Shown here in pieces: positions 1-64,000 of a stretch of 64,000 nt of DNA (positions are counted from its first letter, which is position 1; each line of letters begins with the position of its first letter). Source of the stretch: Haliovirga abyssi (GTDB taxonomy: Bacteria > Fusobacteriota > Fusobacteriia > Fusobacteriales > Haliovirgaceae); assembly GCF_030295325.1 (NCBI RefSeq), contig NZ_AP027060.1:124001-188000 (forward strand), given 5' to 3'. Below the pieces are notes generated by a model. It worked only from the letters and a program-made list of their open reading frames with translations. It did not search any database and had not been told where the DNA came from. The position numbers and the translations under genes are program-made.

Positions 1-71
1 AAGAATTTGAAGAAGAGTTTAAAAAGATAGAGTTGGCAGAAAAGGAGACAGAGTATGGCGAAGAAGAATAA
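1..71 (+). CDS. hsdM: C-terminal tail of a gene upstream of hsdS, probably the type I methyltransferase subunit HsdM (partial)
   Basis: An open frame enters from the left edge, encodes a short acidic tail rich in Glu and Lys, and stops at 69-71, overlapping the hsdS start by 17 bases. Overlap of hsdM with hsdS is the usual arrangement in type I restriction-modification operons, so the assignment rests on context. The visible residues are too few to identify the protein by themselves. Confidence 0.5.
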   Translation, partial: EFEEEFKKIELAEKETEYGEEE

Positions 72-1593
72 AGAGAAAAAAAGTATAGATGAATTATTGA
101 AAGAGGCATTGATCCCAGAAGAAGAGCAGCCTTATGAGTTGCCTGGAAATTGGGCGTGGGTGAGATTAGGAAATATTATTAATTTAATTTCTGGGCAAGA
201 CGTTTCAAAAAAATTGTGTAATGAGAATAAAATAGGTATTCCGTATATAATGGGTGCAAGTAATATGGAAAATGATAATTTACTTATTGAAAGATGGATA
301 GAAAAGCCAAAGATTATTGCAAATAAAGGAGATATTATATTAAGTGTAAAAGGTACAGTAGGTAAATTATTAATTTTAAAAGAAGAAAAAGCAAATTTGA
401 GTCGTCAAGTAATGGGAATAAAATTAAAAAATGATATAGATAATATATTTATATATAGATTTTTTCAAAGTTATATTGAAGAGTTAAAAACTAGAGCCAA
501 AGGTTTAATTCCTGGAATAAATCGAGATGATATTTTGGAAATAAAATTTCAGCTTCCGCCGTTAGCTGAACAAAAAAGAATAGTTGCAAAACTTGAAGAT
601 ATGCTTTCAAAAATAAAACAAGCAAAAGAACTAATTACAGAAGCAAAAGAAACTTTTGAACTTCGTAGAGCAAGTATTTTACATAAAGCTTTTACAGGAG
701 AATTGACTAAAAAATGGAGAGAAGAGAATGAAACTGAATCAGTTGATAAACTTCTTAAAAAGATAAATGAAGAAAAATTAAAAAAATGGGAAGAAAAATA
801 TAAAATAGCAGAAAAAGAAGGAAAAAGAAAACCTAAAAAGCCTGAAATTAAATCTGTTGAAGAGATGAAGGTCTATGGAAGTGATCAGCCTTATGAATTG
901 CCTGATGGGTGGTGTTGGGTTATGTTGGGGGATATTACAGAATTTAAGAACGGTTACGCATTTAAAAGTAAATTTTTTACACAAGAAGGGTTACAGGTAA
1001 TAAGGATGGGGAATTTATATCAAAATTCACTTAATTTGGATAGGAATCCTGTTTTTATGCCTTTATCTTTAGATGAAAAAATAGTTAATAAAACAAAATT
1101 GAAAGAAAATGATATACTATTAACTTTAACTGGAACAAAATACAAAAAAGATTACGGTTATGCCATAAAAATTAATAATTTAGGTGAAAGAATGTTATTA
1201 CTTAATCAAAGAATTCTTGGAATAACTACAATTGATGAAATAAACACTTTTATATTTAGATATTTATATTCAAATATTTTTAGGGATAAGTTTTTTAGTT
1301 TTGAAACCGGTGGAGTTAATCAAGGAAACGTAAGTTCAACAGCAACGGCAACCATAGGAGTTCCGTTTCCATCACTTAAAGAACAAACAGAAATTATTCG
1401 ACAGCTTGAACAATTCTTTAGAACAGAAGAAGAAGCAAAAGACCTTCTTGAAATGGAAGAACAAATTGATTTACTTGAAAAATCAATTCTATCAAAAGCA
1501 TTTAGAGGAGAATTAGGGACAAATAATCCTGATGATGAACCTGCTATTGAGTTGTTGAAGAGAGTATTGCAGGAGATGTCTTGTGAGAATTAA
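55..1593 (+). CDS. hsdS: Type I restriction-modification specificity subunit HsdS
   Basis: This is the DNA-recognition subunit of a type I restriction-modification enzyme; it directs the HsdM2 methyltransferase and HsdR to a bipartite target. The 512-residue protein shows the duplicated HsdS plan. Two target-recognition domains begin near residues 28 (ELPGNWAWVRLG) and 281 (ELPDGWCWVMLG). Each is followed by a conserved helical spacer opening with PPLAEQKRIVAKLE near residue 170 or PSLKEQTEIIRQLE near 440. A charged Lys/Glu linker lies at about 220-275. The length fits a full two-domain HsdS. It follows an hsdM-like tail with a 17-base overlap. No hsdR follows in the window, so hsdR would have to be upstream or absent. 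Confidence 0.93.
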   Translation: MAKKNKEKKSIDELLKEALIPEEEQPYELPGNWAWVRLGNIINLISGQDVSKKLCNENKIGIPYIMGASNMENDNLLIERWIEKPKIIANKGDIILSVKGTVGKLLILKEEKANLSRQVMGIKLKNDIDNIFIYRFFQSYIEELKTRAKGLIPGINRDDILEIKFQLPPLAEQKRIVAKLEDMLSKIKQAKELITEAKETFELRRASILHKAFTGELTKKWREENETESVDKLLKKINEEKLKKWEEKYKIAEKEGKRKPKKPEIKSVEEMKVYGSDQPYELPDGWCWVMLGDITEFKNGYAFKSKFFTQEGLQVIRMGNLYQNSLNLDRNPVFMPLSLDEKIVNKTKLKENDILLTLTGTKYKKDYGYAIKINNLGERMLLLNQRILGITTIDEINTFIFRYLYSNIFRDKFFSFETGGVNQGNVSSTATATIGVPFPSLKEQTEIIRQLEQFFRTEEEAKDLLEMEEQIDLLEKSILSKAFRGELGTNNPDDEPAIELLKRVLQEMSCEN

Positions 1594-1767
1594 AAGTTTA
1601 TTGAAAAATTTACGAAAAGATGCAATTGAATCTTTTATTGATGAAATTCCAAACGCAGAAGAAACAGAAATATTAATCAATGGATTAAAAATAAAGTAAA
1701 CGGTAAATTTGAACCATTTTGTAATGCAATAGTAGGATTTTTAAAAACTTTTATACCGCAAACATGA
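1583..1767 (+). pseudogene. Frameshifted small ORF remnant after hsdS
   Basis: A GTG at 1583, overlapping the end of hsdS, opens a 38-codon frame that stops at 1697-1699. Around 1672-1685 the neighbouring frame continues smoothly (NQWIKNKVNGKFEPFCNAIV) and stops at 1765-1767. The simplest reading is one small protein of about 60 residues broken by a single-base frameshift. I do not recognise the family. The spot between a restriction system and a nuclease gene suggests an old accessory gene, but that is inference. Confidence 0.4.
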
Positions 1768-1770
1768 CTA

Positions 1771-1805
1771 GCCCACCGTCCTAGTGGGATTCTGTTTTAA
1801 TGGGC
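1771..1805. other. GC-richer structured island, possible RNA or element end
   Basis: Short complementary blocks are packed together here: CCCAC at 1772-1776 with GTGGG at 1784-1788, and GCCCA at 1771-1775 with TGGGC at 1801-1805. The stretch is clearly richer in G+C than its surroundings and follows a dead ORF. It could be a folded RNA, a terminator or the end of a lost mobile element; no T-tract follows, so a simple terminator is not favoured. Confidence 0.3.
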
Positions 1806-1832
1806 GGTTAAATCTAATGAAGTTTGTTCTAA

Positions 1833-1949
1833 ATAAGTTGTTTAAAATTTCATTTAGGCGAAAAAATTAGTAGGAAGATAAAAGATATCAAAATTTTAAC
1901 ATTTGATGAACTATTCGACAGAGCTAATTTTATAATTAATCAAAAATAA
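1833..1949 (+). pseudogene. C-terminal remnant of a Shedu/DUF4263-like or related nuclease protein
   Basis: An open stretch without a usable start follows an in-frame stop at 1830-1832 and ends at 1947-1949. It encodes a tail containing LGEKISRK and IKILTFDELFDRANFII. Tails of the form 'ik(v/i)LtfDEL..ra.fi' are common at the C-termini of Shedu-type and related defence nucleases; this parallel comes from memory of the family. The body of the gene is missing. The stop lies 11 bases upstream of the next gene's start. Confidence 0.45.
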
Positions 1950-1960
1950 TAGGAGGTCCA

Positions 1961-2896
1961 ATGAATATTTTCGAAGCATTAAGTCAAGGAAATGGTCAAA
2001 TATCAGAAACTAATATTACATCATTTTTAAGTTTTTTATTGAACGAAACAAATGATTTCGGAAATGCATTTTTAATTCTTTTTTTAGAAAATTTAAAAGA
2101 TATAGAGAAGTATGTAGATATAAGTGGAGATACTTTTAGGAAAAAAATTCAAAAATTTAATAAATACTATACTTTTTCAGCAATTCCAGAAGTAAAAATT
2201 CAGTCCAATAAAAAATTACGAATAGTTGATATAGTATTATCAATATCCAATAAGGCAGATGAGGAAGATATTATATATATTTTAATTGAAAATAAAATAA
2301 AAAAATCAGCTATTAAAAAGGAACAATGTTTAGAACAAATAGAAGTATTTAAAAATTGTGAAGATTTTCAGAAAAATGTTCCAATTTTTTCTGTACTAAT
2401 TACCCCACCAGAAAAAGCTTATGAGAAAATATATAATAATACTTCAAAAGAACACCATAATAGCTTTTGGTTAAGTTGGACTGATAATTCTATTAATTTG
2501 ATTTCGATAGAAACTATGATCAGGCAATTGATTGTTTTAGAGAATAATTTAGAAATTGCTCCAATTAACAATATTTCAAAATATATTTTAAAGTCATTTG
2601 TCGAGTATATTGCCAATGAGCTATCAGAGAAAAATAAAAAATTTAATTTTAGTATACTAGGAGCAAATGTAGTTGAATATGCTTATTTTATTTTAAATTC
2701 AAAAACATATATTTTAAAGAGATTTAATAATAAAATGATAAGAATTTATGATGAAGATAATAATTTATTAGATGAGCAAGTAAAACCAATTTTGAGAAAA
2801 ATTATTAAAAGCTATAACCTAAATATAAGTCTTGATAATAAAGTTACCCAAAGATTAGGCCGAGAGGTAATAAGAGGCTTAAATAAAATAAATTAA
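1961..2896 (+). CDS. PD-(D/E)XK nuclease superfamily protein
   Basis: A 311-residue soluble protein with a strong ribosome-binding site (AGGAGG, 1951-1956) before its ATG. The nuclease signature is visible: Asp90 in a VDIVL strand, then Glu110-Asn-Lys112 in an ILIENKIK strand. This is the D...ExK pattern of PD-(D/E)XK enzymes such as the PDDEXK_4 group. A Gln-containing helix follows (EQIEVF near 125-130). Proteins of this type occur singly in defence islands; the target is not predictable. It stands beside hsdS and nuclease-gene scraps. The gene is intact, but the DNA downstream begins in the middle of another gene, so this cassette probably arrived by an insertion or deletion event. Confidence 0.75.
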   Translation: MNIFEALSQGNGQISETNITSFLSFLLNETNDFGNAFLILFLENLKDIEKYVDISGDTFRKKIQKFNKYYTFSAIPEVKIQSNKKLRIVDIVLSISNKADEEDIIYILIENKIKKSAIKKEQCLEQIEVFKNCEDFQKNVPIFSVLITPPEKAYEKIYNNTSKEHHNSFWLSWTDNSINLISIETMIRQLIVLENNLEIAPINNISKYILKSFVEYIANELSEKNKKFNFSILGANVVEYAYFILNSKTYILKRFNNKMIRIYDEDNNLLDEQVKPILRKIIKSYNLNISLDNKVTQRLGREVIRGLNKIN

Positions 2897-2898
2897 GT

Positions 2899-3564
2899 TT
2901 ATTTGTTTGGAGTTATTTAACAAAAGGAAATCCAGCATACACATTAGTGCAGGTTGCCATAAATGATATAATTATACTTTTTGCATTTACACCAATTGTA
3001 GCAGTTTTACTTGGAATCAGTAATATAAAAGTTCCTTATGCAACACTATTTTTATCAGTTATACTGTTTGTTATTGTCCCATTTTCAGCAGGTTTTATAA
3101 CAAGAACAACAGTTATAAAAAATAGAGGATTAGAATATTTTGAAAAAAGTTTTTTGCCTAAATTTAATAATATAACAATAACAGGTCTTTTACTTACTTT
3201 GGTAATTATATTTTCATTTCAAGGAGATATAATAATTAAAAATCCAACACATATACTATTAATTGCAATACCTCTTACTATATAAACTTTTTTAATCTTT
3301 TTATTTGCATATTTATGGGCTAAATTATGGAAATTACCTCACAATATTGCTGCACCTGCAGGGATGATAGGAACAAGTAATTTCTTTAAATTGGCAGTTG
3401 CGGTTGCAATATCTTTATTTGGATTAAATTCTGGAGCGACTCTTGCTACAGTAGTTGGAGTTTTAGTAGAAGTTCCTGTAATGTTGACTTTAGTTAAAGT
3501 TGCGAATAAAACTATTGGATGGTTTTATGAAGATGTTTTAGAAGGATATGGATTTGAAAAATAA
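2899..3564 (+). pseudogene. Truncated, nonsense-interrupted Acr3/ArsB-type arsenite efflux permease
   Basis: One reading frame from about 2899 to 3564 encodes the C-terminal part of a bile acid:sodium symporter/Acr3-type permease: W-S-Y-L-T-K-G-N-P near 2908-2934, transmembrane segments, and a late [19 protein letters not shown] segment. The N-terminal part, roughly 100 or more residues, is absent; the sequence starts abruptly 2-3 bases after the upstream nuclease stop. A single in-frame TAA interrupts it at 3283-3285, after which the same frame continues without any shift. Family members extrude arsenite; this copy cannot make a full transporter. Suppression at the stop would not restore the missing N-terminus. 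Confidence 0.75.
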
Positions 3565-3678
3565 AGGATATACAAAATATAAAAAAATTGGTTTAACCTT
3601 TATTTCAGGTATAATTGAATATAAGATAAGAAAAAGTACACTTTTTTTAAAAGCTAGTTTTATGAAAAAAAGAATAAT

Positions 3679-3891
3679 ATGGATATACAAATGCCTGTAT
3701 TGAATGGAATAGAGGCAACAAAAATAATAAGAGAAAATAAAAAATATAACAAAATAATAATAATAGGAGTTAGTGCTTTTGCATTGGAAAAAGAGATAAA
3801 TGAAGCAATACAATTTGGAATGGATGATTATATTGTAAAACCGTTTAAAAAATAGGATTTAGTAGAAAAAATAAAATATTGGGCAAATTAG
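3679..3891 (+). pseudogene. Response-regulator receiver domain remnant
   Basis: The frame opens at MDIQMPVLNG, the phosphoacceptor-Asp motif of receiver domains. It continues through a V-S-A-F-A segment (switch Ser) to the DDYIVKPF motif with the conserved Lys. A TAG at 3853-3855 interrupts it, after which eleven more receiver-like codons run in the same frame to a stop at 3889-3891. The N-terminal acidic pair of the receiver fold is missing. It is probably the tail of a hybrid histidine kinase or response regulator. It lies between other gene fragments and has no intact partner kinase. Confidence 0.7.
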
Positions 3892-4040
3892 AAACAAAAG
3901 TGTGATTAATTTAATTAGAATTAAAGAAGTATAAAATAAAAGCGATAATTGTACTAATAAAATGCTATAATTTAACTATAATTATACTACAGTTAAATTA
4001 TTCTTAGAAGTAGAAATAGAAAAAGATAAAACAAGTATGA

Positions 4041-4151
4041 ATTGTAATAAATTATTATGATGTAATAAGTAAAAAAGAGTATAAAGAAATTGATGACAAG
4101 TTTATTATAAAATTAAAACCATATGAATATTTATGGTCAAAGAACGTTTAA
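4041..4151 (+). pseudogene. C-terminal tail of a glycosidase-like (GH13-type) protein
   Basis: A short open stretch after an in-frame stop at 4038-4040 encodes NYYDVISKKEYKEIDDKF followed by IIKLKPYEYLWSKNV and a stop. Endings of the form 'l.pyey.W' after a 'dvisgkey' beta-strand are typical of the C-terminal all-beta domain of alpha-amylase-family (GH13) enzymes. Only the last ~35 residues remain. The assignment is from memory of that family and is tentative. Confidence 0.4.
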
Positions 4152-4233
4152 AAATAAGATTTTTATATTTTAGAATAAAATAAGTTAGAATAAAATAAAA
4201 AAATTATTTTTAAGCTATTCCTAAAAAAGATTA

Positions 4234-4371
4234 AGATTTGGAGGAGGAGCATTAGCTTTTTTAAATTCAGAATTAAAATCAGGAATAGATATTATATTTG
4301 ATAAACTTAGCATAGAAGAAAAAATAAAAAATGCTAATGTGATAATAACAGGCGAAGTTAGTAAAGTATAA
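4234..4371 (+). pseudogene. Glycerate 2-kinase (GlxK/GarK-type) fragment
   Basis: Forty-five codons encode RFGGGALAFLNSELKSGIDI, then a helix and VIITGE. This matches the internal stretch of type I glycerate kinases, where Gly-rich GAAGGLG.g..af, sGid.v and ad.vitGEG are conserved. Both the N-terminal and C-terminal parts are missing. The stop TAA (4369-4371) is supplied by the first bases of the repeat R1 copy starting at 4360, so the gene appears to have been cut off by the repeat or by a deletion ending there. Confidence 0.65.
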
Positions 4372-4497
4372 ATTTATTCAGAAAATAAGCTACGCCGTTT
4401 TTTGAAATATGCAATTTTTCAAGGCGAAATTTTTCAGAAGCCAAAAATTTAGAAAAATATTTATACTCTACCAGATGAAGCGTAGCTTATTTTTTTA
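4360..4497. repeat. R1 palindromic repeat, copy a (full length)
   Basis: About 138 bp with perfect 14-bp inverted arms AAAATAAGCTACGC (4382-4395) and GCGTAGCTTATTTT (4480-4493), preceded by AGTAAAGTATAAATTTATTC. Similar copies occur at 37551, 41689, 41802, 47145, 51177, 52616 and around the IS at 54435-55910. The T-tract end abuts the stop codon of the minus-strand transposase homologue at 4495. The arms plus flanking T-tract could act as a terminator. Confidence 0.85.
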
Positions 4498-5751
4498 GTT
4501 GTCATTTATTAATTTTATAGTTTCTCTGAAAAAGACAGATTGATTAATTTTTTTGTTCAAATGATTTATCATAATTGTTCTTTGAATAACTTTTAATTCA
4601 TATAAGCTAATCTCTTTATCTATTAATTCGTTGCAAACAGCTACTCCTAACAATTTATCTTCAAAATAAATGTTAATTTGAGATACTGATAATGGATTAT
4701 ATTCAATTGATATATTTTGATTATTATATTCACTTAATACTGGAGAAAAATATATCAAATTATTAAATCTTACTCTACTGTCTATAACTTTTCGCGTACT
4801 TGGTGATTTTACTAATAAAAAATTTAACTCTTTTTCACTTTCAGATTCTCTAAAATTTTTAATATTCTTTTCCCATTTATCATAAAATTTGTTATTGTTC
4901 AAATCTGTGATATATTTTTCAACAGATTCTTTTAATGAATTATAATCAAAAAAATCATATTTTTTAGATATTTTTTTTATATGATTTTCTAATTTTGTAA
5001 AAAAACTTTGGAAAGAACTTTCTTCATTTGTTACGATTTTAATTTTAATAGGTAAATTTTTTTCCAAATCATATAATTCAATTTTTGGTGTTATTTTTAT
5101 ATTATTAATAAGAAAAGTTTTAGGAATTCCATATATATTTTTATTAGTAAAATTTTTCTTTAAAATAGCTTTTCTAAAAATCAACTTTATTAATTCTAAG
5201 TCAGCTTTTTTAAAAGATATAGAAAAAGTAACTATAGCGTGTGAAAAAGAATCAAAAATTATATTTATATATGGAGTTAAATATTCATCTGTTAATTCAT
5301 CTAAAACCATTATATCGAGCGAAACAGAAAAAAATTCAAATCTATCATTGGAGTGAGTAACCGATGAAAGATCAGCATATTTTTTTACAAATGGATCTAA
5401 ATTATTTACAATTCTATAAACTGTATCATATGAAATATTTTTTTGATTTTTTGAAGTTAAAAACTCTACTGCGTTTTCATAAATATTTAAAATATTTTGA
5501 TTAGGATTTTGAAAATACAGCTTTTTTATATAGTTAATTCCTTCATCGTTTAAACTTCTATGTTTGTTTTTATCAGATCTATTTGCTTTTTTTAATCCAT
5601 CTTTTCCATTTTTTTTATAATTATTGACCCATCTTTTTAACGTGCTATATGGTATTCCATTTTGCTCACTAATCTCTTTTAATTTTTTCTTTTTTTCGAG
5701 AAAAGGCTTAATAATTTCAAATTTATTTTCTAAATCGATTTTTTTACCCAT
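4495..5751 (-). CDS. Mu/TnsB-like transposase homologue with degenerate catalytic residues
   Basis: The 418-residue protein has the domain order of Mu-type (MuA/TnsB/TniA) transposases. An N-terminal helix-turn-helix is seen at about 20-50 (KEISEQNGIPYSTLKRWV). An RNase-H-like core follows at about 140-260, and a Mu-transposase C-terminal beta-barrel at about 325-375 (an 'Y.SPVLS...V.I.YNPLS...I.IYF' pattern). The first catalytic Asp is plausible (Asp146 or 151). The family 'DnG' position reads LINN (Asn216/217) and the 'ERFF.TL' position reads FQSFFTKL (Gln248), so two of three DDE residues appear replaced. No TnsC/MuB-type ATPase is nearby. The frame is intact, so it is either a recently dead transposase or a repurposed DNA-binding protein. 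The ribosome-binding site AAAGGAA precedes the ATG. A 34-bp perfect palindrome lies just upstream, and R1 sits at its 3' end. Confidence 0.7.
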   Translation of the reverse strand: MGKKIDLENKFEIIKPFLEKKKKLKEISEQNGIPYSTLKRWVNNYKKNGKDGLKKANRSDKNKHRSLNDEGINYIKKLYFQNPNQNILNIYENAVEFLTSKNQKNISYDTVYRIVNNLDPFVKKYADLSSVTHSNDRFEFFSVSLDIMVLDELTDEYLTPYINIIFDSFSHAIVTFSISFKKADLELIKLIFRKAILKKNFTNKNIYGIPKTFLINNIKITPKIELYDLEKNLPIKIKIVTNEESSFQSFFTKLENHIKKISKKYDFFDYNSLKESVEKYITDLNNNKFYDKWEKNIKNFRESESEKELNFLLVKSPSTRKVIDSRVRFNNLIYFSPVLSEYNNQNISIEYNPLSVSQINIYFEDKLLGVAVCNELIDKEISLYELKVIQRTIMINHLNKKINQSVFFRETIKLINDN

Positions 5752-5767
5752 AGCCCAATTCCTTTCA

Positions 5768-5801
5768 ATAGTATTATATAATATATATTATATAATACTA
5801 T
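5768..5801. promoter_or_regulatory. Perfect 34-bp A+T palindrome upstream of the transposase homologue
   Basis: The sequence beginning ATAGTATTATATAATAT reads identically on both strands over 34 bases. It ends 17 bases before the ATG of the minus-strand gene, just upstream of its ribosome-binding site. The position suits an operator for a symmetric protein, possibly the encoded HTH protein itself, or a very stable mRNA hairpin. The function is inferred from position only. Confidence 0.55.
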
Positions 5802-5849
5802 AACGAAAAAGTAAAGAAGAAAAAAAGGCTCATTTTTTTTCAAAAAAGG

Positions 5850-5878
5850 TTGACAAAAGAACTCAAAAGTGGTATAAA
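5850..5878 (+). promoter_or_regulatory. Sigma-70-type promoter of the PTS operon
   Basis: TTGACA at 5850-5855 and TATAAA at 5873-5878 are separated by exactly 17 bases and point into ptsH. The leader that follows is about 120 bases long. Confidence 0.8.
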
Positions 5879-5925
5879 CTTATCAATGGATATATTTTAA
5901 TCTACATTCGGTTAAAATTAAAGCG

Positions 5926-5964
5926 CTTGCCTAGTGCACGAGGCAAGTAAAGTCGTACTTGTGC
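5926..5964 (+). promoter_or_regulatory. ptsH leader with two mutually exclusive hairpins
   Basis: CTTGCCT (5926-5932) can pair with AGGCAAG (5941-5947). Part of that second block, CAAGT (5944-5948) together with the upstream TGCAC, can instead pair with ACTTGTGCA further down (5957-5965). The two foldings share bases and cannot form together. This is suggestive of a switchable leader controlling the PTS operon, but no terminator T-tract follows. Confidence 0.4.
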
Positions 5965-6003
5965 AGGACAATAAAAGTATAACATTTTTTAAGGAGGATT
6001 ATT

Positions 6004-6267
6004 ATGAAAAAAAGAACAGTAGAAATTACAAACGAAACAGGTTTACATACCAGACCGGGAAATAAATTTGTGAAATTAGCGAAAAGTTTTGAAAGTGAAA
6101 TATTGGTGTCTAATGAAAGTGGAAAAGAGGTCAAAGGAACATCTTTATTAAAACTTTTGTCACTAGGAATGAAAAAAGGCTCTTTGATAACTATAGTTGC
6201 AAATGGAAAAGATGAAGATAAGGCTGTGGAAGAATTAACAGATTTATTAGGGAATTTAACTGATTAA
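6004..6267 (+). CDS. ptsH: Phosphocarrier protein HPr
   Basis: HPr shuttles phosphate from enzyme I to the EIIA domains of the sugar phosphotransferase system in the cytoplasm. The 87-residue length is typical. The active histidine is His15 in GLHTRPG; the usual Ala after His is Thr here. The regulatory-serine region reads KGTSLLKLLSLG, with Ser47 at the position of the classical Ser46, so HPr kinase control is possible. A strong site (AAGGAGG) precedes the ATG. It is first in an operon with ptsI (14-base gap), crr and a NagE-type permease. Confidence 0.96.
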   Translation: MKKRTVEITNETGLHTRPGNKFVKLAKSFESEILVSNESGKEVKGTSLLKLLSLGMKKGSLITIVANGKDEDKAVEELTDLLGNLTD

Positions 6268-6281
6268 AAAAAGGAGGACAA

Positions 6282-8012
6282 ATGGAAACAAAGATAGTTG
6301 AAGGAATAGGTGCATCTCCCGGAATAGCAATTGGAGAAGTTTTTATTAATGATAATTTAGAACCTATTATTAATCTTTCTAAAATTGAAGAGGATGATAT
6401 TGAAAGAGAAATAGAAAATTTAAAAAAAGCTCAATTAGAAACAAAAAAGCAACTTTTGGAAATTAAGGAAAAAACTAAAATAAATTTTGGGGAAGAAAAG
6501 GCAGAAATATTTGAAGGGCATATAACTTTATTAGAGGATGAAGAATTTTTTGATGAAGTTGTGGAAAAAATAACAGATGATAGAATAACAGCTTCAAATT
6601 CGTTAGAGCAAACAATGAAAGAATATATTGAGATAATAGGAAATCTTGATGATGAATATTTAAGAGAAAGAGTTGCTGATCTATATGACATTTCAAAAAG
6701 ATGGCTTCTCAATATTAATGGCGGCGAATCATTAGAAACAAAAATAGAAGATGAAAATATAATAATTGTATCTAAAGATTTAACTCCATCTGACACTGCT
6801 CAGCTTGATTTATCAAAAGTAAATGGATTTATAACTGAAATTGGTGGGCAAACTTCTCACTCGTCTATTATGGCAAGGTCTTTGGGATTGCCTGCTGTTG
6901 TGGGAGTAACTGGAATTATTGAAGAGATAAAAACTGGAGATTTGGTAATATTAGATGCAATTAACGGGAAAATATTTATTAATCCAAATGATGAAAGATT
7001 AGAAGAATATAAGGAAAAAGAGAAAATATTTTTAGAAGAAAAAGAAAAAATATTACAATTAAAAGATAAAAGTGCAACAACAAAAGATGGATACAAAGTT
7101 GATTTGTGGGCCAATATAGGAAATCCTTCAGATGTAAAAGCTGCAGGTGAAAATGGAGCAGAAGGTGTCGGATTATATAGAACAGAATTTTTATTTATGA
7201 ATAGTAAAGAGCTTCCAACAGAAGAGGAACAATTTAAAGCATATAAAATTGTAGCAGAAGAGATGAAAGGAAAACCTGTAACAATAAGAACTATGGATAT
7301 TGGCGGAGATAAGGAATTGCCATATTTAGAATTGCCAAAAGAGATGAATCCGTTTCTTGGTTGGAGAGCTATACGAATATCATTAGAAAAAAGAGATGTG
7401 TTTAAAACACAATTAAGGGCAATTCTTAGAGCCAGTGCATTTGGAAATATAAAAATAATGTATCCAATGATAATATCTATTGGAGAAGTAAGAAAAGCAA
7501 ATACTATATTGGAAGAGTGCAAAAATGAACTTGTTGCAGAAAATATTGAATTTGATAAAAATATAAAAACTGGAATTATGGTAGAAACTCCAGCTGTAGT
7601 ATTAAAAGCGTATGAAATAGCTAAAGAAGTGGATTTCTTTTCCATTGGAACTAATGATTTGACACAATATTTATTAGCAGTGGATAGAGGGAATGAAAAA
7701 ATAAGTTATCTTTACTCTACTTTTAATCCAGCAGTATTAAAAGCAATATCTATAATAATAAATGATGCTCATAGAGCAGGAATAACCGTAAGTATGTGTG
7801 GGGAATTTGCAGGGGATGAAAGGGCAAGTGCCATATTAATTGGATTGGGATTGGATGCGTTCTCTATGAGTGCGGGATCTATATTAAAAGTTAAAAGAAA
7901 TATAATGAGCTTAAAAAAAGAAAGCTGCGAAAAGATAGCCAATGAAGTATTGCTATTAGATACTGATGATGAAGTTGTGGAATATGTAGAAAAAAATCTT
8001 AAATTAATATAG
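6282..8012 (+). CDS. ptsI: PTS enzyme I (phosphoenolpyruvate-protein phosphotransferase)
   Basis: Enzyme I takes phosphate from phosphoenolpyruvate and passes it to HPr. The 576-residue length is normal. The phospho-histidine His193 lies in GGQTSHSSIMARSLGLPAVVG. The C-terminal TIM barrel shows the PEP-binding segments GLYRTEFLFM, TIRTMDIGGDK and the catalytic Cys motif SMCGEFAGD. It starts after AAAGGAGG, 14 bases downstream of ptsH, and is followed 15 bases later by crr. All four PTS components in a row allow coordinated expression. Confidence 0.97.
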   Translation: METKIVEGIGASPGIAIGEVFINDNLEPIINLSKIEEDDIEREIENLKKAQLETKKQLLEIKEKTKINFGEEKAEIFEGHITLLEDEEFFDEVVEKITDDRITASNSLEQTMKEYIEIIGNLDDEYLRERVADLYDISKRWLLNINGGESLETKIEDENIIIVSKDLTPSDTAQLDLSKVNGFITEIGGQTSHSSIMARSLGLPAVVGVTGIIEEIKTGDLVILDAINGKIFINPNDERLEEYKEKEKIFLEEKEKILQLKDKSATTKDGYKVDLWANIGNPSDVKAAGENGAEGVGLYRTEFLFMNSKELPTEEEQFKAYKIVAEEMKGKPVTIRTMDIGGDKELPYLELPKEMNPFLGWRAIRISLEKRDVFKTQLRAILRASAFGNIKIMYPMIISIGEVRKANTILEECKNELVAENIEFDKNIKTGIMVETPAVVLKAYEIAKEVDFFSIGTNDLTQYLLAVDRGNEKISYLYSTFNPAVLKAISIIINDAHRAGITVSMCGEFAGDERASAILIGLGLDAFSMSAGSILKVKRNIMSLKKESCEKIANEVLLLDTDDEVVEYVEKNLKLI

Positions 8013-8027
8013 AGAAGGGAGAAAAAA

Positions 8028-8522
8028 ATGGGATTTTTTAATAGAATGTTAGGGAAAACAAAAGAGATAGAAATATATTCTCCAGTAGATGGGGAGATAA
8101 TAAATTTATCTAATGTTCCAGATGAAGCGTTTGCATCAGGAGCTATAGGGGATGGAATTGCAATCAATCCAAGTGGAAAAGTGATTTGTGCTCCATGTAA
8201 TGCAGAAGAAGTTTCAATATTTGAAACAAATCATGCTGTTTCTTTTGAAACTAAAGGCGGATTAGAGCTTATTGTTCATTTTGGAGTTGATACTGTAAAA
8301 TTGAAAGGAAAAGGATTTGAAAGAGTTGGAACTGATGGAGAAAGTGTTAAAAAAGGGGATGAATTAGTTAAATATGATATTGATTTTTTGAGAGAAAACG
8401 CTGAGTCGGTATTAACACCAGTAATTATATCTAATATGGAATTGGTGGATTCTATAGAAAAAAGTACAGGGAAAGTTAAAATAGGGGATTTAATAATGAA
8501 AATTAAATTAAAAAATAGTTAA
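8028..8522 (+). CDS. crr: PTS glucose/amino-sugar-type EIIA component (Crr-like)
   Basis: A free-standing 164-residue EIIA of the glucose family. It accepts phosphate from HPr on a histidine; His84 in ELIVHFGVDTV is the likely phosphosite and His69 in TNHAVSF is the conserved partner. The N-terminal half reads SPVDGEIINL, typical of the fold. The downstream EIICB lacks an A domain, so this protein probably serves it. It starts after AGAAGGGAG, 15 bases from ptsI. A partial R2 repeat separates it from the next gene. Confidence 0.93.
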   Translation: MGFFNRMLGKTKEIEIYSPVDGEIINLSNVPDEAFASGAIGDGIAINPSGKVICAPCNAEEVSIFETNHAVSFETKGGLELIVHFGVDTVKLKGKGFERVGTDGESVKKGDELVKYDIDFLRENAESVLTPVIISNMELVDSIEKSTGKVKIGDLIMKIKLKNS

Positions 8523-8528
8523 GTTGCT

Positions 8529-8575
8529 ATGTATTTTAAAGCAAAGTGAAATGTTATTTTTAAGATATTCTTAAA
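8529..8575. repeat. R2 MITE-like repeat, partial copy
   Basis: ATGTATTTTAAAGCAAAG followed by TGAAATGTTATTTTTAAG and a TTCTTAA end matches one half of the full R2 copies at 13734 and 45355. It lies between crr and the EIICB gene and contains no stop-gap in translation of either gene. Confidence 0.6.
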
Positions 8576-8596
8576 TAAAAATTAGGAGGGAAAAAT

Positions 8597-9973
8597 ATGA
8601 ATTCGTTTAGTAAAGTTCAACAATTAGGGAAAGCTTTGATGTTACCAGTGGCAGTATTGCCAATAGCAGCAATTTTATTGAGATTTGGTGTGTTGTGGCA
8701 TATGAGTTTTATGCAAGCTGGGGGAGATGCAATATTTAGTAATTTAGCATTGATTTTTGGAATAGGTGTAGCTGTAGGATTAGCAAAGGATAATGCGGGA
8801 GCGGCAGGATTAGCAGGAGCAGTTGGTCATTTAGTGTTGGTAGCAGGAACAAAAGCTATAAATCCAGATATAAATATGGGGGTCTTGTCAGGTATAATTG
8901 GTGGTATTGTAGGAGCTGCTATGTATAATAAATATCATAAAATTCAACTTCCAGAATGGTTAGGATTTTTTGGTGGAAGAAGATTTGTTCCCATCGCTAC
9001 TTCGCTTGTAACGTTAGCAATAGCATATGTATTTGGATATGTTTGGCCAATAATTCAAAGTGGAATTGATTTTGTTGGAAATTGGATGATGACTTCTGGA
9101 CCAGTTGGATTATTTACTTTTGGATTTTTAAACAGACTATTAATACCGTTAGGACTGCATCATATATTGAATAGTATAGCTTGGTTTGTATTTGGAAGTT
9201 TTGATTATATTAAAGAAGGAGCAAAACTTGTAGCTCATGGAGACTTAAATAGATTCTTTGCAGGAGATCCACATGCAGGTATATTTATGGCAGGATTTTA
9301 TCCAATTATGATGTTTGGGTTACCAGCAGCGGCAGCAGCAATGTATACAGCAGCAAAAAAAGAAAATAAAAAAGCAGTTGCAGGTATGCTTTTTAGTGTG
9401 GCTTTTACTGCGTTTTTAACAGGAATAACAGAACCAATAGAATTTATGTTTATGTTTTTAGCACCAGTATTATATTTTATCCATGCTGTATTAACTGGAG
9501 TATCAATGGCAATTGTGGGAAGTATGGGAATATTACATGGATTTGGATTTTCTGCAGGACTTATAGATTTTCTCGTTAATATGGGACTTGCAACAAAAGG
9601 ATGGTTATTGATTCCAATAGGATTAGTGTTTGCTGTAGTTTATTATTTCTTGTTCTTAGGTTTTATATTGAAATTTAATATCCCAACTCCTGGAAGAGAA
9701 GGAGATGAAGATATGATAGATAATGGAGTGGCCGATACCTCTGAATTAGCAGCTAAAGTTTTGGAAGCTTTAGGAGGAGGACACAATCTTACTTCTGTAG
9801 ACTCTTGCATTACAAGATTGAGACTTGAAGTTAAAAATAGAGATATTATAGATGAAAAAGCCTTGAAGGATTTAGGAGCAAAAGGAGTTTTAAAACCAGG
9901 TCAAACAAGTGTACAAGTTATATTTGGGGCAAAAGCAGAAATAATCGCACAAGAAATAAGAAGTTTAATATAA
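8597..9973 (+). CDS. nagE: PTS N-acetylglucosamine-type permease, EIICB (NagE-like)
   Basis: An inner-membrane permease that imports and phosphorylates its sugar, most likely N-acetylglucosamine. Residues ~1-375 form the EIIC domain with about ten membrane segments and the family motifs GLHHILNS, FFAGDPHAGIFMAGFYP and GITEPIEF. Residues ~385-458 form EIIB with the phospho-cysteine in SVDSCITRLR. No EIIA domain is fused, unlike E. coli NagE; the Crr-like protein just upstream would supply it. Substrate is inferred from motif resemblance and from the amino-sugar genes downstream; glucose or glucosamine remain possible. Confidence 0.88.
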   Translation: MNSFSKVQQLGKALMLPVAVLPIAAILLRFGVLWHMSFMQAGGDAIFSNLALIFGIGVAVGLAKDNAGAAGLAGAVGHLVLVAGTKAINPDINMGVLSGIIGGIVGAAMYNKYHKIQLPEWLGFFGGRRFVPIATSLVTLAIAYVFGYVWPIIQSGIDFVGNWMMTSGPVGLFTFGFLNRLLIPLGLHHILNSIAWFVFGSFDYIKEGAKLVAHGDLNRFFAGDPHAGIFMAGFYPIMMFGLPAAAAAMYTAAKKENKKAVAGMLFSVAFTAFLTGITEPIEFMFMFLAPVLYFIHAVLTGVSMAIVGSMGILHGFGFSAGLIDFLVNMGLATKGWLLIPIGLVFAVVYYFLFLGFILKFNIPTPGREGDEDMIDNGVADTSELAAKVLEALGGGHNLTSVDSCITRLRLEVKNRDIIDEKALKDLGAKGVLKPGQTSVQVIFGAKAEIIAQEIRSLI

Positions 9974-10048
9974 AAAATTAGAATTGTTAAACATAGTTTA
10001 TTCATTTTAAGACTCGCCTCCCAAAGGATAGTTTTTTGAAATTGTGTT

Positions 10049-10089
10049 GCTATATGTAGCTTTAGAGATTTAAATACTACATATAGTGA
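10049..10089 (+). terminator. Hairpin downstream of the EIICB gene
   Basis: CTATATGTAG and CTACATATAG form a 10-bp stem around a short A/T loop. It has no strong T-tract, so it may stabilise the transcript end rather than terminate. Confidence 0.4.
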
Positions 10090-10150
10090 CATCAAAAAAT
10101 AATATTAAAAAACAGAAAAGTAATTTGAATATTTATAAAGTTTATTAATG

Positions 10151-10190
10151 GAAGCTCCCTTGTTGATTTTAGCAGGGGAGCTTTTGTTAT
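10151..10190 (+). terminator. Rho-independent terminator of the PTS operon
   Basis: AAGCTCCC and GGGAGCTT form a GC-containing stem followed by TTTTGTT. It ends the PTS transcript about 180 bases after the permease stop. Confidence 0.75.
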
Positions 10191-10386
10191 GGAGATAAAA
10201 ATGAAAAGTCGGCGGAGCATCGATAAGTTAATAAACTTTAATTTGTTTCAATTTAAATTAAAAATAAGCTATAACTTCTTATAAGGAATAAATTAATTAT
10301 ATTAGTTTAAACTACCATATATAAAGCTATATAGATAATTTTTCGGTTAAAAATCATCCAAATAATTAAATTTAGTTAAATTAGTG

Positions 10387-10415
10387 TTGACATTTTGCGC
10401 AAAATATGGTATTAC
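10387..10415 (+). promoter_or_regulatory. Promoter of the amino-sugar operon with palindromic operator
   Basis: TTGACA (10387-10392) and TATTAC (10410-10415) have 17-base spacing. The spacer opens with the perfect palindrome TTTTGCGCAAAA (10393-10404), directly behind the -35 box, where a bound repressor would block RNA polymerase. The ROK repressor at 22003 is a candidate ligand, unproven. Confidence 0.65.
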
Positions 10416-10486
10416 TTATATCAAGAAATTAATTTAAGTAACTTTAATTATAGTTGCGTGATGTAGGGATGTATGTTTGTCTTTTG

Positions 10487-10513
10487 TAAGGGCAATTCAC
10501 GAATTGCCCCTAT
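10487..10513. repeat. R3 palindromic repeat
   Basis: GTAAGGGCAATTC and GAATTGCCCC form a near-perfect palindrome, of the same kind as the one at 20564-20591. It lies in the 5' leader of the GH4 gene, about 50 bases before the start codon. Confidence 0.7.
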
Positions 10514-10563
10514 TAGGGTAAGAATATAGCAAAAAATAAAATAAAAATTTAAGGAGGTACAAA

Positions 10564-11880
10564 ATGAAAGGATTAAAATTTGTTGTAATTGGTGGTGGAA
10601 GTAGTTATACTCCAGAGCTTGTAGAAGGAATTATAAAAAAAAGAGATACTCTTCCAGTAAGTGAACTTATATTAGTAGACATTGAAGAGGGAAGAGAGAA
10701 AGTTGAAATAAATTATAATTTAGTAAAGAGAATGTTTAAAAAAGAGAAGATGCAAACAAAAATTAGTTTTACGTTAGATAGAAAAGAAGCTTTAAAAGGA
10801 GCAGATTTTGTTTTATCTCAATTTAGAGTTGGAAGATTAGAAGCTAGAGCTAGAGATGAAAGAATTCCATTAGAAAGAGGATTTGTGGGACAAGAGACAA
10901 CAGGAGCTGGAGGATTTGCAAAAGCATTAAGAACAATTCCAGTAATATTAGATATTTGTAAAGATATAGAAGAAGTGGCAAAAGATGCTTGGCTTATAAA
11001 TTTTACAAATCCTGCTGGAATAATAACAGAAGCTGTAAACAAATATAGTAATGTAAAAGTTATTGGATTATGTAATGTACCTATTAATATGAAATATGAT
11101 GCAGCAGAAGAATTAGGAGTCTCTGCAGAGAAAATAAGAACGGAAATTATGGGATTAAACCATTTGAGTTTTGTAACAAAAGTAATGTTAAATGGTGAAA
11201 ATAAAATTAATGAGATATTAAAAGGAAGTAAACTTGACGGAAAAGATACTATGAAAAATATAGAAAAAATAGATGATTTTGAAGAGTATAATAAAAAAAT
11301 AGGGTTAATTTCATCTCCATATTTACAATATTTTTTCTTTCCAGATAAAATGATAGAGAAAGAATTAAAAAATATAAAAGATGGTAAAGGGACAAGAGCA
11401 GTACAAGTTATGAAAATAGAAAAAACATTATTTGAAAAATATAAAGATGTTAAATTAGATATTAAGCCAAAAGAATTAGAAGAAAGAGGAGGAGCAAGAT
11501 ATTCAGAAATTGCAATAAATTTAATTGATAGTATTTATAATAATTTAAATAATGAATATGTTGTGAATGTAGTTAATAATGGTTCAATTGTAGATCTGCC
11601 AGAAAATGTAGTAGTGGAAGTAAACTGTATAGTTAATAATGAAGGAGCAAGACCTTTACATATGGGACATTTACCAAAATCTGTAAAAGGATTAATTCAA
11701 CAAGTAAAATCATATGAAGAATACACAATAGAAGCAGCAGTTGAAGGAAATAGAGAAAAGGCATTAATAGCACTTATTAATAATCCTTTAGTAAGAAATG
11801 TGGATAAAGCAGAGGAGTTATTAGAAGAAATATTAAATCAAAATAAAAAGTATCTTTCTAATTTTTTTAAGGAGGACTAG
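10564..11880 (+). CDS. GH4 family glycosidase (6-phospho-beta-glycosidase / ChbF-like)
   Basis: A cytoplasmic NAD- and metal-dependent glycosidase of family GH4. The N-terminal dinucleotide fold begins FVVIGGGSSYTPELVEG. The metal/substrate motif GLCNVPINM lies near residues 178-186, with downstream NHLSF. The Cys-Asn-Val-Pro form is typical of the 6-phospho-beta-glucosidase/chitobiase branch rather than the alpha-glucosidase branch. Length (438) is normal. It opens the operon and is followed by chbG one base after its stop. In enteric bacteria the pair ChbF-ChbG processes phosphorylated chitobiose. Here the transporter is an ABC system, so whether the substrate is phosphorylated is unclear. 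Confidence 0.9.
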   Translation: MKGLKFVVIGGGSSYTPELVEGIIKKRDTLPVSELILVDIEEGREKVEINYNLVKRMFKKEKMQTKISFTLDRKEALKGADFVLSQFRVGRLEARARDERIPLERGFVGQETTGAGGFAKALRTIPVILDICKDIEEVAKDAWLINFTNPAGIITEAVNKYSNVKVIGLCNVPINMKYDAAEELGVSAEKIRTEIMGLNHLSFVTKVMLNGENKINEILKGSKLDGKDTMKNIEKIDDFEEYNKKIGLISSPYLQYFFFPDKMIEKELKNIKDGKGTRAVQVMKIEKTLFEKYKDVKLDIKPKELEERGGARYSEIAINLIDSIYNNLNNEYVVNVVNNGSIVDLPENVVVEVNCIVNNEGARPLHMGHLPKSVKGLIQQVKSYEEYTIEAAVEGNREKALIALINNPLVRNVDKAEELLEEILNQNKKYLSNFFKED

Positions 11881-11881
11881 A

Positions 11882-12742
11882 ATGTCAAAACGATATTTAA
11901 TAATAAATAATGATGATTTTGGAATGTTTCATGCTGTGAATAGAACAACTAAAGAACTTTTAGTGAATAAACTGATATCTTCAGCTACAGTTATGATGCC
12001 TTGCCCATGGGTAATGGAAGTAGTTCATTTCTTGAAAGAAAATAAAAATATAGATGTAGGAGTTCATCTTACTCTTACAAGTGAATGGGAAGATTATAGA
12101 TGGGGACCAACATTACCAAAAGATAAAGTTCCATCTCTTGTGGATGAAGAGGGATATTTTTATAAAACAGTTGAAGAAGTTGTGGAATATGCAGATTATG
12201 ATGAAATTAAAATGGAATTAAATAATCAGATATTATTGGCAATGAAAAATGGAATTAACTTTACACATATTGATAATCATATGTTTACTTTATTTGGAAA
12301 AAATTTCCATAAAATAGCATTTGAACTTAGTCAAAAATATAAAGTTCCATTTAGATTTGCTAAAGTTATAGATGAAAATTTATGTGGTGAATTCTCAGAA
12401 GATGAATTAAATTTATATTATTATTATGCTAATTTATCAGAAGAAAATGGGATAAAAGTTCCTGATAGATTAGCAACTTCTGGGTATTTTATGGAAGAGG
12501 GAGAAACTTATGAAATGTTTAAACAAGAATTTATTGATTTTTTAAAAAGTGTAGATTATGGAGTTACTGAATATTTTTTTCATCCTATAAAAGATGATGA
12601 AGAGGCAAAAGCTGCTAATCCATATTGGGAAAAAAGATATTGGGAGTATCAAATTATAAAAGAAGATGAAGTTTGGGAAGTTATAAAAGAAAGAGAAATA
12701 GAACTTATTTCTTGGAGGCCATTAAAAGAAAAATTAATTTAG
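11882..12742 (+). CDS. chbG: ChbG/YdjC family carbohydrate deacetylase
   Basis: YdjC/ChbG proteins are metal-dependent deacetylases that remove one N-acetyl group from chitooligosaccharides. The family motifs are present: NNDDFGM at residues 8-14 (catalytic Asp and metal ligands), GVHLTLTSEW near 59-68, and FTHIDNHMF near 121-129 (His metal ligands). Length 286 fits. Start is 2 bases after the GH4 stop, with AAGGAGG inside the GH4 end, so translation is likely coupled. Its product would be a partly deacetylated sugar, consistent with a glucosamine-directed pathway. Confidence 0.9.
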   Translation: MSKRYLIINNDDFGMFHAVNRTTKELLVNKLISSATVMMPCPWVMEVVHFLKENKNIDVGVHLTLTSEWEDYRWGPTLPKDKVPSLVDEEGYFYKTVEEVVEYADYDEIKMELNNQILLAMKNGINFTHIDNHMFTLFGKNFHKIAFELSQKYKVPFRFAKVIDENLCGEFSEDELNLYYYYANLSEENGIKVPDRLATSGYFMEEGETYEMFKQEFIDFLKSVDYGVTEYFFHPIKDDEEAKAANPYWEKRYWEYQIIKEDEVWEVIKEREIELISWRPLKEKLI

Positions 12743-12753
12743 GAGGATTAAAA

Positions 12754-13689
12754 ATGTATATTGCAGGATTTGATGGAGGAGGGACGAAAACTCACTGTAT
12801 AATTGGAGATGAAAATGGAAATATATTAGCAACTGGAAATGGTGGACCAGCAAACTATCAAACAGCAGGGGTAAAAAGAGCAAAAAAATCAATAGAAGAA
12901 GCATTAGAAGAAGCTTTATTAGAAATAGGAATATCTAAAAATGATATTGATTTATATATGTTTGGATTAGCTGGAGCTGATCAAGAACAGGATTTTGAAA
13001 TAATCCATAAATTTATAAAAGAGATAGTTGGAGATAAAAAATATAAAATTTATCATGATTCTTGGATCGGGTTAAGAAGTGGAAGCGAAGATTACAGTGG
13101 AATTGTAGCAATTTGTGGAACTGGTTCTGGATTTTCTGGCAGAAGAAAAGATGGAAAAGAGATTATATTAAGAAATTTAGATTATCAATTAGGAAATAGT
13201 GGTGGTGGAAATGAATTGGCTGAAAAAGCTATACATTTTGCATTCCGTTCAGAAGAAGGTACTTTTGATAAGACAGAACTGGAGAATGTAATACCAAAAC
13301 TATTTTCAGTTAAAGATATGGAAGAAGTAGCAGAAATAATTAGGAATGAAGATATTAGTGAAAAAGTATTAAAAAAAATACCAATAGAAGTTTTTAAATT
13401 GGCAAATAGAGGGGATAGGATATCTCAAGAACTGTTAATATCAATGGGAGAAACTTTAGGAAGATATTCTGCATCTATTATAAAAAAATTAGAGCAGGAA
13501 AATGAAGAAATAAATATAATTTTAATAGGAAGTATTTATAAAGGAGAATCACCTTTATTAATTGATTCTATGAAACAAAGTGTAAGAAGATTTGTACCAA
13601 AAGCAAAATTAATAAGACCAGATAAAGATCCTGTGTATGGAGCTTATTTTTTAGGAGTAGATATAATTAATAAAAAGATAAAACTATAA
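12754..13689 (+). CDS. BadF/BcrA/BcrD-type amino-sugar kinase (glucosamine or N-acetylglucosamine kinase)
   Basis: A 311-residue ATPase of the ASKHA fold. The phosphate-1 motif is GFDGGGTKTHCIIGD near residue 5, the second phosphate motif is ICGTGSGFSG near 124-133, and an adenosine motif lies near the end. The ATG at 12754 follows AGGAGG at 12741-12746, giving a better start than in-frame codons upstream that would overlap chbG. Members include the N-acetylglucosamine kinases and the glucosamine-specific kinase of vibrios. Position after GH4 and ChbG, and nagB downstream, indicates that it phosphorylates the released amino sugar. The acetylation state of the substrate is not resolved. Confidence 0.85.
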   Translation: MYIAGFDGGGTKTHCIIGDENGNILATGNGGPANYQTAGVKRAKKSIEEALEEALLEIGISKNDIDLYMFGLAGADQEQDFEIIHKFIKEIVGDKKYKIYHDSWIGLRSGSEDYSGIVAICGTGSGFSGRRKDGKEIILRNLDYQLGNSGGGNELAEKAIHFAFRSEEGTFDKTELENVIPKLFSVKDMEEVAEIIRNEDISEKVLKKIPIEVFKLANRGDRISQELLISMGETLGRYSASIIKKLEQENEEINIILIGSIYKGESPLLIDSMKQSVRRFVPKAKLIRPDKDPVYGAYFLGVDIINKKIKL

Positions 13690-13705
13690 ATATTTTTTGA
13701 AATAT

Positions 13706-13713
13706 GGAGGTGA
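13706..13713 (+). promoter_or_regulatory. Orphan strong Shine-Dalgarno just before an R2 insertion
   Basis: GGAGGTGA is followed at ideal spacing by TTG and only five codons before a stop formed at the boundary of the R2 copy. This looks like the start of a reading frame cut off by the repeat. Confidence 0.4.
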
Positions 13714-13733
13714 TTTATATTGAAGTTAATTAC

Positions 13734-13839
13734 TTAGGAATGGCTTAAAAATAACATTCCCATTTTGCTTTAAAATACGCAATGTTTTAAGCGTTTTTAT
13801 AACAAAATATGAGAACATTATTTTTTAAACGTTCCTTAA
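13734..13839. repeat. R2 MITE-like repeat, full copy
   Basis: A 106-bp element with imperfect terminal inverted repeats: TTAGGAATGGCTTAAAAATAA at the left and TTATTTTTTAAACGTTCCTTAA at the right. An inverted full copy lies at about 45355-45457, and partial copies occur elsewhere. It encodes nothing. It sits inside the amino-sugar operon between the kinase and the binding-protein gene. Confidence 0.85.
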
Positions 13840-13874
13840 TCTAATAAATTAAAAAAATGAGAAAAATTAGGAAA

Positions 13875-13890
13875 GATACAAAATTGTATC
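13875..13890. promoter_or_regulatory. Inverted repeat upstream of the sugar-binding protein gene
   Basis: GATACAA and TTGTATC are separated by two bases, about 25 bases before the start codon. It is a possible operator or small hairpin in front of the ABC transporter genes. Confidence 0.4.
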
Positions 13891-13915
13891 ATAAAATTAA
13901 AAGGGAGGTATTGAG

Positions 13916-15352
13916 ATGAAATTGAGAAAACATCTAGTATTGGTTATAATGGGGTTATTTCTAGTAGGATTAGTTTCGAATGCAGGGGTATTTGATTTTA
14001 TATTTAAGAAAGGAAATAAAAAAGAGAGTAAACAAGTTGAAACTGCCAAAAAAGCAGTAGAGCTTACAATGTGGGTAACACCAGATGCAGAACATGAGGC
14101 AGATTTAAAAAATATAATAAAGAAATTTGAAGATAAAACTGGAATGAAAGTAAAAATTACAGTTTTAGGTTGGGATATTGTATGGGATAAATTAACTACA
14201 GCAGCTACAAGTGGAATAGGACCAGATGTAGTGGAAATTGGCGGAACATGGGTATCAAGTATTGCTGCTATGGGAGTGTTAGAAGATTTATCAAAATATT
14301 ATAAAGATGACATGGAAAAAGATTATTTACCAGCAACTTTAAAATATAGTAGTACCGTTGGCGTGCCTGGAAAAATGATAAGTTTACCATGGGTTACAGA
14401 TGGATACTTATGGTATTATAGAAAAGATTTATATGAAAAAGCTGGCTTAGATCCTAAAAAAGTATTTGATACATGGGATTCATTTAGTGCAGCAATGAAA
14501 AAATTAGATGCTATGAATTTTAAAACGGATAAGGGAGAAAAAATACCAGCATTTGCTCATGGTGGAAAAAATGATTGGAATATTATACATATGATGGGTG
14601 GATTTATTTGGCAAAATGGTGGAAATTATATAAGCGCAGATGGAAAAAAATCTTTAATTGCAGATCCAAAATCAGTAGAAGCAATTAAATATTTTACAAA
14701 TTTTGCAAGAACAGGAATCGTTCCAAAGAAATATTTAGAAAAAGATCCTTCAGAGATAGAAGCTATTTATGGAGAAGGTGGAATAGCTACAATATTAACT
14801 GGACCTTGGTTTGCTGCTCAAATGGATAAAACTTTATCTGGACTATATGATACAGAAACTGATGATAAAACATCTCTTGCTAAATCAAAATTTGTATATA
14901 AAAATACAGATGTAGCAGAACCTTTAGCAGGTTCTGCAGGAAGATACACTTTTTCTGGAACTAATAATTTAGCAGTATTTAATTTTTCTAAACATAAAAA
15001 AGAAGCAGCTGGATTAGTAAAATATTTAACTGATGATGAAGGAGCGCAAATAGCATATGCAAAAGCAACAGGTTTATTCCCTGTATCAGTTGCAGCTGTT
15101 AATTCACCATTTGTAACAGAAAATCATTATAGAAGTGCTGTAAAATATGCGTTTGATCATGATTATGTAAAAGTTTATCCATCAGTTCCAGCTTGGGGAC
15201 CAATTGAAACAGTTTTAACTAAAAACTTGGGACTTATTTGGGACTTAGTATCAGGAGTTGATGGCAAATATACAGATGAAAAACTTATGAAAGTAATTGA
15301 TGAAACAAAAAGAGAAATGAATCTTGTAATCTCTCAAACTGGAACAGAATAA
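13916..15352 (+). CDS. Sugar ABC transporter substrate-binding protein (family 1)
   Basis: A 478-residue periplasmic binding protein of the maltose/oligosaccharide family. A basic-hydrophobic signal peptide covers residues ~1-25. There is no lipobox cysteine, as expected for a soluble periplasmic protein in a diderm. The mature part opens LTMWVTPDAEHEADLKNII and carries the family segment GIGPDVVEIGG and late aromatic positions (YPSVPAWG) suited to sugar stacking. It is followed by two permeases, and the ATPase gene comes after a chemoreceptor. Neighbouring catabolic genes suggest chitosan or chito-oligosaccharides as ligand. A stable hairpin after its stop may raise its mRNA level relative to the permeases. 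Confidence 0.92.
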   Translation: MKLRKHLVLVIMGLFLVGLVSNAGVFDFIFKKGNKKESKQVETAKKAVELTMWVTPDAEHEADLKNIIKKFEDKTGMKVKITVLGWDIVWDKLTTAATSGIGPDVVEIGGTWVSSIAAMGVLEDLSKYYKDDMEKDYLPATLKYSSTVGVPGKMISLPWVTDGYLWYYRKDLYEKAGLDPKKVFDTWDSFSAAMKKLDAMNFKTDKGEKIPAFAHGGKNDWNIIHMMGGFIWQNGGNYISADGKKSLIADPKSVEAIKYFTNFARTGIVPKKYLEKDPSEIEAIYGEGGIATILTGPWFAAQMDKTLSGLYDTETDDKTSLAKSKFVYKNTDVAEPLAGSAGRYTFSGTNNLAVFNFSKHKKEAAGLVKYLTDDEGAQIAYAKATGLFPVSVAAVNSPFVTENHYRSAVKYAFDHDYVKVYPSVPAWGPIETVLTKNLGLIWDLVSGVDGKYTDEKLMKVIDETKREMNLVISQTGTE

Positions 15353-15373
15353 AAAAAGAAACTTCTAAAGAAA

Positions 15374-15405
15374 AATAATGGGGCTGTTTTTACAGCCTCA
15401 TTATT
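15374..15405 (+). terminator. Intra-operon hairpin between binding protein and permease genes
   Basis: AATAATG-GGCTG pairs with CAGCC-CATTATT around a TTTTTA loop, followed by an A-rich rather than T-rich stretch. Such stem-loops after binding-protein genes commonly protect upstream mRNA, giving excess binding protein over permease. Confidence 0.7.
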
Positions 15406-15427
15406 AAAAAAGAAAGGAGAATAAGTA

Positions 15428-16354
15428 ATGAAGGTAAATAATATATTCAAAAAATATAGATTTGCATATCTGTTAATATTGCCATCTATAATATCTTTGG
15501 TTGCAATACAGGTGATTCCATCTATACAGGGATTATATATATCAATGCTAAGATTAAATCAATTTACATTTAAAGATTTTTTAAGAGCACCTTTTGTAGG
15601 ATTAAAAAATTATTATACAATTTTATTTGATCCAAATAGTATGATTCGAGTTGGATTATTGGGAGCTCTTAGAAATAGTGCAATATTTACAGTAGTTGTA
15701 ATTTCTGGAACTATTGTAGTAGGAATGGGACTAGCAATGGTATTAAATCAGAAATTTAAAGGACGAGGTGTAGCAAGAACTCTTTTATTATTACCTTGGA
15801 TAGTGCCAACATATATAGTTGGACTTTTAGCTTCATTTATGTATGGCTATGATGGAATAATTAATAGAATTTTATTTAATACATTACATTTATTACCACA
15901 TCCAATATATTGGAAAGTTGGACCAATGACATTACTTAGCATTATTTTAATAACTATTTGGAGATTTTTTCCAATGACTATGTTAATGTATTTGGCTGCG
16001 TTACAAGGGATATCAAAAGATTATTATGAAGCAGCAGAAATTGACGGGGCTTCAGGATTTCAAAAATTTAGATATATAACTTTACCATTTTTAAAACCTG
16101 TAACAGCTATGATGGTTTTATATGGAATGATTCAACACATTTATTCATTTAATATAGCTGCAATGATGTTTGGAATGGGATCAGGTTATCCAGGTAAATG
16201 GGGAGATTTACTAATGACAAATCTAATGAGAAATTCATTTAGTTTATGGCAGTATGGACCAGGAGGAGCGGCTTCAGTTGTGTTAATGGTCATGGTATTA
16301 GCATTAGTTGGTATGTGGCTTAAAATATTTAAAGATGCTATTACAGCAGAGTAG
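15428..16354 (+). CDS. Sugar ABC transporter permease, MalF type
   Basis: A 308-residue inner-membrane permease with six predicted membrane helices. The cytoplasmic EAA loop reads YYEAAEIDGASGFQKFRYITLP near residues 198-220 and contacts the ATPase. It follows GAAAGGAG. Together with the next gene it forms the translocation pore for the sugar delivered by the upstream binding protein. The specific sugar is inferred only from neighbours. Confidence 0.92.
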   Translation: MKVNNIFKKYRFAYLLILPSIISLVAIQVIPSIQGLYISMLRLNQFTFKDFLRAPFVGLKNYYTILFDPNSMIRVGLLGALRNSAIFTVVVISGTIVVGMGLAMVLNQKFKGRGVARTLLLLPWIVPTYIVGLLASFMYGYDGIINRILFNTLHLLPHPIYWKVGPMTLLSIILITIWRFFPMTMLMYLAALQGISKDYYEAAEIDGASGFQKFRYITLPFLKPVTAMMVLYGMIQHIYSFNIAAMMFGMGSGYPGKWGDLLMTNLMRNSFSLWQYGPGGAASVVLMVMVLALVGMWLKIFKDAITAE

Positions 16355-16363
16355 GAGGTAATA

Positions 16364-17224
16364 ATGAACTATCGTTTAAAGAAAAAATTAAAAAGATATG
16401 CTTCTTTAGCAGTGTTATGGTTAGTTGTAGGAATAGTTGTATTCCCAATAATATATATGGTTGTATTAGCAGGAAGTTATAGTAATAGTATAAGAACTGG
16501 AACAGAATTTTCTACAGTAAGTTTATCAAGATATATAAAGAATTTTATTGATATGCAAAAAAATGTTGATTTTATGAATTATTTTAAAAATAGTGTAATA
16601 GTAATATCAAGTACAACAATTATATCGTTGGTGTTATCTATTTTATCAGGATATTCTTTAGCAAGATTTAAGTTTCCTGGTTCAAATGGTTTTGGATTAA
16701 CAATGTTAGCAACTCAACTTATACCCCCAACATTAATATTAATTCCAATGTATTTGGTATTTATAACAATTCAAAGAACTTTTGGAGTGCAGGTTATTGA
16801 TACTTATATGGGACTTATTATCCCTTATGTCGCGATATTTACTCCTATGAGTATATGGGTAATACGAGGGTTTTTTGCAAATTTACCTGTAGAATTAGAA
16901 GAAGCTGCAAGGATTGACGGTTGTAGTAGATTTCAAGCATTTAGATTGATAATGTTACCATTAGCAGTTCCTGGAATAATTGCAACAGGTATATTTATAT
17001 TTTTAACAGCTTGGGATGAGCTTATGTTGGCTAGCATATTAACTACCTCGCCTAGAGTACAAACAATACCAGTAGGAATAAGATTATTTATTGGAAGAAT
17101 ACAAAATAGATTTGATTTAACAATGATGGCAGCACTTGTAACGACAATACCAGTTGCAATATTATTCTTTGCATTACAAAAATATTTTGTTCAAGGGATG
17201 ACAGCAGGAGCAGTAAAAGGATAA
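16364..17224 (+). CDS. Sugar ABC transporter permease, MalG type
   Basis: A 286-residue partner permease with six membrane helices and the EAA loop LEEAARIDGCSRFQAFRLI near residues 176-196. It begins 9 bases after the MalF-type gene, with its ribosome-binding site AGGAGG overlapping that gene's stop, which suggests coupled synthesis of the two pore subunits. A very stable hairpin follows its stop and precedes the chemoreceptor gene. Confidence 0.92.
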   Translation: MNYRLKKKLKRYASLAVLWLVVGIVVFPIIYMVVLAGSYSNSIRTGTEFSTVSLSRYIKNFIDMQKNVDFMNYFKNSVIVISSTTIISLVLSILSGYSLARFKFPGSNGFGLTMLATQLIPPTLILIPMYLVFITIQRTFGVQVIDTYMGLIIPYVAIFTPMSIWVIRGFFANLPVELEEAARIDGCSRFQAFRLIMLPLAVPGIIATGIFIFLTAWDELMLASILTTSPRVQTIPVGIRLFIGRIQNRFDLTMMAALVTTIPVAILFFALQKYFVQGMTAGAVKG

Positions 17225-17258
17225 ATAAAGAATGTATTCTTAAATTATACTGATTAAA

Positions 17259-17304
17259 TATTATTTTTATATCTCCCCTTTATAGGGGAGATATAAAAAT
17301 AATA
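17259..17304 (+). terminator. Perfect 21-bp-stem hairpin between permease and chemoreceptor genes
   Basis: The arm beginning TATTATTTTTATATCTCCCC (17259-17279) is exactly complementary to 17284-17304 around a 4-base loop. No T-tract follows, because the right arm runs into the next gene's ribosome-binding site region. It may be a partial terminator or an mRNA-stability element. Confidence 0.75.
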
Positions 17305-17323
17305 GCTCGAAATGGAGGGAGAA

Positions 17324-19369
17324 ATGGGGGGAAAAGAGTATAGAAGTAAAAATAAAAGTTTTAAAAACATTTTTATGATTAGATTAATATCAATGGTGTT
17401 GTTTATTACATTAACTATGTCATTTATTGTTGTAAATATAGTTAATAAATATATAGAAGAATCTGTTTATAATACGAATAATAGTATTGTAAATGGAGTG
17501 TCTAGCACTTTTGATACTTTTATAAAAAATACCGAGATATTAGTAAAATTATTGGCAAATAATCCTAATATATCTAAATTTAATCTAATTGGTTCTTCTG
17601 AATTATTAGTTCAATATACAAATAAAAACCCTTTAATATCTAATATAGTAATTTATAAAATGGATGGAAAAAAGAAATTAAAAGAAAAAATGAGAATAAA
17701 CGGTTCTTTAAAAAATGATTTTACAGAAAAAACAATTAATAAATTATATAATGAAAAGAAAGATAATATTGAGATATTAAAATCAAAAGATACAAATAAA
17801 TTAATGCTATTAATGATATCTCCTATTTATAAAATGAATTTTCTAGGAAAAATCACTAAAAAAGAGGGCGGTGCATTAGTAGCTGTAATAAGTGTAGAAA
17901 AATTAAAAGAGATGTTATTAAAAAGAGAAATTTTGAAAAATAAAGATTTTTATATAGTAAATGAATATGGAAAATTGATAATGTCAAATAAAAGAGCTGC
18001 AAAAGAATTTGAAGATTTAACAAAATGGAATAAAAGATTTAAAGTGACAAGTAAAAATGGTGGAATAATAAAATATTCATTGGAGAATATAAAAAAAATA
18101 GCATTTTCTAAATATAACAAAGAATATAAAATTGGATTTATTATTGAAGAAGCAGAAAAAGTTGCATTTAGAGAAAGAGATAGAGTTATAACTATTTTTA
18201 TAATAATAATTATTTTAAGTTTACTATTAGTTATCATCCTATCAGATAGATTAGCAAAAGATGTAATAAATCCTTTAACTGAATTAACTCATCAAATAGA
18301 AGTTGTAAAAACTGGAGATTTTGATATATCAATTAGTGATAAAAATTTAAAAAGAGAAGATGAATTTGGAATACTATCTAATGGATTTAAGGATATGATT
18401 GAAAATTTAAAGAAAGTTTTAGGAGATATAAACATAAGTTCTAAAACTTTTAATGAAAATTCAGATAAGTTAAATGTTACAATAGAAAAGAATCAAGCTT
18501 CTATAAAAGAGATAAACAAAATAGCTAAAACATTATTAGAGAGTTCGGAAATAAATAACAAAGAGATAATAAAGGGTGTTAAATCAATAAAAAAAATGTC
18601 AAGCAGCTCAGAAGAAATTGCTATTTCATCAATGGAATTAAAAGACAAAATTTCTGAAACAACAAAATTTGCAAAAAATGGATATGCTATGATGGGAAAA
18701 ACAGTTGAATTATTAGATACTACTTATAATTCTTTTGAATTGGCAGCTGGTAAAATGGATTCGCTAAAAGATTCAATTGAAAATATTGGAGGTATAATAG
18801 ATTCAATAAAAAATATTTCTGATCAAACAAATTTATTAGCATTAAATGCTGCAATAGAAGCTGCAAGAGCAGGTGAGGCTGGAAAAGGGTTTGCAGTAGT
18901 TGCAAATGAAGTAAAAAAACTAGCGAATCAATCAAATAATTCTGCAGAAGAGATAACAAATATTATTTCTAAAATTAAAAATATTGTAATGGATACAATA
19001 AACATTTTTGAAAAAAATTATAAAGAGTTAGATGAAGTAAAAGAAAATAGTGAAAAAACAAAATTACAGATAGAAAAAATAAATAATTTTTCTGAACTAT
19101 CTTTTGAATCAGTTCAAAAAAGTGCTGAATTAACTGAAATAGGAGTAAGCCTTTCAAAAGATATGCTAGAATTATTATCGACATTAAAATTATCAATAGA
19201 AGAGAGTTCTAAATTTTCAAAAGTTATAGATAAAAATATAGGATATCAAGAAAAAGATAACTTAGAGATAAAAGCTATAGCTGTAAATATGAAAAATATA
19301 TCATTATTTTTAAATAAAACGTTATTAAAATTTGAAGAAGAAAAAAAAGAAGTAATAGAGAAAGAATAG
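17324..19369 (+). CDS. Methyl-accepting chemotaxis protein
   Basis: A 681-residue chemoreceptor. One membrane helix lies at ~16-38, then a ~245-residue periplasmic sensor of the double-Cache kind, a second helix at ~288-306, and a HAMP segment ([20 protein letters not shown]). The cytoplasmic signalling domain has the conserved hairpin tip [19 protein letters not shown] and [15 protein letters not shown]. The ATG at 17324 is chosen because GGAGGG lies 5 bases before it; an ATG at 17312 lies upstream of that site. It sits between the permease and ATPase genes of one transporter, so it probably senses the transported sugar, directly or through the binding protein. Confidence 0.93.
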
Positions 19370-19378
19370 GAGGTAAAA

Positions 19379-20485
19379 ATGGCAAAAGTAATATTAAAAG
19401 ATATGGAAAAAACATATCCAAATGGATTTAAAGCAGTACATGGACACAATTTGGAAATAAAAGATGGAGAATTTATGGTATTTGTAGGACCATCAGGTTG
19501 TGCAAAATCAACAACATTAAGAATGATAGCAGGACTAGAAGAGATAACAGGAGGAACAGTAGCAATAGGAGATACAATAGTAAATGAGTTGCCGCCAAAA
19601 GATAGAGGAATAGCAATGGTATTCCAAAATTATGCCTTGTATCCACATATGAATGTATATGATAATATGGCATTTGGATTAAAATTAGCCAAAACACCAA
19701 AAGAAGAGATAGACAAAAGAGTAAAAAATGCAGCAGAAATATTAGGAATAACAGATCTATTAGATAGAAAACCAAAAGAGATGTCAGGAGGACAAAGACA
19801 AAGAGTAGCGGTGGGAAGAGCAATAGTAAGAGATCCGAAAGTGTTTTTATTTGATGAACCGTTGTCAAATTTGGATGCTCAATTAAGGGTTCATATGAGA
19901 GTAGAGATAACAAAATTACATAAAAAATTGGGAACAACAATGATATATGTAACTCATGATCAAGTAGAAGCAATGACAATGGGAGATAGAATATGTGTAA
20001 TGGAATTAGGGGTAATAAAACAAGTAGACACTCCATTAAATTTATATAATAAACCAGAAAATAAATTTGTAGCAGGATTTATAGGAAGTCCATCAATGAA
20101 TATAGTAGAAGCAAAACTAGAAAAAGAAGGAGAGACAACATATGTAGTAACAGAACATATGAAATTAAGATTGCCAAAAGAAAAAGCAGATAAAGTACAA
20201 AAATATGTAGGGAAAGAAGTATGGTTTGGAATAAGACCAGAACATATAGGAAGTCATGAAACACATCCAAATGAAAAAGATAATTATGTAAATTCAGAAA
20301 TATATGTAGTGGAACAAATGGGAAATGAAGTATTTGTATATTTCACACCGGGAAAAAATCAATATATAGCAAGATTAGGAAGTGAAGGAGTAACAGTAAA
20401 ATCAGGAGAAAAATATGAAATATGGTTTGATACAACTAAATGTCATATATTTGATAAAGAGACAGAAGAAAATATAAGTTTATAA
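19379..20485 (+). CDS. Sugar ABC transporter ATPase, MalK/MsmK/UgpC type
   Basis: A 368-residue ATPase. It shows Walker [11 protein letters not shown] (Ala instead of the usual Gly before Lys), a Q-loop in [11 protein letters not shown], signature [14 protein letters not shown], Walker [13 protein letters not shown] and switch His in THDQVEAM. The C-terminal ~130 residues form the regulatory OB-type domain seen in MalK-like subunits. It begins 9 bases after the chemoreceptor. It would energise the two permeases encoded upstream; MsmK-like ATPases can serve several sugar importers. Confidence 0.95.
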
Positions 20486-20491
20486 AGATAT

Positions 20492-20700
20492 GTAGGGGCG
20501 AACCTATGTGTTCGCCTAGAATTATGGGTTGGGAATTAAATGATGTTAGATTTTGGGAAACTTGTAGGGGCAATTCATGAATTGCCCTTACGATTGCCCT
20601 TACGATTCCTACAATGGACCTTATAAAGAACCTTTATAATAATAACTATTATTATTTGTAAAATATAAAAAGCAGGGCGAACACATAGGTTCGCCCCTAC
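20492..20700. repeat. R3 palindrome cluster in a large inverted arrangement
   Basis: GTAGGGGCGAACC with GGTTCGCC-type partner at 20492-20516 recurs inverted at 20675-20700. Between them lies a different palindrome, GGGGCAATTCATGAATTGCCC (about 20567-20587), followed by two short ATTGCCCTTACG repeats. The outer copies can pair over about 200 bases. The cluster fills most of the gap between the ATPase gene and the small ORF at 20816, and may terminate or protect the upstream message. Confidence 0.8.
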
Positions 20701-20815
20701 AGAAGGATGTTGCAATATAATTTTAATGGATTATGATTTGTAGGAGAGATAGATTCTCACTCAACAGATAAAAATATAAAATTATATAAAGTTAATTACA
20801 AATAAGGAGCATAAA

Positions 20816-21025
20816 ATGGATGCTAAAATAAATGTAGAGAAGATAAAAAAATTTATAAAAATAAAGAAAAATAGTATATGGGAAGAAAAAGATTTGATAA
20901 CATTATGTCTACTAACAATGAAAAAAGATAACATGACAAAGGAAAAATTAAATTATAAGGATATAAAAAATCAAGTTAAATTATTATTGAAAATAATGAA
21001 TGAATTAGAAAAGGAGATATCATGA
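20816..21025 (+). CDS. Small hypothetical protein coupled to nagB
   Basis: A 69-residue, lysine-rich, helical protein with no signal or membrane segment. It has a good ribosome-binding site (AAGGAG, 20807-20812). Its last codons overlap the nagB start (ATGA-type overlap at 21022-21025), so both are translated together. I do not recognise a family. Coupling suggests a role with NagB, for example as a regulator or stabilising partner, but this is inference. Confidence 0.6.
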
Positions 21026-21825
21026 GATTAATAATAAACGAATCTGTAGGAGAATGGGCAGCAATATATGTTGCCAAAAAAATAAATTTGCATAAATCAG
21101 AAAAGCTATTTGTATTGGGATTGCCAACAGGAAGCACACCAATAAAAATGTATAATAAATTAATAGAATTAAATAAAAAAGGAAAAGTTAGTTTTAAAAA
21201 TGTGGTAACATTTAATATGGATGAATATGTAAATTTACCAGAAAATCATCCAGAAAGTTATCATACATTTATGAAAGAGAATTTTTTTAACCATATAGAT
21301 ATAAAAGAAGAAAATATAAATATATTAAATGGAAATGCTAAAGATTTAGATGAAGAATGTGCAGAGTATGAGAAAAAAATAGAAAGTTATGGAGGAATAG
21401 ACCTATTTATAGGTGGAGTAGGAGAAGATGGACATATAGCATTTAATGAACCAGGATCATCACTAAGTTCAAAAACAAGAACAAAAGAATTAACAGAAGA
21501 TACAAGAATAGTAAACTCTAGATTTTTTGGAAGAAAAATAGAAAATGTTCCAAAAGTAGCATTAACAGTAGGGGTAGGAACAATACTTGGAGCAAGAGAA
21601 GTGTTGATAATGGCAACAGGCTATAAAAAATCATTAGCAGTTTATAATGGAGTAGAAGGAAGTGTAAATCACATGTGGACAATATCTGCCTTGCAACTAC
21701 ATAGATATGGAATATTAGTGTGTGATGAAAAAGCAACAATGGAATTAAAGGTAAAAACAGTAAATTATTTTAAAGATATTGAAAAAGAGTTTTTAGATGT
21801 TGATAATTTAGAAAAAGAGCTTTAG
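21022..21825 (+). CDS. nagB: Glucosamine-6-phosphate deaminase
   Basis: NagB converts glucosamine-6-phosphate to fructose-6-phosphate and ammonia, the entry of amino sugars into glycolysis. At 267 residues it has the usual length. Motifs: [11 protein letters not shown] (phosphate loop), [11 protein letters not shown] (catalytic Asp), [17 protein letters not shown] (catalytic His/Glu region) and [15 protein letters not shown]. It overlaps the preceding small ORF. No nagA (deacetylase for GlcNAc-6-phosphate) is present in the window, so the pathway feeding NagB here may supply already deacetylated glucosamine. Confidence 0.97.
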
Positions 21826-21942
21826 AAACAGATTAAAAATATATAAAATTTATTTTTTAATTTTCCCTTATAAGTTATCTCTAATTAAACTTTCTTAACA
21901 AAAGTAAAAAAATGTGATAAACTATAAAAGGTTTATAATACA

Positions 21943-21991
21943 TAGGAATGGTTTAAAAATATAAGAAACTTATTTTTTTAACATTCTATAG
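21943..21991. repeat. R2 MITE-like repeat, partial copy
   Basis: AGGAATGGTTTAAAAATATA and the inverted TTTTTTTAACATTCTATAGG end resemble the two tips of R2 joined with the middle deleted. The right tip supplies the AGGAG ribosome-binding site region of the ROK gene. Confidence 0.5.
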
Positions 21992-22002
21992 GAGATGATA
22001 AA

Positions 22003-23196
22003 ATGCGTGTAGTTGGAAATCAAAATTATGTTAAAGAAAGAAATAAAAAACTTATTATAGAACTTTTAAGAACAAATGGTCCATTATCAAGAGCAGATAT
22101 AAAGAAATTTATAAATTTAAGTGCACCATCAATTTCTACTAATGTTGAAAGATTGGTAGATGAGAATTTATTAATAAAAGCAGGAAAATCAAGCTCTATG
22201 GGTGGCAGAAAAGTAACTTTTTATGATGTTAATTATAATTATGGATATATAGTAGTTATAGATTTGTCATTAGATGAAATTTATATAGGAATATCTAATC
22301 TAAAAAGTGAAATGATTGATAAATTGAAAATAAGAGTTACATCTAAAAAATATGAAAATGTTTTAGGAGAATTAATTCAATCAATTGAAAATATGCTATT
22401 GAATAACAAAATATCGGAAGATGATATAGTGAATGTTAGTATATCAACTCCAGGAGTTTTAAAAGAAAATAATGAATTAGAATATGTAGATAAAAAAGAA
22501 TGGTTTTATAAAAAACCACTTTTTAAAGATTTAGAAGAAAAATTTAATAAAAAAATCATAATAGAAAATGATGTAAATTTAGATGTTATAGCAGAATATG
22601 AAAAAGGATTGGGAAATTCATTTTCATATTTAACATATATAAAAATTGATAAAGGGTTAGGAGCAGGGATAATATTAAATAACAATCTTTTGAAAGGAAA
22701 ATCTGGAGAAGTAGGAGAAATTGGATTTTCAATAATAAGAAATGGCAATGGAGAGTTAATTAGTTTAGAAGATGAATTGAATATAGAAAAGATATATTCT
22801 GATATAAAAAAAGATTTAGAAAATGGAGAAAATACAATTATTAGAGAATTAGTAAGTGGAAATAGTGACAAAATAAATTTGGATATTTTAGGAAAAGCGG
22901 CATCTTTAGGCGATGAGTATTCTAATAAAAAAATAAAATATTTAGCAGAAGAGCTAGGTATTTTCATATCAAATATAGTATCAATATTAGGTATAGAAGT
23001 CATAATAATTGGTGGATTAATAAAAGTATTAGGAAAAATATTTTTAGATGAAATCAGACTTTTTATAAAAAATTATATTCCTTTTGATACTTTGGTTACT
23101 TATTCAGGATTTGATGATGAGATAGGATTAATAGGGGCATCTGAAAATGGAATAAAACTGTTTTTTGAAGACTTTTTCAGAAGTAAAGTTTCTTAA
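22003..23196 (+). CDS. ROK family transcriptional regulator (NagC/XylR type)
   Basis: A 397-residue repressor with an N-terminal winged helix-turn-helix (LSRADIKKFINLSAPSISTN) and a C-terminal ROK sugar-binding domain (VSISTPGVLKEN near 147, IIIENDVNL near 185, GLGAGIIL near 218). The ROK zinc-binding Cys cluster usually found after the His of 'GEvGhi' is missing; the sequence there reads GEIGFSIIRNGNGE. Some XylR-type members also lack it. It lies between nagB and the GH8 genes and probably senses an amino sugar or its phosphate. A likely target is the palindrome-bearing promoter at 10387. Confidence 0.88.
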   Translation: MRVVGNQNYVKERNKKLIIELLRTNGPLSRADIKKFINLSAPSISTNVERLVDENLLIKAGKSSSMGGRKVTFYDVNYNYGYIVVIDLSLDEIYIGISNLKSEMIDKLKIRVTSKKYENVLGELIQSIENMLLNNKISEDDIVNVSISTPGVLKENNELEYVDKKEWFYKKPLFKDLEEKFNKKIIIENDVNLDVIAEYEKGLGNSFSYLTYIKIDKGLGAGIILNNNLLKGKSGEVGEIGFSIIRNGNGELISLEDELNIEKIYSDIKKDLENGENTIIRELVSGNSDKINLDILGKAASLGDEYSNKKIKYLAEELGIFISNIVSILGIEVIIIGGLIKVLGKIFLDEIRLFIKNYIPFDTLVTYSGFDDEIGLIGASENGIKLFFEDFFRSKVS

Positions 23197-23279
23197 AGCA
23201 ATAGTTTGAAAAAAATGGGAAAATCATCTATTTTTTAAGCTGTCTCTAATAATATTTGCTATATAGGGAGGTTATATTT

Positions 23280-24695
23280 ATGAAAAAAAGGGTGTTAATA
23301 ATAATTAGTTTAATAAATTTAATTTTAATGGTAGGTTGTAATAATATAAATATTAATTCAGAGAAAAGTAATTTAAAAAAAATAGATCTTGCAAATATAA
23401 AAATAATAAAACCAAATTTAAAATCAGATGAAAATTTAAACAAAGATGTAATAAATTTTTATAAAGAATGGGAATCAAAGTATATAAAAAAAGTAAGAGG
23501 TGTATTTCCAGAACAAACATATTTAGATTATGGAGTAGAAGCGAGAGAAGATTCTGATGCTTTGCAAGATTGGTTTAAACCATTTAACGTAGTAGCAACT
23601 TCAGAGTCTCAAGGGTATGCAATGATTATTACGGCTTCTATGGCAAACATCGATAAAGATAATAAAGACAATTTCCAAAAAAAATTCAATGCACTTTATA
23701 GATTTTTTAGAGCTCATCCAAGTAAATACAATAGAGATTTAATGTGCCTGCAAGAGTTAGGTATTGGCTTAGAAAAAAATGGATCAATTGTAGAAGGAGA
23801 AGTTTTGGATATAGAAAATACAACTGACGGACCTTATTCATCAATAGAGGGAGATATGGATATAGCATATTCATTATTAATAGCTAATGAAATATGGGGA
23901 AGCGATGGAGAAATAGATTATAGATCAGAGGGATTGAAAGTAATAAAAGCTATAATGAACAGTGAAATAAACAGAAAGGAGCATATTCCATTAATGGGAG
24001 ATTGGGTTTTAAAATATGCCAGCGGAAGAAATCCAGTAGATAAAAAAGAGGGGATAAAACATTTAACAATTGTAAAATCTTCAAATTTAATTCTAAATTA
24101 TTTTGATACATTTTCAAAAGTAGATTTAGAAAATAGAGAAGAGTGGTTAAATGTCTTAAATAAATCAGAAAATATAATAAATTATAATACTACTAATTGG
24201 GGAAGTAAAACAGGATTAGTTGCTGATTATTTACAAAAAAATATTAGTGGGTATTATATCCCAGTAAAAGGAGCGGTTGTAGAAGGCGATGAAAATGAAG
24301 GAGATTATAATTGGAATGCTTGCCGTGATCCGTGGAGATTTTCAGTTGATACAATCTATAGTAATAATAGAACTGTATTATTAGGTTTAGTAAAATTAAA
24401 CAGATGGATTAGGGAAAAAACAGGAAATATTCCAGAAGAAATTAGACCTGGATACTATATACGAGATGGAAAAGCAGGAGAAATTATTGGTGATCGATAT
24501 GGATGGGGAGAAGATATATCATTTACAGCACCATTTTTAATTAGTGCTTGTATCGGTCAAGAAAACCAAAAATGGCTAAATGATCTGTGGTCTCATTTAT
24601 TAGAGATTCCTATTGACGATGAAGTATATTTTGGGAATGTTTTAAAAATGCAAGCTTTAATAATTGCATCTGGAAATTGGATTAACATTCAATAA
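23280..24695 (+). CDS. GH8 family glycoside hydrolase, lipoprotein (chitosanase/cellulase type), copy 1
   Basis: An exported 471-residue lipoprotein. The signal ends in a lipobox LILMVGC with Cys20. The GH8 (alpha/alpha)6 domain shows TSESQGYAMIITASMAN at ~107-123 with the general-acid Glu109, EGDMDIAYSLL at ~190-200, and NACRDPWRFSVD near 345. The ATG at 23280 is chosen because GGAGG precedes it; an earlier ATG at 23256 would lengthen the signal. GH8 contains endoglucanases, xylanases, lichenases and chitosanases. The amino-sugar locus favours chitosan, but sequence alone does not settle it. A near-paralogue follows directly. Confidence 0.88.
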   Translation: MKKRVLIIISLINLILMVGCNNININSEKSNLKKIDLANIKIIKPNLKSDENLNKDVINFYKEWESKYIKKVRGVFPEQTYLDYGVEAREDSDALQDWFKPFNVVATSESQGYAMIITASMANIDKDNKDNFQKKFNALYRFFRAHPSKYNRDLMCLQELGIGLEKNGSIVEGEVLDIENTTDGPYSSIEGDMDIAYSLLIANEIWGSDGEIDYRSEGLKVIKAIMNSEINRKEHIPLMGDWVLKYASGRNPVDKKEGIKHLTIVKSSNLILNYFDTFSKVDLENREEWLNVLNKSENIINYNTTNWGSKTGLVADYLQKNISGYYIPVKGAVVEGDENEGDYNWNACRDPWRFSVDTIYSNNRTVLLGLVKLNRWIREKTGNIPEEIRPGYYIRDGKAGEIIGDRYGWGEDISFTAPFLISACIGQENQKWLNDLWSHLLEIPIDDEVYFGNVLKMQALIIASGNWINIQ

Positions 24696-24729
24696 AAGCG
24701 TTTAATTTTTATAATTGGAGGGAATAAAG

Positions 24730-26130
24730 ATGAGAAGAATAATGATAAAAAAATTACTATTTTTAGTAATATTAATTTCAGTAATAGGGTGTGCTAATAC
24801 AAAAATAAAAACTATACAAAACACCTCTTCAAAAGATGTGAAAATAATAAAACCAAATTTAAAATCAGATAAAGCCTTAAAAAGAGATATAGTAACATTT
24901 TATAAAAGTTGGAAAGAACAATATCTAAAAATAGTTCCGAATAAAAATCCAGAACAAATATATTTAGATTATGGAGTAGAAGCAAGAAAAGATCCAGATG
25001 CTTTATCCGATTGGTTTGATCCAGCAAATGCTGTAACTACATCTGAATCTCAAGGGTATGCAATGATTATTACGGCTTCTATGGCAAACATTGATAAAAA
25101 TAATATAAATAATTATAAAGAGCAATTCAATGCACTTTATAGATTTTTTAGAGCACATCCGAGTAGATTTAGTAACGACTTAATGTGTTGGCAAGAGGTT
25201 GGGATTGGGCTAGAAAAAAAAGGAGATACAGTAACTGGAGAAGTAACAGATGTAAAAAATATAGAAGAAGGAGCAGACTCTGCAATAGATGGAGATATGG
25301 ATATAGCTTACTCTTTATTAATAGCAGATAAAATATGGGGAAGTAATGGAGAGATCAATTATAAAGAAGAAGCATTAAAAGTGATAAAGGCTATAATGAA
25401 AAATGAAGTGAATAAAAAGGAACACATTCTTTTGCTAGGAGATTGGGTCTTAAATTCTATTAAAAATGGAGAAATCAAAGAAAATAAGAAATATTTAACA
25501 ATAACAAGATCTTCTGATTTTATTCTAGATCATTTAAGAGCGTTTTCTAATATAGACAAAGAAAATAGTAAAGAATGGACAAATATTTTAGAAAAAACAG
25601 AAGCTATAATAAATTATAATGTAAATAAATGGAGTAAAAACACAGGATTAGTAGCTGATTTTCTACAAAAAGATGAAAATGGGAATTATACTCCAGCTAT
25701 TGGAAATGTTTTAGAAGGAGATAATGATGGAGATTATAATTGGAATGCTTGTCGTGATCCGTGGAGATTTTCAGTAGATGTAATCTATAACAAATCACAA
25801 AAGATAACTTCATCCATAAAAATATTAAATAATTGGGTCAAAAAAAATAGTATGGAAGATCCAGAAAAAATATATCCAGGTTATTACATAAGAAATGGCG
25901 AGGTAGGAAAAGTAATTGATGACAGAAATACTTGGGGCGAAGATTTATCGTTCACTGCACCATTTTTAGTAAGTGGATGCGTAGGAGAAAATAACCAAGA
26001 GTGGATAAATAAATTATGGGAAAATATTATAGATACAAAAATTGGAGATTCAGAATATTTTGGAAATGCTATAAAAATGCAAGCTTTAATAATTGCTTCA
26101 GGCAATTTGGTAAATGTTATAGGAGAATAA
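24730..26130 (+). CDS. GH8 family glycoside hydrolase, lipoprotein, copy 2
   Basis: A 466-residue paralogue of the preceding gene, clearly a tandem duplication: they share KIIKPNLKSD, YLDYGVEAR, TSESQGYAMIITASMAN, GDMDIAYSLLIA and WNACRDPWRFSVD. The lipobox is LISVIGC. The catalytic acid and the conserved Asp residues are kept, so both copies should be active. The ATG at 24730 has GGAGGG at 24717-24722. Divergence in loops could give different chain-length or acetylation preference. The gene ends the forward amino-sugar block and is followed by a hairpin terminator. Confidence 0.88.
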   Translation: MRRIMIKKLLFLVILISVIGCANTKIKTIQNTSSKDVKIIKPNLKSDKALKRDIVTFYKSWKEQYLKIVPNKNPEQIYLDYGVEARKDPDALSDWFDPANAVTTSESQGYAMIITASMANIDKNNINNYKEQFNALYRFFRAHPSRFSNDLMCWQEVGIGLEKKGDTVTGEVTDVKNIEEGADSAIDGDMDIAYSLLIADKIWGSNGEINYKEEALKVIKAIMKNEVNKKEHILLLGDWVLNSIKNGEIKENKKYLTITRSSDFILDHLRAFSNIDKENSKEWTNILEKTEAIINYNVNKWSKNTGLVADFLQKDENGNYTPAIGNVLEGDNDGDYNWNACRDPWRFSVDVIYNKSQKITSSIKILNNWVKKNSMEDPEKIYPGYYIRNGEVGKVIDDRNTWGEDLSFTAPFLVSGCVGENNQEWINKLWENIIDTKIGDSEYFGNAIKMQALIIASGNLVNVIGE

Positions 26131-26132
26131 AA

Positions 26133-26174
26133 TTAATAGACCCATAAAAAGATATTTTTTTATGGGTCTATTAA
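26133..26174 (+). terminator. Hairpin terminator after the GH8 pair
   Basis: TTAATAGACCCATAAAAA pairs with TTTTTATGGGTCTATTAA (18-bp stem) directly after the second GH8 stop. Confidence 0.8.
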
Positions 26175-26210
26175 TATATGAATTTTATTAATGTTATGTC
26201 TTCATCAGGA

Positions 26211-26256
26211 AAAGAAAAACAGCTAAAAATATAATTTAAGCTGTTTTTCTTTTTAT
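26211..26256. terminator. Bidirectional terminator between converging genes
   Basis: AAAGAAAAACAGCT and AGCTGTTTTTCTTT form a 14-bp stem with an A-tract on one side and a T-tract on the other. It can end both the GH8 transcript and the minus-strand tetR transcript. Confidence 0.8.
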
Positions 26257-26867
26257 TATTTTTTTAATTTATTCATAATTCCATAAAGATATATATCTGT
26301 AATATAATCTGAATAATTCTCATAAAATTCATCATTAAAATCTGTATTAGTTACTACTTCAAGCATAGGTTTAAACATAAAATGTGAAAAATATATTCCC
26401 GTAAATGCAGGAATAGCAATTTCTAAATTTAATTTTTCATTTTTTATAGTACTTAGATTTTCAAAAAGTGTACCATAAAGAAGTTTCATAATTTTCATAA
26501 CTTTTTCTTTTTTAATCTCTTTAATATCATCATGTTCATATGGAAATTCAAAAATAGATATTTTAAACATATCTTCATTTCCCTTAATTAATTTTATTGT
26601 AGCTCTTCCAGCTTTTCTTATCCTTGTTTCAAAATTATCATTTTTATCTATTGCAGCAGATATTTCTGTATATAATTTGTCATAAAATATAGTTATAATC
26701 TCTTTTAATATTCCAACTTTAGAGTTATAATAATAATTTACCATTGATATATTTATACCAGCTTCCTTTACAAGTTCTCGAACTCCTGTAGCTGAAAACC
26801 CCTTTTTAGCAAAAAGTTTTATAGATACTTGTAATAACTTTTCTTTTGCAGACAACTCTTTTTCCAT
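26256..26867 (-). CDS. TetR/AcrR family transcriptional regulator (TetR-1)
   Basis: A 203-residue repressor with an N-terminal helix-turn-helix (FSATGVRELVKEAGINISMVNYYYNSK) and an all-helical ligand domain. The ATG at 26867 is chosen since GGAGG lies 8-12 bases before it. It is divergent from a radical SAM operon. The shared intergenic region carries the inverted repeat AAACG-TT-CGTTT at 26965, and the same element recurs in the promoter at 30880. This makes TetR-1 the likely repressor of both transcripts and perhaps of itself. The ligand is unknown; a lipid or fatty-acid-like compound would suit the target genes. Confidence 0.9.
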   Translation of the reverse strand: MEKELSAKEKLLQVSIKLFAKKGFSATGVRELVKEAGINISMVNYYYNSKVGILKEIITIFYDKLYTEISAAIDKNDNFETRIRKAGRATIKLIKGNEDMFKISIFEFPYEHDDIKEIKKEKVMKIMKLLYGTLFENLSTIKNEKLNLEIAIPAFTGIYFSHFMFKPMLEVVTNTDFNDEFYENYSDYITDIYLYGIMNKLKK

Positions 26868-26959
26868 TATTTCTACCTCCAAGTATTTTTTATAAATTTA
26901 AATATATTATAACACTATACATATATATTTTACAAATATTATATCATAATTTTTATAGC

Positions 26960-26988
26960 TTGACAAACGTTCGTTTAAATGATAAAAT
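26960..26988 (+). promoter_or_regulatory. Promoter and TetR-type operator of the radical SAM operon
   Basis: TTGACA (26960-26965) and TAAAAT (26983-26988) are spaced by 17. Inside lies the inverted repeat AAACG-TT-CGTTT (26965-26976). The string TTGACAAACGTTCGTTT is identical at 30880-30896, which argues for one regulator. Confidence 0.8.
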
Positions 26989-27055
26989 TTTATTAAATAT
27001 TTATATTTAACCAGTGTGGAGTTAAATATGAATTACAAAAAAAAGGAGGAGTTTT

Positions 27056-28294
27056 ATGAAAGAAAAAAAAATTTACATTGGAACAGATTCTGTAATGAAT
27101 TCAATGCTTAGTTCTATACAGGAGGGGATAATAAAACATCAAAGTAATTTTTTTAAAGTTCAAAAATTTACAGAGGATTTAGTACATAATAGAACTTATG
27201 TCAATTGTATGTTTCCATCATTTCCTGGAAGAGCTTGGGATAGATTTTTTGAAGGAACATATAGGGTATCTAAAGGAGAGAATGTTCCTTTATGGATGGA
27301 TATTGTTGTAACTGGAAGATGTCATTGTAATTGTTGGCATTGCTTTAGATCAAGTTATAAAGATAATGGGGATCTTGAAATTGAAGTTATTAAAAGAACA
27401 ATTGATGAAGCGTATGAAGCAGGAACAACAGTTATTGGAATTACTGGTGGCGAGCCAATGCTTAGAGATGATATACTAGATATATTAAAATTAATTCCTG
27501 ATGGAATGGAGGGATTATTTTATACAACTGGTTATAAAATAGATAATAGTTTTGCAAAAAAATTATCAAAAACAAATGTTACGAGATGTTTAATAAGTTT
27601 AGATCATTATGATGAAAAGATTGTAAATACAATGAGAGGATATCCAAAAGCATATGAAATGACAATGACAGCTATAAAAGCATTAAAAGAAGCAAATATC
27701 TATACAGGAGTAACTTTATGTGTGACAGATGATTTATGTGATCGTGAAGTATTTTATAAATATATAAATTTTGTAAGAGAACTTGGTGCTGATGAAATAA
27801 GAGTAATATTACCAATTCCACAAGGAAATCTTGAAGGTAAAAATTATAAAAGGCTTTATATTAATGCAATGAAATGGACTCGAGAAATTCATGAAAAATC
27901 ATTAAAAAATCCAAATTACCCAAATATTCTACTTTTTTCTCAATTGGAAAGTCATAATTTTATAGGATGTGGAGCAGGTTATACTTATGTAACTATAAAT
28001 AATGATGGAGCATTGACTCCATGTGTATGTGTTCCTTTAACGTTTGGAAATGTTAAAGAAGATGGATTTATAAGTGCCTATTCTAAAATTAATTCTTTAT
28101 TTAAAGGGACAGGAAAAACTTGTTATGGTAAACGTGTAAGTAAAGCAATGAAAGAGGAGATAAAGGATGGAATGTTGGCGCCTTACAATGAAGAAGTTTC
28201 AAAAAAAATAGCGAATAAATGTATTGTTAATGATGGAATTGCTAAATTTTATGATAATTTAAAAAATTATGAAGTAAAAGAAAATGATGCTTAA
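27056..28294 (+). CDS. Radical SAM protein with SPASM-like C-terminus
   Basis: A 412-residue radical SAM enzyme. The cluster-binding motif C-x3-C-x2-C is in GRCHCNCWHCF at about residues 90-98, followed by the GGEP motif (GITGGEPMLRDD). The C-terminal part carries further cysteines (GCGAGYTYVTINNDGALTPC-V-C and a late Cys), typical of SPASM or twitch domains that bind auxiliary iron-sulphur clusters. Family members modify peptides or build small-molecule scaffolds. Residues 1-80 show a non-catalytic N-terminal extension. It begins 18 bases after AAGGAGG and is followed by a KASIII-like gene 29 bases on, in one operon under the TetR-type operator. The substrate is unknown. Confidence 0.88.
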   Translation: MKEKKIYIGTDSVMNSMLSSIQEGIIKHQSNFFKVQKFTEDLVHNRTYVNCMFPSFPGRAWDRFFEGTYRVSKGENVPLWMDIVVTGRCHCNCWHCFRSSYKDNGDLEIEVIKRTIDEAYEAGTTVIGITGGEPMLRDDILDILKLIPDGMEGLFYTTGYKIDNSFAKKLSKTNVTRCLISLDHYDEKIVNTMRGYPKAYEMTMTAIKALKEANIYTGVTLCVTDDLCDREVFYKYINFVRELGADEIRVILPIPQGNLEGKNYKRLYINAMKWTREIHEKSLKNPNYPNILLFSQLESHNFIGCGAGYTYVTINNDGALTPCVCVPLTFGNVKEDGFISAYSKINSLFKGTGKTCYGKRVSKAMKEEIKDGMLAPYNEEVSKKIANKCIVNDGIAKFYDNLKNYEVKENDA

Positions 28295-28323
28295 AAATGT
28301 TGAAAAAATAGGAGGAGATTACA

Positions 28324-29358
28324 GTGAATGGTACAAAAATATCAGGAATAGGAACATATATTCATTCTGTTGTTTCAAATAATGATTATATAAATATATT
28401 TGGTAAAAAAGCAAGATTTATAGATAAAAAAATTCCTCACAAAACAAGGTATAGTGCAATAAATATTTTAGATGGAAGCGTTGAAATAAGAAATAGTGAA
28501 ATGGCATATCACGCCTCTATTGAAGCGATGGAAATGGCTAAAGTTAAAAATGATGAAATAGATATGATTATATATTCTACATCTACTCCAGACTATATCC
28601 TTCCACCTAATTATGTAATATTACAAGAAAAATTAGGTATAAAAAAATGTATGGGAATAGATATTCGTTCAGGATGCTCTGGATTTGGTAATGCAATTAT
28701 TACTGCAAAACAATATATTGCTACAGGCATGGCAAAAAAAATTTTAGTTGTTGGAGCAGATCTAACATCTTCAAGATTATCCTTTTTATTTAAAAATCTA
28801 AAAGAATTTCCATTAAAAGCTTTATATAATTTAATGCTATTTGGAGATGCCGCTGGAGCCGTTGTTGTTGAAAAATCAGAAATAGATAATTTTTTTGGAA
28901 CAATAATGGGCTCTTCACGCCCAAATTCACCATTTGGTTCTTTAATTGAGGTAGGTGGGTCAGTAAATCCTTATCCGAATGGTAATTTTAAGAATGAGGA
29001 TATCCCAATACATCAAAATGCTTTAGCAACGGAACAATTAATTCCAGGGGTTATGATTGAAGCAGTAGAAGAATTTTTGGGAAAATCAAATAGTAAAATT
29101 GAAGATTTTAATTACTACATACTCCCAATAGATTCTCCAAGAATGGCATCAAAAGTAATAGAATATTTTAATCTTGATAGTGATAAAATAATTAGTGTCG
29201 GAGCAGAAGGAGGAAGTCTTGTTAATGCAGCAGTGCCACTTGCTTTAAAAAAAGCATATGATTTGGGGAAATTAAAAAAAGGTAATAAAATAATGATATA
29301 TGCTGCTGAAAATACTAGGTGGCAATATGCTGTAATGGGATATAATTGCAATTTTTAA
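28324..29358 (+). CDS. Divergent beta-ketoacyl-ACP synthase III-like (thiolase-fold) protein
   Basis: A 344-residue thiolase-fold protein related to FabH. The nucleophile Cys118 is kept in DIRSGCSGF, and the core FGDAAGAVVVE is present near 173-183. The catalytic His of FabH (PHQAN) is replaced at LPIDSPR (~267-273), and the Asn of 'GNTSAAS' aligns with GGSLVNAA (~296-303). Two of three triad residues therefore appear lost, which argues against ordinary decarboxylating condensation; acyl transfer or another Cys-only reaction is possible. The GTG start has AGGAGGAG before it. It is co-transcribed with the radical SAM gene, suggesting a short pathway to a lipid-like product. Confidence 0.82.
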   Translation: MNGTKISGIGTYIHSVVSNNDYINIFGKKARFIDKKIPHKTRYSAINILDGSVEIRNSEMAYHASIEAMEMAKVKNDEIDMIIYSTSTPDYILPPNYVILQEKLGIKKCMGIDIRSGCSGFGNAIITAKQYIATGMAKKILVVGADLTSSRLSFLFKNLKEFPLKALYNLMLFGDAAGAVVVEKSEIDNFFGTIMGSSRPNSPFGSLIEVGGSVNPYPNGNFKNEDIPIHQNALATEQLIPGVMIEAVEEFLGKSNSKIEDFNYYILPIDSPRMASKVIEYFNLDSDKIISVGAEGGSLVNAAVPLALKKAYDLGKLKKGNKIMIYAAENTRWQYAVMGYNCNF

Positions 29359-29523
29359 AGGAGTAAAATAAAGTTTATTTATAATAAAATATAGTAAAAA
29401 TTTAAAAATATATAACATATGATGGGTGGTAAAAAAAATTGCTAAAATTTGAGATGACGGATAATTTTTAATTGCTTTATAAAATTTCAAATAAAAAACA
29501 AATTGTTATGTAAGTAGTTAAAT

Positions 29524-29736
29524 ATGATAAAATTATATGGAAATTCATTTGGTAAAGAAGAGACTTATTATTATTTAGCAACGATGTATGAAGAAGAAAT
29601 AATTATTAATGATATTCGAATAAGAATTAAACCTATGAAAATTTATAGCGTAGATATTTCTTCTAAAAAAGAAATCGAAATTAATATTTTGAATAATAAG
29701 AGCCAACTATTTATGTTCGAAATAAATAAAAAATAA
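29524..29736 (+). CDS. Small hypothetical protein
   Basis: A 70-residue frame with a beta-rich pattern (alternating Ile and charged residues) and no membrane segment. No clear ribosome-binding site precedes its ATG. The 165 bases upstream contain an isolated AGGAG right after the KASIII stop but no frame using it. It may be a real small gene or the remains of a larger one; I recognise no family. It sits between the KASIII-like gene and a DMT transporter. Confidence 0.35.
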   Translation: MIKLYGNSFGKEETYYYLATMYEEEIIINDIRIRIKPMKIYSVDISSKKEIEINILNNKSQLFMFEINKK

Positions 29737-29752
29737 TAAAGGAGATGTTATA

Positions 29753-30649
29753 GTGAAAAATAATATAATTTTAGGGCATTTAATGACATTGATGACAATA
29801 TTTATTTGGGGTGTAACGTTTGTTTCAACAAAAGTTTTATTGGTTCATTTAACGCCAATAGAAATATTATTCTACAGATTTTTAGTTGCATATATTTTAT
29901 TATTAGTGATTTATCCTAAAATAAAAAAGGTGAATTCGGCAAAGGAAGAAATATTATTTTTTTTCTTGGGTTTTTTTGGTATATTTATGTACTTTTTACT
30001 TGAAAATATTGCGTTAAAGTACACATTGGCATCTAATGTAGGATTATTTATGTCAACAATACCCATAATTACATCTTTAATAGTTGTATTTGGGACAAAA
30101 GATGAAAAATTCAGGAAAGAATTGATATATGGTTTTCTTATTGCTATAATAGGGGTATTTTTAATAATATTTAATGGAAAATTTATTTTAAAGCTGAATC
30201 CTATAGGTGATATTTTAGCATTAATTGCCGCTCTTTCCTTCTCCATTTACTCAAATTTATTGAAAAAGATAAATAATAAATACAACTATTTATTTATAAC
30301 TAGAAAAATATTTTTTTATGGGATTATATGTATGATACCGATTATATTCTTAAAACATGAACAATTTTCACCGAATAAGCTTTTAATTCCAGAGGTATTT
30401 TGGAATATTGTATTTTTGGGGGTAGCGGCATCGACTCTTTGTTTTGTTATGTGGAATAAAGCTGTTAGTATTATAGGGGCAATCAAAGCAAGTAATTATA
30501 TATATCTTGTTCCAATAATTACCATAGGGACATCAGTTCTTATTATAAATGAAACAATAACAATATTTATAATTTTAGGTGGAATATTGACTTTAAGCGG
30601 AGTATATATTTCTGAAAAGGGATTTAAAATTATTAAGATAAAAAAATAG
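29753..30649 (+). CDS. EamA/DMT family transporter
   Basis: A 298-residue inner-membrane protein with ten predicted helices in two EamA repeats; the first opens with the GVTFVSTKVLL helix and the second contains the family-like 'SNYIYLVPIIT' segment. Members export metabolites or amino acids, and the substrate cannot be told from sequence. The GTG at 29753 follows AAAGGAG by 8 bases. It probably belongs to the operon starting at 27056, although 165 bases of AT-rich DNA and a small frame intervene. Confidence 0.85.
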   Translation: MKNNIILGHLMTLMTIFIWGVTFVSTKVLLVHLTPIEILFYRFLVAYILLLVIYPKIKKVNSAKEEILFFFLGFFGIFMYFLLENIALKYTLASNVGLFMSTIPIITSLIVVFGTKDEKFRKELIYGFLIAIIGVFLIIFNGKFILKLNPIGDILALIAALSFSIYSNLLKKINNKYNYLFITRKIFFYGIICMIPIIFLKHEQFSPNKLLIPEVFWNIVFLGVAASTLCFVMWNKAVSIIGAIKASNYIYLVPIITIGTSVLIINETITIFIILGGILTLSGVYISEKGFKIIKIKK

Positions 30650-30652
30650 TTT

Positions 30653-30810
30653 CTTCGCACGACAATGTGCAGAAGCCATCATTTCGAGAAACGTTGCGCT
30701 GACTCTTATGAGGTGGTACTGAACCGTTAGACTGGTATCATCTAACAGATTTAGCTAAAATAAATATAGCAATATATTCAGAAAAAGTATTAAAAGAAGG
30801 AAGAGTGTAA
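30653..30810 (+). pseudogene. C-terminal gene remnant in a GC-richer patch
   Basis: GGT at 30712 opens a stretch encoding GGTEPLDWYHLTDLAKINIA followed by IYSEKVLKEGRV and a stop at 30808-30810, with no start codon. The preceding 60 bases are unusually GC-rich, and a neighbouring frame (CRSHHFEKRCADSYE) could be the frameshifted upstream part. I do not recognise the protein. It appears to be a decayed gene between the DMT transporter and the next promoter. Confidence 0.4.
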
Positions 30811-30825
30811 TACATTTTATATTTG

Positions 30826-30864
30826 AAAGCATATTTTCTTACATACAAAAGGAAATATGCTTTT
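30826..30864 (+). terminator. Hairpin terminator before the barrel/MMPL promoter
   Basis: AAAGCATATTTTC pairs with GGAAATATGCTTTT (one mismatch), ending in a short T-run. It separates the radical SAM operon from the promoter at 30880. Confidence 0.65.
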
Positions 30865-30879
30865 ATCACATAAAAAAAC

Positions 30880-30909
30880 TTGACAAACGTTCGTTTGATT
30901 TTGTATAAT
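30880..30909 (+). promoter_or_regulatory. Promoter and TetR-type operator of the barrel/MMPL/LolA-like operon
   Basis: TTGACA (30880-30885) and a perfect TATAAT (30904-30909) with 18-base spacing. The inverted repeat CAAACG-TT-CGTTTG overlaps the -35 box. The 17-base core is identical to that at 26960. Confidence 0.82.
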
Positions 30910-30963
30910 TGTTTCAGAGAAACTATTTTTAAATAATTCTAAAAAATCAGAGGAGGTCGAAAT

Positions 30964-32202
30964 ATGTTGAAAAAAATTATGTTTTGTTTTTTATTTTGTA
31001 TTACTTTATCAAATTATATTTTTGCAGAGGATAGTTTATTTGATTCTGCAATGGAAATGTCTGATAATTCAGGAGGCAAAAAGTTATCCTATACTATAAA
31101 TGGTAATTTAAAATCTGCAATTTATAGTAATGATTCATTAGATGATTTTTCAAATTCATATTCACAATTGTCATTAAAGTTTAATATGAAAAAAGGAGAG
31201 TTTGGAGATGGATATGCAAACATAATTATAGACAATAAAAGTATTATATTAAGAGAGGCTTATTTAAATTATTATTTTAAAAATTTAGATTTTAGAATTG
31301 GGAAACAGATTATATCTTGGGGAAGATCAGACGGGATAAATCCTACAGATAATATTACTCCTAAAGATTTAAATATACTATCTTCTGAATCTGATGATCA
31401 AAAATTAGCTAATTTTATGTTGAAATCAAAAATTTCATTAAATAATATTAGAATTATAGGATTATTTATTCCTAAATATAGTTCGTCACCAAATTTAAAA
31501 ACAGGAGAAGATATTTTAGAAGGGGATTATAAAAATTATGAAACAAAGGCATTGAAAGTTAATTTTGAATTTCCAGTAGTAGATACATCGATATCTTATG
31601 TTAATGGATATTCATTAAACAGAGGGATAGCAGTGGATAGTTCTAAAACTACTCCAACACCAATTTTAATTCCATATAAAGAAGAGGTTTATGGAGCTGA
31701 TTTTTCTACAACGATAAAATCATATAGAATATCTGGAGAATGTGCATATAAAAATTATTTAGAAAATGAGAAATATTATATCCCATATTCAGAATTGGAG
31801 TATACATTAAGTGTAGATAAAACTTTTTTAAAAAGCATTTCTACGATATTTCAATATTATGAAAAATATATAGATGAGTACAAGGATCTTAAAATAACTC
31901 CGTATTATGATGTTGAAATGAGAAATAGATTAATTTCTAAACAGACGGCAAAGATTCAAAACTCTTTATTATATAAAATAGATTGGAGTTTAATGTATGA
32001 ACAATTACATATAGAAAACGTCGGTAGTTATAATTTAACAACAAAAGAGAGTATCTTTAAAACAAAAATTTCATATAATATTACAGATGATTTTATTGCA
32101 ATATTAGGGAATGATAGTTATTTTGGAGATAAAGGGACTTTAATAGATTTGATAAAAGATGATCTAAATAGAAATTATTTAGAATTAAAAATATCATTTT
32201 AA
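30964..32202 (+). CDS. Outer-membrane beta-barrel protein, DUF1302-like
   Basis: A 412-residue exported protein. The signal peptide (FCFLFCITLSNYIFA then cleavage near Ala21-Glu) is followed by strands of alternating polar and hydrophobic residues, a GK-Q-II-WGR-DGINPTDN segment near 115-130, and a C-terminal Phe, the usual outer-membrane assembly signal. The 'GrqiisWG...NPtD' pattern recalls DUF1302-type barrels found beside MMPL transporters. It is the first gene after a TetR-type operator and is followed by an MMPL-type RND gene and a LolA-like gene. The 39794 protein is a counterpart. Confidence 0.72.
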   Translation: MLKKIMFCFLFCITLSNYIFAEDSLFDSAMEMSDNSGGKKLSYTINGNLKSAIYSNDSLDDFSNSYSQLSLKFNMKKGEFGDGYANIIIDNKSIILREAYLNYYFKNLDFRIGKQIISWGRSDGINPTDNITPKDLNILSSESDDQKLANFMLKSKISLNNIRIIGLFIPKYSSSPNLKTGEDILEGDYKNYETKALKVNFEFPVVDTSISYVNGYSLNRGIAVDSSKTTPTPILIPYKEEVYGADFSTTIKSYRISGECAYKNYLENEKYYIPYSELEYTLSVDKTFLKSISTIFQYYEKYIDEYKDLKITPYYDVEMRNRLISKQTAKIQNSLLYKIDWSLMYEQLHIENVGSYNLTTKESIFKTKISYNITDDFIAILGNDSYFGDKGTLIDLIKDDLNRNYLELKISF

Positions 32203-32223
32203 AATTTAAAAGGAGTGATGAAA

Positions 32224-34545
32224 ATGTTTGAAAAATTAGCACAAATAGCATTGAAATTTAGGGTAATTGTAATTTTAGTTTTTGTTGGAATAACAATATT
32301 TTTTGCTATTCAAATTCCAAAAGCAAAAATTGATACTGATTTAAAAAGTGAATTGCCAAGCAATATGCCATCAAGGATAAGAATGGACCAAATTGAAAAA
32401 ATGTTTAAAGGAACAGAATTTGTAATGATAACATTTACAGCAAAAGATTCTATATTTAATAAAAATACATTAAAAAGGGTAATAAAAATATCTAAAAATC
32501 TTGAAAAAGTTGTTCAAGTAGAAAAAGTTACAAGTTTATATACATATAAAGATTTAAAGGCGGAGGATGGAAGTTTAATTGTTGAACCATTATTAAAAAA
32601 AGTTCCGAGAGGTAATAATGGAATGTTAAAATTAAAGGATAGAATAAAAAACAATGATATGATTTATAAAAATATAGTTTCAAGCGATTTTAAATCAACA
32701 GCAATAATAGCAATATTAAAACCAAATTCAGATGATGAAAAGATATTAAGTAGTATAGATAAAATATTAAAAAAATATCCAGGTAATGAAAAAATAGAGA
32801 TTGGAGGAGTTCCAGTTTCACGAGCAGTAACATCAGAGTATATGAAAACCGATATGAGAAAGTTTCTTCCAGCAGGACTTTTGATAATGCTTATATTTTT
32901 ATTTTTCTGTTTTAGATCTATTAGTGGAGTTTTGCTTCCATTTATTATTGTTGTTATGTCAATAATTGTTTCAGTTGGAATAATACCTATTTTAGGTTGG
33001 AAAATACAATTTGTAACAATAATTTTACCAGTTATATTAATTGCAGTTGCAAATGATTATGGAATTCATGTAATTGCAAAATATCAGGAAAATTTAATAG
33101 AGTATCCTAAAAAAGATCAAAATAGTTTGATTAAAAATATAGTTGAAAGTTTAGGAGGTCCAGTTATAGCCACAGGAATTACAACTATTGCAGGGTTGAT
33201 GTCTCTTATGACTCATATAATTATTCCAGCAAAACAATTAGGAATACTTGCTTCTGTTGGTGTTGGATTTTCACTTTTAGCAAGTATAACCTTTTTGCCA
33301 GCAGTATTATCATTTTTACCAAAACCAGAATTAAAAACTAAAGATAGAAAAAAGCATTTTCTTGATAAAATTTTAGAAAATTTAAGTAAATTTATTAAGA
33401 ATAATTTTGTTTCAATATTAATTGGAGCAATTGCTATAACACTTATAATAGGTGTGGGAATTGCAAAACTTGTAGTAGATACAAATCCAGTAAATTATTT
33501 TAGTAAAGATACACCAATAGTAAAAGCATATAAATTAATAAATAAAGAATTTGGCGGTTCTACTAATTTATCGATAGTGGCTGAAGGAGATATCAAAGAT
33601 CCTGTTATAATGAAAAAAATAGATGATTTAGAAAATATGCTATCAAAAAGAAAATCAATAGGACAAGTAATGTCTATTTCAAAAGTTATAAAACAGATGA
33701 ATAAAGTTTTGCATAATGGAGATGAGAATTTTTATAAAATTCCAAATAGCAGAGATACAATTGCACAATATTTTTTATTATATAGTATGAGTGGCGATAG
33801 TGAAGATTTAGAAAAACTTGTGGATTTTGATTATAAACATGCGCTTATAAATGCGAGAATATCAACTACAAGTGTAAATACATTTAAAAAAGAGCTAAAA
33901 TATATAAAAGCCTATATTGCAAAAGATCCAAATACTCCATTTAAAATAATGGGAGGATATGCTGATATTATTTCTGAGCTTATGGATGCAATAGTAAGTG
34001 GGCAAGTAATTAGTATCTTATTATCACTTCTTCTTGTAGCGGTAATAGTTGGAGTTCTTTTTAAATCTTTTTATGCAGCACTATTTTCAGTATTACCATT
34101 GTCTTTTGCAATAACAATCCTGTTTGGGTTAATGGGATACTTTAATATAGAATTAAATATTATAACAGCGATGCTTACATCAATAATGATAGGAGTTGGA
34201 ATAGATTATACAATCCATTTTTTATGGCGTTATAGAAATGAAAGATTTAATGGGAAAAATTCAGAAGATGCATTATATAAAACGATTACAACTACAGGAA
34301 GAGGAATTGTATTTAATGCTTTATCTGTAATTGTAGGATTTGTAGTTTTAATGTTGTCAAAATTTTTACCAGTACAATTTTTTGGATTTCTTGTAGTTGT
34401 ATCAATAAGTACTTGTCTTTTAGTTGCAATGGTACTTTTGCCTGCAATATGTATTTTATTCAAACCTAAATTTTTGGAACCTAGTATTGATGAAGAAAAA
34501 TTAGATATTACAATCCCTTCAAAAGAGGCTTTTGAAAATATATAA
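32224..34545 (+). CDS. MMPL/RND family transporter (set 1)
   Basis: A 773-residue inner-membrane protein with the RND repeat: a first helix at ~14-31, a periplasmic loop, five helices from ~220 on, a second helix-loop-helix block, and final helices near 600-750. Sterol-sensing-type segments such as GVGIDYTIHFLWRY are seen near 660 and AVANDYGIHVIAKY near 285, with the paired acidic residue of proton-driven RND pumps. MMPL members move lipids or hydrophobic compounds across the periplasmic side. The ATG at 32224 best fits AAAGGAG. It lies between barrel and LolA-like genes, so it likely hands a lipid to the periplasmic carrier. Confidence 0.88.
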   Translation: MFEKLAQIALKFRVIVILVFVGITIFFAIQIPKAKIDTDLKSELPSNMPSRIRMDQIEKMFKGTEFVMITFTAKDSIFNKNTLKRVIKISKNLEKVVQVEKVTSLYTYKDLKAEDGSLIVEPLLKKVPRGNNGMLKLKDRIKNNDMIYKNIVSSDFKSTAIIAILKPNSDDEKILSSIDKILKKYPGNEKIEIGGVPVSRAVTSEYMKTDMRKFLPAGLLIMLIFLFFCFRSISGVLLPFIIVVMSIIVSVGIIPILGWKIQFVTIILPVILIAVANDYGIHVIAKYQENLIEYPKKDQNSLIKNIVESLGGPVIATGITTIAGLMSLMTHIIIPAKQLGILASVGVGFSLLASITFLPAVLSFLPKPELKTKDRKKHFLDKILENLSKFIKNNFVSILIGAIAITLIIGVGIAKLVVDTNPVNYFSKDTPIVKAYKLINKEFGGSTNLSIVAEGDIKDPVIMKKIDDLENMLSKRKSIGQVMSISKVIKQMNKVLHNGDENFYKIPNSRDTIAQYFLLYSMSGDSEDLEKLVDFDYKHALINARISTTSVNTFKKELKYIKAYIAKDPNTPFKIMGGYADIISELMDAIVSGQVISILLSLLLVAVIVGVLFKSFYAALFSVLPLSFAITILFGLMGYFNIELNIITAMLTSIMIGVGIDYTIHFLWRYRNERFNGKNSEDALYKTITTTGRGIVFNALSVIVGFVVLMLSKFLPVQFFGFLVVVSISTCLLVAMVLLPAICILFKPKFLEPSIDEEKLDITIPSKEAFENI

Positions 34546-34553
34546 TAATAAGA

Positions 34554-34585
34554 AGAACTAGATATTTAATTTTATATCTAGTTCT
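34554..34585 (+). terminator. Hairpin after the MMPL gene
   Basis: AGAACTAGATAT pairs with ATATCTAGTTCT, followed by a weak T/A tract. It may attenuate expression of the downstream LolA-like gene. Confidence 0.6.
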
Positions 34586-34596
34586 AAAAAGTATCT

Positions 34597-34820
34597 TTAA
34601 AACTAAATATAGGTAGTTGCAAAATATCCTTGAAAAATATAGTCAAAAGAGGATTGTTAAAGAAACTTCCTTAACGTGGGGTTTGTGGGGCAACGCCCCA
34701 AAAACACTATCCTCCCTACACGCCGAAGGTGTGGAGGGTTTATAAAATTGTCTATACAGCTTAAAAGCAATAAAATCAAGGGGTGCAGAGTTCTGCAACT
34801 GACTATTAAAACTAAATATA
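34597..34820. mobile_element. Small GC-richer insertion flanked by 15-bp direct repeats
   Basis: TTAAAACTAAATATA occurs at 34597-34611 and again at 34806-34820. The ~194 bp between begins near TAGTTGCA and ends near TGCAACT-GACTA, so its ends are roughly inverted. Inside are strong GC-rich stems: TGGGGCAACGCCCCA and CCTCC-CTACACGCCGAAGGTGTGGAGG. There is no coding potential. It looks like a non-autonomous element or structured RNA inserted between the MMPL and LolA-like genes; the direct repeats could be a target-site duplication. Confidence 0.55.
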
Positions 34821-34835
34821 AAAGGAGCGATAAAA

Positions 34836-35624
34836 ATGATGAAAATAAAGAAAAGCATACTAATTTTATTTTTTATAGTTATAAATTTAACAATGTTAGC
34901 AGAAACACCAATTGAAATTATTAACAAATCAAGGGATGTTATAAAGTTAAATGGAGTTGAGATGATAATCTCTTTAATCACAAAAGATAGAAATAATAAT
35001 GTAAGAAAACAAAAAATAGCATCTATTTCTAAATTATATTCTGATAATACAGAAAAAAAAATAATGAGATTTTTATATCCTACAGATGTAAAGGGAACAG
35101 GCTTTTTATCTTATGATTATGAGAAAAAAGATGATTTAATGTGGCTATATCTTCCTTCGCTTAGAAAGTCAAGAAAAATAGCTGCATCTGAACGTTCAAA
35201 AAGTTTTATGGGGTCAGAGTTTTCATATTCAGATATAACTTCTTTTAAAATAGAGGATTTTAAATATTCAATTTTAGGGGAAGAAAATATAAATGGAGAA
35301 AAATGTTGGAAATTAGAGCAAAAATCAAAAAATGATGACATAGCTGATGACTATGGTTTTTTTAAGAAAATAGTATATATCTCTAAGAGAAATTATATGG
35401 TAATGAAAACTGAATCTTATGACGAAGATGATGAGCTATGTAAAGTAATGGAAGCATTAGGTATAAAAAAAATAGATGTTAAAAGGAATCGTTATAGAGC
35501 TACACATTTAATAATTAAAAATTTAGATAATGGTCGTAGTTCAGAAATGATAATTGAAAAGATAAAGTTAAGAGAAAATATAAAGGATAGTTATTTTACA
35601 ACAAGATTTTTAGAAAGAAATTAA
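34836..35624 (+). CDS. LolA-like outer-membrane lipoprotein-sorting protein (set 1)
   Basis: A 262-residue periplasmic protein with a signal peptide ending near Ala22, belonging to the 'outer membrane lipoprotein-sorting' (LolA/LppX fold) group. It carries the diagnostic stretch RFLYPTDVKGTGFLSYDYE and WLYLPSLRKSRKIAASERSKSFMGSEFSYSDI split over ~88-140. Such proteins form a half-barrel that carries one acyl-chain molecule between membranes, and genes of this type are often placed beside MMPL transporters. A counterpart is encoded at 41941. It starts after AAAGGAG; ATGs at 34836 and 34839 are both possible. The stop is followed immediately by an IS3/R1 relic. Confidence 0.85.
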   Translation: MMKIKKSILILFFIVINLTMLAETPIEIINKSRDVIKLNGVEMIISLITKDRNNNVRKQKIASISKLYSDNTEKKIMRFLYPTDVKGTGFLSYDYEKKDDLMWLYLPSLRKSRKIAASERSKSFMGSEFSYSDITSFKIEDFKYSILGEENINGEKCWKLEQKSKNDDIADDYGFFKKIVYISKRNYMVMKTESYDEDDELCKVMEALGIKKIDVKRNRYRATHLIIKNLDNGRSSEMIIEKIKLRENIKDSYFTTRFLERN

Positions 35625-35691
35625 ATCAGCTTAACTACTTTTTTTAAATTCTTGACATAGAGACAGATTAAGCGTAGCCTATTTTTTTATT
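35622..35691. repeat. Relic of an IS3-R1 junction
   Basis: AATCAGCTTAACTACTTTTTT is the end of the IS3 element at 54435-55910 in inverse orientation. CTTGACA and ACAGATTA then match the IS tip and its flank, and AGCGTAGCC-ATTTTTTTATT is an R1 end. Together this mirrors the arrangement at 54408-54480, with internal decay. The start of the relic coincides with the LolA-like stop codon. Confidence 0.7.
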
Positions 35692-35718
35692 GAATTTTGT
35701 AAATAGATATGATATAAT
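35690..35718 (+). promoter_or_regulatory. Promoter of the ABC-F gene
   Basis: TTGAAT (35690-35695) and TATAAT (35713-35718) have 17-base spacing. The promoter begins inside the R1 relic end and leaves a leader of roughly 120 bases. Confidence 0.7.
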
Positions 35719-35754
35719 ATTATGTCAAGATAAGTTGTTGTTTTTAATAAATTT

Positions 35755-35796
35755 AGTTGCGAGTTAATTGACTTGCAACTGTTTTATTTTTTTGAT
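35755..35796 (+). promoter_or_regulatory. Attenuator-like terminator in the ABC-F leader
   Basis: AGTTGCGAGT pairs with GACTTGCAACT (10 bp, one G-U) and is followed by GTTTTATTTTTTTG. The upstream AAGTTGTTG (about 35731) can compete for the CAACT arm, giving a possible antiterminator. Attenuation of this type is common for ABC-F genes that answer to ribosome inhibition. Confidence 0.6.
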
Positions 35797-35847
35797 TTGT
35801 TAGGAAAGTATAAATTTATAAAAAATTTTAATATATGGAGGAAAAGA

Positions 35848-37434
35848 ATGTTAAATGTTATTAATGTTAGTTTGAGATTTGGAGCTAGAAAATTATTCGA
35901 AGATGTAAATATTAAATTTATGCCAGGAAATTGTTATGGTGTAATAGGAGCAAATGGTGCAGGAAAATCAACTTTTCTAAAGATTTTATCTGGAGAAATT
36001 GAATCTGATACTGGACAAATAATTACTGATCCAGGAGAAAGAATTGCCGTTTTAAAACAAGATCATTTTGAATTTGACGAAGAAAAAGTTTTACAAACAG
36101 TAATTATTGGTCATACTGAATTATGTGAAATATCAGCAAAAAAAGATGCAATATATTCTAAACCAGATTTTTCAGAAGAAGATGGAATGATTGCAGCAGA
36201 ATTAGAAGAAAGATTTGATGAGTTAAATGGATGGGATGCAGAATCAAATGCAGCAACAATATTAACCGGACTTGGAATCCCAAGAGAGTTACACGACAAA
36301 AAAATGAAAGAGTTGACTGGTTCTGAAAAAGTAAAAGTTTTATTAGCACAAGCTATTTTTGGAAATCCAGATATATTGCTATTAGATGAACCAACAAATC
36401 ATTTGGACATAAAATCTATAAGCTGGTTAGAAAATTTCTTATTAGATTTTAAAAATACATTAATTGTAGTTTCGCATGATAGACATTTTTTAAATAAAAT
36501 TTGTACACATATGGCAGATATTGATTATGGTAAAATAAAATTATATGTTGGAAATTATGATTTTTGGTATAAATCTAGTCAATTAGCATTGCAATTAGCT
36601 AAAAATCAAAATAAGAAAAAGGAAGAAAAAGCAAAAGAATTAAGAGAGTTTATCGCAAGATTTAGTTCTAATGCATCAAAAGCAAAACAAGCTACATCTA
36701 GAAAAAAACAATTGGAAAAATTAACTTTAGAGGATATACAACCATCAAGTAGAAAATTTCCTTACGTAGGATTTACTCAAGATAGGGAAGCTGGAAATAA
36801 TTTGCTTAAAGTTGAAAATTTATCTAAAACTATTGATGGAGTTAAAGTGTTAAATAATGTAAGTTTTACTATTGAGACAAATGATAAAGTTATTTTCTTA
36901 AGTGAAAATGAAATAGCTAAAACAACTTTATTTAAAATATTAGCAGGAGAATTAGAACCAGACGAAGGAAGTTATACTTGGGGAGTTACAACTTCTAGAT
37001 CATATTTCCCTAAAGATAATTCTAAATATTTTGAAGATAAAGATTTAAATTTATTGGATTGGCTTAGACAATTTTCTGGTAATGAGCAAACAGAAACATT
37101 TTTACGTAGCTTCTTAGGAAGAATGTTATTTACTGGAGATGAAGTTAAAAAGAAAGTAAATGTTTTATCTGGAGGAGAAAAAGTTAGATGTATGTTAGCT
37201 AAAATGATGATAAAAAATGCAAATGTCTTATTATTAGATGAGCCAAATAATCATTTAGATCTAGAATCAATTACAGCTTTAAATAATGGATTGATCGCTT
37301 TTCCTGGAACGATTTTATTAATTGGACATGATCATCAATTTATAGAAACTATTTGTAATAGAGTTATTGAAATTAAAAAAGAAGGGGTTACTAATCAAGA
37401 AATAGAATTTGATGAGTATCTTAATAAAAAATAA
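35848..37434 (+). CDS. ABC-F ATPase, YbiT/YkpA-like translation factor
   Basis: A 528-residue soluble protein with two ABC domains and no membrane part, as in ribosome-associated ABC-F proteins. Domain 1: Walker A GANGAGKST, signature LTGSEKVKV, Walker B LLLDEPTNHLD. Domain 2: a degenerate Walker A (SENEIAKTTLF, with only the Lys kept in context), signature LSGGEKVRCML, Walker B LLLDEPNNHLD. A basic interdomain linker lies at ~245-300. The WGVTTSRSYFPKDN stretch near 395 is typical of the YbiT/YkpA branch. The ATG at 35848 follows GGAGG. ABC-F proteins act in the ribosomal E site; a regulated leader precedes it. Confidence 0.9.
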   Translation: MLNVINVSLRFGARKLFEDVNIKFMPGNCYGVIGANGAGKSTFLKILSGEIESDTGQIITDPGERIAVLKQDHFEFDEEKVLQTVIIGHTELCEISAKKDAIYSKPDFSEEDGMIAAELEERFDELNGWDAESNAATILTGLGIPRELHDKKMKELTGSEKVKVLLAQAIFGNPDILLLDEPTNHLDIKSISWLENFLLDFKNTLIVVSHDRHFLNKICTHMADIDYGKIKLYVGNYDFWYKSSQLALQLAKNQNKKKEEKAKELREFIARFSSNASKAKQATSRKKQLEKLTLEDIQPSSRKFPYVGFTQDREAGNNLLKVENLSKTIDGVKVLNNVSFTIETNDKVIFLSENEIAKTTLFKILAGELEPDEGSYTWGVTTSRSYFPKDNSKYFEDKDLNLLDWLRQFSGNEQTETFLRSFLGRMLFTGDEVKKKVNVLSGGEKVRCMLAKMMIKNANVLLLDEPNNHLDLESITALNNGLIAFPGTILLIGHDHQFIETICNRVIEIKKEGVTNQEIEFDEYLNKK

Positions 37435-37507
37435 TAATAGTAGATTATATTTTTAAAACATAACATACATTATCGGACGTAATATGTTTGGAAAGTTATA
37501 AATAAAA

Positions 37508-37545
37508 AAATCTCTGGAGATTAATTTTTCCAGAGATTTTTTTAT
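37508..37545 (+). terminator. Rho-independent terminator of the ABC-F gene
   Basis: AAATCTCTGG and CCAGAGATTT form a clean stem followed by TTTT-ATTT. Confidence 0.9.
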
Positions 37546-37550
37546 TTATT

Positions 37551-37686
37551 AGTAAAGTATAAATTTATTCAGAAAATAAGCTACGCTGTTTTTTTAATAT
37601 GCGATTTTTCAAGGCAAAATTTTTCAGAAACCAAAAATTCAGAAAAATATTTATGCTCTACGAGATGAAGTGTAGCTCATTTTTTT
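37551..37686. repeat. R1 palindromic repeat, copy b (full length)
   Basis: Begins AGTAAAGTATAAATTTATTC and ends near GAAGTGTAGCTCATTTTTTT. The right arm has changed to TGAGC, which supplies the stop codon of the DUF3783 gene at 37677. Confidence 0.85.
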
Positions 37687-38105
37687 GTTTTATTTTTTCT
37701 TCTTTCCTCAAATGCTTTTTTTTCAGCCATCAATTCTTTTATTAAATCAGAAAATTTCCATTTTTTAGAAGTTTCTGTTACTGCTGCAAATAACGGTCTA
37801 TTTAAATTTAAAGTTTTAAATTCTTGTACAAAATTATGCAACTCACTATCAGATACAGCATTAAAAATAATTGCCTTTTCTTCAATGCCTTTGTCAACAT
37901 CATTATTATTTTTGATTTCATTGACTAAATCTTCTAATGTTAAAGTTACTTCTTGTGATTCAATTTTTAAAATTTTGTCTATTCCTATTTTTTTAGTATA
38001 TGAAGATATTTTTTCAAATTCATTGTCATTATATCCATAAACTAATATACAATTTTTACCTTCTGGTCTTTCTGTAATTTCATCATTTATTCTTTCGAAT
38101 GACAT
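37677..38105 (-). CDS. DUF3783 family protein
   Basis: A 142-residue soluble protein matching DUF3783, a small uncharacterised family common in clostridia and fusobacteria: an N-terminal ILVYGYNDNEFEKISSYTKK strand-helix, a middle helical part, and the C-terminal FAAVTETSKKWKFSDLIKEL signature. The ATG at 38105 follows GGAGGA; an earlier in-frame ATG is probably not used. The tail is basic (ERRKNKTKK) and the stop is contributed by repeat R1. No partner is evident. Confidence 0.8.
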   Translation of the reverse strand: MSFERINDEITERPEGKNCILVYGYNDNEFEKISSYTKKIGIDKILKIESQEVTLTLEDLVNEIKNNNDVDKGIEEKAIIFNAVSDSELHNFVQEFKTLNLNRPLFAAVTETSKKWKFSDLIKELMAEKKAFEERRKNKTKK

Positions 38106-38186
38106 TTTATATTCCTCCATCCATTTTTTTCTAAAGCCATATAACTCCTATAATTATTATATCATAAGATTATATTTATAACAACT

Positions 38187-38825
38187 TCATTTTAAATAAA
38201 TATAAATAACAAGGAAATGAAAAAGACTTCCTAACATAACAAAAATATGCCATACTGCATGATGAAATTTAAAAAGTGAAAAAATAAAAAATATTGTTCC
38301 AACAGTATATGATATTCCTCCTGCTACAAGCAAATAAATTCCAATTGGATCAAGAGAAGCTGCTAACGGTTTTATAGATAAAACTATAGCCCATCCCATT
38401 AAAATATAAATAAGAGTAGCAAATGCCACAAATTTATCTATCCAAATACTTTTAAATATAATCCCTAAAATTGCAAGTCCCCATTGAACAATAAGTATTG
38501 TCCAACCTATTTTACCTCTTAATATTGTAAGGCAAAATGGAGTATAGGTTCCTGCAATTAATATATATATAGACAAATGATCAAATCTTTGGAAAACTCT
38601 TTTAGTAGTTCCTCTTGGGAAAGCATGATATAAGGTTGACATTGTATACAATATAATAAGACTCGTGCCAAATATAGTATAACTAACTATATGCCAACTA
38701 TCGCCTATATGTATGGATTTAATTATAAGTAAAACTAAAGCTAATATTGAGATTATTGCTCCAATTCCGTGAAGAACAGAACTGGCTATCTCTTCTCCTA
38801 ATGTAAATTTTTCTGCTATTTTCAT
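38187..38825 (-). CDS. Hemolysin III / PAQR family membrane protein
   Basis: A 212-residue integral membrane protein with seven predicted helices, of the hemolysin III/YqfA (PAQR-related) family. Family marks: GEEIASSVLHGIGA at ~10-23, STLYHAFPRG near 63-72, FQRFDHLSIYILIAGTYTP near 78-97 and a C-terminal HHAVWHIFVMLGSLFHF. The His/Asp/Ser positions resemble the metal site of PAQR receptors. These proteins are linked to membrane homeostasis in bacteria; haemolytic activity is not generally shown. It starts after GGCGGGAG. No operon partner is obvious. Confidence 0.9.
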   Translation of the reverse strand: MKIAEKFTLGEEIASSVLHGIGAIISILALVLLIIKSIHIGDSWHIVSYTIFGTSLIILYTMSTLYHAFPRGTTKRVFQRFDHLSIYILIAGTYTPFCLTILRGKIGWTILIVQWGLAILGIIFKSIWIDKFVAFATLIYILMGWAIVLSIKPLAASLDPIGIYLLVAGGISYTVGTIFFIFSLFKFHHAVWHIFVMLGSLFHFLVIYIYLK

Positions 38826-38898
38826 CTGTTTCTCCCGCCTTTCTAAAATTTTTAATAATTAAAATTATTTAAAATCAACACTATTATTTAATATGACC

Positions 38899-38930
38899 AG
38901 TAAATTTATTCAGAAAATAAAATATTACGC
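38899..38930. repeat. R1 fragment
   Basis: AGTAAATTTATTCAGAAAATAA followed by a short degraded stretch with TACGC corresponds to the left end of R1 only. Confidence 0.5.
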
Positions 38931-38986
38931 TCTTTAATATATAATTATGATATTTTATACTGTAATTTTGAATTTTATTATATTTT

Positions 38987-39730
38987 TTATTCTAACCATT
39001 TTTTTTCTATTTTTTCTAAAACCCCCTCTTTTTTCATCTCATCCAAAGTTTTTTGCCAAGAACTAATTGTTTCATCGGGAGTATCTTTTGAAAATGCAAT
39101 ATAAGCTGAAACAGTTGTAAATGTATATAATTTTTTTACATCATTTAAAGAGTATCCAGCTTTTTCTACAATTGATTTTATAGTCGTATTAGTAAAAATC
39201 ATTACATCGTATCTACCACCCATCAGTTTTTTTGTATTAAGAATATTATTAACTGCTGAATCTAAATTGTTAAAGCCTCTTTTTTTTAATAATTGTTCTT
39301 CAAAAGAGTCTCTAAAAACACCAATCCTTTTTAGTTTCTTTGCATCATTTATTGAATTAATTATAATTTTAGAATTTTTTTTCCCATAAAAGCTTACTTC
39401 CATTTTATAGATTGGACCAACCCATTTGAAAAGATTTTCTCTTTCTTTTATTCTTGCCACAGAAAAAAGTACATAATTTGGGTGATGTAAAGTCATTCTA
39501 TATCCACGAACCCAAGGCCAAACTTTTATATTATCTGGAATATTTTTTCGTTTAAGCATTTCTCTAACGATTTCCACAGCCAACCCTGCAGGTTTTCCAT
39601 TTTTTAAAAAACTTATAGGAGGATAATTCTCCTCAGCAATAAAATTTAAATTACTTTCTGAACTTGAAATAATAGTTAGGGTAAAAAAAAGAATTAAGAA
39701 TATATAGCTTTTTTTCATAGAAAATTTCAT
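38987..39730 (-). CDS. Periplasmic solute-binding protein, family 3-like
   Basis: A 247-residue exported protein: signal peptide to about residue 26, then the two-lobed SBP_bac_3 fold opening FIAEENYPPISFLKNGKPAG, with the PAGLAVEIVREML helix, a WVGPIYKMEVSFYGKK hinge strand, and the closing MKKEGVLEKIEKKW helix. It is short compared with transporter-linked members. No permease or ATPase gene is nearby, so it may work with a remote transporter or act in sensing. It starts after AAAGGAGATGA and lies 63 bases downstream of the second barrel gene on the same strand. Confidence 0.8.
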   Translation of the reverse strand: MKFSMKKSYIFLILFFTLTIISSSESNLNFIAEENYPPISFLKNGKPAGLAVEIVREMLKRKNIPDNIKVWPWVRGYRMTLHHPNYVLFSVARIKERENLFKWVGPIYKMEVSFYGKKNSKIIINSINDAKKLKRIGVFRDSFEEQLLKKRGFNNLDSAVNNILNTKKLMGGRYDVMIFTNTTIKSIVEKAGYSLNDVKKLYTFTTVSAYIAFSKDTPDETISSWQKTLDEMKKEGVLEKIEKKWLE

Positions 39731-39793
39731 TTAAATCATCTCCTTTTTTTATTTTAATATATCTACTTATTGGCAATACAACATCTATAACAA

Positions 39794-40822
39794 TTAAAAT
39801 GTTATTTTCATATTAAAATCAATTCCATAACTTCCAACTTCTGATTTTGCCATTCCATATTCTGTATCATCTTCTCCAATTAATAAATACGGAGATATTG
39901 AAATTCCAATATTATCATCATATAGATAATTTAAAACTCCGCCTAAAATATTACTATAGTCATCTAAATTTAAAAAATCAAATCCGCTTAAAGATGTCTG
40001 CTCGTTCAAATCATATTTTAAAGATGGTACAAAATAATGATGTGCTAAATTTTTCCCGTAAGCTGCCAAAATATAGGTATACATCTCTTTTTTATTTTCG
40101 CCAAATCCATTATAATAATATTCTATATTTACATATAATTTATCAAAATAATTGTCCATTCCAACTACCATTTTCATTTTAGATTGATCTGTATAGTAAG
40201 CACTTTCACTCCAAATTCCATAATCTAATTTTGGAATGCTTCCTGCTATAGTTCCACCTAAAATTAAGTCTTTCTTTTCTGAAATATCTTTACTTTTTTT
40301 TATGATAACTCCTTCAACAGAAAAATCTTTAATAAAAGTTTTATACTTAATTCCAACCTCATCATTTTCCATACTATTATCTTTTTTTATAGCATAAATA
40401 GCTTGTAAATTGCTATTTTCATTATTATAATATGTCATAATGATACTATCTCTTCCATCTTTTAAATAATTTGTATCAAATGCTGCTCCAATTGGTTTTG
40501 AATTAAATATGTCAATTGGATTAAAATTATATCCTACTCCCCATCCTATTCTATTCCTTCCAATTTCCAATACAAATTTATCAAAATCAAATTTTATTTT
40601 TGCCATATCAATTTTATTTATATTATCTCCAAAACTATATTCTCCATCTAAAGTGTAGTTTTTTTCTCCTTCAAAATTAAATAAAACTTTCCCTTTAACT
40701 TCACTTTGATTACCTGCTTTTTCTGTATAAGAATTATGTAAATTTAATTCAGTTGTAAAATCAGCTGCATTAATTATTATTAAACTCATAAAAAAAATCA
40801 AGGTTATTATATTTTTTTTCAT
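39794..40822 (-). CDS. Outer-membrane beta-barrel protein (set 2 counterpart)
   Basis: A 342-residue exported protein with signal peptide (FFMSLIIINAA, cleavage near residue 19). It has many short alternating strands, a GRNRIGWGVGYNFNPIDIFN segment resembling GKQIISWGRSDGINPTDN of the 30964 protein, and a C-terminal ITF. Both features point to a related barrel family, though overall similarity must be tested. It lies downstream of the second MMPL/LolA-like pair, separated by an EFR1 gene and two repeats, so co-transcription is uncertain. It starts after AGGAGATGA. Confidence 0.68.
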   Translation of the reverse strand: MKKNIITLIFFMSLIIINAADFTTELNLHNSYTEKAGNQSEVKGKVLFNFEGEKNYTLDGEYSFGDNINKIDMAKIKFDFDKFVLEIGRNRIGWGVGYNFNPIDIFNSKPIGAAFDTNYLKDGRDSIIMTYYNNENSNLQAIYAIKKDNSMENDEVGIKYKTFIKDFSVEGVIIKKSKDISEKKDLILGGTIAGSIPKLDYGIWSESAYYTDQSKMKMVVGMDNYFDKLYVNIEYYYNGFGENKKEMYTYILAAYGKNLAHHYFVPSLKYDLNEQTSLSGFDFLNLDDYSNILGGVLNYLYDDNIGISISPYLLIGEDDTEYGMAKSEVGSYGIDFNMKITF

Positions 40823-40873
40823 TAGATTTCATCTCCTAATAATTATAATTATAATATAAATTTAAAATTTATA

Positions 40874-41650
40874 TTATTTTAAAAATAATTCTAAATTTAC
40901 TGCTTTATATTGTGTTGTTTCTTTTTTATTTAACAGTATTGCATTTTGAGGGCAGAATGCAATACATCTCATACAACTTTCACAACCATCTACTTTTATT
41001 GGATATTCTCCTTTGTTAAATCTTATACTATTTGTTGGACAAAGTTTTGCACATAGCCCACATTTTATACATTTGTCATTATTTATAGATACTGTTTTTT
41101 GTATAGAATTCCATATAAATTGTCTGTTGTTAATATATTTAACAACATCAGATACCCCTGGAACTCTACCCCAATTGCTTTTTTCCTCAACTAAATCTTT
41201 CGCAAAATCTTTTGCTTTCTTTAAACTTTTTTCCACTTTTTTTCTATTTACTTCCTCTTCTTTTGGTTTTGAATAATTCGAAGGCATAATAAACTCTTTC
41301 GCACCAATACATTCATATCCTTTTTTTGATAAAATATTTTTTAATGGGCCAACAACTCCTCCTGAAAATCCAGCTAGAGTATCTATCATAAATATTTTTG
41401 TATTTTTTGATTCTAAATTAGGTAATCTATCTATAAAATTCCATACTAATGGATAAGTTGCTTGTACTGCCACAGGAAAAGCTAAGCCTATAATTTTATC
41501 TGTATCTATATTTTTCGGATTGCTTTTCTCAATTTTAAATAAATTTACTTTTATATTAAATTTTTCCAACTCTTCTTTTAATTCATTTGTTATCAAATAC
41601 GTATTTCCTGTCCCTGAAAACCAATATATATCTATATCTTTTTTTAGCAC
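40874..41650 (-). CDS. EFR1 family flavodoxin-ferredoxin fusion
   Basis: A ~258-residue cytoplasmic redox protein: an N-terminal flavodoxin domain with the FMN phosphate loop FSGTGNTYLI near residue 13, and a C-terminal pair of 4Fe-4S motifs (CIKCGLCAKLCP and CESCMRCIAFCP). This is the EFR1 arrangement common in anaerobes, of unknown electron partner. The GTG at 41650 is about 10 bases after GGAA, a better distance than the in-frame GTG at 41659. It sits between the barrel gene and the LolA-like/MMPL pair, separated from the latter by two R1 copies. Confidence 0.85.
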   Translation of the reverse strand: MLKKDIDIYWFSGTGNTYLITNELKEELEKFNIKVNLFKIEKSNPKNIDTDKIIGLAFPVAVQATYPLVWNFIDRLPNLESKNTKIFMIDTLAGFSGGVVGPLKNILSKKGYECIGAKEFIMPSNYSKPKEEEVNRKKVEKSLKKAKDFAKDLVEEKSNWGRVPGVSDVVKYINNRQFIWNSIQKTVSINNDKCIKCGLCAKLCPTNSIRFNKGEYPIKVDGCESCMRCIAFCPQNAILLNKKETTQYKAVNLELFLK

Positions 41651-41688
41651 AATAGCCACTTCCTTTATATATATTTTTTATTTCTAAA

Positions 41689-41796
41689 TAAAGTATAAAT
41701 TTATTCAGAAAATAAGCTATATCATTTTTTTAATATGCGATTTTTCAAGACAAAATTTTTAAACTTTACCAGATAAAACGTAACTTATTTTTTTAT
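41689..41796. repeat. R1 repeat, copy c (internally deleted)
   Basis: Left end AAGTATAAATTTATTCAG and right end AACGTAACTTATTTTTTT are kept, but about 27 bases of the interior are missing and the arms have decayed. It stands head-to-tail with copy d. Confidence 0.75.
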
Positions 41797-41801
41797 TTAC
41801 T

Positions 41802-41941
41802 AGGAAAGTATAAATTTGTCTAGAAAATAAGCTACGCCATTTTTTTGAAATATGCGATTTTTCAAAGCGAAATTTTTCAGAAGCCAAAAATTTTGAAAAA
41901 CATTTATGTTCTACCAGATGAAGCGTAGCTTATTTTTTTAT
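41802..41941. repeat. R1 repeat, copy d (full length)
   Basis: AGAAAATAAGCTACGCC to GAAGCGTAGCTTATTTTTTT with intact arms. Its right edge reaches the stop codon of the LolA-like gene at 41941. Confidence 0.85.
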
Positions 41942-42666
41942 TATCTTTTTAAATTCCTTTCAGAAAATATAGAATCTTTAATTTTTATACCTAATTTTAT
42001 ACTAGATTCATCTGTAATCATTTCAGTAGATTTTCCTGTTAAAATATCTCTCATTTCTATATGTAAAGGAATCATTATTTTATCAATCTTTTTAATATCA
42101 CTGCTTATTAGCTCCTTATATTTAATTTCATTATCATTATAATACTCTATTTTTTCATCAATATACTTATCTTTTAAAATATATGCAATTAAGTATTTAA
42201 ACTTTTTATCTTTAATAGGGACCATTTTTATTACATAATATTTATTAGTAGTTTTTTGTAATTCACTTTTAAAATCATTTACAAAATCAATTGTCATATC
42301 TTCATAACTAAAACTACTTCCCATCATACTTCCTTTTTTAGCACTTTTTGATAATAATCTTACCCTATTAGTTCTTTTATTATAATACCAAATATTATCT
42401 CCAGAACTTAGAATAGCTGTTCCTTTTAATCTACTTGGATATGTAAATCTCATTAATTGTCTATCTTTATCTCCTTTTTTTAAGTAACTTTTAAACTTCA
42501 TTTCAGAAAGTTTTTTATTTCCCTTTTTTATTATCATGGTAGCGTCCATTTGTGATGTAGAATATTCTGTATTGTTTTTTACTTTTTGTAAAATATCTTT
42601 TGCATTTTGAGCTATTCCCAAATTAAAAATAAAAATAGTTAATAAAACTATAACTGTTTTTTTCAT
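41941..42666 (-). CDS. LolA-like outer-membrane lipoprotein-sorting protein (set 2)
   Basis: A 241-residue periplasmic carrier of the same group as the 34836 protein: signal peptide to about residue 19, then MRFTYPSRLKGTAILSSGDN and IWYYNKRTNRVRLLSKSAKKG followed by MMGSSFSYEDM. It is likely to bind an acyl-chain compound in transit. Its start overlaps the MMPL stop by four bases (42663-42666), so the two are translationally coupled, a strong sign that they work as one unit. R1 copy d abuts the stop. Confidence 0.85.
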   Translation of the reverse strand: MKKTVIVLLTIFIFNLGIAQNAKDILQKVKNNTEYSTSQMDATMIIKKGNKKLSEMKFKSYLKKGDKDRQLMRFTYPSRLKGTAILSSGDNIWYYNKRTNRVRLLSKSAKKGSMMGSSFSYEDMTIDFVNDFKSELQKTTNKYYVIKMVPIKDKKFKYLIAYILKDKYIDEKIEYYNDNEIKYKELISSDIKKIDKIMIPLHIEMRDILTGKSTEMITDESSIKLGIKIKDSIFSERNLKR

Positions 42667-45251
42667 TTTTGCTCTCCTCCCTTAATTGTTTTTTGATCGA
42701 ATATAGCCAATACACTCACCAAGAAAAATATTGTAAAGAAGTATGCAAGGACAACTCCTAAAGTAAGTAAAAGTCCAAATGTTATAAATCCTCTATATTT
42801 TGCAAGCATTAAAGTTCCAAATGCCGCAGCAGTTGTAATAGTTGTCAATAAAATTGCTTTTCCTGTGCTCTTTAATGCAATATAAAGATTATTTTCTATT
42901 CTATATCTATTAATTATATGAATTCCATCATCCACTCCAATTCCTATAATTAATGGGAGTGCAATTATATTTACTACGTTAAATTTAACACCAACCATTC
43001 CCATTATCCCCATCATACTAAATATTGTTAAAATCATAGGCAAAATAGCCATTGTAGCATATTTTATACTTCTAAAATCAATTAAGATTATAAAATATAT
43101 TACAAATACTGAAAGTAATAAAATTCTTTTTCCTTCGCTCCCTGATATATCTATAACTTTTAAATATACTAATGCTGTACCAGAAACATTTTTCCCTAAT
43201 GTTTTAAGCTCCGCAATGTGTCCTTTTTGAAAATCACTATTCCATATATCTCCTTTTGGATAAAGAGTTGTCATTATTTCTCCATTTTTACCAATGTAAT
43301 TTTCTCTTATATCTTCTGGTAAATTTTTAATAGTAATAATATTTTTGTCATTCATATTTTCTATAATGTTTTTCCATTCAGCAATAAATTTATTTTGAAA
43401 TTTTTGAAGATTCCCTTTATATTTTGCTAAATTATCTGCGAAATCTATTAATATATTACTTTTTGTAATTTCATCACATTTATTAACAAGTTTAGTTTCT
43501 CCACCCATATATGCGAGATCTGAAATTTCTATTAAATTATCATTTAATCTATATAATTCATCTTTAAGTGTTACTATATTTAATTTGTCTATCTTTTTCC
43601 CCATTAATATTTTTTTTATTTCTGCTATTTTTTTCATTCTTTTTAATTGAAGTTTTTTATCAGGTATGTAGAATGCAATACTATCAATTTGACCAACAGT
43701 AGACATATTATCAGCTTTCTCTTTTATTATCCTTGCCTCTTTTAGATTTTTACTTATAGCAATTGAATTATCTGAGGTAAATCCAAACTTATCTATTATT
43801 TTTTTATTTAATGCTATACTTTCTAATCCTTTAGCTTCAATATTCATCATATTTTTTTCAAACGAAACTTTAGGTATATTCATCCCTAAAATAACAAGTA
43901 TAACTAAAACTACAGCTAAAACTCGTTTTGGTCTGTGAATTACTATTTTTTCTAATCTATCAAATACTCTCAAATCAGTTTTTATAAGTTTTACTTTTTT
44001 ATCACCCATTTTTAAAAGTAATGTTGGTAATAAAAAAACAGCAGTAATTAAAGTAAAAACAATCCCGCTTCCTAATACTACACCAAATTCCCTAAATCCA
44101 GGAAAACTGCTTATTGAAAAAACATAAAATCCAAATGCCGTTGTAATAGAACCTGCTATAATTCCCTTCATTCCTTTTTTAAAAATTGCCTTTACAGCTT
44201 CTTTTGTAGATTTTCCATCATCTTTTTCTTCTAAAAATATGGAAATTATATGTATTGAATAATCTATACCTAGTCCAATAAGTATTGCTCCCATCATTGC
44301 AGTCATAATATTTAAATGACCAAAGACAATATATGTAAATCCCATGGCTAAAATTATTCCTATTGATAAAGGAACTATTACTAATAAAGAATATCGAATA
44401 TATCTAAATGCGGCTAAAAATATAATTATCATCAAAATTATTGAAACAGTTGTAGAAATTGTCATATCTCTATTGCTTACAACCATCTCATCTCGACTAA
44501 TTACTTGAGTTCCCGTTAGAGAAACTTTAACATTATATTTTTTTGCATTATCTTTTAAATATTTTTCTGCACTATTGACTAAATTAACCATTCCCATTAT
44601 ATCAGTACTATTAACAGCTGATTTTATAAGGAAAATCCCCATTTTTCTATCTGGAGAAATTGTATATTTTTTACCTATTAAAAATTGCTTAGCAAAATTT
44701 GTTTTAACATCTCCATTTTTCATTGCAGCAGCAAAATCTTGAATTGTATTTAAAAAAGATAACATTTGTGTTTTGTCTTTTGACATCTTTTGAGAATCTC
44801 CTGAATTAATATAACTTTCTTCAAAATTATTATTTATTCCAGCTATAAAATCTTGTAAATTTGAAGCTGTCAACATATCTTGCATATTTTCAAGGTCGTT
44901 TTGTTTTACTAATAATAAACTATTTGATTTGAGAAAATCGCTATTTAATTCATATTCAACTTTTTTTATATTTTTAATTTTTTTTAAATTTGGAGCAATA
45001 TCTCTTATATAATTTTCTATATCTTTTTCATTTCCTTCTACTCCAACAGCAATATTGTCTGTACTGGTGAAATTTTTTAATGCTTTATTGTAGATTTGAA
45101 CTAATTTTTCATTTTTAGGTAACAGATCCATCATCTGCATTCTAACTTCTAGCTTACTGGTTAAATATAAAGAAATAACAGTTGCTAAAATAAAGATAAA
45201 AATTACAAGTTTACTTCTTTTTTCAATAAATTTAAATATTTTATTAAACAT
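42663..45251 (-). CDS. MMPL/RND family transporter (set 2)
   Basis: An 862-residue inner-membrane protein with the duplicated RND topology; first helix at ~14-30, a large periplasmic loop, helices from ~265, GLGIDYSIHIISIFLE near 325 and GIGVDDGIHIINRYR near 775, which carry the Asp residues of proton-coupled RND pumps. It is about 90 residues longer than the set 1 transporter because of larger periplasmic loops. It shares an ATGA overlap with the LolA-like gene and lies downstream of TetR-2, a promoter and an operator-like site. Likely role: lipid or hydrophobic compound export. Confidence 0.88.
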   Translation of the reverse strand: MFNKIFKFIEKRSKLVIFIFILATVISLYLTSKLEVRMQMMDLLPKNEKLVQIYNKALKNFTSTDNIAVGVEGNEKDIENYIRDIAPNLKKIKNIKKVEYELNSDFLKSNSLLLVKQNDLENMQDMLTASNLQDFIAGINNNFEESYINSGDSQKMSKDKTQMLSFLNTIQDFAAAMKNGDVKTNFAKQFLIGKKYTISPDRKMGIFLIKSAVNSTDIMGMVNLVNSAEKYLKDNAKKYNVKVSLTGTQVISRDEMVVSNRDMTISTTVSIILMIIIFLAAFRYIRYSLLVIVPLSIGIILAMGFTYIVFGHLNIMTAMMGAILIGLGIDYSIHIISIFLEEKDDGKSTKEAVKAIFKKGMKGIIAGSITTAFGFYVFSISSFPGFREFGVVLGSGIVFTLITAVFLLPTLLLKMGDKKVKLIKTDLRVFDRLEKIVIHRPKRVLAVVLVILVILGMNIPKVSFEKNMMNIEAKGLESIALNKKIIDKFGFTSDNSIAISKNLKEARIIKEKADNMSTVGQIDSIAFYIPDKKLQLKRMKKIAEIKKILMGKKIDKLNIVTLKDELYRLNDNLIEISDLAYMGGETKLVNKCDEITKSNILIDFADNLAKYKGNLQKFQNKFIAEWKNIIENMNDKNIITIKNLPEDIRENYIGKNGEIMTTLYPKGDIWNSDFQKGHIAELKTLGKNVSGTALVYLKVIDISGSEGKRILLLSVFVIYFIILIDFRSIKYATMAILPMILTIFSMMGIMGMVGVKFNVVNIIALPLIIGIGVDDGIHIINRYRIENNLYIALKSTGKAILLTTITTAAAFGTLMLAKYRGFITFGLLLTLGVVLAYFFTIFFLVSVLAIFDQKTIKGGEQK

Positions 45252-45310
45252 TATAAATCCCCTCCATATTTTATTTTTTTAGAGATTGTAAAATAATAAC
45301 ATACTTAAAG

Positions 45311-45355
45311 TTTCTTAGAAAAAAGAATGACCTGTATCTATTTTCTAAGAAACAA
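45311..45355 (-). promoter_or_regulatory. Hairpin in the MMPL-2 leader
   Basis: GTTTCTTAGAAAA is exactly complementary to TTTTCTAAGAAAC (13-bp stem). It lies in the untranslated leader about 60 bases before the start codon. Confidence 0.6.
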
Positions 45356-45457
45356 AGAACGTTTAAAAAATAATGTTCTCATATTTTGTTATAAAAACGC
45401 TTAAAGCATTGCGTATTTTAAAGCAAAATTGGAATGTTATTTTTAAGCCACTCCTAA
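45355..45457. repeat. R2 MITE-like repeat, full copy (inverted)
   Basis: This is the reverse complement of the 13734 copy, from AAGAACGTTTAAAAAATAATG to AAGCCACTCCTAA. It separates the promoter of the MMPL-2 operon from its first gene, lengthening the leader. Edges are accurate to a few bases. Confidence 0.8.
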
Positions 45458-45492
45458 GTAATTAATTATTTAACCATCTCTGAGCCATTTTA

Positions 45493-45521
45493 ATTATGCA
45501 ATTTAAAATGACCTGTGTCAA
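45493..45521 (-). promoter_or_regulatory. Promoter of the MMPL-2 / LolA-2 operon
   Basis: On the minus strand TTGACA (45521-45516) and CATAAT (45498-45493) have 17-base spacing and face the MMPL gene. Confidence 0.7.
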
Positions 45522-45554
45522 GTTAAAACTTATTTTGAACTGCAATTTTAAAAA

Positions 45555-45604
45555 GTCCGACCGGTTGGTATGTTAAGTGTATCATAAAGAAAGCCCTTCG
45601 TCAA
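45555..45604 (-). promoter_or_regulatory. Second promoter and TetR-type operator, probably of TetR-2
   Basis: On the minus strand TTGACG (45604-45599) and TACACT (45581-45576) have 17-base spacing. Just downstream lies the near-palindrome GTCCGACCGGTTGGTATG (45555-45572), unlike the local base composition and typical in form of TetR-family operators. Confidence 0.6.
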
Positions 45605-45631
45605 GAGCTTTCTTTATGATATGCTTAACAT
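45570..45631. repeat. Large hairpin at the end of tetR-2
   Basis: ATGTTAAG-ATCATAAAGAAAGC pairs with GCTTTCTTTATGAT-CTTAACAT, with a perfect 14-bp inner stem (45581-45594 with 45607-45620). It may terminate tetR-2 transcription while overlapping the second promoter. Confidence 0.7.
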
Positions 45632-45656
45632 ATTTTTAAGCCGTTCCTTAATGATT

Positions 45657-46232
45657 CTAAATTATTAAGTCTTCTAGAAAACTATTCCATAATTTTTCAC
45701 AATCTAAGCTTATTCCAAAACCTTTATAAATCATTAATCCATCTAAAAAGACAAAAACTTTTTCTGATAAAGTTTTAATATTTTTTTCTCTTAACGAAAC
45801 TCCAATATTTTTTAAATGTAAAAAAAGATTTTCTATCATAGGCATAAATTCATTATAAATTTCAGTTAATATCCCTTTTATATTTTCATCTCGTAAAGCC
45901 TGTATCATAAATTCATTTTGAAATTTAAAATAATTTTCATCTTGTGCATCAATAAGCGAAAACATTTTTCCAATATTTTTTAATTTGTCCATATAATTAT
46001 CTATTGTTATTGTTGAGCTATTAAAAATATTTATAAAATCAAAAGATTGAAAAATATATTCTACAACTTTTATAAATAACTCTTCTTTGCTTTTAAAATA
46101 GTGGTATAATCCACCTTTTGAAATTCCTGCTTCTTTTACTATATTATTAATACTTGTTTTATCATATCCATTTTCAGCAATTAATTTATAGGCTGTATTT
46201 ATTATTTTTAAGTATGTTTTTGAATAATTCAT
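45657..46232 (-). CDS. TetR family transcriptional regulator (TetR-2)
   Basis: A 191-residue regulator with the classic N-terminal domain LKIINTAYKLIAENGYDKTS then IVKEAGISKGGLYHYFKSKEEL, and a helical ligand domain. It starts after AAAGGTGA. It is encoded directly upstream of the MMPL-2/LolA-2 operon in the same direction; the GC-rich operator-like site between them is its probable target. The recognition helix (GGLYHYF) differs from that of TetR-1 (SMVNYYY), matching the different operators. Confidence 0.9.
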   Translation of the reverse strand: MNYSKTYLKIINTAYKLIAENGYDKTSINNIVKEAGISKGGLYHYFKSKEELFIKVVEYIFQSFDFINIFNSSTITIDNYMDKLKNIGKMFSLIDAQDENYFKFQNEFMIQALRDENIKGILTEIYNEFMPMIENLFLHLKNIGVSLREKNIKTLSEKVFVFLDGLMIYKGFGISLDCEKLWNSFLEDLII

Positions 46233-46318
46233 AAATTTTCACCTTTCTGGATTTTTTTGCTTTCTCTATTTAATAATTTAACTAGCTCCACATTATAGCA
46301 TATTTCATAAATTTAAAT

Positions 46319-46768
46319 CTATTTGCTAACCCATAAAGCTGTGCCATAAGCTAATACTTCTACACTTCCAACAGAATTCTTATTATTTGCACTTTTACTT
46401 ATAGTGCTTGTTTGAATTCTCATATTAATTATTATATTAGCCCCTTTTGCCTGCTCTTTCATTCTTATAATGGCTTCTCTTCTCCCTCTGTCTATTAATG
46501 ATTCATAACTTGTAACCTCTCCACCAAATAGATTTATTAATATTGCAACAATTCTTTTGAAATAATCTATTGAAATTACTACACTTCCAGTTACTAATTC
46601 ACTCTTTAAAATTTTATCTTCTTTTAATACTTTTTTTACTGTTACTACAGGTAAATTTAAAAGATTTTTTTCTTTCTCTTTTATTCTATTATAATGATTT
46701 TTTTCTGCACTTTTTCCAGCAAAATATCCCAAAATAAGTAATCCTAAGAATATTAATAAATTAGTCAT
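46319..46768 (-). CDS. Membrane-anchored UPF0145 (YbjQ-like) protein
   Basis: A 149-residue protein with one N-terminal membrane helix (residues ~3-19) followed by a YbjQ/UPF0145 domain: VTGSVVISIDYFKRIV, GGEVTSYESLIDRGRREAIIRM, then GANIIINMRI and VLAYGTALWV at the end. The anchor is unusual, since most members are soluble ~105-residue proteins like the neighbour upstream. The family forms pentamers of unknown function. Confidence 0.85.
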   Translation of the reverse strand: MTNLLIFLGLLILGYFAGKSAEKNHYNRIKEKEKNLLNLPVVTVKKVLKEDKILKSELVTGSVVISIDYFKRIVAILINLFGGEVTSYESLIDRGRREAIIRMKEQAKGANIIINMRIQTSTISKSANNKNSVGSVEVLAYGTALWVSK

Positions 46769-46778
46769 GATATTTCAC

Positions 46779-47096
46779 CTACTCTTCTACTTTTACTGCT
46801 GTTCCATAGACATATAATTCAGATGCACCTTGAGCTACAGAGGAAGTGGCATATCTTACATTAACTATTGCATTAGCTCCATAATTTTTAGCTTCTTGTA
46901 TCATTCTGTTTGTAGCTTCATTTCTTGATTCTTGCAAAAGTTCTGTATACCCTTTTAATTCTCCACCAACAATATTTTTAAAAGTTGCCATTATATCTCT
47001 TCCTACATTCTTTGCTCTTACTGTGCTCCCTGATACCATTCCATAAAATTCTACAATTTCTTTTCCAGGTATTGTTTCTATATTTGATAAATACAT
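46779..47096 (-). CDS. UPF0145 (YbjQ family) protein
   Basis: A 105-residue protein of normal UPF0145 length: PGKEIVEFYGMVSGSTVRAKN, then GGELKGYTELLQESRNEATNRM, GANAIVNVRYATS and a final YVYGTAVKV. It lies 10 bases upstream of the membrane-anchored paralogue on the same strand, so the two are likely co-transcribed and may form mixed assemblies. Function is unknown. Confidence 0.9.
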   Translation of the reverse strand: MYLSNIETIPGKEIVEFYGMVSGSTVRAKNVGRDIMATFKNIVGGELKGYTELLQESRNEATNRMIQEAKNYGANAIVNVRYATSSVAQGASELYVYGTAVKVEE

Positions 47097-47144
47097 TATT
47101 GCCCCCTTTTAATTTATTTTTTCAAAATAAATTTTTCTATTAAT

Positions 47145-47282
47145 TAGTAAGATATAAATTTATTCAGAAAATAAGCTACGCCGTTTTTTTTAATATGCGA
47201 TTTTTCAAGACAAAATTTTTCAGAAACCAAAAATTTAGAAAAACATTTATACTTTACCAGATTAAAGCGTAGCTTATTTTTC
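47145..47282. repeat. R1 palindromic repeat, copy e (full length)
   Basis: From AGTAAGATATAAATTTATTC to AAAGCGTAGCTTATTTTTCT. The right arm overlaps the last codons and stop of hepT (GAAAAATAAGC read on the minus strand), so the repeat supplies the stop codon. Confidence 0.85.
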
Positions 47283-47612
47283 TATTAATTTAGATATTTT
47301 TTCTAATACTTCTGGAAGATTTTCTTTACAAATTGCCCAAACGACATCATAATTTACTCCAAAATAGTGATGAATAAGTCTATCTCTTGTTTTTGCCATC
47401 ATTGACCATTCTATAGAGTTATCCATTTCCATTATTTTTTTATCAATCATTTTAGCAGCTTCTCCAATTATTTCAATATTTCTTGTAACTGCATCTTGTG
47501 TTTTAATATCTTTATAAAATTCATCAATATCAATATTTTTAGTATATATGATAATTCGTTGAATGGCTTCTTTTATATCCATCAACAAATCTATCTGATT
47601 ACGTTTAGACAT
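47274..47612 (-). CDS. hepT: HepT-like toxin (HEPN domain, DUF86)
   Basis: A 112-residue helical HEPN protein of the HepT family. The catalytic R-x4-H-x-Y motif is present as RDRLIHHYF near residue 82. HepT toxins are RNases or are held inactive by polyadenylylation of that Tyr by their MntA partner. It overlaps mntA by 8 bases (47605-47612), as in known type VII pairs. The C-terminus runs into an R1 copy, so the last residues may be altered relative to the ancestral protein. Confidence 0.9.
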   Translation of the reverse strand: MSKRNQIDLLMDIKEAIQRIIIYTKNIDIDEFYKDIKTQDAVTRNIEIIGEAAKMIDKKIMEMDNSIEWSMMAKTRDRLIHHYFGVNYDVVWAICKENLPEVLEKISKLIEK

Positions 47613-47904
47613 AAATAATACTCCTTTTTATTGTTTGCTCAACATCTTTTACTCTGATTCCATTCAATCCTATTTCAGTTATTATATCCACTTTTTTTTC
47701 AAGTTCCTTTTCCAAAAAATCAATTAATTCAAAATATTTAAACCCAATCGGTTTCTTTAATTTTATCAATATATCTATATCGCTATTTTCATTATAATTT
47801 CCAGTTGCATATGAACCAAATATCCCAATTTTTGATATACCATATTTATTCCCTAAAACATTATAATCTTCTCTTAATTTTGATAATATATCTTCTTTAG
47901 TCAT
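47605..47904 (-). CDS. mntA: MntA-like antitoxin (minimal nucleotidyltransferase)
   Basis: A 99-residue MNT-domain protein. The nucleotidyltransferase motif GSYATGNYNENSDIDI (GS-x10-DxD) is intact at about 29-44, so it should be able to adenylylate HepT. It starts after GGGAGGAG and precedes hepT with an 8-base overlap, the normal order of the pair. Confidence 0.92.
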   Translation of the reverse strand: MTKEDILSKLREDYNVLGNKYGISKIGIFGSYATGNYNENSDIDILIKLKKPIGFKYFELIDFLEKELEKKVDIITEIGLNGIRVKDVEQTIKRSIIYV

Positions 47905-47918
47905 TTAGCTCCTCCCTT

Positions 47919-48728
47919 TTATTTTTTCAAAATAAATTTTTCTATTAATTTTGCAACTCCATCATTCATACTTGTATCTGTGATATAATCAGCTATTTCT
48001 TTTATCTCTTCATGTGCATTCCCCATAGCTACACCTAATCCAGCAGTTTTAATCATAGTGCTATCGTTAAAACTATCTCCCACCGCTATTATTTCATCAA
48101 TATTTATATTTAATTTATTAGCTAATTTTTTCAAAGTTTCTCCCTTATCAATCCCTTTATCCATAAATTCTAAAAAATATGGTTTTGATATTGTCATATT
48201 TAATTTATCTGATAATTTAGGATGTAACTTTTCAGATACTTTTTTTAAATATGTAGGGTCTTCAAGCATTAAAACTTTTATAACATTCCCTTTTATACTT
48301 TTTTTAAAATCAGTTATTGTTTTTATTTTCATTCCAGTTATATTAGCTTCTATTTCAGTGTATTCATTGTTTTGCTCTGTTATTATATCATCTGACAAAT
48401 ATGTATGTATAAACATATTTTCTTTTTTGCTTATTTCATATAATTCATGAGCAACCTCTTTTTTTAAACTTTGTTCAAATATAATTTCATCTTTATGACA
48501 ATCTATAATTCTAGCTCCATTAAAGGATAATATATAACTTTTATATTTATCAAGTTCTAACTCTTTTGCATAATCTTTCATAGCAAAATCAGGTCTTCCA
48601 GATGCTAATACAACTTTCACACCTTTTTCTTGTGTTTCTTTTATAGCTTTTTTTGTTCTTTCTGATATAGTATGATCTTTTCTTAATAAAGTATCATCCA
48701 TATCCATAACTAACATTTTATATTTCAT
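47919..48728 (-). CDS. Cof-type HAD-IIB family phosphatase
   Basis: A 269-residue haloacid dehalogenase-type sugar phosphatase. Motif I is MDMDDTLLRKD (Asp9, Asp11), motif II VVLASGRP near 42, motif III Lys near 195 and motif IV GDSFNDSTMIKTAGLGVAMGNA near 217. The cap is type C2B. Such enzymes hydrolyse sugar phosphates, pyridoxal phosphate or flavin nucleotides; the substrate is not predictable. It lies 14 bases upstream of mntA. Confidence 0.93.
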   Translation of the reverse strand: MKYKMLVMDMDDTLLRKDHTISERTKKAIKETQEKGVKVVLASGRPDFAMKDYAKELELDKYKSYILSFNGARIIDCHKDEIIFEQSLKKEVAHELYEISKKENMFIHTYLSDDIITEQNNEYTEIEANITGMKIKTITDFKKSIKGNVIKVLMLEDPTYLKKVSEKLHPKLSDKLNMTISKPYFLEFMDKGIDKGETLKKLANKLNINIDEIIAVGDSFNDSTMIKTAGLGVAMGNAHEEIKEIADYITDTSMNDGVAKLIEKFILKK

Positions 48729-48839
48729 TTTATTTCATTCTCCTTTTATTTTTTTGAATACATTATTTGTGAAAACTATACTCTATCATATCATTTTAGT
48801 TGATTTTTTTCAATACTTCTAATATTTGAAAATTTATTT

Positions 48840-49562
48840 TTAATATATTCCTAAATTAATACCATTTATTCTCAACCATTTTCTTTTTATCTTATAATCA
48901 GGAATAGATTTGCTTACTAAATCCCAAAATTTTTTTGAATGATTATGATGTATCAAATGGCTTAATTCATGTATAACTACATAATCAATTATTTCTAAAG
49001 GAGTCATTATTATTTTCCAATTAAAATTTATATCTCCATTTGTAGAACAACTTCCCCAATATGTTTTTGAGTTTTTTATTGTTATTGATCTATAATAAAG
49101 ATTATTTTTACTACTATGAATTTTCATTCTTTCTTCTAATTTTTCCATTGCCTTTTGCATATACCATTTATATAATTCTTTTTTTATATATTCTTTATCA
49201 GATTCCAGTTTATTATTTATTTTAATCTTTAATTTATCTTCTAATAGTTCTATTTTTGTATTCTTTAAATCTTCACATTTTAAAATTTCTAATTTGTAAT
49301 TTTTTCCTAAATATAAAAATAGTTCTCCATTTACATACTTTTTTTCTTTTTGTAAATGTATATTATCATTTATTATCTCAAGTTTTTTTAATATCCACTT
49401 TCCTTTGGATAATATTATCTTTTCAATATCTTCATATTTTGCATTCAAAGGAGCAGACACAATAATTTTCCCATCTCTTTTTATAGAAATTGATAAATTT
49501 TTCTTTTTTTTCTTTATTAATTTAAAGTTTATTATTTCATTTTCATATCTTACTTTGTGCAT
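48840..49562 (-). CDS. YgjP-like zinc metallopeptidase (DUF45)
   Basis: A 240-residue protein of the DUF45/YgjP family. The zinc site is HELSHLIHHNHSKKFW near residues 198-213 (HExxH then His), preceded by the conserved YWGSCSTNGDINFNWKI segment. It is soluble with no signal peptide. The role of the family is unsettled; it is often found with housekeeping or restriction genes. A weak ribosome-binding site (GGAATT) precedes the ATG. Confidence 0.9.
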   Translation of the reverse strand: MHKVRYENEIINFKLIKKKKKNLSISIKRDGKIIVSAPLNAKYEDIEKIILSKGKWILKKLEIINDNIHLQKEKKYVNGELFLYLGKNYKLEILKCEDLKNTKIELLEDKLKIKINNKLESDKEYIKKELYKWYMQKAMEKLEERMKIHSSKNNLYYRSITIKNSKTYWGSCSTNGDINFNWKIIMTPLEIIDYVVIHELSHLIHHNHSKKFWDLVSKSIPDYKIKRKWLRINGINLGIY

Positions 49563-49624
49563 AGCAAATTCCTACTTTAATTTTATTTTGTTTATTTTTT
49601 TCTATGATGAATATTGGACTAAAT

Positions 49625-50383
49625 TTATTCCTCTTTAGAAATATTAAAAATAGCACTATACATATTTCTTCTAATATTTGGATTTTTCTTTTCTAAATTT
49701 TTAATTAATTCTTTTGTTTCAACTCTTTTTGAATCTAGTTTTACCGAAGAAAATTTGCAATCAATATTTATAATAGGAAGTTTTGCCTTTCTCGCATATT
49801 TAATTATTGTATCTTCTTCCACAAATGATAGTGGCCTAATTATTTCATAACCATATTGTTCAGATCTATATATTGGTTTCATTTGATTCATATTTCCTTG
49901 ATAAAACATATTCATAAAAAATGTTTCTATTATATCATCCAGATGATGTCCAAGTGCGAGTTTATTAGCACCTAATTCTTTCATCATTGTATATAATACT
50001 CCACGCCTAATTCTTGAACATAAAAAACATGGATTTTTTACTTTCTTATCCTCAAATACAATTTTATCAATAGTTGTTGATTTTACAATTAACTTAAGAC
50101 CAATTTCTGAAATATATTTTTTTATTTTTTCAACTTCTAAGCTTATCTTTTCAGTTTTACTTATGAATATAGGTATAATTTCAAAATCAAATCCTGCTAT
50201 TAGCTTAACTCTTATAAGAGTATTTAACATTACTAAACTGTCTTTCCCACCTGATATACCTACTACTATTTTATCACCTGGATTTATCATATTATATCTA
50301 TGCATAGCTTTGCCAGCTTTATTCCATAATGTTTTATTAAATCCTTTTATCTCAATTTCTTTTAATATTTCTCTTTTCTCCAT
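49625..50383 (-). CDS. TtcA-like PP-loop tRNA sulfur-transfer protein, copy 1
   Basis: A 252-residue N-type ATP pyrophosphatase. PP-loop VGISGGKDSLVML near residue 40, then NPCFLCSRIRRG with a Cys pair near 120 and LALGHHLDDIIETFFMNM near 145. This is the layout of TtcA, which makes 2-thiocytidine in tRNA using an iron-sulphur cluster held by Cys pairs. Only one CxxC is clear here, so the second ligand set is not confirmed. The ATG at 50383 follows AAGGAG. It lies 13 bases downstream of a paralogue. Confidence 0.85.
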   Translation of the reverse strand: MEKREILKEIEIKGFNKTLWNKAGKAMHRYNMINPGDKIVVGISGGKDSLVMLNTLIRVKLIAGFDFEIIPIFISKTEKISLEVEKIKKYISEIGLKLIVKSTTIDKIVFEDKKVKNPCFLCSRIRRGVLYTMMKELGANKLALGHHLDDIIETFFMNMFYQGNMNQMKPIYRSEQYGYEIIRPLSFVEEDTIIKYARKAKLPIINIDCKFSSVKLDSKRVETKELIKNLEKKNPNIRRNMYSAIFNISKEE

Positions 50384-50396
50384 TTTTTCTCCTTGA

Positions 50397-51140
50397 TTAT
50401 TCACTTGTGTATCCCATTACATATTTTAAATTAACATTTCTAAGAGAATTAAATATACTTTTTTTTATATTTGGATTAGTTTTTTCTAATCCTTTTAATA
50501 ATGTCTTAATTTCTAATCTTTTTGAATCTTCTCTTACTGTGTATAATTTACAACTAGAAGCCATAACTTTTATTTCATTTTTATTTATAAAATTTATTAT
50601 TTCTTCCTCTTTTACATATGCCAAAGGCCTTATTATTTCAAAATTTCCAGAGGTTGATTCTACTTTTGGCAACATAGTTTTTATTGAGCCTGCATAAAAC
50701 ATATTTATCAATGCTGTTTCAATAATATCATCAAAATGATGCCCAAGAGCAAGTTTATTACAACCTAATTCTTCTGCCTTTTTATAAAGAATACCTCTTC
50801 TCATCTTTCCACATAAAGAACAAGGATTTTTCTCTTTTCTTTCGTCAAATATAACTTTCCAGATATTCGTTTCATATTGTTTATAATCAATATCTAAAGT
50901 TTTTATATAGTTTTTTACATTTAATAAATCTTCTTCTTTATAACCAGGGTCCAAAGTTATTCCAACAAAATCAAAATCTAAAGAACGATCTTTTTTCAAT
51001 TCTTTAAATAAATTTATTAATATAAGACTATCTTTCCCTCCAGAAATTCCAACTGCTATTTTATCTCCAGGCTCAATCATATTAAATTCTTTAATAGCCT
51101 TTATAAAGTTTTTCCATATTTTTTTATTTGTTTTTCTCAT
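50397..51140 (-). CDS. TtcA-like PP-loop tRNA sulfur-transfer protein, copy 2
   Basis: A 247-residue paralogue of the preceding gene: PP-loop VGISGGKDSLILI, NPCSLCGKMRRGILY and LALGHHFDDIIETALINMF. The two proteins share layout but differ in detail, and the spacing suggests one operon. Two copies could act together or on different tRNA positions. It starts after GGAGG, 9 bases before the ATG. Confidence 0.85.
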   Translation of the reverse strand: MRKTNKKIWKNFIKAIKEFNMIEPGDKIAVGISGGKDSLILINLFKELKKDRSLDFDFVGITLDPGYKEEDLLNVKNYIKTLDIDYKQYETNIWKVIFDERKEKNPCSLCGKMRRGILYKKAEELGCNKLALGHHFDDIIETALINMFYAGSIKTMLPKVESTSGNFEIIRPLAYVKEEEIINFINKNEIKVMASSCKLYTVREDSKRLEIKTLLKGLEKTNPNIKKSIFNSLRNVNLKYVMGYTSE

Positions 51141-51176
51141 ATGTCCTCCAAGTAATGCAATTTTCTAATGTTTTTA

Positions 51177-51280
51177 GAATATAAATATTTTCCTAAATTT
51201 TTGGCTTTTGAAAAATTTCGCTTTGAAAAATCGAATATTTCAAAAAACGATGTATCTTATTTTTTGAATAAATTTATATA
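51177..51280. repeat. R1 repeat, copy f (inverted, right arm missing)
   Basis: Read on the minus strand it begins TATAAATTTATTCAAAAAATAAG and runs to TTTAGGAAAATATTTATA. It lacks the GAAGCGTAGCTTA end. The left end overlaps the stop codon of the PP-loop gene at 51274, again placing R1 flush with a gene end, this time in the other orientation. Confidence 0.75.
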
Positions 51281-52254
51281 ACCAAATACTCTTTCATCAT
51301 CTCTTCAATTTTAACCAAATCTAATGCCTCAATTTCCACTATTTCCCCATTGCATTTCATAGAAATTGGTGTTTTCCCTTTTACCTTTGAATACCTAGAA
51401 AATAAACTTTCAGCAAATAATTTTTCATCATCTGAAAATTCTCCAAATCCCAAAATTACAGGACCAGGTATCCCATTGTCTAAAATATAAAGGCTAGCTT
51501 CATCTTTATATTCCTCTATTTTTAAATTTTCTTCCTCTTTTCTACCTACAAATATATATTTTCCTTTATCTAATCTAAAAAATCTTCCTATTTTACATAA
51601 ATAAAACAGAAAATCATTATCAAATTGTTCATCATCTTTTAATATTCTAATTCTTCTCCCATAGTTAGGTTCTGTTAGTAAACACCCTCCACCAGGCATT
51701 TCATATTCTACAATTCCTAATTCATCAGCAAGTTCTAATTGTCTTTTTCTTCCTCTCCCTTGGATATCCATAAGTTTGTTTCTATCTATCCATCCATTTT
51801 TTTCTGGAATAGTTTCATCAATCGCTTTTGCGCATAATGGTCTTACTACATATCCTGCCATTCCTGACAAATTTTCTACTCTATTTAATGCAGATCTATT
51901 TTGAGACATAGGTCTTTGACCCAAAACTTCTCCTGTTATTATAAAGTTAGCCCCATATTTATCTAATAATTCTGAAGCTGTTTTTAACATAAGAGCATGA
52001 CAATCTATACATGGGTTCATATTTTTACCATATCCGCTTGGTGGATTTTTAACTATCTCTTTATGAATATCTTTAAAATCAATATATTCAAGCTGAACTC
52101 CTAATTGTTTTGCCATAGCATCTGCTTTCGGATTTTTACCTCCAAAAAAATGAGATACAAAATTTAAAGCTATTACCTCTATCCCTTGATTTGTTACAAG
52201 TTTAACTGCTAATGTGCTATCTAATCCTCCTGAAAAAAGTGCTAATGCTTTCAA
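51274..52254 (-). CDS. ThiI/MnmA-like PP-loop ATPase with C-terminal NFACT-R-like domain
   Basis: A 326-residue protein: PP-loop LALFSGGLDSTLAVKL at the N-terminus, then NPCIDCHALML near 82 and GEVLGQRPMSQNR near 108, typical of a group usually annotated as tRNA thiouridylase-like. The C-terminal ~100 residues (FRLDKGKYIFVGRKEEENLKI, then PGPVILGFGEF) resemble the NFACT-R RNA-binding domain fused to ThiI-like proteins. The likely role is tRNA sulphur modification. The start appears to be TTG at 52254, 8 bases after AAGGAGG. Together with the two TtcA-like genes it forms a tRNA-thiolation block. Confidence 0.8.
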   Translation of the reverse strand: MKALALFSGGLDSTLAVKLVTNQGIEVIALNFVSHFFGGKNPKADAMAKQLGVQLEYIDFKDIHKEIVKNPPSGYGKNMNPCIDCHALMLKTASELLDKYGANFIITGEVLGQRPMSQNRSALNRVENLSGMAGYVVRPLCAKAIDETIPEKNGWIDRNKLMDIQGRGRKRQLELADELGIVEYEMPGGGCLLTEPNYGRRIRILKDDEQFDNDFLFYLCKIGRFFRLDKGKYIFVGRKEEENLKIEEYKDEASLYILDNGIPGPVILGFGEFSDDEKLFAESLFSRYSKVKGKTPISMKCNGEIVEIEALDLVKIEEMMKEYLVI

Positions 52255-52338
52255 TTGTTTTTCCTCCTTAAGTTCTAATCGTAATTTTTTAATTCTAGTT
52301 TTTCAAAATCTTTTAATGCTCTTTCCAAATTTCTTCAT

Positions 52339-52533
52339 TTATTCAACTATTTCTTTAACTCTTCCGACATCTCCACTCGTTAATCTTACTTTTATTCCAT
52401 GAGGATGTGTCGCCGATTTAGTTAAAATATCTTGAACTTTTCCATCTGTTAAAATTCCACTCCTTTGATCTTTTTTCAAGACTATTTTCACCATAATTCC
52501 TTTTTTTATGGTGACTCTTTTAGTTCCATCCAT
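52339..52533 (-). CDS. ywbE: YwbE family protein (DUF2196)
   Basis: A 64-residue protein of the YwbE family, with VKIVLKKDQRSGILTDGKV and ILTKSATHPHGIKVRLTSG followed by VGRVKEIV. Function is unknown; it looks like a small beta-barrel. The ATG at 52533 follows GGAGGG. It lies 84 bases upstream of the PP-loop gene on the same strand. Confidence 0.88.
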   Translation of the reverse strand: MDGTKRVTIKKGIMVKIVLKKDQRSGILTDGKVQDILTKSATHPHGIKVRLTSGDVGRVKEIVE

Positions 52534-52615
52534 AACATTTCCCTCCAATTTTATCTCTTACAATTCTTTATCTATTTTATCATCTTTCAGCTTTATTTTC
52601 AAGAAGAGTTTATGA

Positions 52616-52692
52616 TAAAAAAATAAGCTACGCTTCATATGGTAAAATATAAATGTTTTTCTAAATTTTTGGCTTCTAAAAAATTTCTCTTT
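52616..52692. repeat. R1 repeat, copy g (inverted, partial)
   Basis: AAATAAGCTACGCTTCATA and the interior up to GGCTTCTAAAAAATTTC are kept; the other end is missing. It lies about 90 bases beyond the helicase stop. Confidence 0.7.
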
Positions 52693-52722
52693 TGCCTCAT
52701 TTTTATCTCCAAAATTTAATCA

Positions 52723-52769
52723 AGATTGGGTTTGAGTTATCACAATTAGTGACAAATCAAACCCAATCT
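52723..52769 (-). terminator. Hairpin terminator downstream of the DEAD-box helicase
   Basis: AGATTGGGTTTGA pairs with TCAAACCCAATCT (13-bp stem), just after the helicase stop on the minus strand. Confidence 0.75.
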
Positions 52770-52783
52770 GATTTTATTTCTTT

Positions 52784-54118
52784 TTATTTCTTTCTTTTTT
52801 TGCTATCTATAATACTCTTTTTACTTTTGTTACTATTCTTTCTATTTTTATTAATTATTTTTTTCTTTTTATTTGTTTTATCTCTGCTATTTTTATTTTC
52901 TTTGACATTTTTTCCATTCCTATCTTCAAAGAAATTTTTAGTATTAACATTAATTCTTTTATTATATTTAAGCTTTGGCAAACTATTTTCAGCTTTTACA
53001 TCTGGAATATGCTCTAATTCCATTTTAGGGATTTCCATTTTTATATCTCTTTCAATGATTTTTAACAATTCCTTATCTTTTGGTGTAACAAAAAGATAAG
53101 TTTTTCCATTTTTACCAGCTCTTCCAGTCCTTCCTATTCTATGAATATATCCTTCTCCATTTTCAGGAATATCATAATTATATACATGAGTGACACCTGT
53201 TATATCAATACCTCTCGAAGCTACATCTGTTGCCACCAAATATTGTATTTCTGCATTTTTAAAAGATTTCATTATTTTTTCACGTTTTGATTGAGGTATA
53301 TCACTATGTAATTTTTGACAATTATATCCTCTTTTATAAAGTTCATCTTCTAATTTGTCTACTCTTAATTTTGTTCTACAGAAAATTATAGCCAAAAAAG
53401 GATTTTCCTTATTTAACATTTGACAAAGAGCATCTTGCTTTCTTCTATCTGTTGTTTCTATTAAATATTGATCAATATTTTTGAGTAGAACTTCTCTTTT
53501 TTCAATCATTACAATTTGAGGTTCTTTTGTAATTTTATATGCAAGTTTTTTTACTTGTGAACTTATAGTTGCAGAAAAACAAAGAGTTTGTCTTTCTTTT
53601 GCTGAAGCATTAACTATAAATTCAATTTCATTTTTGAATCCCATATGAAGTATTAGATCCGCTTCATCTATTATAAGAGTATTAATTTTACTCAAATTAA
53701 CAGTTTTTCTCTTTAAATGATCTATTAATCTTCCTGGAGTTGCTATAATTAAATCTACACTTTTATTTAATTTATTCATCTGCACATTTATATCTCTTCC
53801 ACCATAAGCAGCAAGAATATTAAATTTATTATTTACATTAAGTTTTTCAGCTTCTTGTGTAATCTGAATTGCAAGTTCTCTTGTTGGTGTAACAATCAAC
53901 GTTTGTATATTTTGGCTATTTTCATTCATTTTATCAAATATCGGAAGTAAAAATGCTAAAGTTTTTCCTGTCCCTGTCTCTGCCTCTGCTATTATATCCA
54001 TCCCATCATGGATAAGTGTTATCGTTTCTTCTTGAATTGGAGTTGGTTTTTTTATACCATTAGAAATAAGTATATCTACAAGTGTGTCGCTAACCCCAAG
54101 TTCTTTAAATTTATTCAT
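52784..54118 (-). CDS. DEAD-box ATP-dependent RNA helicase
   Basis: A 444-residue helicase. Q-motif KPTPIQEETI, motif I AETGTGKT, Ia PTRELAIQ, II DEAD, III SATIS, IV IIFCRTK, V ATDVASRGIDI and VI HRIGRTGRAG are all present. The C-terminal ~75 residues are strongly basic and Asn/Lys-rich, which suits RNA binding. It is similar in plan to CshA/DeaD-type helicases acting in ribosome assembly or RNA decay. It starts after AAAGGAGAG. Confidence 0.95.
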   Translation of the reverse strand: MNKFKELGVSDTLVDILISNGIKKPTPIQEETITLIHDGMDIIAEAETGTGKTLAFLLPIFDKMNENSQNIQTLIVTPTRELAIQITQEAEKLNVNNKFNILAAYGGRDINVQMNKLNKSVDLIIATPGRLIDHLKRKTVNLSKINTLIIDEADLILHMGFKNEIEFIVNASAKERQTLCFSATISSQVKKLAYKITKEPQIVMIEKREVLLKNIDQYLIETTDRRKQDALCQMLNKENPFLAIIFCRTKLRVDKLEDELYKRGYNCQKLHSDIPQSKREKIMKSFKNAEIQYLVATDVASRGIDITGVTHVYNYDIPENGEGYIHRIGRTGRAGKNGKTYLFVTPKDKELLKIIERDIKMEIPKMELEHIPDVKAENSLPKLKYNKRINVNTKNFFEDRNGKNVKENKNSRDKTNKKKKIINKNRKNSNKSKKSIIDSKKRKK

Positions 54119-54154
54119 TATCTCTCCTTTTTTTAGTCCTACCGTATTTATTCT

Positions 54155-54208
54155 TAGGAATGGATTAAAAATAACATTCCCCTTTTTAAAATACGTACTA
54201 GTAAATTT
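54155..54208. repeat. R2 MITE-like repeat, partial copy
   Basis: TTAGGAATGGATTAAAAATAA and CATTCCC are one R2 tip, followed by a truncated TTTAAAATACG. The rest is absent. The ~350-base gap between the helicase and IS genes otherwise holds only R1 pieces. Confidence 0.65.
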
Positions 54209-54353
54209 TCTTTCATTATACCATATTTAGTACAAATAAAATATCTTTTTTCATATTTTAGGGAATAGATAAATATTCAAAGATATATTATGATATTTTA
54301 AAACTTGTAGCTAGATAATTCCAAAAATACTGGGATTAAAATTCTTATAAAGA

Positions 54354-54434
54354 AAGCGTAATTTATTTTCTGAATAAATTTTTACTTCACTATTAAAGAA
54401 CAAAATAAGCTACGCTTCATCTCATAAAGTAATC
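54354..54434. repeat. R1 pieces on the left flank of the IS
   Basis: 54354-54400 is the tail of one inverted R1 (GCGTAATTTATTTTCTGAATA). A second inverted R1 starts at 54410 with AAAATAAGCTACGCTTCATCT and is interrupted at 54434 by the IS; its continuation is at 55911. Confidence 0.75.
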
Positions 54435-55910
54435 TGTACCCTTTGTCAAGTACATTTTAAAAAAAAGTAGTTAAGCTGATTTATTTTCTAAAAGATGATT
54501 TCTATATTTTATAGGAGTCATCTTTTTTAATCCCCACTGACATCTATAATTATTATAATAATCCATATAATCATCAATCTCATTAATTAATTCTTCAAAT
54601 GTATTACATTCTTTAATATTTGCTTCATCTTTAAAGTGGCCAAAAAATGATTCTTGAGGAGCATTGTCCCAGCAATTACCTCTTCTTGACATTGACTGAT
54701 CTAAGCCACTATTTTTAACTAATTTTTGAAATGTTGGGCTTGTATAATGGACTCCTTGATCAGAATGTATTAATGCATCCTTATGAATTTTAAAGCTTTT
54801 GTTTTCCATAAGAGTTCTTATTGTTTCTGTTGCAATTTCTAACTTAATATTTTTAGATAATACATATGCAGGTATTTCTCCTGTTGAACTATCCTTAATA
54901 GTTGATAAATACGCACGTTGACCATTACCATATGATAGGTATGTTATATCTGTTAATAATATTTTCCCTGGTATTTCTTGTTTAAATTCCCTATTCAATT
55001 TATTTGGAATAGTTGTATGCTCTTTTGTAGCCTTTGCTATTCTCTTATAAGGATTTGCCTTTCTAATCGTACATACAATACTATATTTTTTCATAATTCT
55101 TCTGATTTTTTTCAGATTAAAAATTGTAGCAAATTCATTTTCTAAAGTCATTTTTATCTGTCTAGCTCCCTTTTGCCTACCTTTGAATTCATATGCTTTT
55201 ATGATTAAATCTCTTGCTTTTTCATCTTCTAATTCTTGATTGCTTTTATTTGTTTTGGAAGTTTCAGACAAATAGTTATAATAACTTGTTCTAGAAATTT
55301 CTGCAACTTCACATAAATATTTTATAATATTTTTTACACCACTTGTTTCTATTACATCTTTGATTATAACAAACTTTTCTGATGGCGATAATTCAATTAA
55401 TTTACCGTTCACCTCTCTTTCTCGCACGTCTAGCTTTTTTAGCAAATCAATCTCCGCTTGAAGATAATCATTTTTTACTTGAAGCCTTTCATATTTCTCT
55501 TCTAAAGATAGCTCTCTTTCTAAAGGTCGTCCAGAGTTCTCTTTTCTTCTATCATCTAACCCTAATACTCCTTGCTCTTTATAGGCACGTCTCCATCTTG
55601 CTGCTGCTGATCGAATCCTTTTCATCCCTAATACTTGTACGTCAAATCCATATTTTTCAAATATTGCTCTAGGTAAAATTTTATCTTGACTTTCTGCAAT
55701 AAAAATTCTTCTGAATTCTGATGTATATGTGATTGCCTTAGAACTTATAGTTTTGACATATTTATTTTTTGATAAAATTTCAATCTCTTTTTTTGTGAAT
55801 ATTTTGTTGCTCATGAAATCCTCCAATCTATTAAATTAACATTATAGATATTATATAAAAATACCATATCTGATGCAACTTTTTTTTAAATGTCCATCTT
55901 ATAGGGTACA
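54435..55910 (-). mobile_element. IS3-family insertion sequence, complete
   Basis: About 1476 bp. The ends are inverted: TGTACCCT...CATTTTAAAAAAAAGT at the left, and on the other strand TGTACCCT...ACATTTAAAAAAAAGT at the right. It carries one transposase frame. No clean target duplication is visible; the flanks read TAAT and TATA next to the tips. It interrupts an R1 repeat whose halves lie on either side. Confidence 0.85.
54471..55814 (-). CDS. IS3-family transposase (OrfA and OrfB in one frame)
   Basis: A 447-residue transposase in a single reading frame, unlike most IS3 members that need a programmed frameshift. The N-terminal ~130 residues hold the helix-turn-helix and a Leu-rich coiled coil. 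The C-terminal rve/DDE core has Asp in LLTDITYL, Asp in IHSDQGVHYTSPTF and Glu in NAPQESFFGHFK, so it appears active. The ATG at 55814 follows GGAGG. Confidence 0.93.
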   Translation of the reverse strand: MSNKIFTKKEIEILSKNKYVKTISSKAITYTSEFRRIFIAESQDKILPRAIFEKYGFDVQVLGMKRIRSAAARWRRAYKEQGVLGLDDRRKENSGRPLERELSLEEKYERLQVKNDYLQAEIDLLKKLDVREREVNGKLIELSPSEKFVIIKDVIETSGVKNIIKYLCEVAEISRTSYYNYLSETSKTNKSNQELEDEKARDLIIKAYEFKGRQKGARQIKMTLENEFATIFNLKKIRRIMKKYSIVCTIRKANPYKRIAKATKEHTTIPNKLNREFKQEIPGKILLTDITYLSYGNGQRAYLSTIKDSSTGEIPAYVLSKNIKLEIATETIRTLMENKSFKIHKDALIHSDQGVHYTSPTFQKLVKNSGLDQSMSRRGNCWDNAPQESFFGHFKDEANIKECNTFEELINEIDDYMDYYNNYRCQWGLKKMTPIKYRNHLLENKSA

Positions 55911-56022
55911 GTATAAAGTGTAAATATTTTTCTAAATTTTGGGATTCTGAAAAATTTCGCCTTGAAAAATCACATATTTCAAAAAAATGACGTAGCTTAT
56001 TTAATAGGTAATTTATACTTTC
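55911..56022. repeat. R1 right half on the other flank of the IS
   Basis: GTATAAAGTGTAAATATTTTTC through GACGTAGCTTATTTAATAGG completes the R1 copy begun at 54410. It ends in a short palindrome around TATACTTTCCTATTAAATAA. Confidence 0.75.
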
Positions 56023-56085
56023 CTATTAAATAAAGAATAGTGCATATTTTGCTTTTTATCTCCATTCTATTATTATTCTTAATTT

Positions 56086-57972
56086 TTATCTACTTTCTTG
56101 ACCATCTATGTATTTCATAGCTCTATCAAATATACTATCCTTTCCATTATTATATTTATCAATAATTTTTATATCTGGCTCAATTCCATTATCATTGCTA
56201 TTTCCAGCTTTATCTGTTATCAAAGTCCCGCTTGACAATCCCACTAATGATGAATCTGGAAGAGAATATATTTCAGACGGTGAACCACCACCGCCTGTTT
56301 TTTCTCCAATAACTATCCCCAAATTGTTATTTTTTACAATATTAACCATATAATTTGAGGCACTAAAACTCAATCTATTAGTAAGAAGAATTAACTTAAC
56401 TTTATATCTTTTTTTACTATTATTTTTAATATCTATAGGTTTTCCCATATTATAAAGTTCATATTTATCTCCTGCAAAATAATTGATAATATGAAATACA
56501 TTTGATAACAATCCACCACCATTCCATCTCATATCCAAAATAACATATTTTTTTCCATTTAGTTTATTTAATTCCTTATCAATTTTAATAGGTGGATCAA
56601 TCCAATTGGGAATATAAATATATGCTGTCTTATTGTCAATCTCTTTTAATATAAATTCATCAAATTTTTTATCTGGTTTCGTTTTATAAAAGTTCATTAT
56701 TTCTTCATATGCCTTTGCACTATTTTCTGTTCTATTTGTCCCATTAATAACAAAATTTGATTTTCCAAAATTAATAAATCGTGTATGCCCATCATCCATA
56801 TTTGTTAAAATAGTATTAAATATATCATAAAATTCAGCATTACTTTTCGTATTAATAAGTTTTGACATATTATCATTCCTCATTTTGTCAAAATCTATAT
56901 TTTTATCTTTCGATACTGTATACCTTTTTTTACACAAATTTATAAAATATAAAAACACCTTTCTTTTCATCTCTTTATCCATTTTCTCTCTAGATAATTT
57001 ATTAATTTTATAATTTTCTGCCCAACTTTTTATAAAATATTCTCCATCATAATTAGTTATTTGCAAATTACCGTTAAACAAAAAATAAGATATCATATAT
57101 ATTGGAAAATAAATTTTACTATTTTTTTTAATATATCCAGCATCAAAATCGTTTAAATTTAAACTTTCTTTTTCAAATATTTTTTCAGATGCTCTAACTA
57201 CTTTAAATTCTGCTTTTACATCTTTTTTATATTGTTTTAAAACTTCTCCGCTACTTATTCCTTCTGCAACTGTAATTTCATCTCTTTTATTATAAAAATT
57301 TTTAATAGTTAATCCATTTTTATCAAATAGCGTGGCTTTATTTTCATTAATATCAAATTCCAATTTAAAATTTCCATCTTTTTTAGATATCTTTATAAAA
57401 TCTTTTTCTGCCTTGTAATTTAGATCCCCAAAAAATTCACTCAACATATCTTTTAATGCTCCCATTTCGATATAGTCAATTCCATCTTCGGTTATGACTT
57501 CATAAGTTTTTTCAACAGGTTTATTTTGGCTATAATGTTCAAGTTTAAATTTTCTATAATTTGGCATTAATGGAATAACCTTTATCATTTTCCCTCTACT
57601 TTTCTTTCCACTTTTTAAAATTAATCTTACTTTATACATTACATAACTATTTTCTTTCTGTTTTATACTTGCTCTGTTTAATTTAGGACTTATTTCTGCT
57701 ACTTTTTTATATCTCGAACCATCTAAAGAGTTTTTTAAAATTTCTATTTTTTCAACGTTTTTTTTATTTTGTAATTTCCAATTTAACTTTATTACTTGTG
57801 GAACATCTGTTTTAGCTGTTAAATTTTCAATATCATCTATTTTTAATTTGTCTTGCTTTTTCTCTACAACCTTTACATTAATTTTTGAAACATTTCCTTT
57901 TTTTACAACAATACTTTTTTGACATCCTATAAAAAGTAATGGTATAACTGCTACTATCATTAATCTTTTCAT
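56086..57972 (-). CDS. S41-family peptidase lipoprotein
   Basis: A 628-residue exported lipoprotein (lipobox FIGC, Cys17). Order: a fibronectin-III-like strand module (~60-135), a copper-amine-oxidase-N-like module (~160-320), and a C-terminal S41 (tail-specific protease-type) domain. The S41 catalytic Ser is in RLSFSASNYM (~Ser537) and the Lys in GEKTGGGGSPSE (~Lys558), with LDMRWNGGG near 480, so activity is expected. The ATG at 57972 follows GGGAGG; an upstream ATG would add 18 residues before the signal. It is the last gene of a three-lipoprotein row. Natural substrate is unknown. Confidence 0.85.
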   Translation of the reverse strand: MKRLMIVAVIPLLFIGCQKSIVVKKGNVSKINVKVVEKKQDKLKIDDIENLTAKTDVPQVIKLNWKLQNKKNVEKIEILKNSLDGSRYKKVAEISPKLNRASIKQKENSYVMYKVRLILKSGKKSRGKMIKVIPLMPNYRKFKLEHYSQNKPVEKTYEVITEDGIDYIEMGALKDMLSEFFGDLNYKAEKDFIKISKKDGNFKLEFDINENKATLFDKNGLTIKNFYNKRDEITVAEGISSGEVLKQYKKDVKAEFKVVRASEKIFEKESLNLNDFDAGYIKKNSKIYFPIYMISYFLFNGNLQITNYDGEYFIKSWAENYKINKLSREKMDKEMKRKVFLYFINLCKKRYTVSKDKNIDFDKMRNDNMSKLINTKSNAEFYDIFNTILTNMDDGHTRFINFGKSNFVINGTNRTENSAKAYEEIMNFYKTKPDKKFDEFILKEIDNKTAYIYIPNWIDPPIKIDKELNKLNGKKYVILDMRWNGGGLLSNVFHIINYFAGDKYELYNMGKPIDIKNNSKKRYKVKLILLTNRLSFSASNYMVNIVKNNNLGIVIGEKTGGGGSPSEIYSLPDSSLVGLSSGTLITDKAGNSNDNGIEPDIKIIDKYNNGKDSIFDRAMKYIDGQESR

Positions 57973-58056
57973 CTTTTTACATCCTCCCTGTTTAGTTTTA
58001 ATTTTTTTAATAAACCACCTCGTCACAATTAGCGGGAAATTTAACCCAAATCACAA

Positions 58057-59835
58057 TCAAAATTCTGCAACAATTTTCATATAATTTATATTATCATCTT
58101 TAATTGTAGTAAGAATATTAAATTTATACATTACCCCCTTATTTTCAAAATATATTGAAGGTAAATCAGCACTTACCACATCATTAACAACTTCATATTG
58201 ATGCAATTCATCTAATTTATAATTTATAGTTTTCATCATTTCTGCATATTCGTTAATATCCATTTTTTTATTTGAATTAGTATCATAAAAATAGATTACT
58301 GCATAATTCATATCTTTTTTTGATGTTTTTATTGTTGCTACAGTTGTTTCATTTGGAATTATATTTTTATAATAAATTATATTTCTTAAATCGTTAAACA
58401 ACTCTTTACTGTCTTTATATTCATAAATTGGTTTTTTTAATTCACTTATAGCAATCATTCCATTTTTTGCATTCATCTTTCTTGATAATCCTTTATCTTC
58501 CCAAACAATATTTACACTTGTTTTAATATAATCTCGTTTTGATTTTTTTAATTCAAATTCTTTTTGATCTTTTTCATTTCCAATTAGCCATATAAATCCT
58601 TCTCTCAAAGTATCTCCCCATTGCGACCAATTATGAGCATAATTATGTTGTACAAATTTAACTCCTTTTACTGTTTTATTCTTTTTTAATTCATTGTAAA
58701 TCCATTTATTACTTTCTGAAAATATTTCCATTATTCCAGTTGATAAAAAAACTTTTAATGGAAATTTCTTTTTATCTATATCCAAAGCAAAAGCTTCTCC
58801 TGAAATATTTTCAAAATCACCATGATCTCCTTTAAAATATCCACATTCATTATATGCTCCTGATTGTGAAAGAAAATATCCAAACATATCAGCATGTTTA
58901 TACGCTATATATGCAGATATATTGGCTCCTGCCGAAGCTCCAACAAGAATTCTATCTTCTTTTGATCTACCTACAGAATAATTTTGTTCTACATATGGAA
59001 CAATTATATTTACAAATTCGTCTACATATTTTATATTGTCTTTTGAAGAATATTCTTTAGCTCTTTCTACAGCATCTATAAATACACCTACTATTGGTTC
59101 AATTTCTTTATTCTCAATCATATAGTCTAAAATATTTTTAACATCTCCATACTCCAAATACCCCGATCCATCTTGAAAATATGCCACTTTATATTTTTTG
59201 TTTTTTGAGTATTCTGGTGGTAGATAAACCACCATAGCCCTTTTTATCTCTTTTGATTTTACCTCTTCTGTTTTTCCATGTGCTATTTTTTTATTATATT
59301 TTCTCTCTATTTTAGGAGCCCTATTGTCCATTTTAAATATAGAGTTACTACCTCCCATTCCATTAGACTGCTTTTCCGTATTTAAAGGATCCATTATCCA
59401 ACCAGAGTCATTTATAATAAATTTATATTCTACTCTAGCCTTAATATCTAATTTAATTTGTGCCAAAAATAAATTAGTCCCTTTTACTCTTTTGAAATTA
59501 TATCCTGGTTCTCCCCAATCATTAATATCTCCAACTAATGTAACTTTATGAACATTTCCATAATATACAAATGTAATCTTATTACCCTCAATAATTGGAA
59601 ATTTTGTTTTTTGAACTATATCTTTAAAATAAAATTTTATAAAATCTTTTCTATACTCTATTTTCTCCTTTAAAAGTCCTCTATAAAATTCATCAAATGA
59701 ACTTATTTGTTTATTATATTCTTTATTACTTACATTTTGATTTTTTGATAACTTTACTTTTTTCACATTATTTGCAGTACATCCTGCCATTAAAGCTACA
59801 ATAATAATTATGCTAAAAACTTTTTTCAAATTCAT
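58057..59835 (-). CDS. Esterase-fold lipoprotein with early-set carbohydrate-binding domain
   Basis: A 592-residue lipoprotein (lipobox LMAGC). Residues ~75-170 form a CBM48/early-set beta domain (VTLVGDINDWGEPGYNFKRV). Then comes a putative esterase of the enterochelin-esterase/FrsA-like D-alpha/beta fold, with nucleophile Ser in VGASAGANIS (~305) and His in YAHNWSQWGD (~405). The C-terminal ~170 residues show no recognised domain. Such esterases remove acyl or feruloyl groups or open cyclic esters. The ATG at 59835 follows GGGGAGG. It is the middle gene of the row, with gaps of 84 and 37 bases. Confidence 0.82.
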   Translation of the reverse strand: MNLKKVFSIIIIVALMAGCTANNVKKVKLSKNQNVSNKEYNKQISSFDEFYRGLLKEKIEYRKDFIKFYFKDIVQKTKFPIIEGNKITFVYYGNVHKVTLVGDINDWGEPGYNFKRVKGTNLFLAQIKLDIKARVEYKFIINDSGWIMDPLNTEKQSNGMGGSNSIFKMDNRAPKIERKYNKKIAHGKTEEVKSKEIKRAMVVYLPPEYSKNKKYKVAYFQDGSGYLEYGDVKNILDYMIENKEIEPIVGVFIDAVERAKEYSSKDNIKYVDEFVNIIVPYVEQNYSVGRSKEDRILVGASAGANISAYIAYKHADMFGYFLSQSGAYNECGYFKGDHGDFENISGEAFALDIDKKKFPLKVFLSTGIMEIFSESNKWIYNELKKNKTVKGVKFVQHNYAHNWSQWGDTLREGFIWLIGNEKDQKEFELKKSKRDYIKTSVNIVWEDKGLSRKMNAKNGMIAISELKKPIYEYKDSKELFNDLRNIIYYKNIIPNETTVATIKTSKKDMNYAVIYFYDTNSNKKMDINEYAEMMKTINYKLDELHQYEVVNDVVSADLPSIYFENKGVMYKFNILTTIKDDNINYMKIVAEF

Positions 59836-59872
59836 ACTATTAAACCTCCCCATATATTTGAGTACTCTTTAA

Positions 59873-62224
59873 TCAATCTTTTATTACAACTATTGAATTA
59901 TCCGGCATAACAAAAAAATCTGATTTAGGATCAATACTTGTTTTTAAATCTTTCATTTCATAATCTAATCTAAATTTCCCCTTTTTTCCCTTTTTCTCAT
60001 AGTCAATTTCCAATGCACTATAGCTTGAATCAAGTTCCCAATCTTTTGCTTTTTCTTTAAAAATTTGATTAATTCGCTTCATATATTTATTGATATTCTC
60101 TAAATCATTTTTATCTTTTATTCTTTTATATTCAGGTATTTCATATATTTTTAATTTATCTATTTTATTTACTACAACATCTCCAACTAAAAATATGACT
60201 TTTCCATCTTTAAATCTAAATTTTGTTGATAACTCTTTTTCAACATTATATGGATTTCCATAAGTTATGAAAAAAGAATTAGGCAATACCTGTTTTAAAT
60301 ATTTATTTAAAATATCATATAACTCATAACTGCTATTTGCTTTTTTCACTTTCTCTAAATATTCTTTATTTATATTTTTTAATTTAATTTTATTTTTTTC
60401 TCTCTCTGCTATTTTTTCTGAAATTAATTTTTTCAAATATATAAAATCAAATTCTTTTAATTTATCCGTTTGAGCTCTATAATTATCAGAAAATTGCTCA
60501 TTATTTATTATTCTAAACAGTTTATCATTTTCCAAAAGATTACTTACTTTTGTATTATAAATTTTCATCTTTTTATTAAAAAAATAATCTCCAATAAAAA
60601 TCATCGGTATATATTTCTTTCCCTCTCCTGATACTATTTTCAAATTATAATCCCCTAAATTCAGTACTTTTTTTTCTCTATTTTTTATAATAGATTTTTT
60701 TGTATCAATCTCAAATTCTACTATTCCATTATTTTCAAAATATATAATCCCATTATTTATATTATATTCTAAATTTACAAATTTTAATTTTAATATTTTA
60801 TACAAATCCTTCAAAGAGATATAATCTATACTATTCATTCTTCTTATATTTAAATTTTTTATTACTTTATACCCATTTTTAACTTCTCTTATAAGCAATT
60901 TAGATATAATTATTAAATTTTCTCCTTTTTCTTTCGTTTTTATATCAGAGTCATAATTAATTGTTAGTTCGCTTGAAACGTCTTTATATTTTCCTTTTAT
61001 TGTTATAGCTTTTTCTCCATTAAATAAAAAATATCCATCTTTTGAAATTTCAGCTTTCTTCCCATCGACAATTGAATATTGAATGTTTTTTATTGCACTA
61101 TATTCCAAACCGTTATTATATTGTATCATTGGAACTATTTTAAAATACTCTCCAATTCCACTTAAAACTCCAATTTCTAATTTTAATTTTTTAATTTTTT
61201 TATCTTCATTTCCAAAGAAATAAATTAATTGTTTTTTTAGTCTTCTACCCCAACTTATAGGATCATGCTTTCCTTCTATATCTTCGTAAAAAACAATATC
61301 TTTTTCATATTTATATCCTTTATTCAGCAAAATATTCAAAGCATATCTCCCGCCACAGTAGAAATAATCAGCATTATTTTCTTTTAACCCTTCATCAAGC
61401 CAAATTTTCAAATCTTTTTTACTATTTTGTCTCAAGAAATTCAGATTATCAATAACACCATGATACGACATTGAGCCAACGTAATAAAATTTATCAGGAT
61501 AAGCAAATGCCGTTCTAATTGACATCCCTGCTCCAGCAGAAGATCCAATAATAGCTCTATTATATTTATTTGAAATAGTCCTATATTTACTATCAATAAA
61601 TGGAATTATCTTTTTTATTACAAATTCTATATCTGGAAATCTTTCACTCCCACCAGAAATTCCAACTGCAATTATTTTTTTTATCTTATTATCTGCTTCT
61701 AATTTATTTATTATTTTATCGCCATTCCATCCTTTATCATCAAAAATACTATCTCCATCATAAAAATAAGCAACAGGATATTTTTCATCAGAAACATCAT
61801 ATCCATCTGGTAAATAAATATATACTTTGTAATCTCTTATTTTTTCAACAAGTACATTTTTTTTCCTAATATATACACTTATTTTTTTCCCTTTACTTTT
61901 TTTATCATCTCTATTTACAAGAACTATCTTAAAATTATATTCCACAAGTGGAATTCCATTTTTATATTTATAACTATGAACTGTTTTTTTTAATGTATCA
62001 ATTTTCCGATACCGCCTTTCACTATCAAGCTTTAAATAGATTTCAACTTCTTTTACTCTTTTAAAATTTGCAATTTTCCATGATAGATTTATCTCTTTTC
62101 CTGTTATCTTTGTAGATAAATTTTCAACATTTAACTTAAAATATCTTGATACTTTTTTTTTAGTTGTATTCGTACAACCAATTAAGGATATTAGAACTAA
62201 TAATGATAACAATGCTTTTTTCAT
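59873..62224 (-). CDS. Esterase lipoprotein fused to modules shared with the S41 protein
   Basis: A 783-residue lipoprotein (lipobox LIGC, Cys17). It begins with a fibronectin-III-like module (~25-105) similar to that of the S41 protein. An esterase domain follows with Ser in IGSSAGAGMSIR (~228) and His in GKHDPISWGRR (~325). Then comes a copper-amine-oxidase-N-like module (~470-590) and a C-terminal part (~620-783) that resembles the helical lead-in of S41 proteases (SYELYDILNKYLK against AEFYDIFNTILT) but lacks the S41 Ser/Lys motifs. It is first in the three-gene row. It starts after GGGAGG. Confidence 0.8.
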   Translation of the reverse strand: MKKALLSLLVLISLIGCTNTTKKKVSRYFKLNVENLSTKITGKEINLSWKIANFKRVKEVEIYLKLDSERRYRKIDTLKKTVHSYKYKNGIPLVEYNFKIVLVNRDDKKSKGKKISVYIRKKNVLVEKIRDYKVYIYLPDGYDVSDEKYPVAYFYDGDSIFDDKGWNGDKIINKLEADNKIKKIIAVGISGGSERFPDIEFVIKKIIPFIDSKYRTISNKYNRAIIGSSAGAGMSIRTAFAYPDKFYYVGSMSYHGVIDNLNFLRQNSKKDLKIWLDEGLKENNADYFYCGGRYALNILLNKGYKYEKDIVFYEDIEGKHDPISWGRRLKKQLIYFFGNEDKKIKKLKLEIGVLSGIGEYFKIVPMIQYNNGLEYSAIKNIQYSIVDGKKAEISKDGYFLFNGEKAITIKGKYKDVSSELTINYDSDIKTKEKGENLIIISKLLIREVKNGYKVIKNLNIRRMNSIDYISLKDLYKILKLKFVNLEYNINNGIIYFENNGIVEFEIDTKKSIIKNREKKVLNLGDYNLKIVSGEGKKYIPMIFIGDYFFNKKMKIYNTKVSNLLENDKLFRIINNEQFSDNYRAQTDKLKEFDFIYLKKLISEKIAEREKNKIKLKNINKEYLEKVKKANSSYELYDILNKYLKQVLPNSFFITYGNPYNVEKELSTKFRFKDGKVIFLVGDVVVNKIDKLKIYEIPEYKRIKDKNDLENINKYMKRINQIFKEKAKDWELDSSYSALEIDYEKKGKKGKFRLDYEMKDLKTSIDPKSDFFVMPDNSIVVIKD

Positions 62225-62347
62225 GTTTCCTCCCTTATTTATTTTTTGGTAGTGTCAAAAATAATTTCAACACAAAGACGCAAAGCACACAAAGAAAAAA
62301 ATTATTTAAAACCACAGGTTGGATACTGATAAATAAAAATTGGCAGT

Positions 62348-62419
62348 TGTTATAAAATACGCAGTGATTTAAATATTTTATAACACAATATGAGAGAATT
62401 GCTTTTTAAATGTTCCTAA
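62348..62419. repeat. R2 MITE-like repeat, decayed partial copy
   Basis: It aligns with the right two-thirds of the 13734 copy, including TATAACACAATATGAGAGAAT and the TTCCTAA tip. Confidence 0.65.
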
Positions 62420-62712
62420 AAATTTAATTTTTTTGTTTTTTTGCAAAAATTACTTTGATTTTAAAAATTCTACTATGATTTGTGTGATTTTACATAAAAA
62501 TGTATATAAAGTAAAAGAATTTCAAAAAAATACTATTCTTGCCTTAATCATTATATAAAGTTTTTTAATTAAAGTCAATCATAATTTGTGTTCTATATAG
62601 TAACTTATACAACTAAAATGGAATTTGAGACGTTTTAATAGAACTATTTTAATTACAATTATATACTATGATGCAACACGCACAAACAGTATATAATTTA
62701 ACTAGCACAATT

Positions 62713-62758
62713 AAAAAAGCCCACAAACAGCTTTAACACTAGCCATTTATGAGCTTTT
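62713..62758 (-). terminator. Terminator of the glycyl-radical operon
   Basis: On the minus strand AAAAGCTCATAAAT pairs imperfectly with TTTGTGGGCTTTT, followed by TT-AATT. It lies about 50 bases after the activase stop. Confidence 0.6.
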
Positions 62759-62807
62759 CCTTAATCTCCAACTTCTAAAACTATCTCTTGTATATCTCTA
62801 ACCATCT

Positions 62808-63662
62808 CTACGTTATAACTACTTTTTTTACTCCAATTTCTATTGCTCTATTTTTTAATTTTTCCATATAACTATCTGTAGCCATATCTACATTAATCAA
62901 ATTTAATCTAACTCCATTTTTTCTAAATTTTATCAATTTATATTGAATTTCTGTTCCTGATAGAATTTCACTTACATTTACTACGCTATTTTCATTATCC
63001 AATATTTCAGGAACCACAACAGTTCTTATCTCATAAATTTTATCCAACTTTATAAGATATTCTAAATTTTTCTTTATTATATTATTATCTTTTCCTGTTA
63101 ATTTTATATGTTCACTGCTATCCCAAGCTTTTATATCCAACATAAATTTATCTGTATTTTTAACCAATTCTGGCAAATTTTCAAAATCTAAAAATCCATT
63201 TGTATCTACAAAACAAGTTAATCCATATTTATGTACTTCTTTAAAAACTTCTACAATAAATTGATGATTTAGCGTACATTCCCCTCCGCTAAATGTAATT
63301 CCAGAAATAAAATTTTTATATTCTAAAATTATTTTCATAACCTCTTTAACACTATATTTTTTTACTTTAGGAGTAGAACTGTTTGGACACACTTTTATAC
63401 AAGTGTCGCAATTTATACATTTATCACTATCCCATATAACTCGCCCATTTGATATTTCCAGAGCATCTGCAGGACAGCCAGTTACACATTTCCCACAATT
63501 ATTACAAATATTAATTGTTTCAGGGTTATGGCAATACAAACAATTCAAATTACAACCTTGTAAAAAAACTGCAGTTCTATTTCCAGGACCATCTACATTG
63601 GAAAATGGAATTATTTTATTTACTAACGCTTCAGACATTTTTACTTCCATTTTCATATTCAT
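62808..63662 (-). CDS. yjjW: YjjW-like glycyl-radical enzyme activase
   Basis: A 284-residue radical SAM activase. The cluster motif CNLNCLYCHNP follows the VDGPGNRTAVFLQG entry typical of glycyl-radical activases. Two inserted 4Fe-4S ferredoxin motifs follow (CNNCGKCVTGCP and CINCDTCIKVCP), then the SAM motif TFSGGECTL. The partner glycyl-radical enzyme, YjjI-like, ends at 63631 on the same strand and overlaps the activase start, so the two are coupled. ATGs at 63662 and 63638 are both possible: GAGG favours the first, while homology with enterobacterial YjjW slightly favours the second. Confidence 0.9.
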   Translation of the reverse strand: MNMKMEVKMSEALVNKIIPFSNVDGPGNRTAVFLQGCNLNCLYCHNPETINICNNCGKCVTGCPADALEISNGRVIWDSDKCINCDTCIKVCPNSSTPKVKKYSVKEVMKIILEYKNFISGITFSGGECTLNHQFIVEVFKEVHKYGLTCFVDTNGFLDFENLPELVKNTDKFMLDIKAWDSSEHIKLTGKDNNIIKKNLEYLIKLDKIYEIRTVVVPEILDNENSVVNVSEILSGTEIQYKLIKFRKNGVRLNLINVDMATDSYMEKLKNRAIEIGVKKVVIT

Positions 63663-64000
63663 CTTTTCCTCTTAATTTTCTATTTAATACACCTGAATTA
63701 TCTCGACCTCCTTGACCTAAAACAGTTGTATCCCTTAAAACTGCAACTCCTTTATCCAATTTATTCATTTCTGATTTCTTTACAAGATATCCAGTAATTC
63801 TAATCACATCTGCACAATCTTCATACAAAGAAAAATATCTTAATCCTGTTTTAAATCCTCCATTTATAATATCCAATATAGCTTTAGGATTTCGTTTTGC
63901 CATTTCATCAAATTTAAAAATATCACCTATTCCAGATGGAAAATATTTGTGAAAAGGTGCTGATTGAACAATATGTTCATAAATATCAGGCTCTTCTCCT
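63631..64000 (-). CDS. yjjI: YjjI-like glycyl-radical enzyme, C-terminal part (cut by the window edge)
   Basis: The minus-strand frame is open from the right edge to a stop at 63631-63633, about 122 codons. The ending GLRYFSLYEDCADVIRITGY with VKKSEMNKLDKGVAVLRDTT is characteristic of the YjjI family of uncharacterised glycyl-radical enzymes; the radical Gly would be in ITGY. The reaction is unknown; the family differs from pyruvate formate-lyase and anaerobic ribonucleotide reductase. Confidence 0.85.
   Translation of the reverse strand, partial: GEEPDIYEHIVQSAPFHKYFPSGIGDIFKFDEMAKRNPKAILDIINGGFKTGLRYFSLYEDCADVIRITGYLVKKSEMNKLDKGVAVLRDTTVLGQGGRDNSGVLNRKLRGKDEYENGSKNV

Follow-up and report, generated by a model that had tools for sequence, protein, structure and literature searches.

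Possible catalysis by a KASIII-like protein without the FabH His and Asn

A KASIII-like gene at 28324..29358 (+) of the window (here, the whole 64,000 nt stretch of Haliovirga abyssi DNA that was analysed) raises the question of what chemistry such a protein can perform when the nucleophilic Cys is kept and the other two residues of the FabH triad are not. A sequence-only reading had described the protein as Cys-only, with His and Asn apparently lost, and had placed it next to a SPASM-type radical SAM protein, pointing to acyl transfer or thioester parking. The window is part of a 297,551-base second replicon within a 2.73-Mb genome, the sole member of its family among the Fusobacteriota genomes compared.

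The ORF encodes 344 aa from a GTG start preceded by AGGAGG, with 29 nt between it and the radical SAM gene upstream. Both Pfam domains of the KASIII family exceed their cut-offs (ACP_syn_III, 59 bits; ACP_syn_III_C, 31 bits). The best FabH models reach 145 bits (cut-off 249) and 141.5 bits (NCBIfam fabH, cut-off 292.1), about half of what is required, so the protein is KASIII-like and not a FabH. A separate FabH with a complete triad is encoded by the host (L002/L003) and is 27 % identical to it. In an AlphaFold2 model (pLDDT 90, pTM 0.91) the protein has a thiolase fold. The top Foldseek matches of this model are FabHs (E 4e-31, query TM about 0.8), with PqsD and AbyA1 matching at a slightly higher query TM of 0.85–0.86.

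For the residue comparisons, nine atypical KASIIIs (the window protein, two Bacteroidota orthologues, AbyA1, the plasmid protein L036 and the Streptomyces proteins L034, L035, L037 and L062) were aligned with 41 canonical FabHs from many phyla. The Cys nucleophile is present in 9/9 and 41/41, respectively; in the window protein it is Cys118, in the context DIRSGCSGFG. LPIDS stands at the position of the FabH PHQAN motif, with Pro268 replacing His, and GSLVNAA at that of GNTSAAS, with Ser298 replacing Asn. His and Asn occupy these positions in 41/41 FabHs, and Pro takes the His position in all nine atypical proteins. The retention of Cys and the loss of His and Asn are thus borne out by alignment, and the two motifs had been read correctly, as LPIDSPR and GGSLVNAA.

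The description as Cys-only was too strong, however. Position 329, which is Gly in 41/41 FabHs as the first residue of the GGG loop, is Glu in all nine atypical KASIIIs and is followed in each by x-[ST]-[RK]-[WY]; a Glu invariant in the His-less group is therefore absent from every FabH compared. Since the Gly after the first one of the FabH GGG loop supplies an oxyanion-hole amide, Glu329 should, to judge from the alignment, be located in the active-site region near Cys118, and on its conservation it is a candidate replacement for the lost catalytic residues. Additionally, Trp32 and Arg36 of the FabH CoA site align with Phe (F32) and Lys (K36) in the window protein, so the acyl group may come from a donor other than a CoA ester. 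Fold and Cys are therefore shared with FabH, whereas His, Asn, the GGG loop and the CoA-binding Trp/Arg are all replaced.

Other triads of the superfamily do not fit either. OleA and PqsD have a C-H-N triad. MxnB likewise has a C-H-N triad (PMC5724707), and the alignment of the window protein lacks it. CerJ and ChlB3 differ in having a Cys-His-Asp triad (ChlB3 C113, H296, D301). Ser298 occupies what we take to be the CerJ/ChlB3 His position, with Ala303 five residues on at that of Asp, and a CerJ-type triad was rejected for the window protein on these grounds.

Transacylation in KASIII enzymes is the task of Cys, and the Claisen step that of His and Asn (PMC5724707). The window protein, having kept Cys and lost His and Asn, could be a pure acyltransferase that moves the Cys118-bound acyl group onto the radical SAM product (at a hydroxyl, an amine or a carrier thiol), with no C–C bond formed and an outcome like that of CerJ/ChlB3. 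KASIII-fold acyltransferases are documented (PMC9573744). The absence of the CerJ/ChlB3 triad, and the assignment of the nearest solved relative, AbyA1, to a ring-forming condensation, make this a possible but secondary explanation. Cys kept, His and Asn lost and Glu gained together fit acyl transfer or a non-decarboxylative condensation, and our best guess for the favoured chemistry of the window protein is one of these two.

Relatives in polyketide clusters

In a maximum-likelihood tree of the same nine plus 41 proteins, the atypical KASIIIs are split from the FabHs by a branch with support of 100/99, and they still cluster when either outside group is dropped. The KASIII of the window pair is placed with AbyA1 rather than with the Streptomyces group at 83/55, which is weak; with long branches in the tree, the order inside the atypical clade is tentative.

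By sequence, the nearest solved relative is PDB 5by7, annotated in the Foldseek library as AbyA1, a tetronic acid condensing enzyme. AbyA1 shares the KASIII fold, the Cys, the change of His to Pro, Glu at the 329 position within E-x-S-[RK]-W and an insertion before the FGD motif. Identity is only about 23 %, and the residue of AbyA1 at position 298 is Asn, against Ser in the window protein and Ala in its orthologues. The Streptomyces proteins from PKS clusters (about 25–30 % identity) have Pro for His, Glu329 and R-Y, with Ala at the Asn position. As judged from these alignments, loss of the His already has a precedent in AbyA1 (5by7) and in PKS-cluster KASIIIs.

The gene neighbourhoods differ. 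Genes for FkbH and ACP are found in tetronate loci and apparently also beside L036 (a KASIII on a Bacillus-type plasmid with a HAD-IIIC (FkbH-type) gene, an ACP and an E2-like gene), whereas the window pair has neither nearby. The Streptomyces KASIIIs are surrounded by ketosynthases, ACP and sugar or tailoring genes, with no adjacent radical SAM gene, and the aby cluster is not known to include a radical SAM partner. Abyssomicin requires AbyA1, whose homologue RkD has been suggested to form both the C–C and the C–O bond of a tetronate (PMC3625739). The partner substrates of RkD would presumably already be acidic or nucleophilic. The mechanism of the His-less AbyA1 type appears unsettled in the papers found, and the two-enzyme system of the window offers a compact test case.

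The radical SAM partner and the spread of the pair

The gene upstream (27056..28294, +) encodes a radical SAM protein (PF04055, 72.8 bits) that carries the CX3CX2C motif as CHCNCWHC and has a SPASM-like C-terminal Cys region (PF13186, 23.4 bits against a cut-off of 21.5). Within this short region C305, C323 and C356 are invariant over six relatives. The adjoining SPASM-type radical SAM gene of the sequence-only reading is confirmed by these matches, and its pairing with the KASIII is kept across phyla.

Radical SAM orthologues with 48–50 % identity were found in 2 of 346 sampled genomes of the phylum Bacteroidota, and these two are the only carriers of the pair among 98 genomes of their class examined. 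At both loci 39 nt separate the radical SAM gene from a downstream KASIII gene whose product is 51 % identical to that of the window; a cupin gene and a HlyD/ABC exporter come next. The orthologous KASIIIs read FPVAS and GGALANAA, with Pro kept and Ala at the Asn position; the same losses at 51 % identity indicate that the loss is conserved and not an error. The sole His common to the three proteins is His39 in the CoA-entrance segment, and Asn301, three residues beyond the Asn position, is also kept. Within the Bacteroidota loci (GC 0.51–0.53) the pair has a GC content of 0.37, which suggests that these genomes acquired it by transfer.

Between the two Bacteroidota genomes, dN/dS is about 0.11 for the KASIII gene (0.018/0.173) and about 0.05 for the radical SAM gene (0.014/0.278), by which measure both genes of the pair are under purifying selection. 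A functionless, decayed FabH paralogue would account for the loss of catalytic residues beside a normal FabH elsewhere in the genome. Yet orthologues in another phylum keep both the change of His to Pro and the loss at the Asn position, and the window ORF is intact, with a good ribosome binding site and a promoter bearing a repeated operator-like site. This reading is very improbable and was rejected on the conserved substitutions and dN/dS. At L150 (near 9371, in G525) a TAG stop stands near the N-terminal end of the radical SAM gene in comparison with G678, and may represent a truncated start, a pseudogene or a sequencing error.

One radical SAM gene is paired with the KASIII in 3/3 known cases, as would suit thioester parking, in which the KASIII has no turnover of its own and Cys118 carries the acyl group for the radical SAM enzyme to functionalise. 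Such a carrier would also agree with the missing His/Asn and the altered CoA-site residues. However, the invariant Glu329-x-[ST]-[RK]-[WY] suggests catalysis, and other atypical KASIIIs occur without an adjacent radical SAM gene, so that parking is quite unlikely.

No radical SAM orthologue was found in 97 other Fusobacteriota genomes, where KASIII matches are FabH-like with about 24–35 % identity, save for one short stretch of 42 %. Radical SAM matches at E <= 1e-30 were likewise lacking in 399 sampled genomes from the phylum of a Thiomargarita MAG and in 331 from that of an Anaerolineae MAG. The window KASIII had no match among viral contigs. A single-sequence search of genome contigs gave no match and an alignment-based search gave mostly FabHs; a P0002-like gene was found at none of the 80 loci from the latter.

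More distant relatives of the radical SAM protein point to its usual company. A clostridial relative (30–33 % identity; L134/L144 in G311) shares its gene cluster with a polyketide cyclase (Polyketide_cyc), two proteins of ketosynthase-like type, a further cyclase, a methyltransferase, membrane proteins like those of carotenoid synthesis and an HlyD-ABC exporter. In two clostridial genomes (L135, 7866–10648; L136, 6195–8906), related radical SAM/SPASM proteins adjoin two SAM methyltransferase-like genes in a conserved arrangement. Another subgroup, in Clostridia and Bacteroidota (L138, L140, L141, L142, L151 and L152), is found near a gene for a GMC-type oxidoreductase together with one or two small proteins without a Pfam match, and looks like an undescribed four-gene pathway. 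These neighbourhoods, with their ketosynthases, methyltransferases and GMC oxidoreductase, indicate that the radical SAM group often accompanies genes of small-molecule biosynthesis. SPASM enzymes often modify peptides. A peptide precursor (RiPP) reading nonetheless found no support, as nothing corresponding to the 70-aa ORF at 29524 was seen in the Bacteroidota or clostridial loci that were compared.

Shared operator-like sites, exporter and possible product

A TetR-family regulator gene (26256..26882, −) is divergent from the pair. The pair promoter, TTGACA-17-TAAAAT, agrees with the consensus at 11/12 positions, and a palindromic operator-like site, CTTGACAAACGTTCGTTT, lies over its -35 box upstream of the radical SAM gene (26959..26976, +). 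A second, identical 18-nt copy (30879..30896, +) covers the -35 box of a promoter at 30880 that precedes an exporter operon and matches the consensus at 12/12. In 224 kb of the 297,551-base replicon there are exactly two copies of the TetR-type operator-like sequence AAACGTTCGTTT, one at each of these promoters, and no further copy of the 12-nt palindrome within 1 mismatch is present in the same 224 kb. Within the window, the 18-nt site at <=3 mismatches is again limited to the two promoter copies, against an expectation of 0.05. The simplest reading of this distribution is that one regulator controls both the pair and the exporter operon, and the TetR protein is the likely, putative repressor of both. 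An Rfam search of 26–36 kb of the window found no RNA.

The exporter operon encodes a DUF1302 outer-membrane protein (AmeA-like; 30964..32202, +), a HAE3-type RND/MMPL transporter (AmeD-like; 32215..34545, +; TIGR00921, 285 bits, below the cut-off of 352) and a LolA_like/DUF1329 periplasmic protein (AmeB-like; 34836..35624, +). The combination of DUF1302, LolA/DUF1329 and HAE3 RND proteins in one operon resembles AmeABCD of Castellaniella defragrans, which has been connected with efflux of, and tolerance to, apolar monoterpenes (PMC6394551). The gene order differs from that of AmeABCD, and no AmeC-like (YCF48) gene was found near the window operon. As the exporter next to the pair in Bacteroidota is of the HlyD-ABC type, the link between the pair and this exporter comes solely from the window.

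Recurrence of the unit in another phylum, and the operator-like site held in common with an exporter of hydrophobic compounds, suggest that the radical SAM and KASIII unit probably builds a lipid-like molecule. With confidence slightly above even, we favour a module under TetR control for the synthesis and export of a hydrophobic acyl compound, in which acyl transfer or non-decarboxylative condensation by the KASIII would depend on Cys118 and probably on Glu329. The two genes would form a biosynthetic unit for an acyl-derived small molecule. Cys118 would load an acyl group and pass it to a second substrate with an active nucleophile, be it a hydroxyl or amine group or, in a beta-keto thioester, the acidic carbon. 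Such a substrate, being already nucleophilic, would not need the FabH His/Asn pair, which decarboxylates malonyl-ACP. Glu329 in the former GGG loop would probably act as base or gate, the radical SAM enzyme may modify either substrate or else the product, and the co-regulated DUF1302/HAE3-RND/LolA-like system would move the product to or across the outer membrane. While the residue changes, the conserved pair, the clade and the duplicated operator-like site were observed directly, we infer from them the catalysis, what Glu329 and the radical SAM enzyme do, binding by TetR, and export. Counting against this module are the lack of an ACP motif in the window and of FkbH or any other PKS gene among the ORFs around the pair. 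A bolder version, in which a previously undescribed, horizontally moving module has its radical SAM enzyme act on the Cys118-bound acyl group or on the KASIII product to give a novel class of lipid or signal that is exported and acts on membranes, is unlikely.

This analysis adds a conserved partner of the radical SAM type, a distribution beyond actinobacterial PKS clusters, an invariant Glu as candidate replacement residue, and an operator-like site in common with an exporter of hydrophobic compounds. A His-less, Glu-bearing KASIII branch is thereby defined beyond the actinobacterial tetronate enzymes and tied to a radical SAM partner. The duplicated operator-like site is a direct handle, through inducer, exporter and product, for finding the compound.

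The EamA gene (29753–30649) was rejected as a pathway member and regarded as a neighbour, being outside the control of the operator-like site and without a counterpart in the Bacteroidota loci. Between it and the exporter promoter, 30640–30820 resembles the remnant of a broken coding sequence and has no Rfam match. At 23256–26130 are two adjoining, similar putative lipoproteins, the first with a weak match to glycosyl hydrolase family 8.
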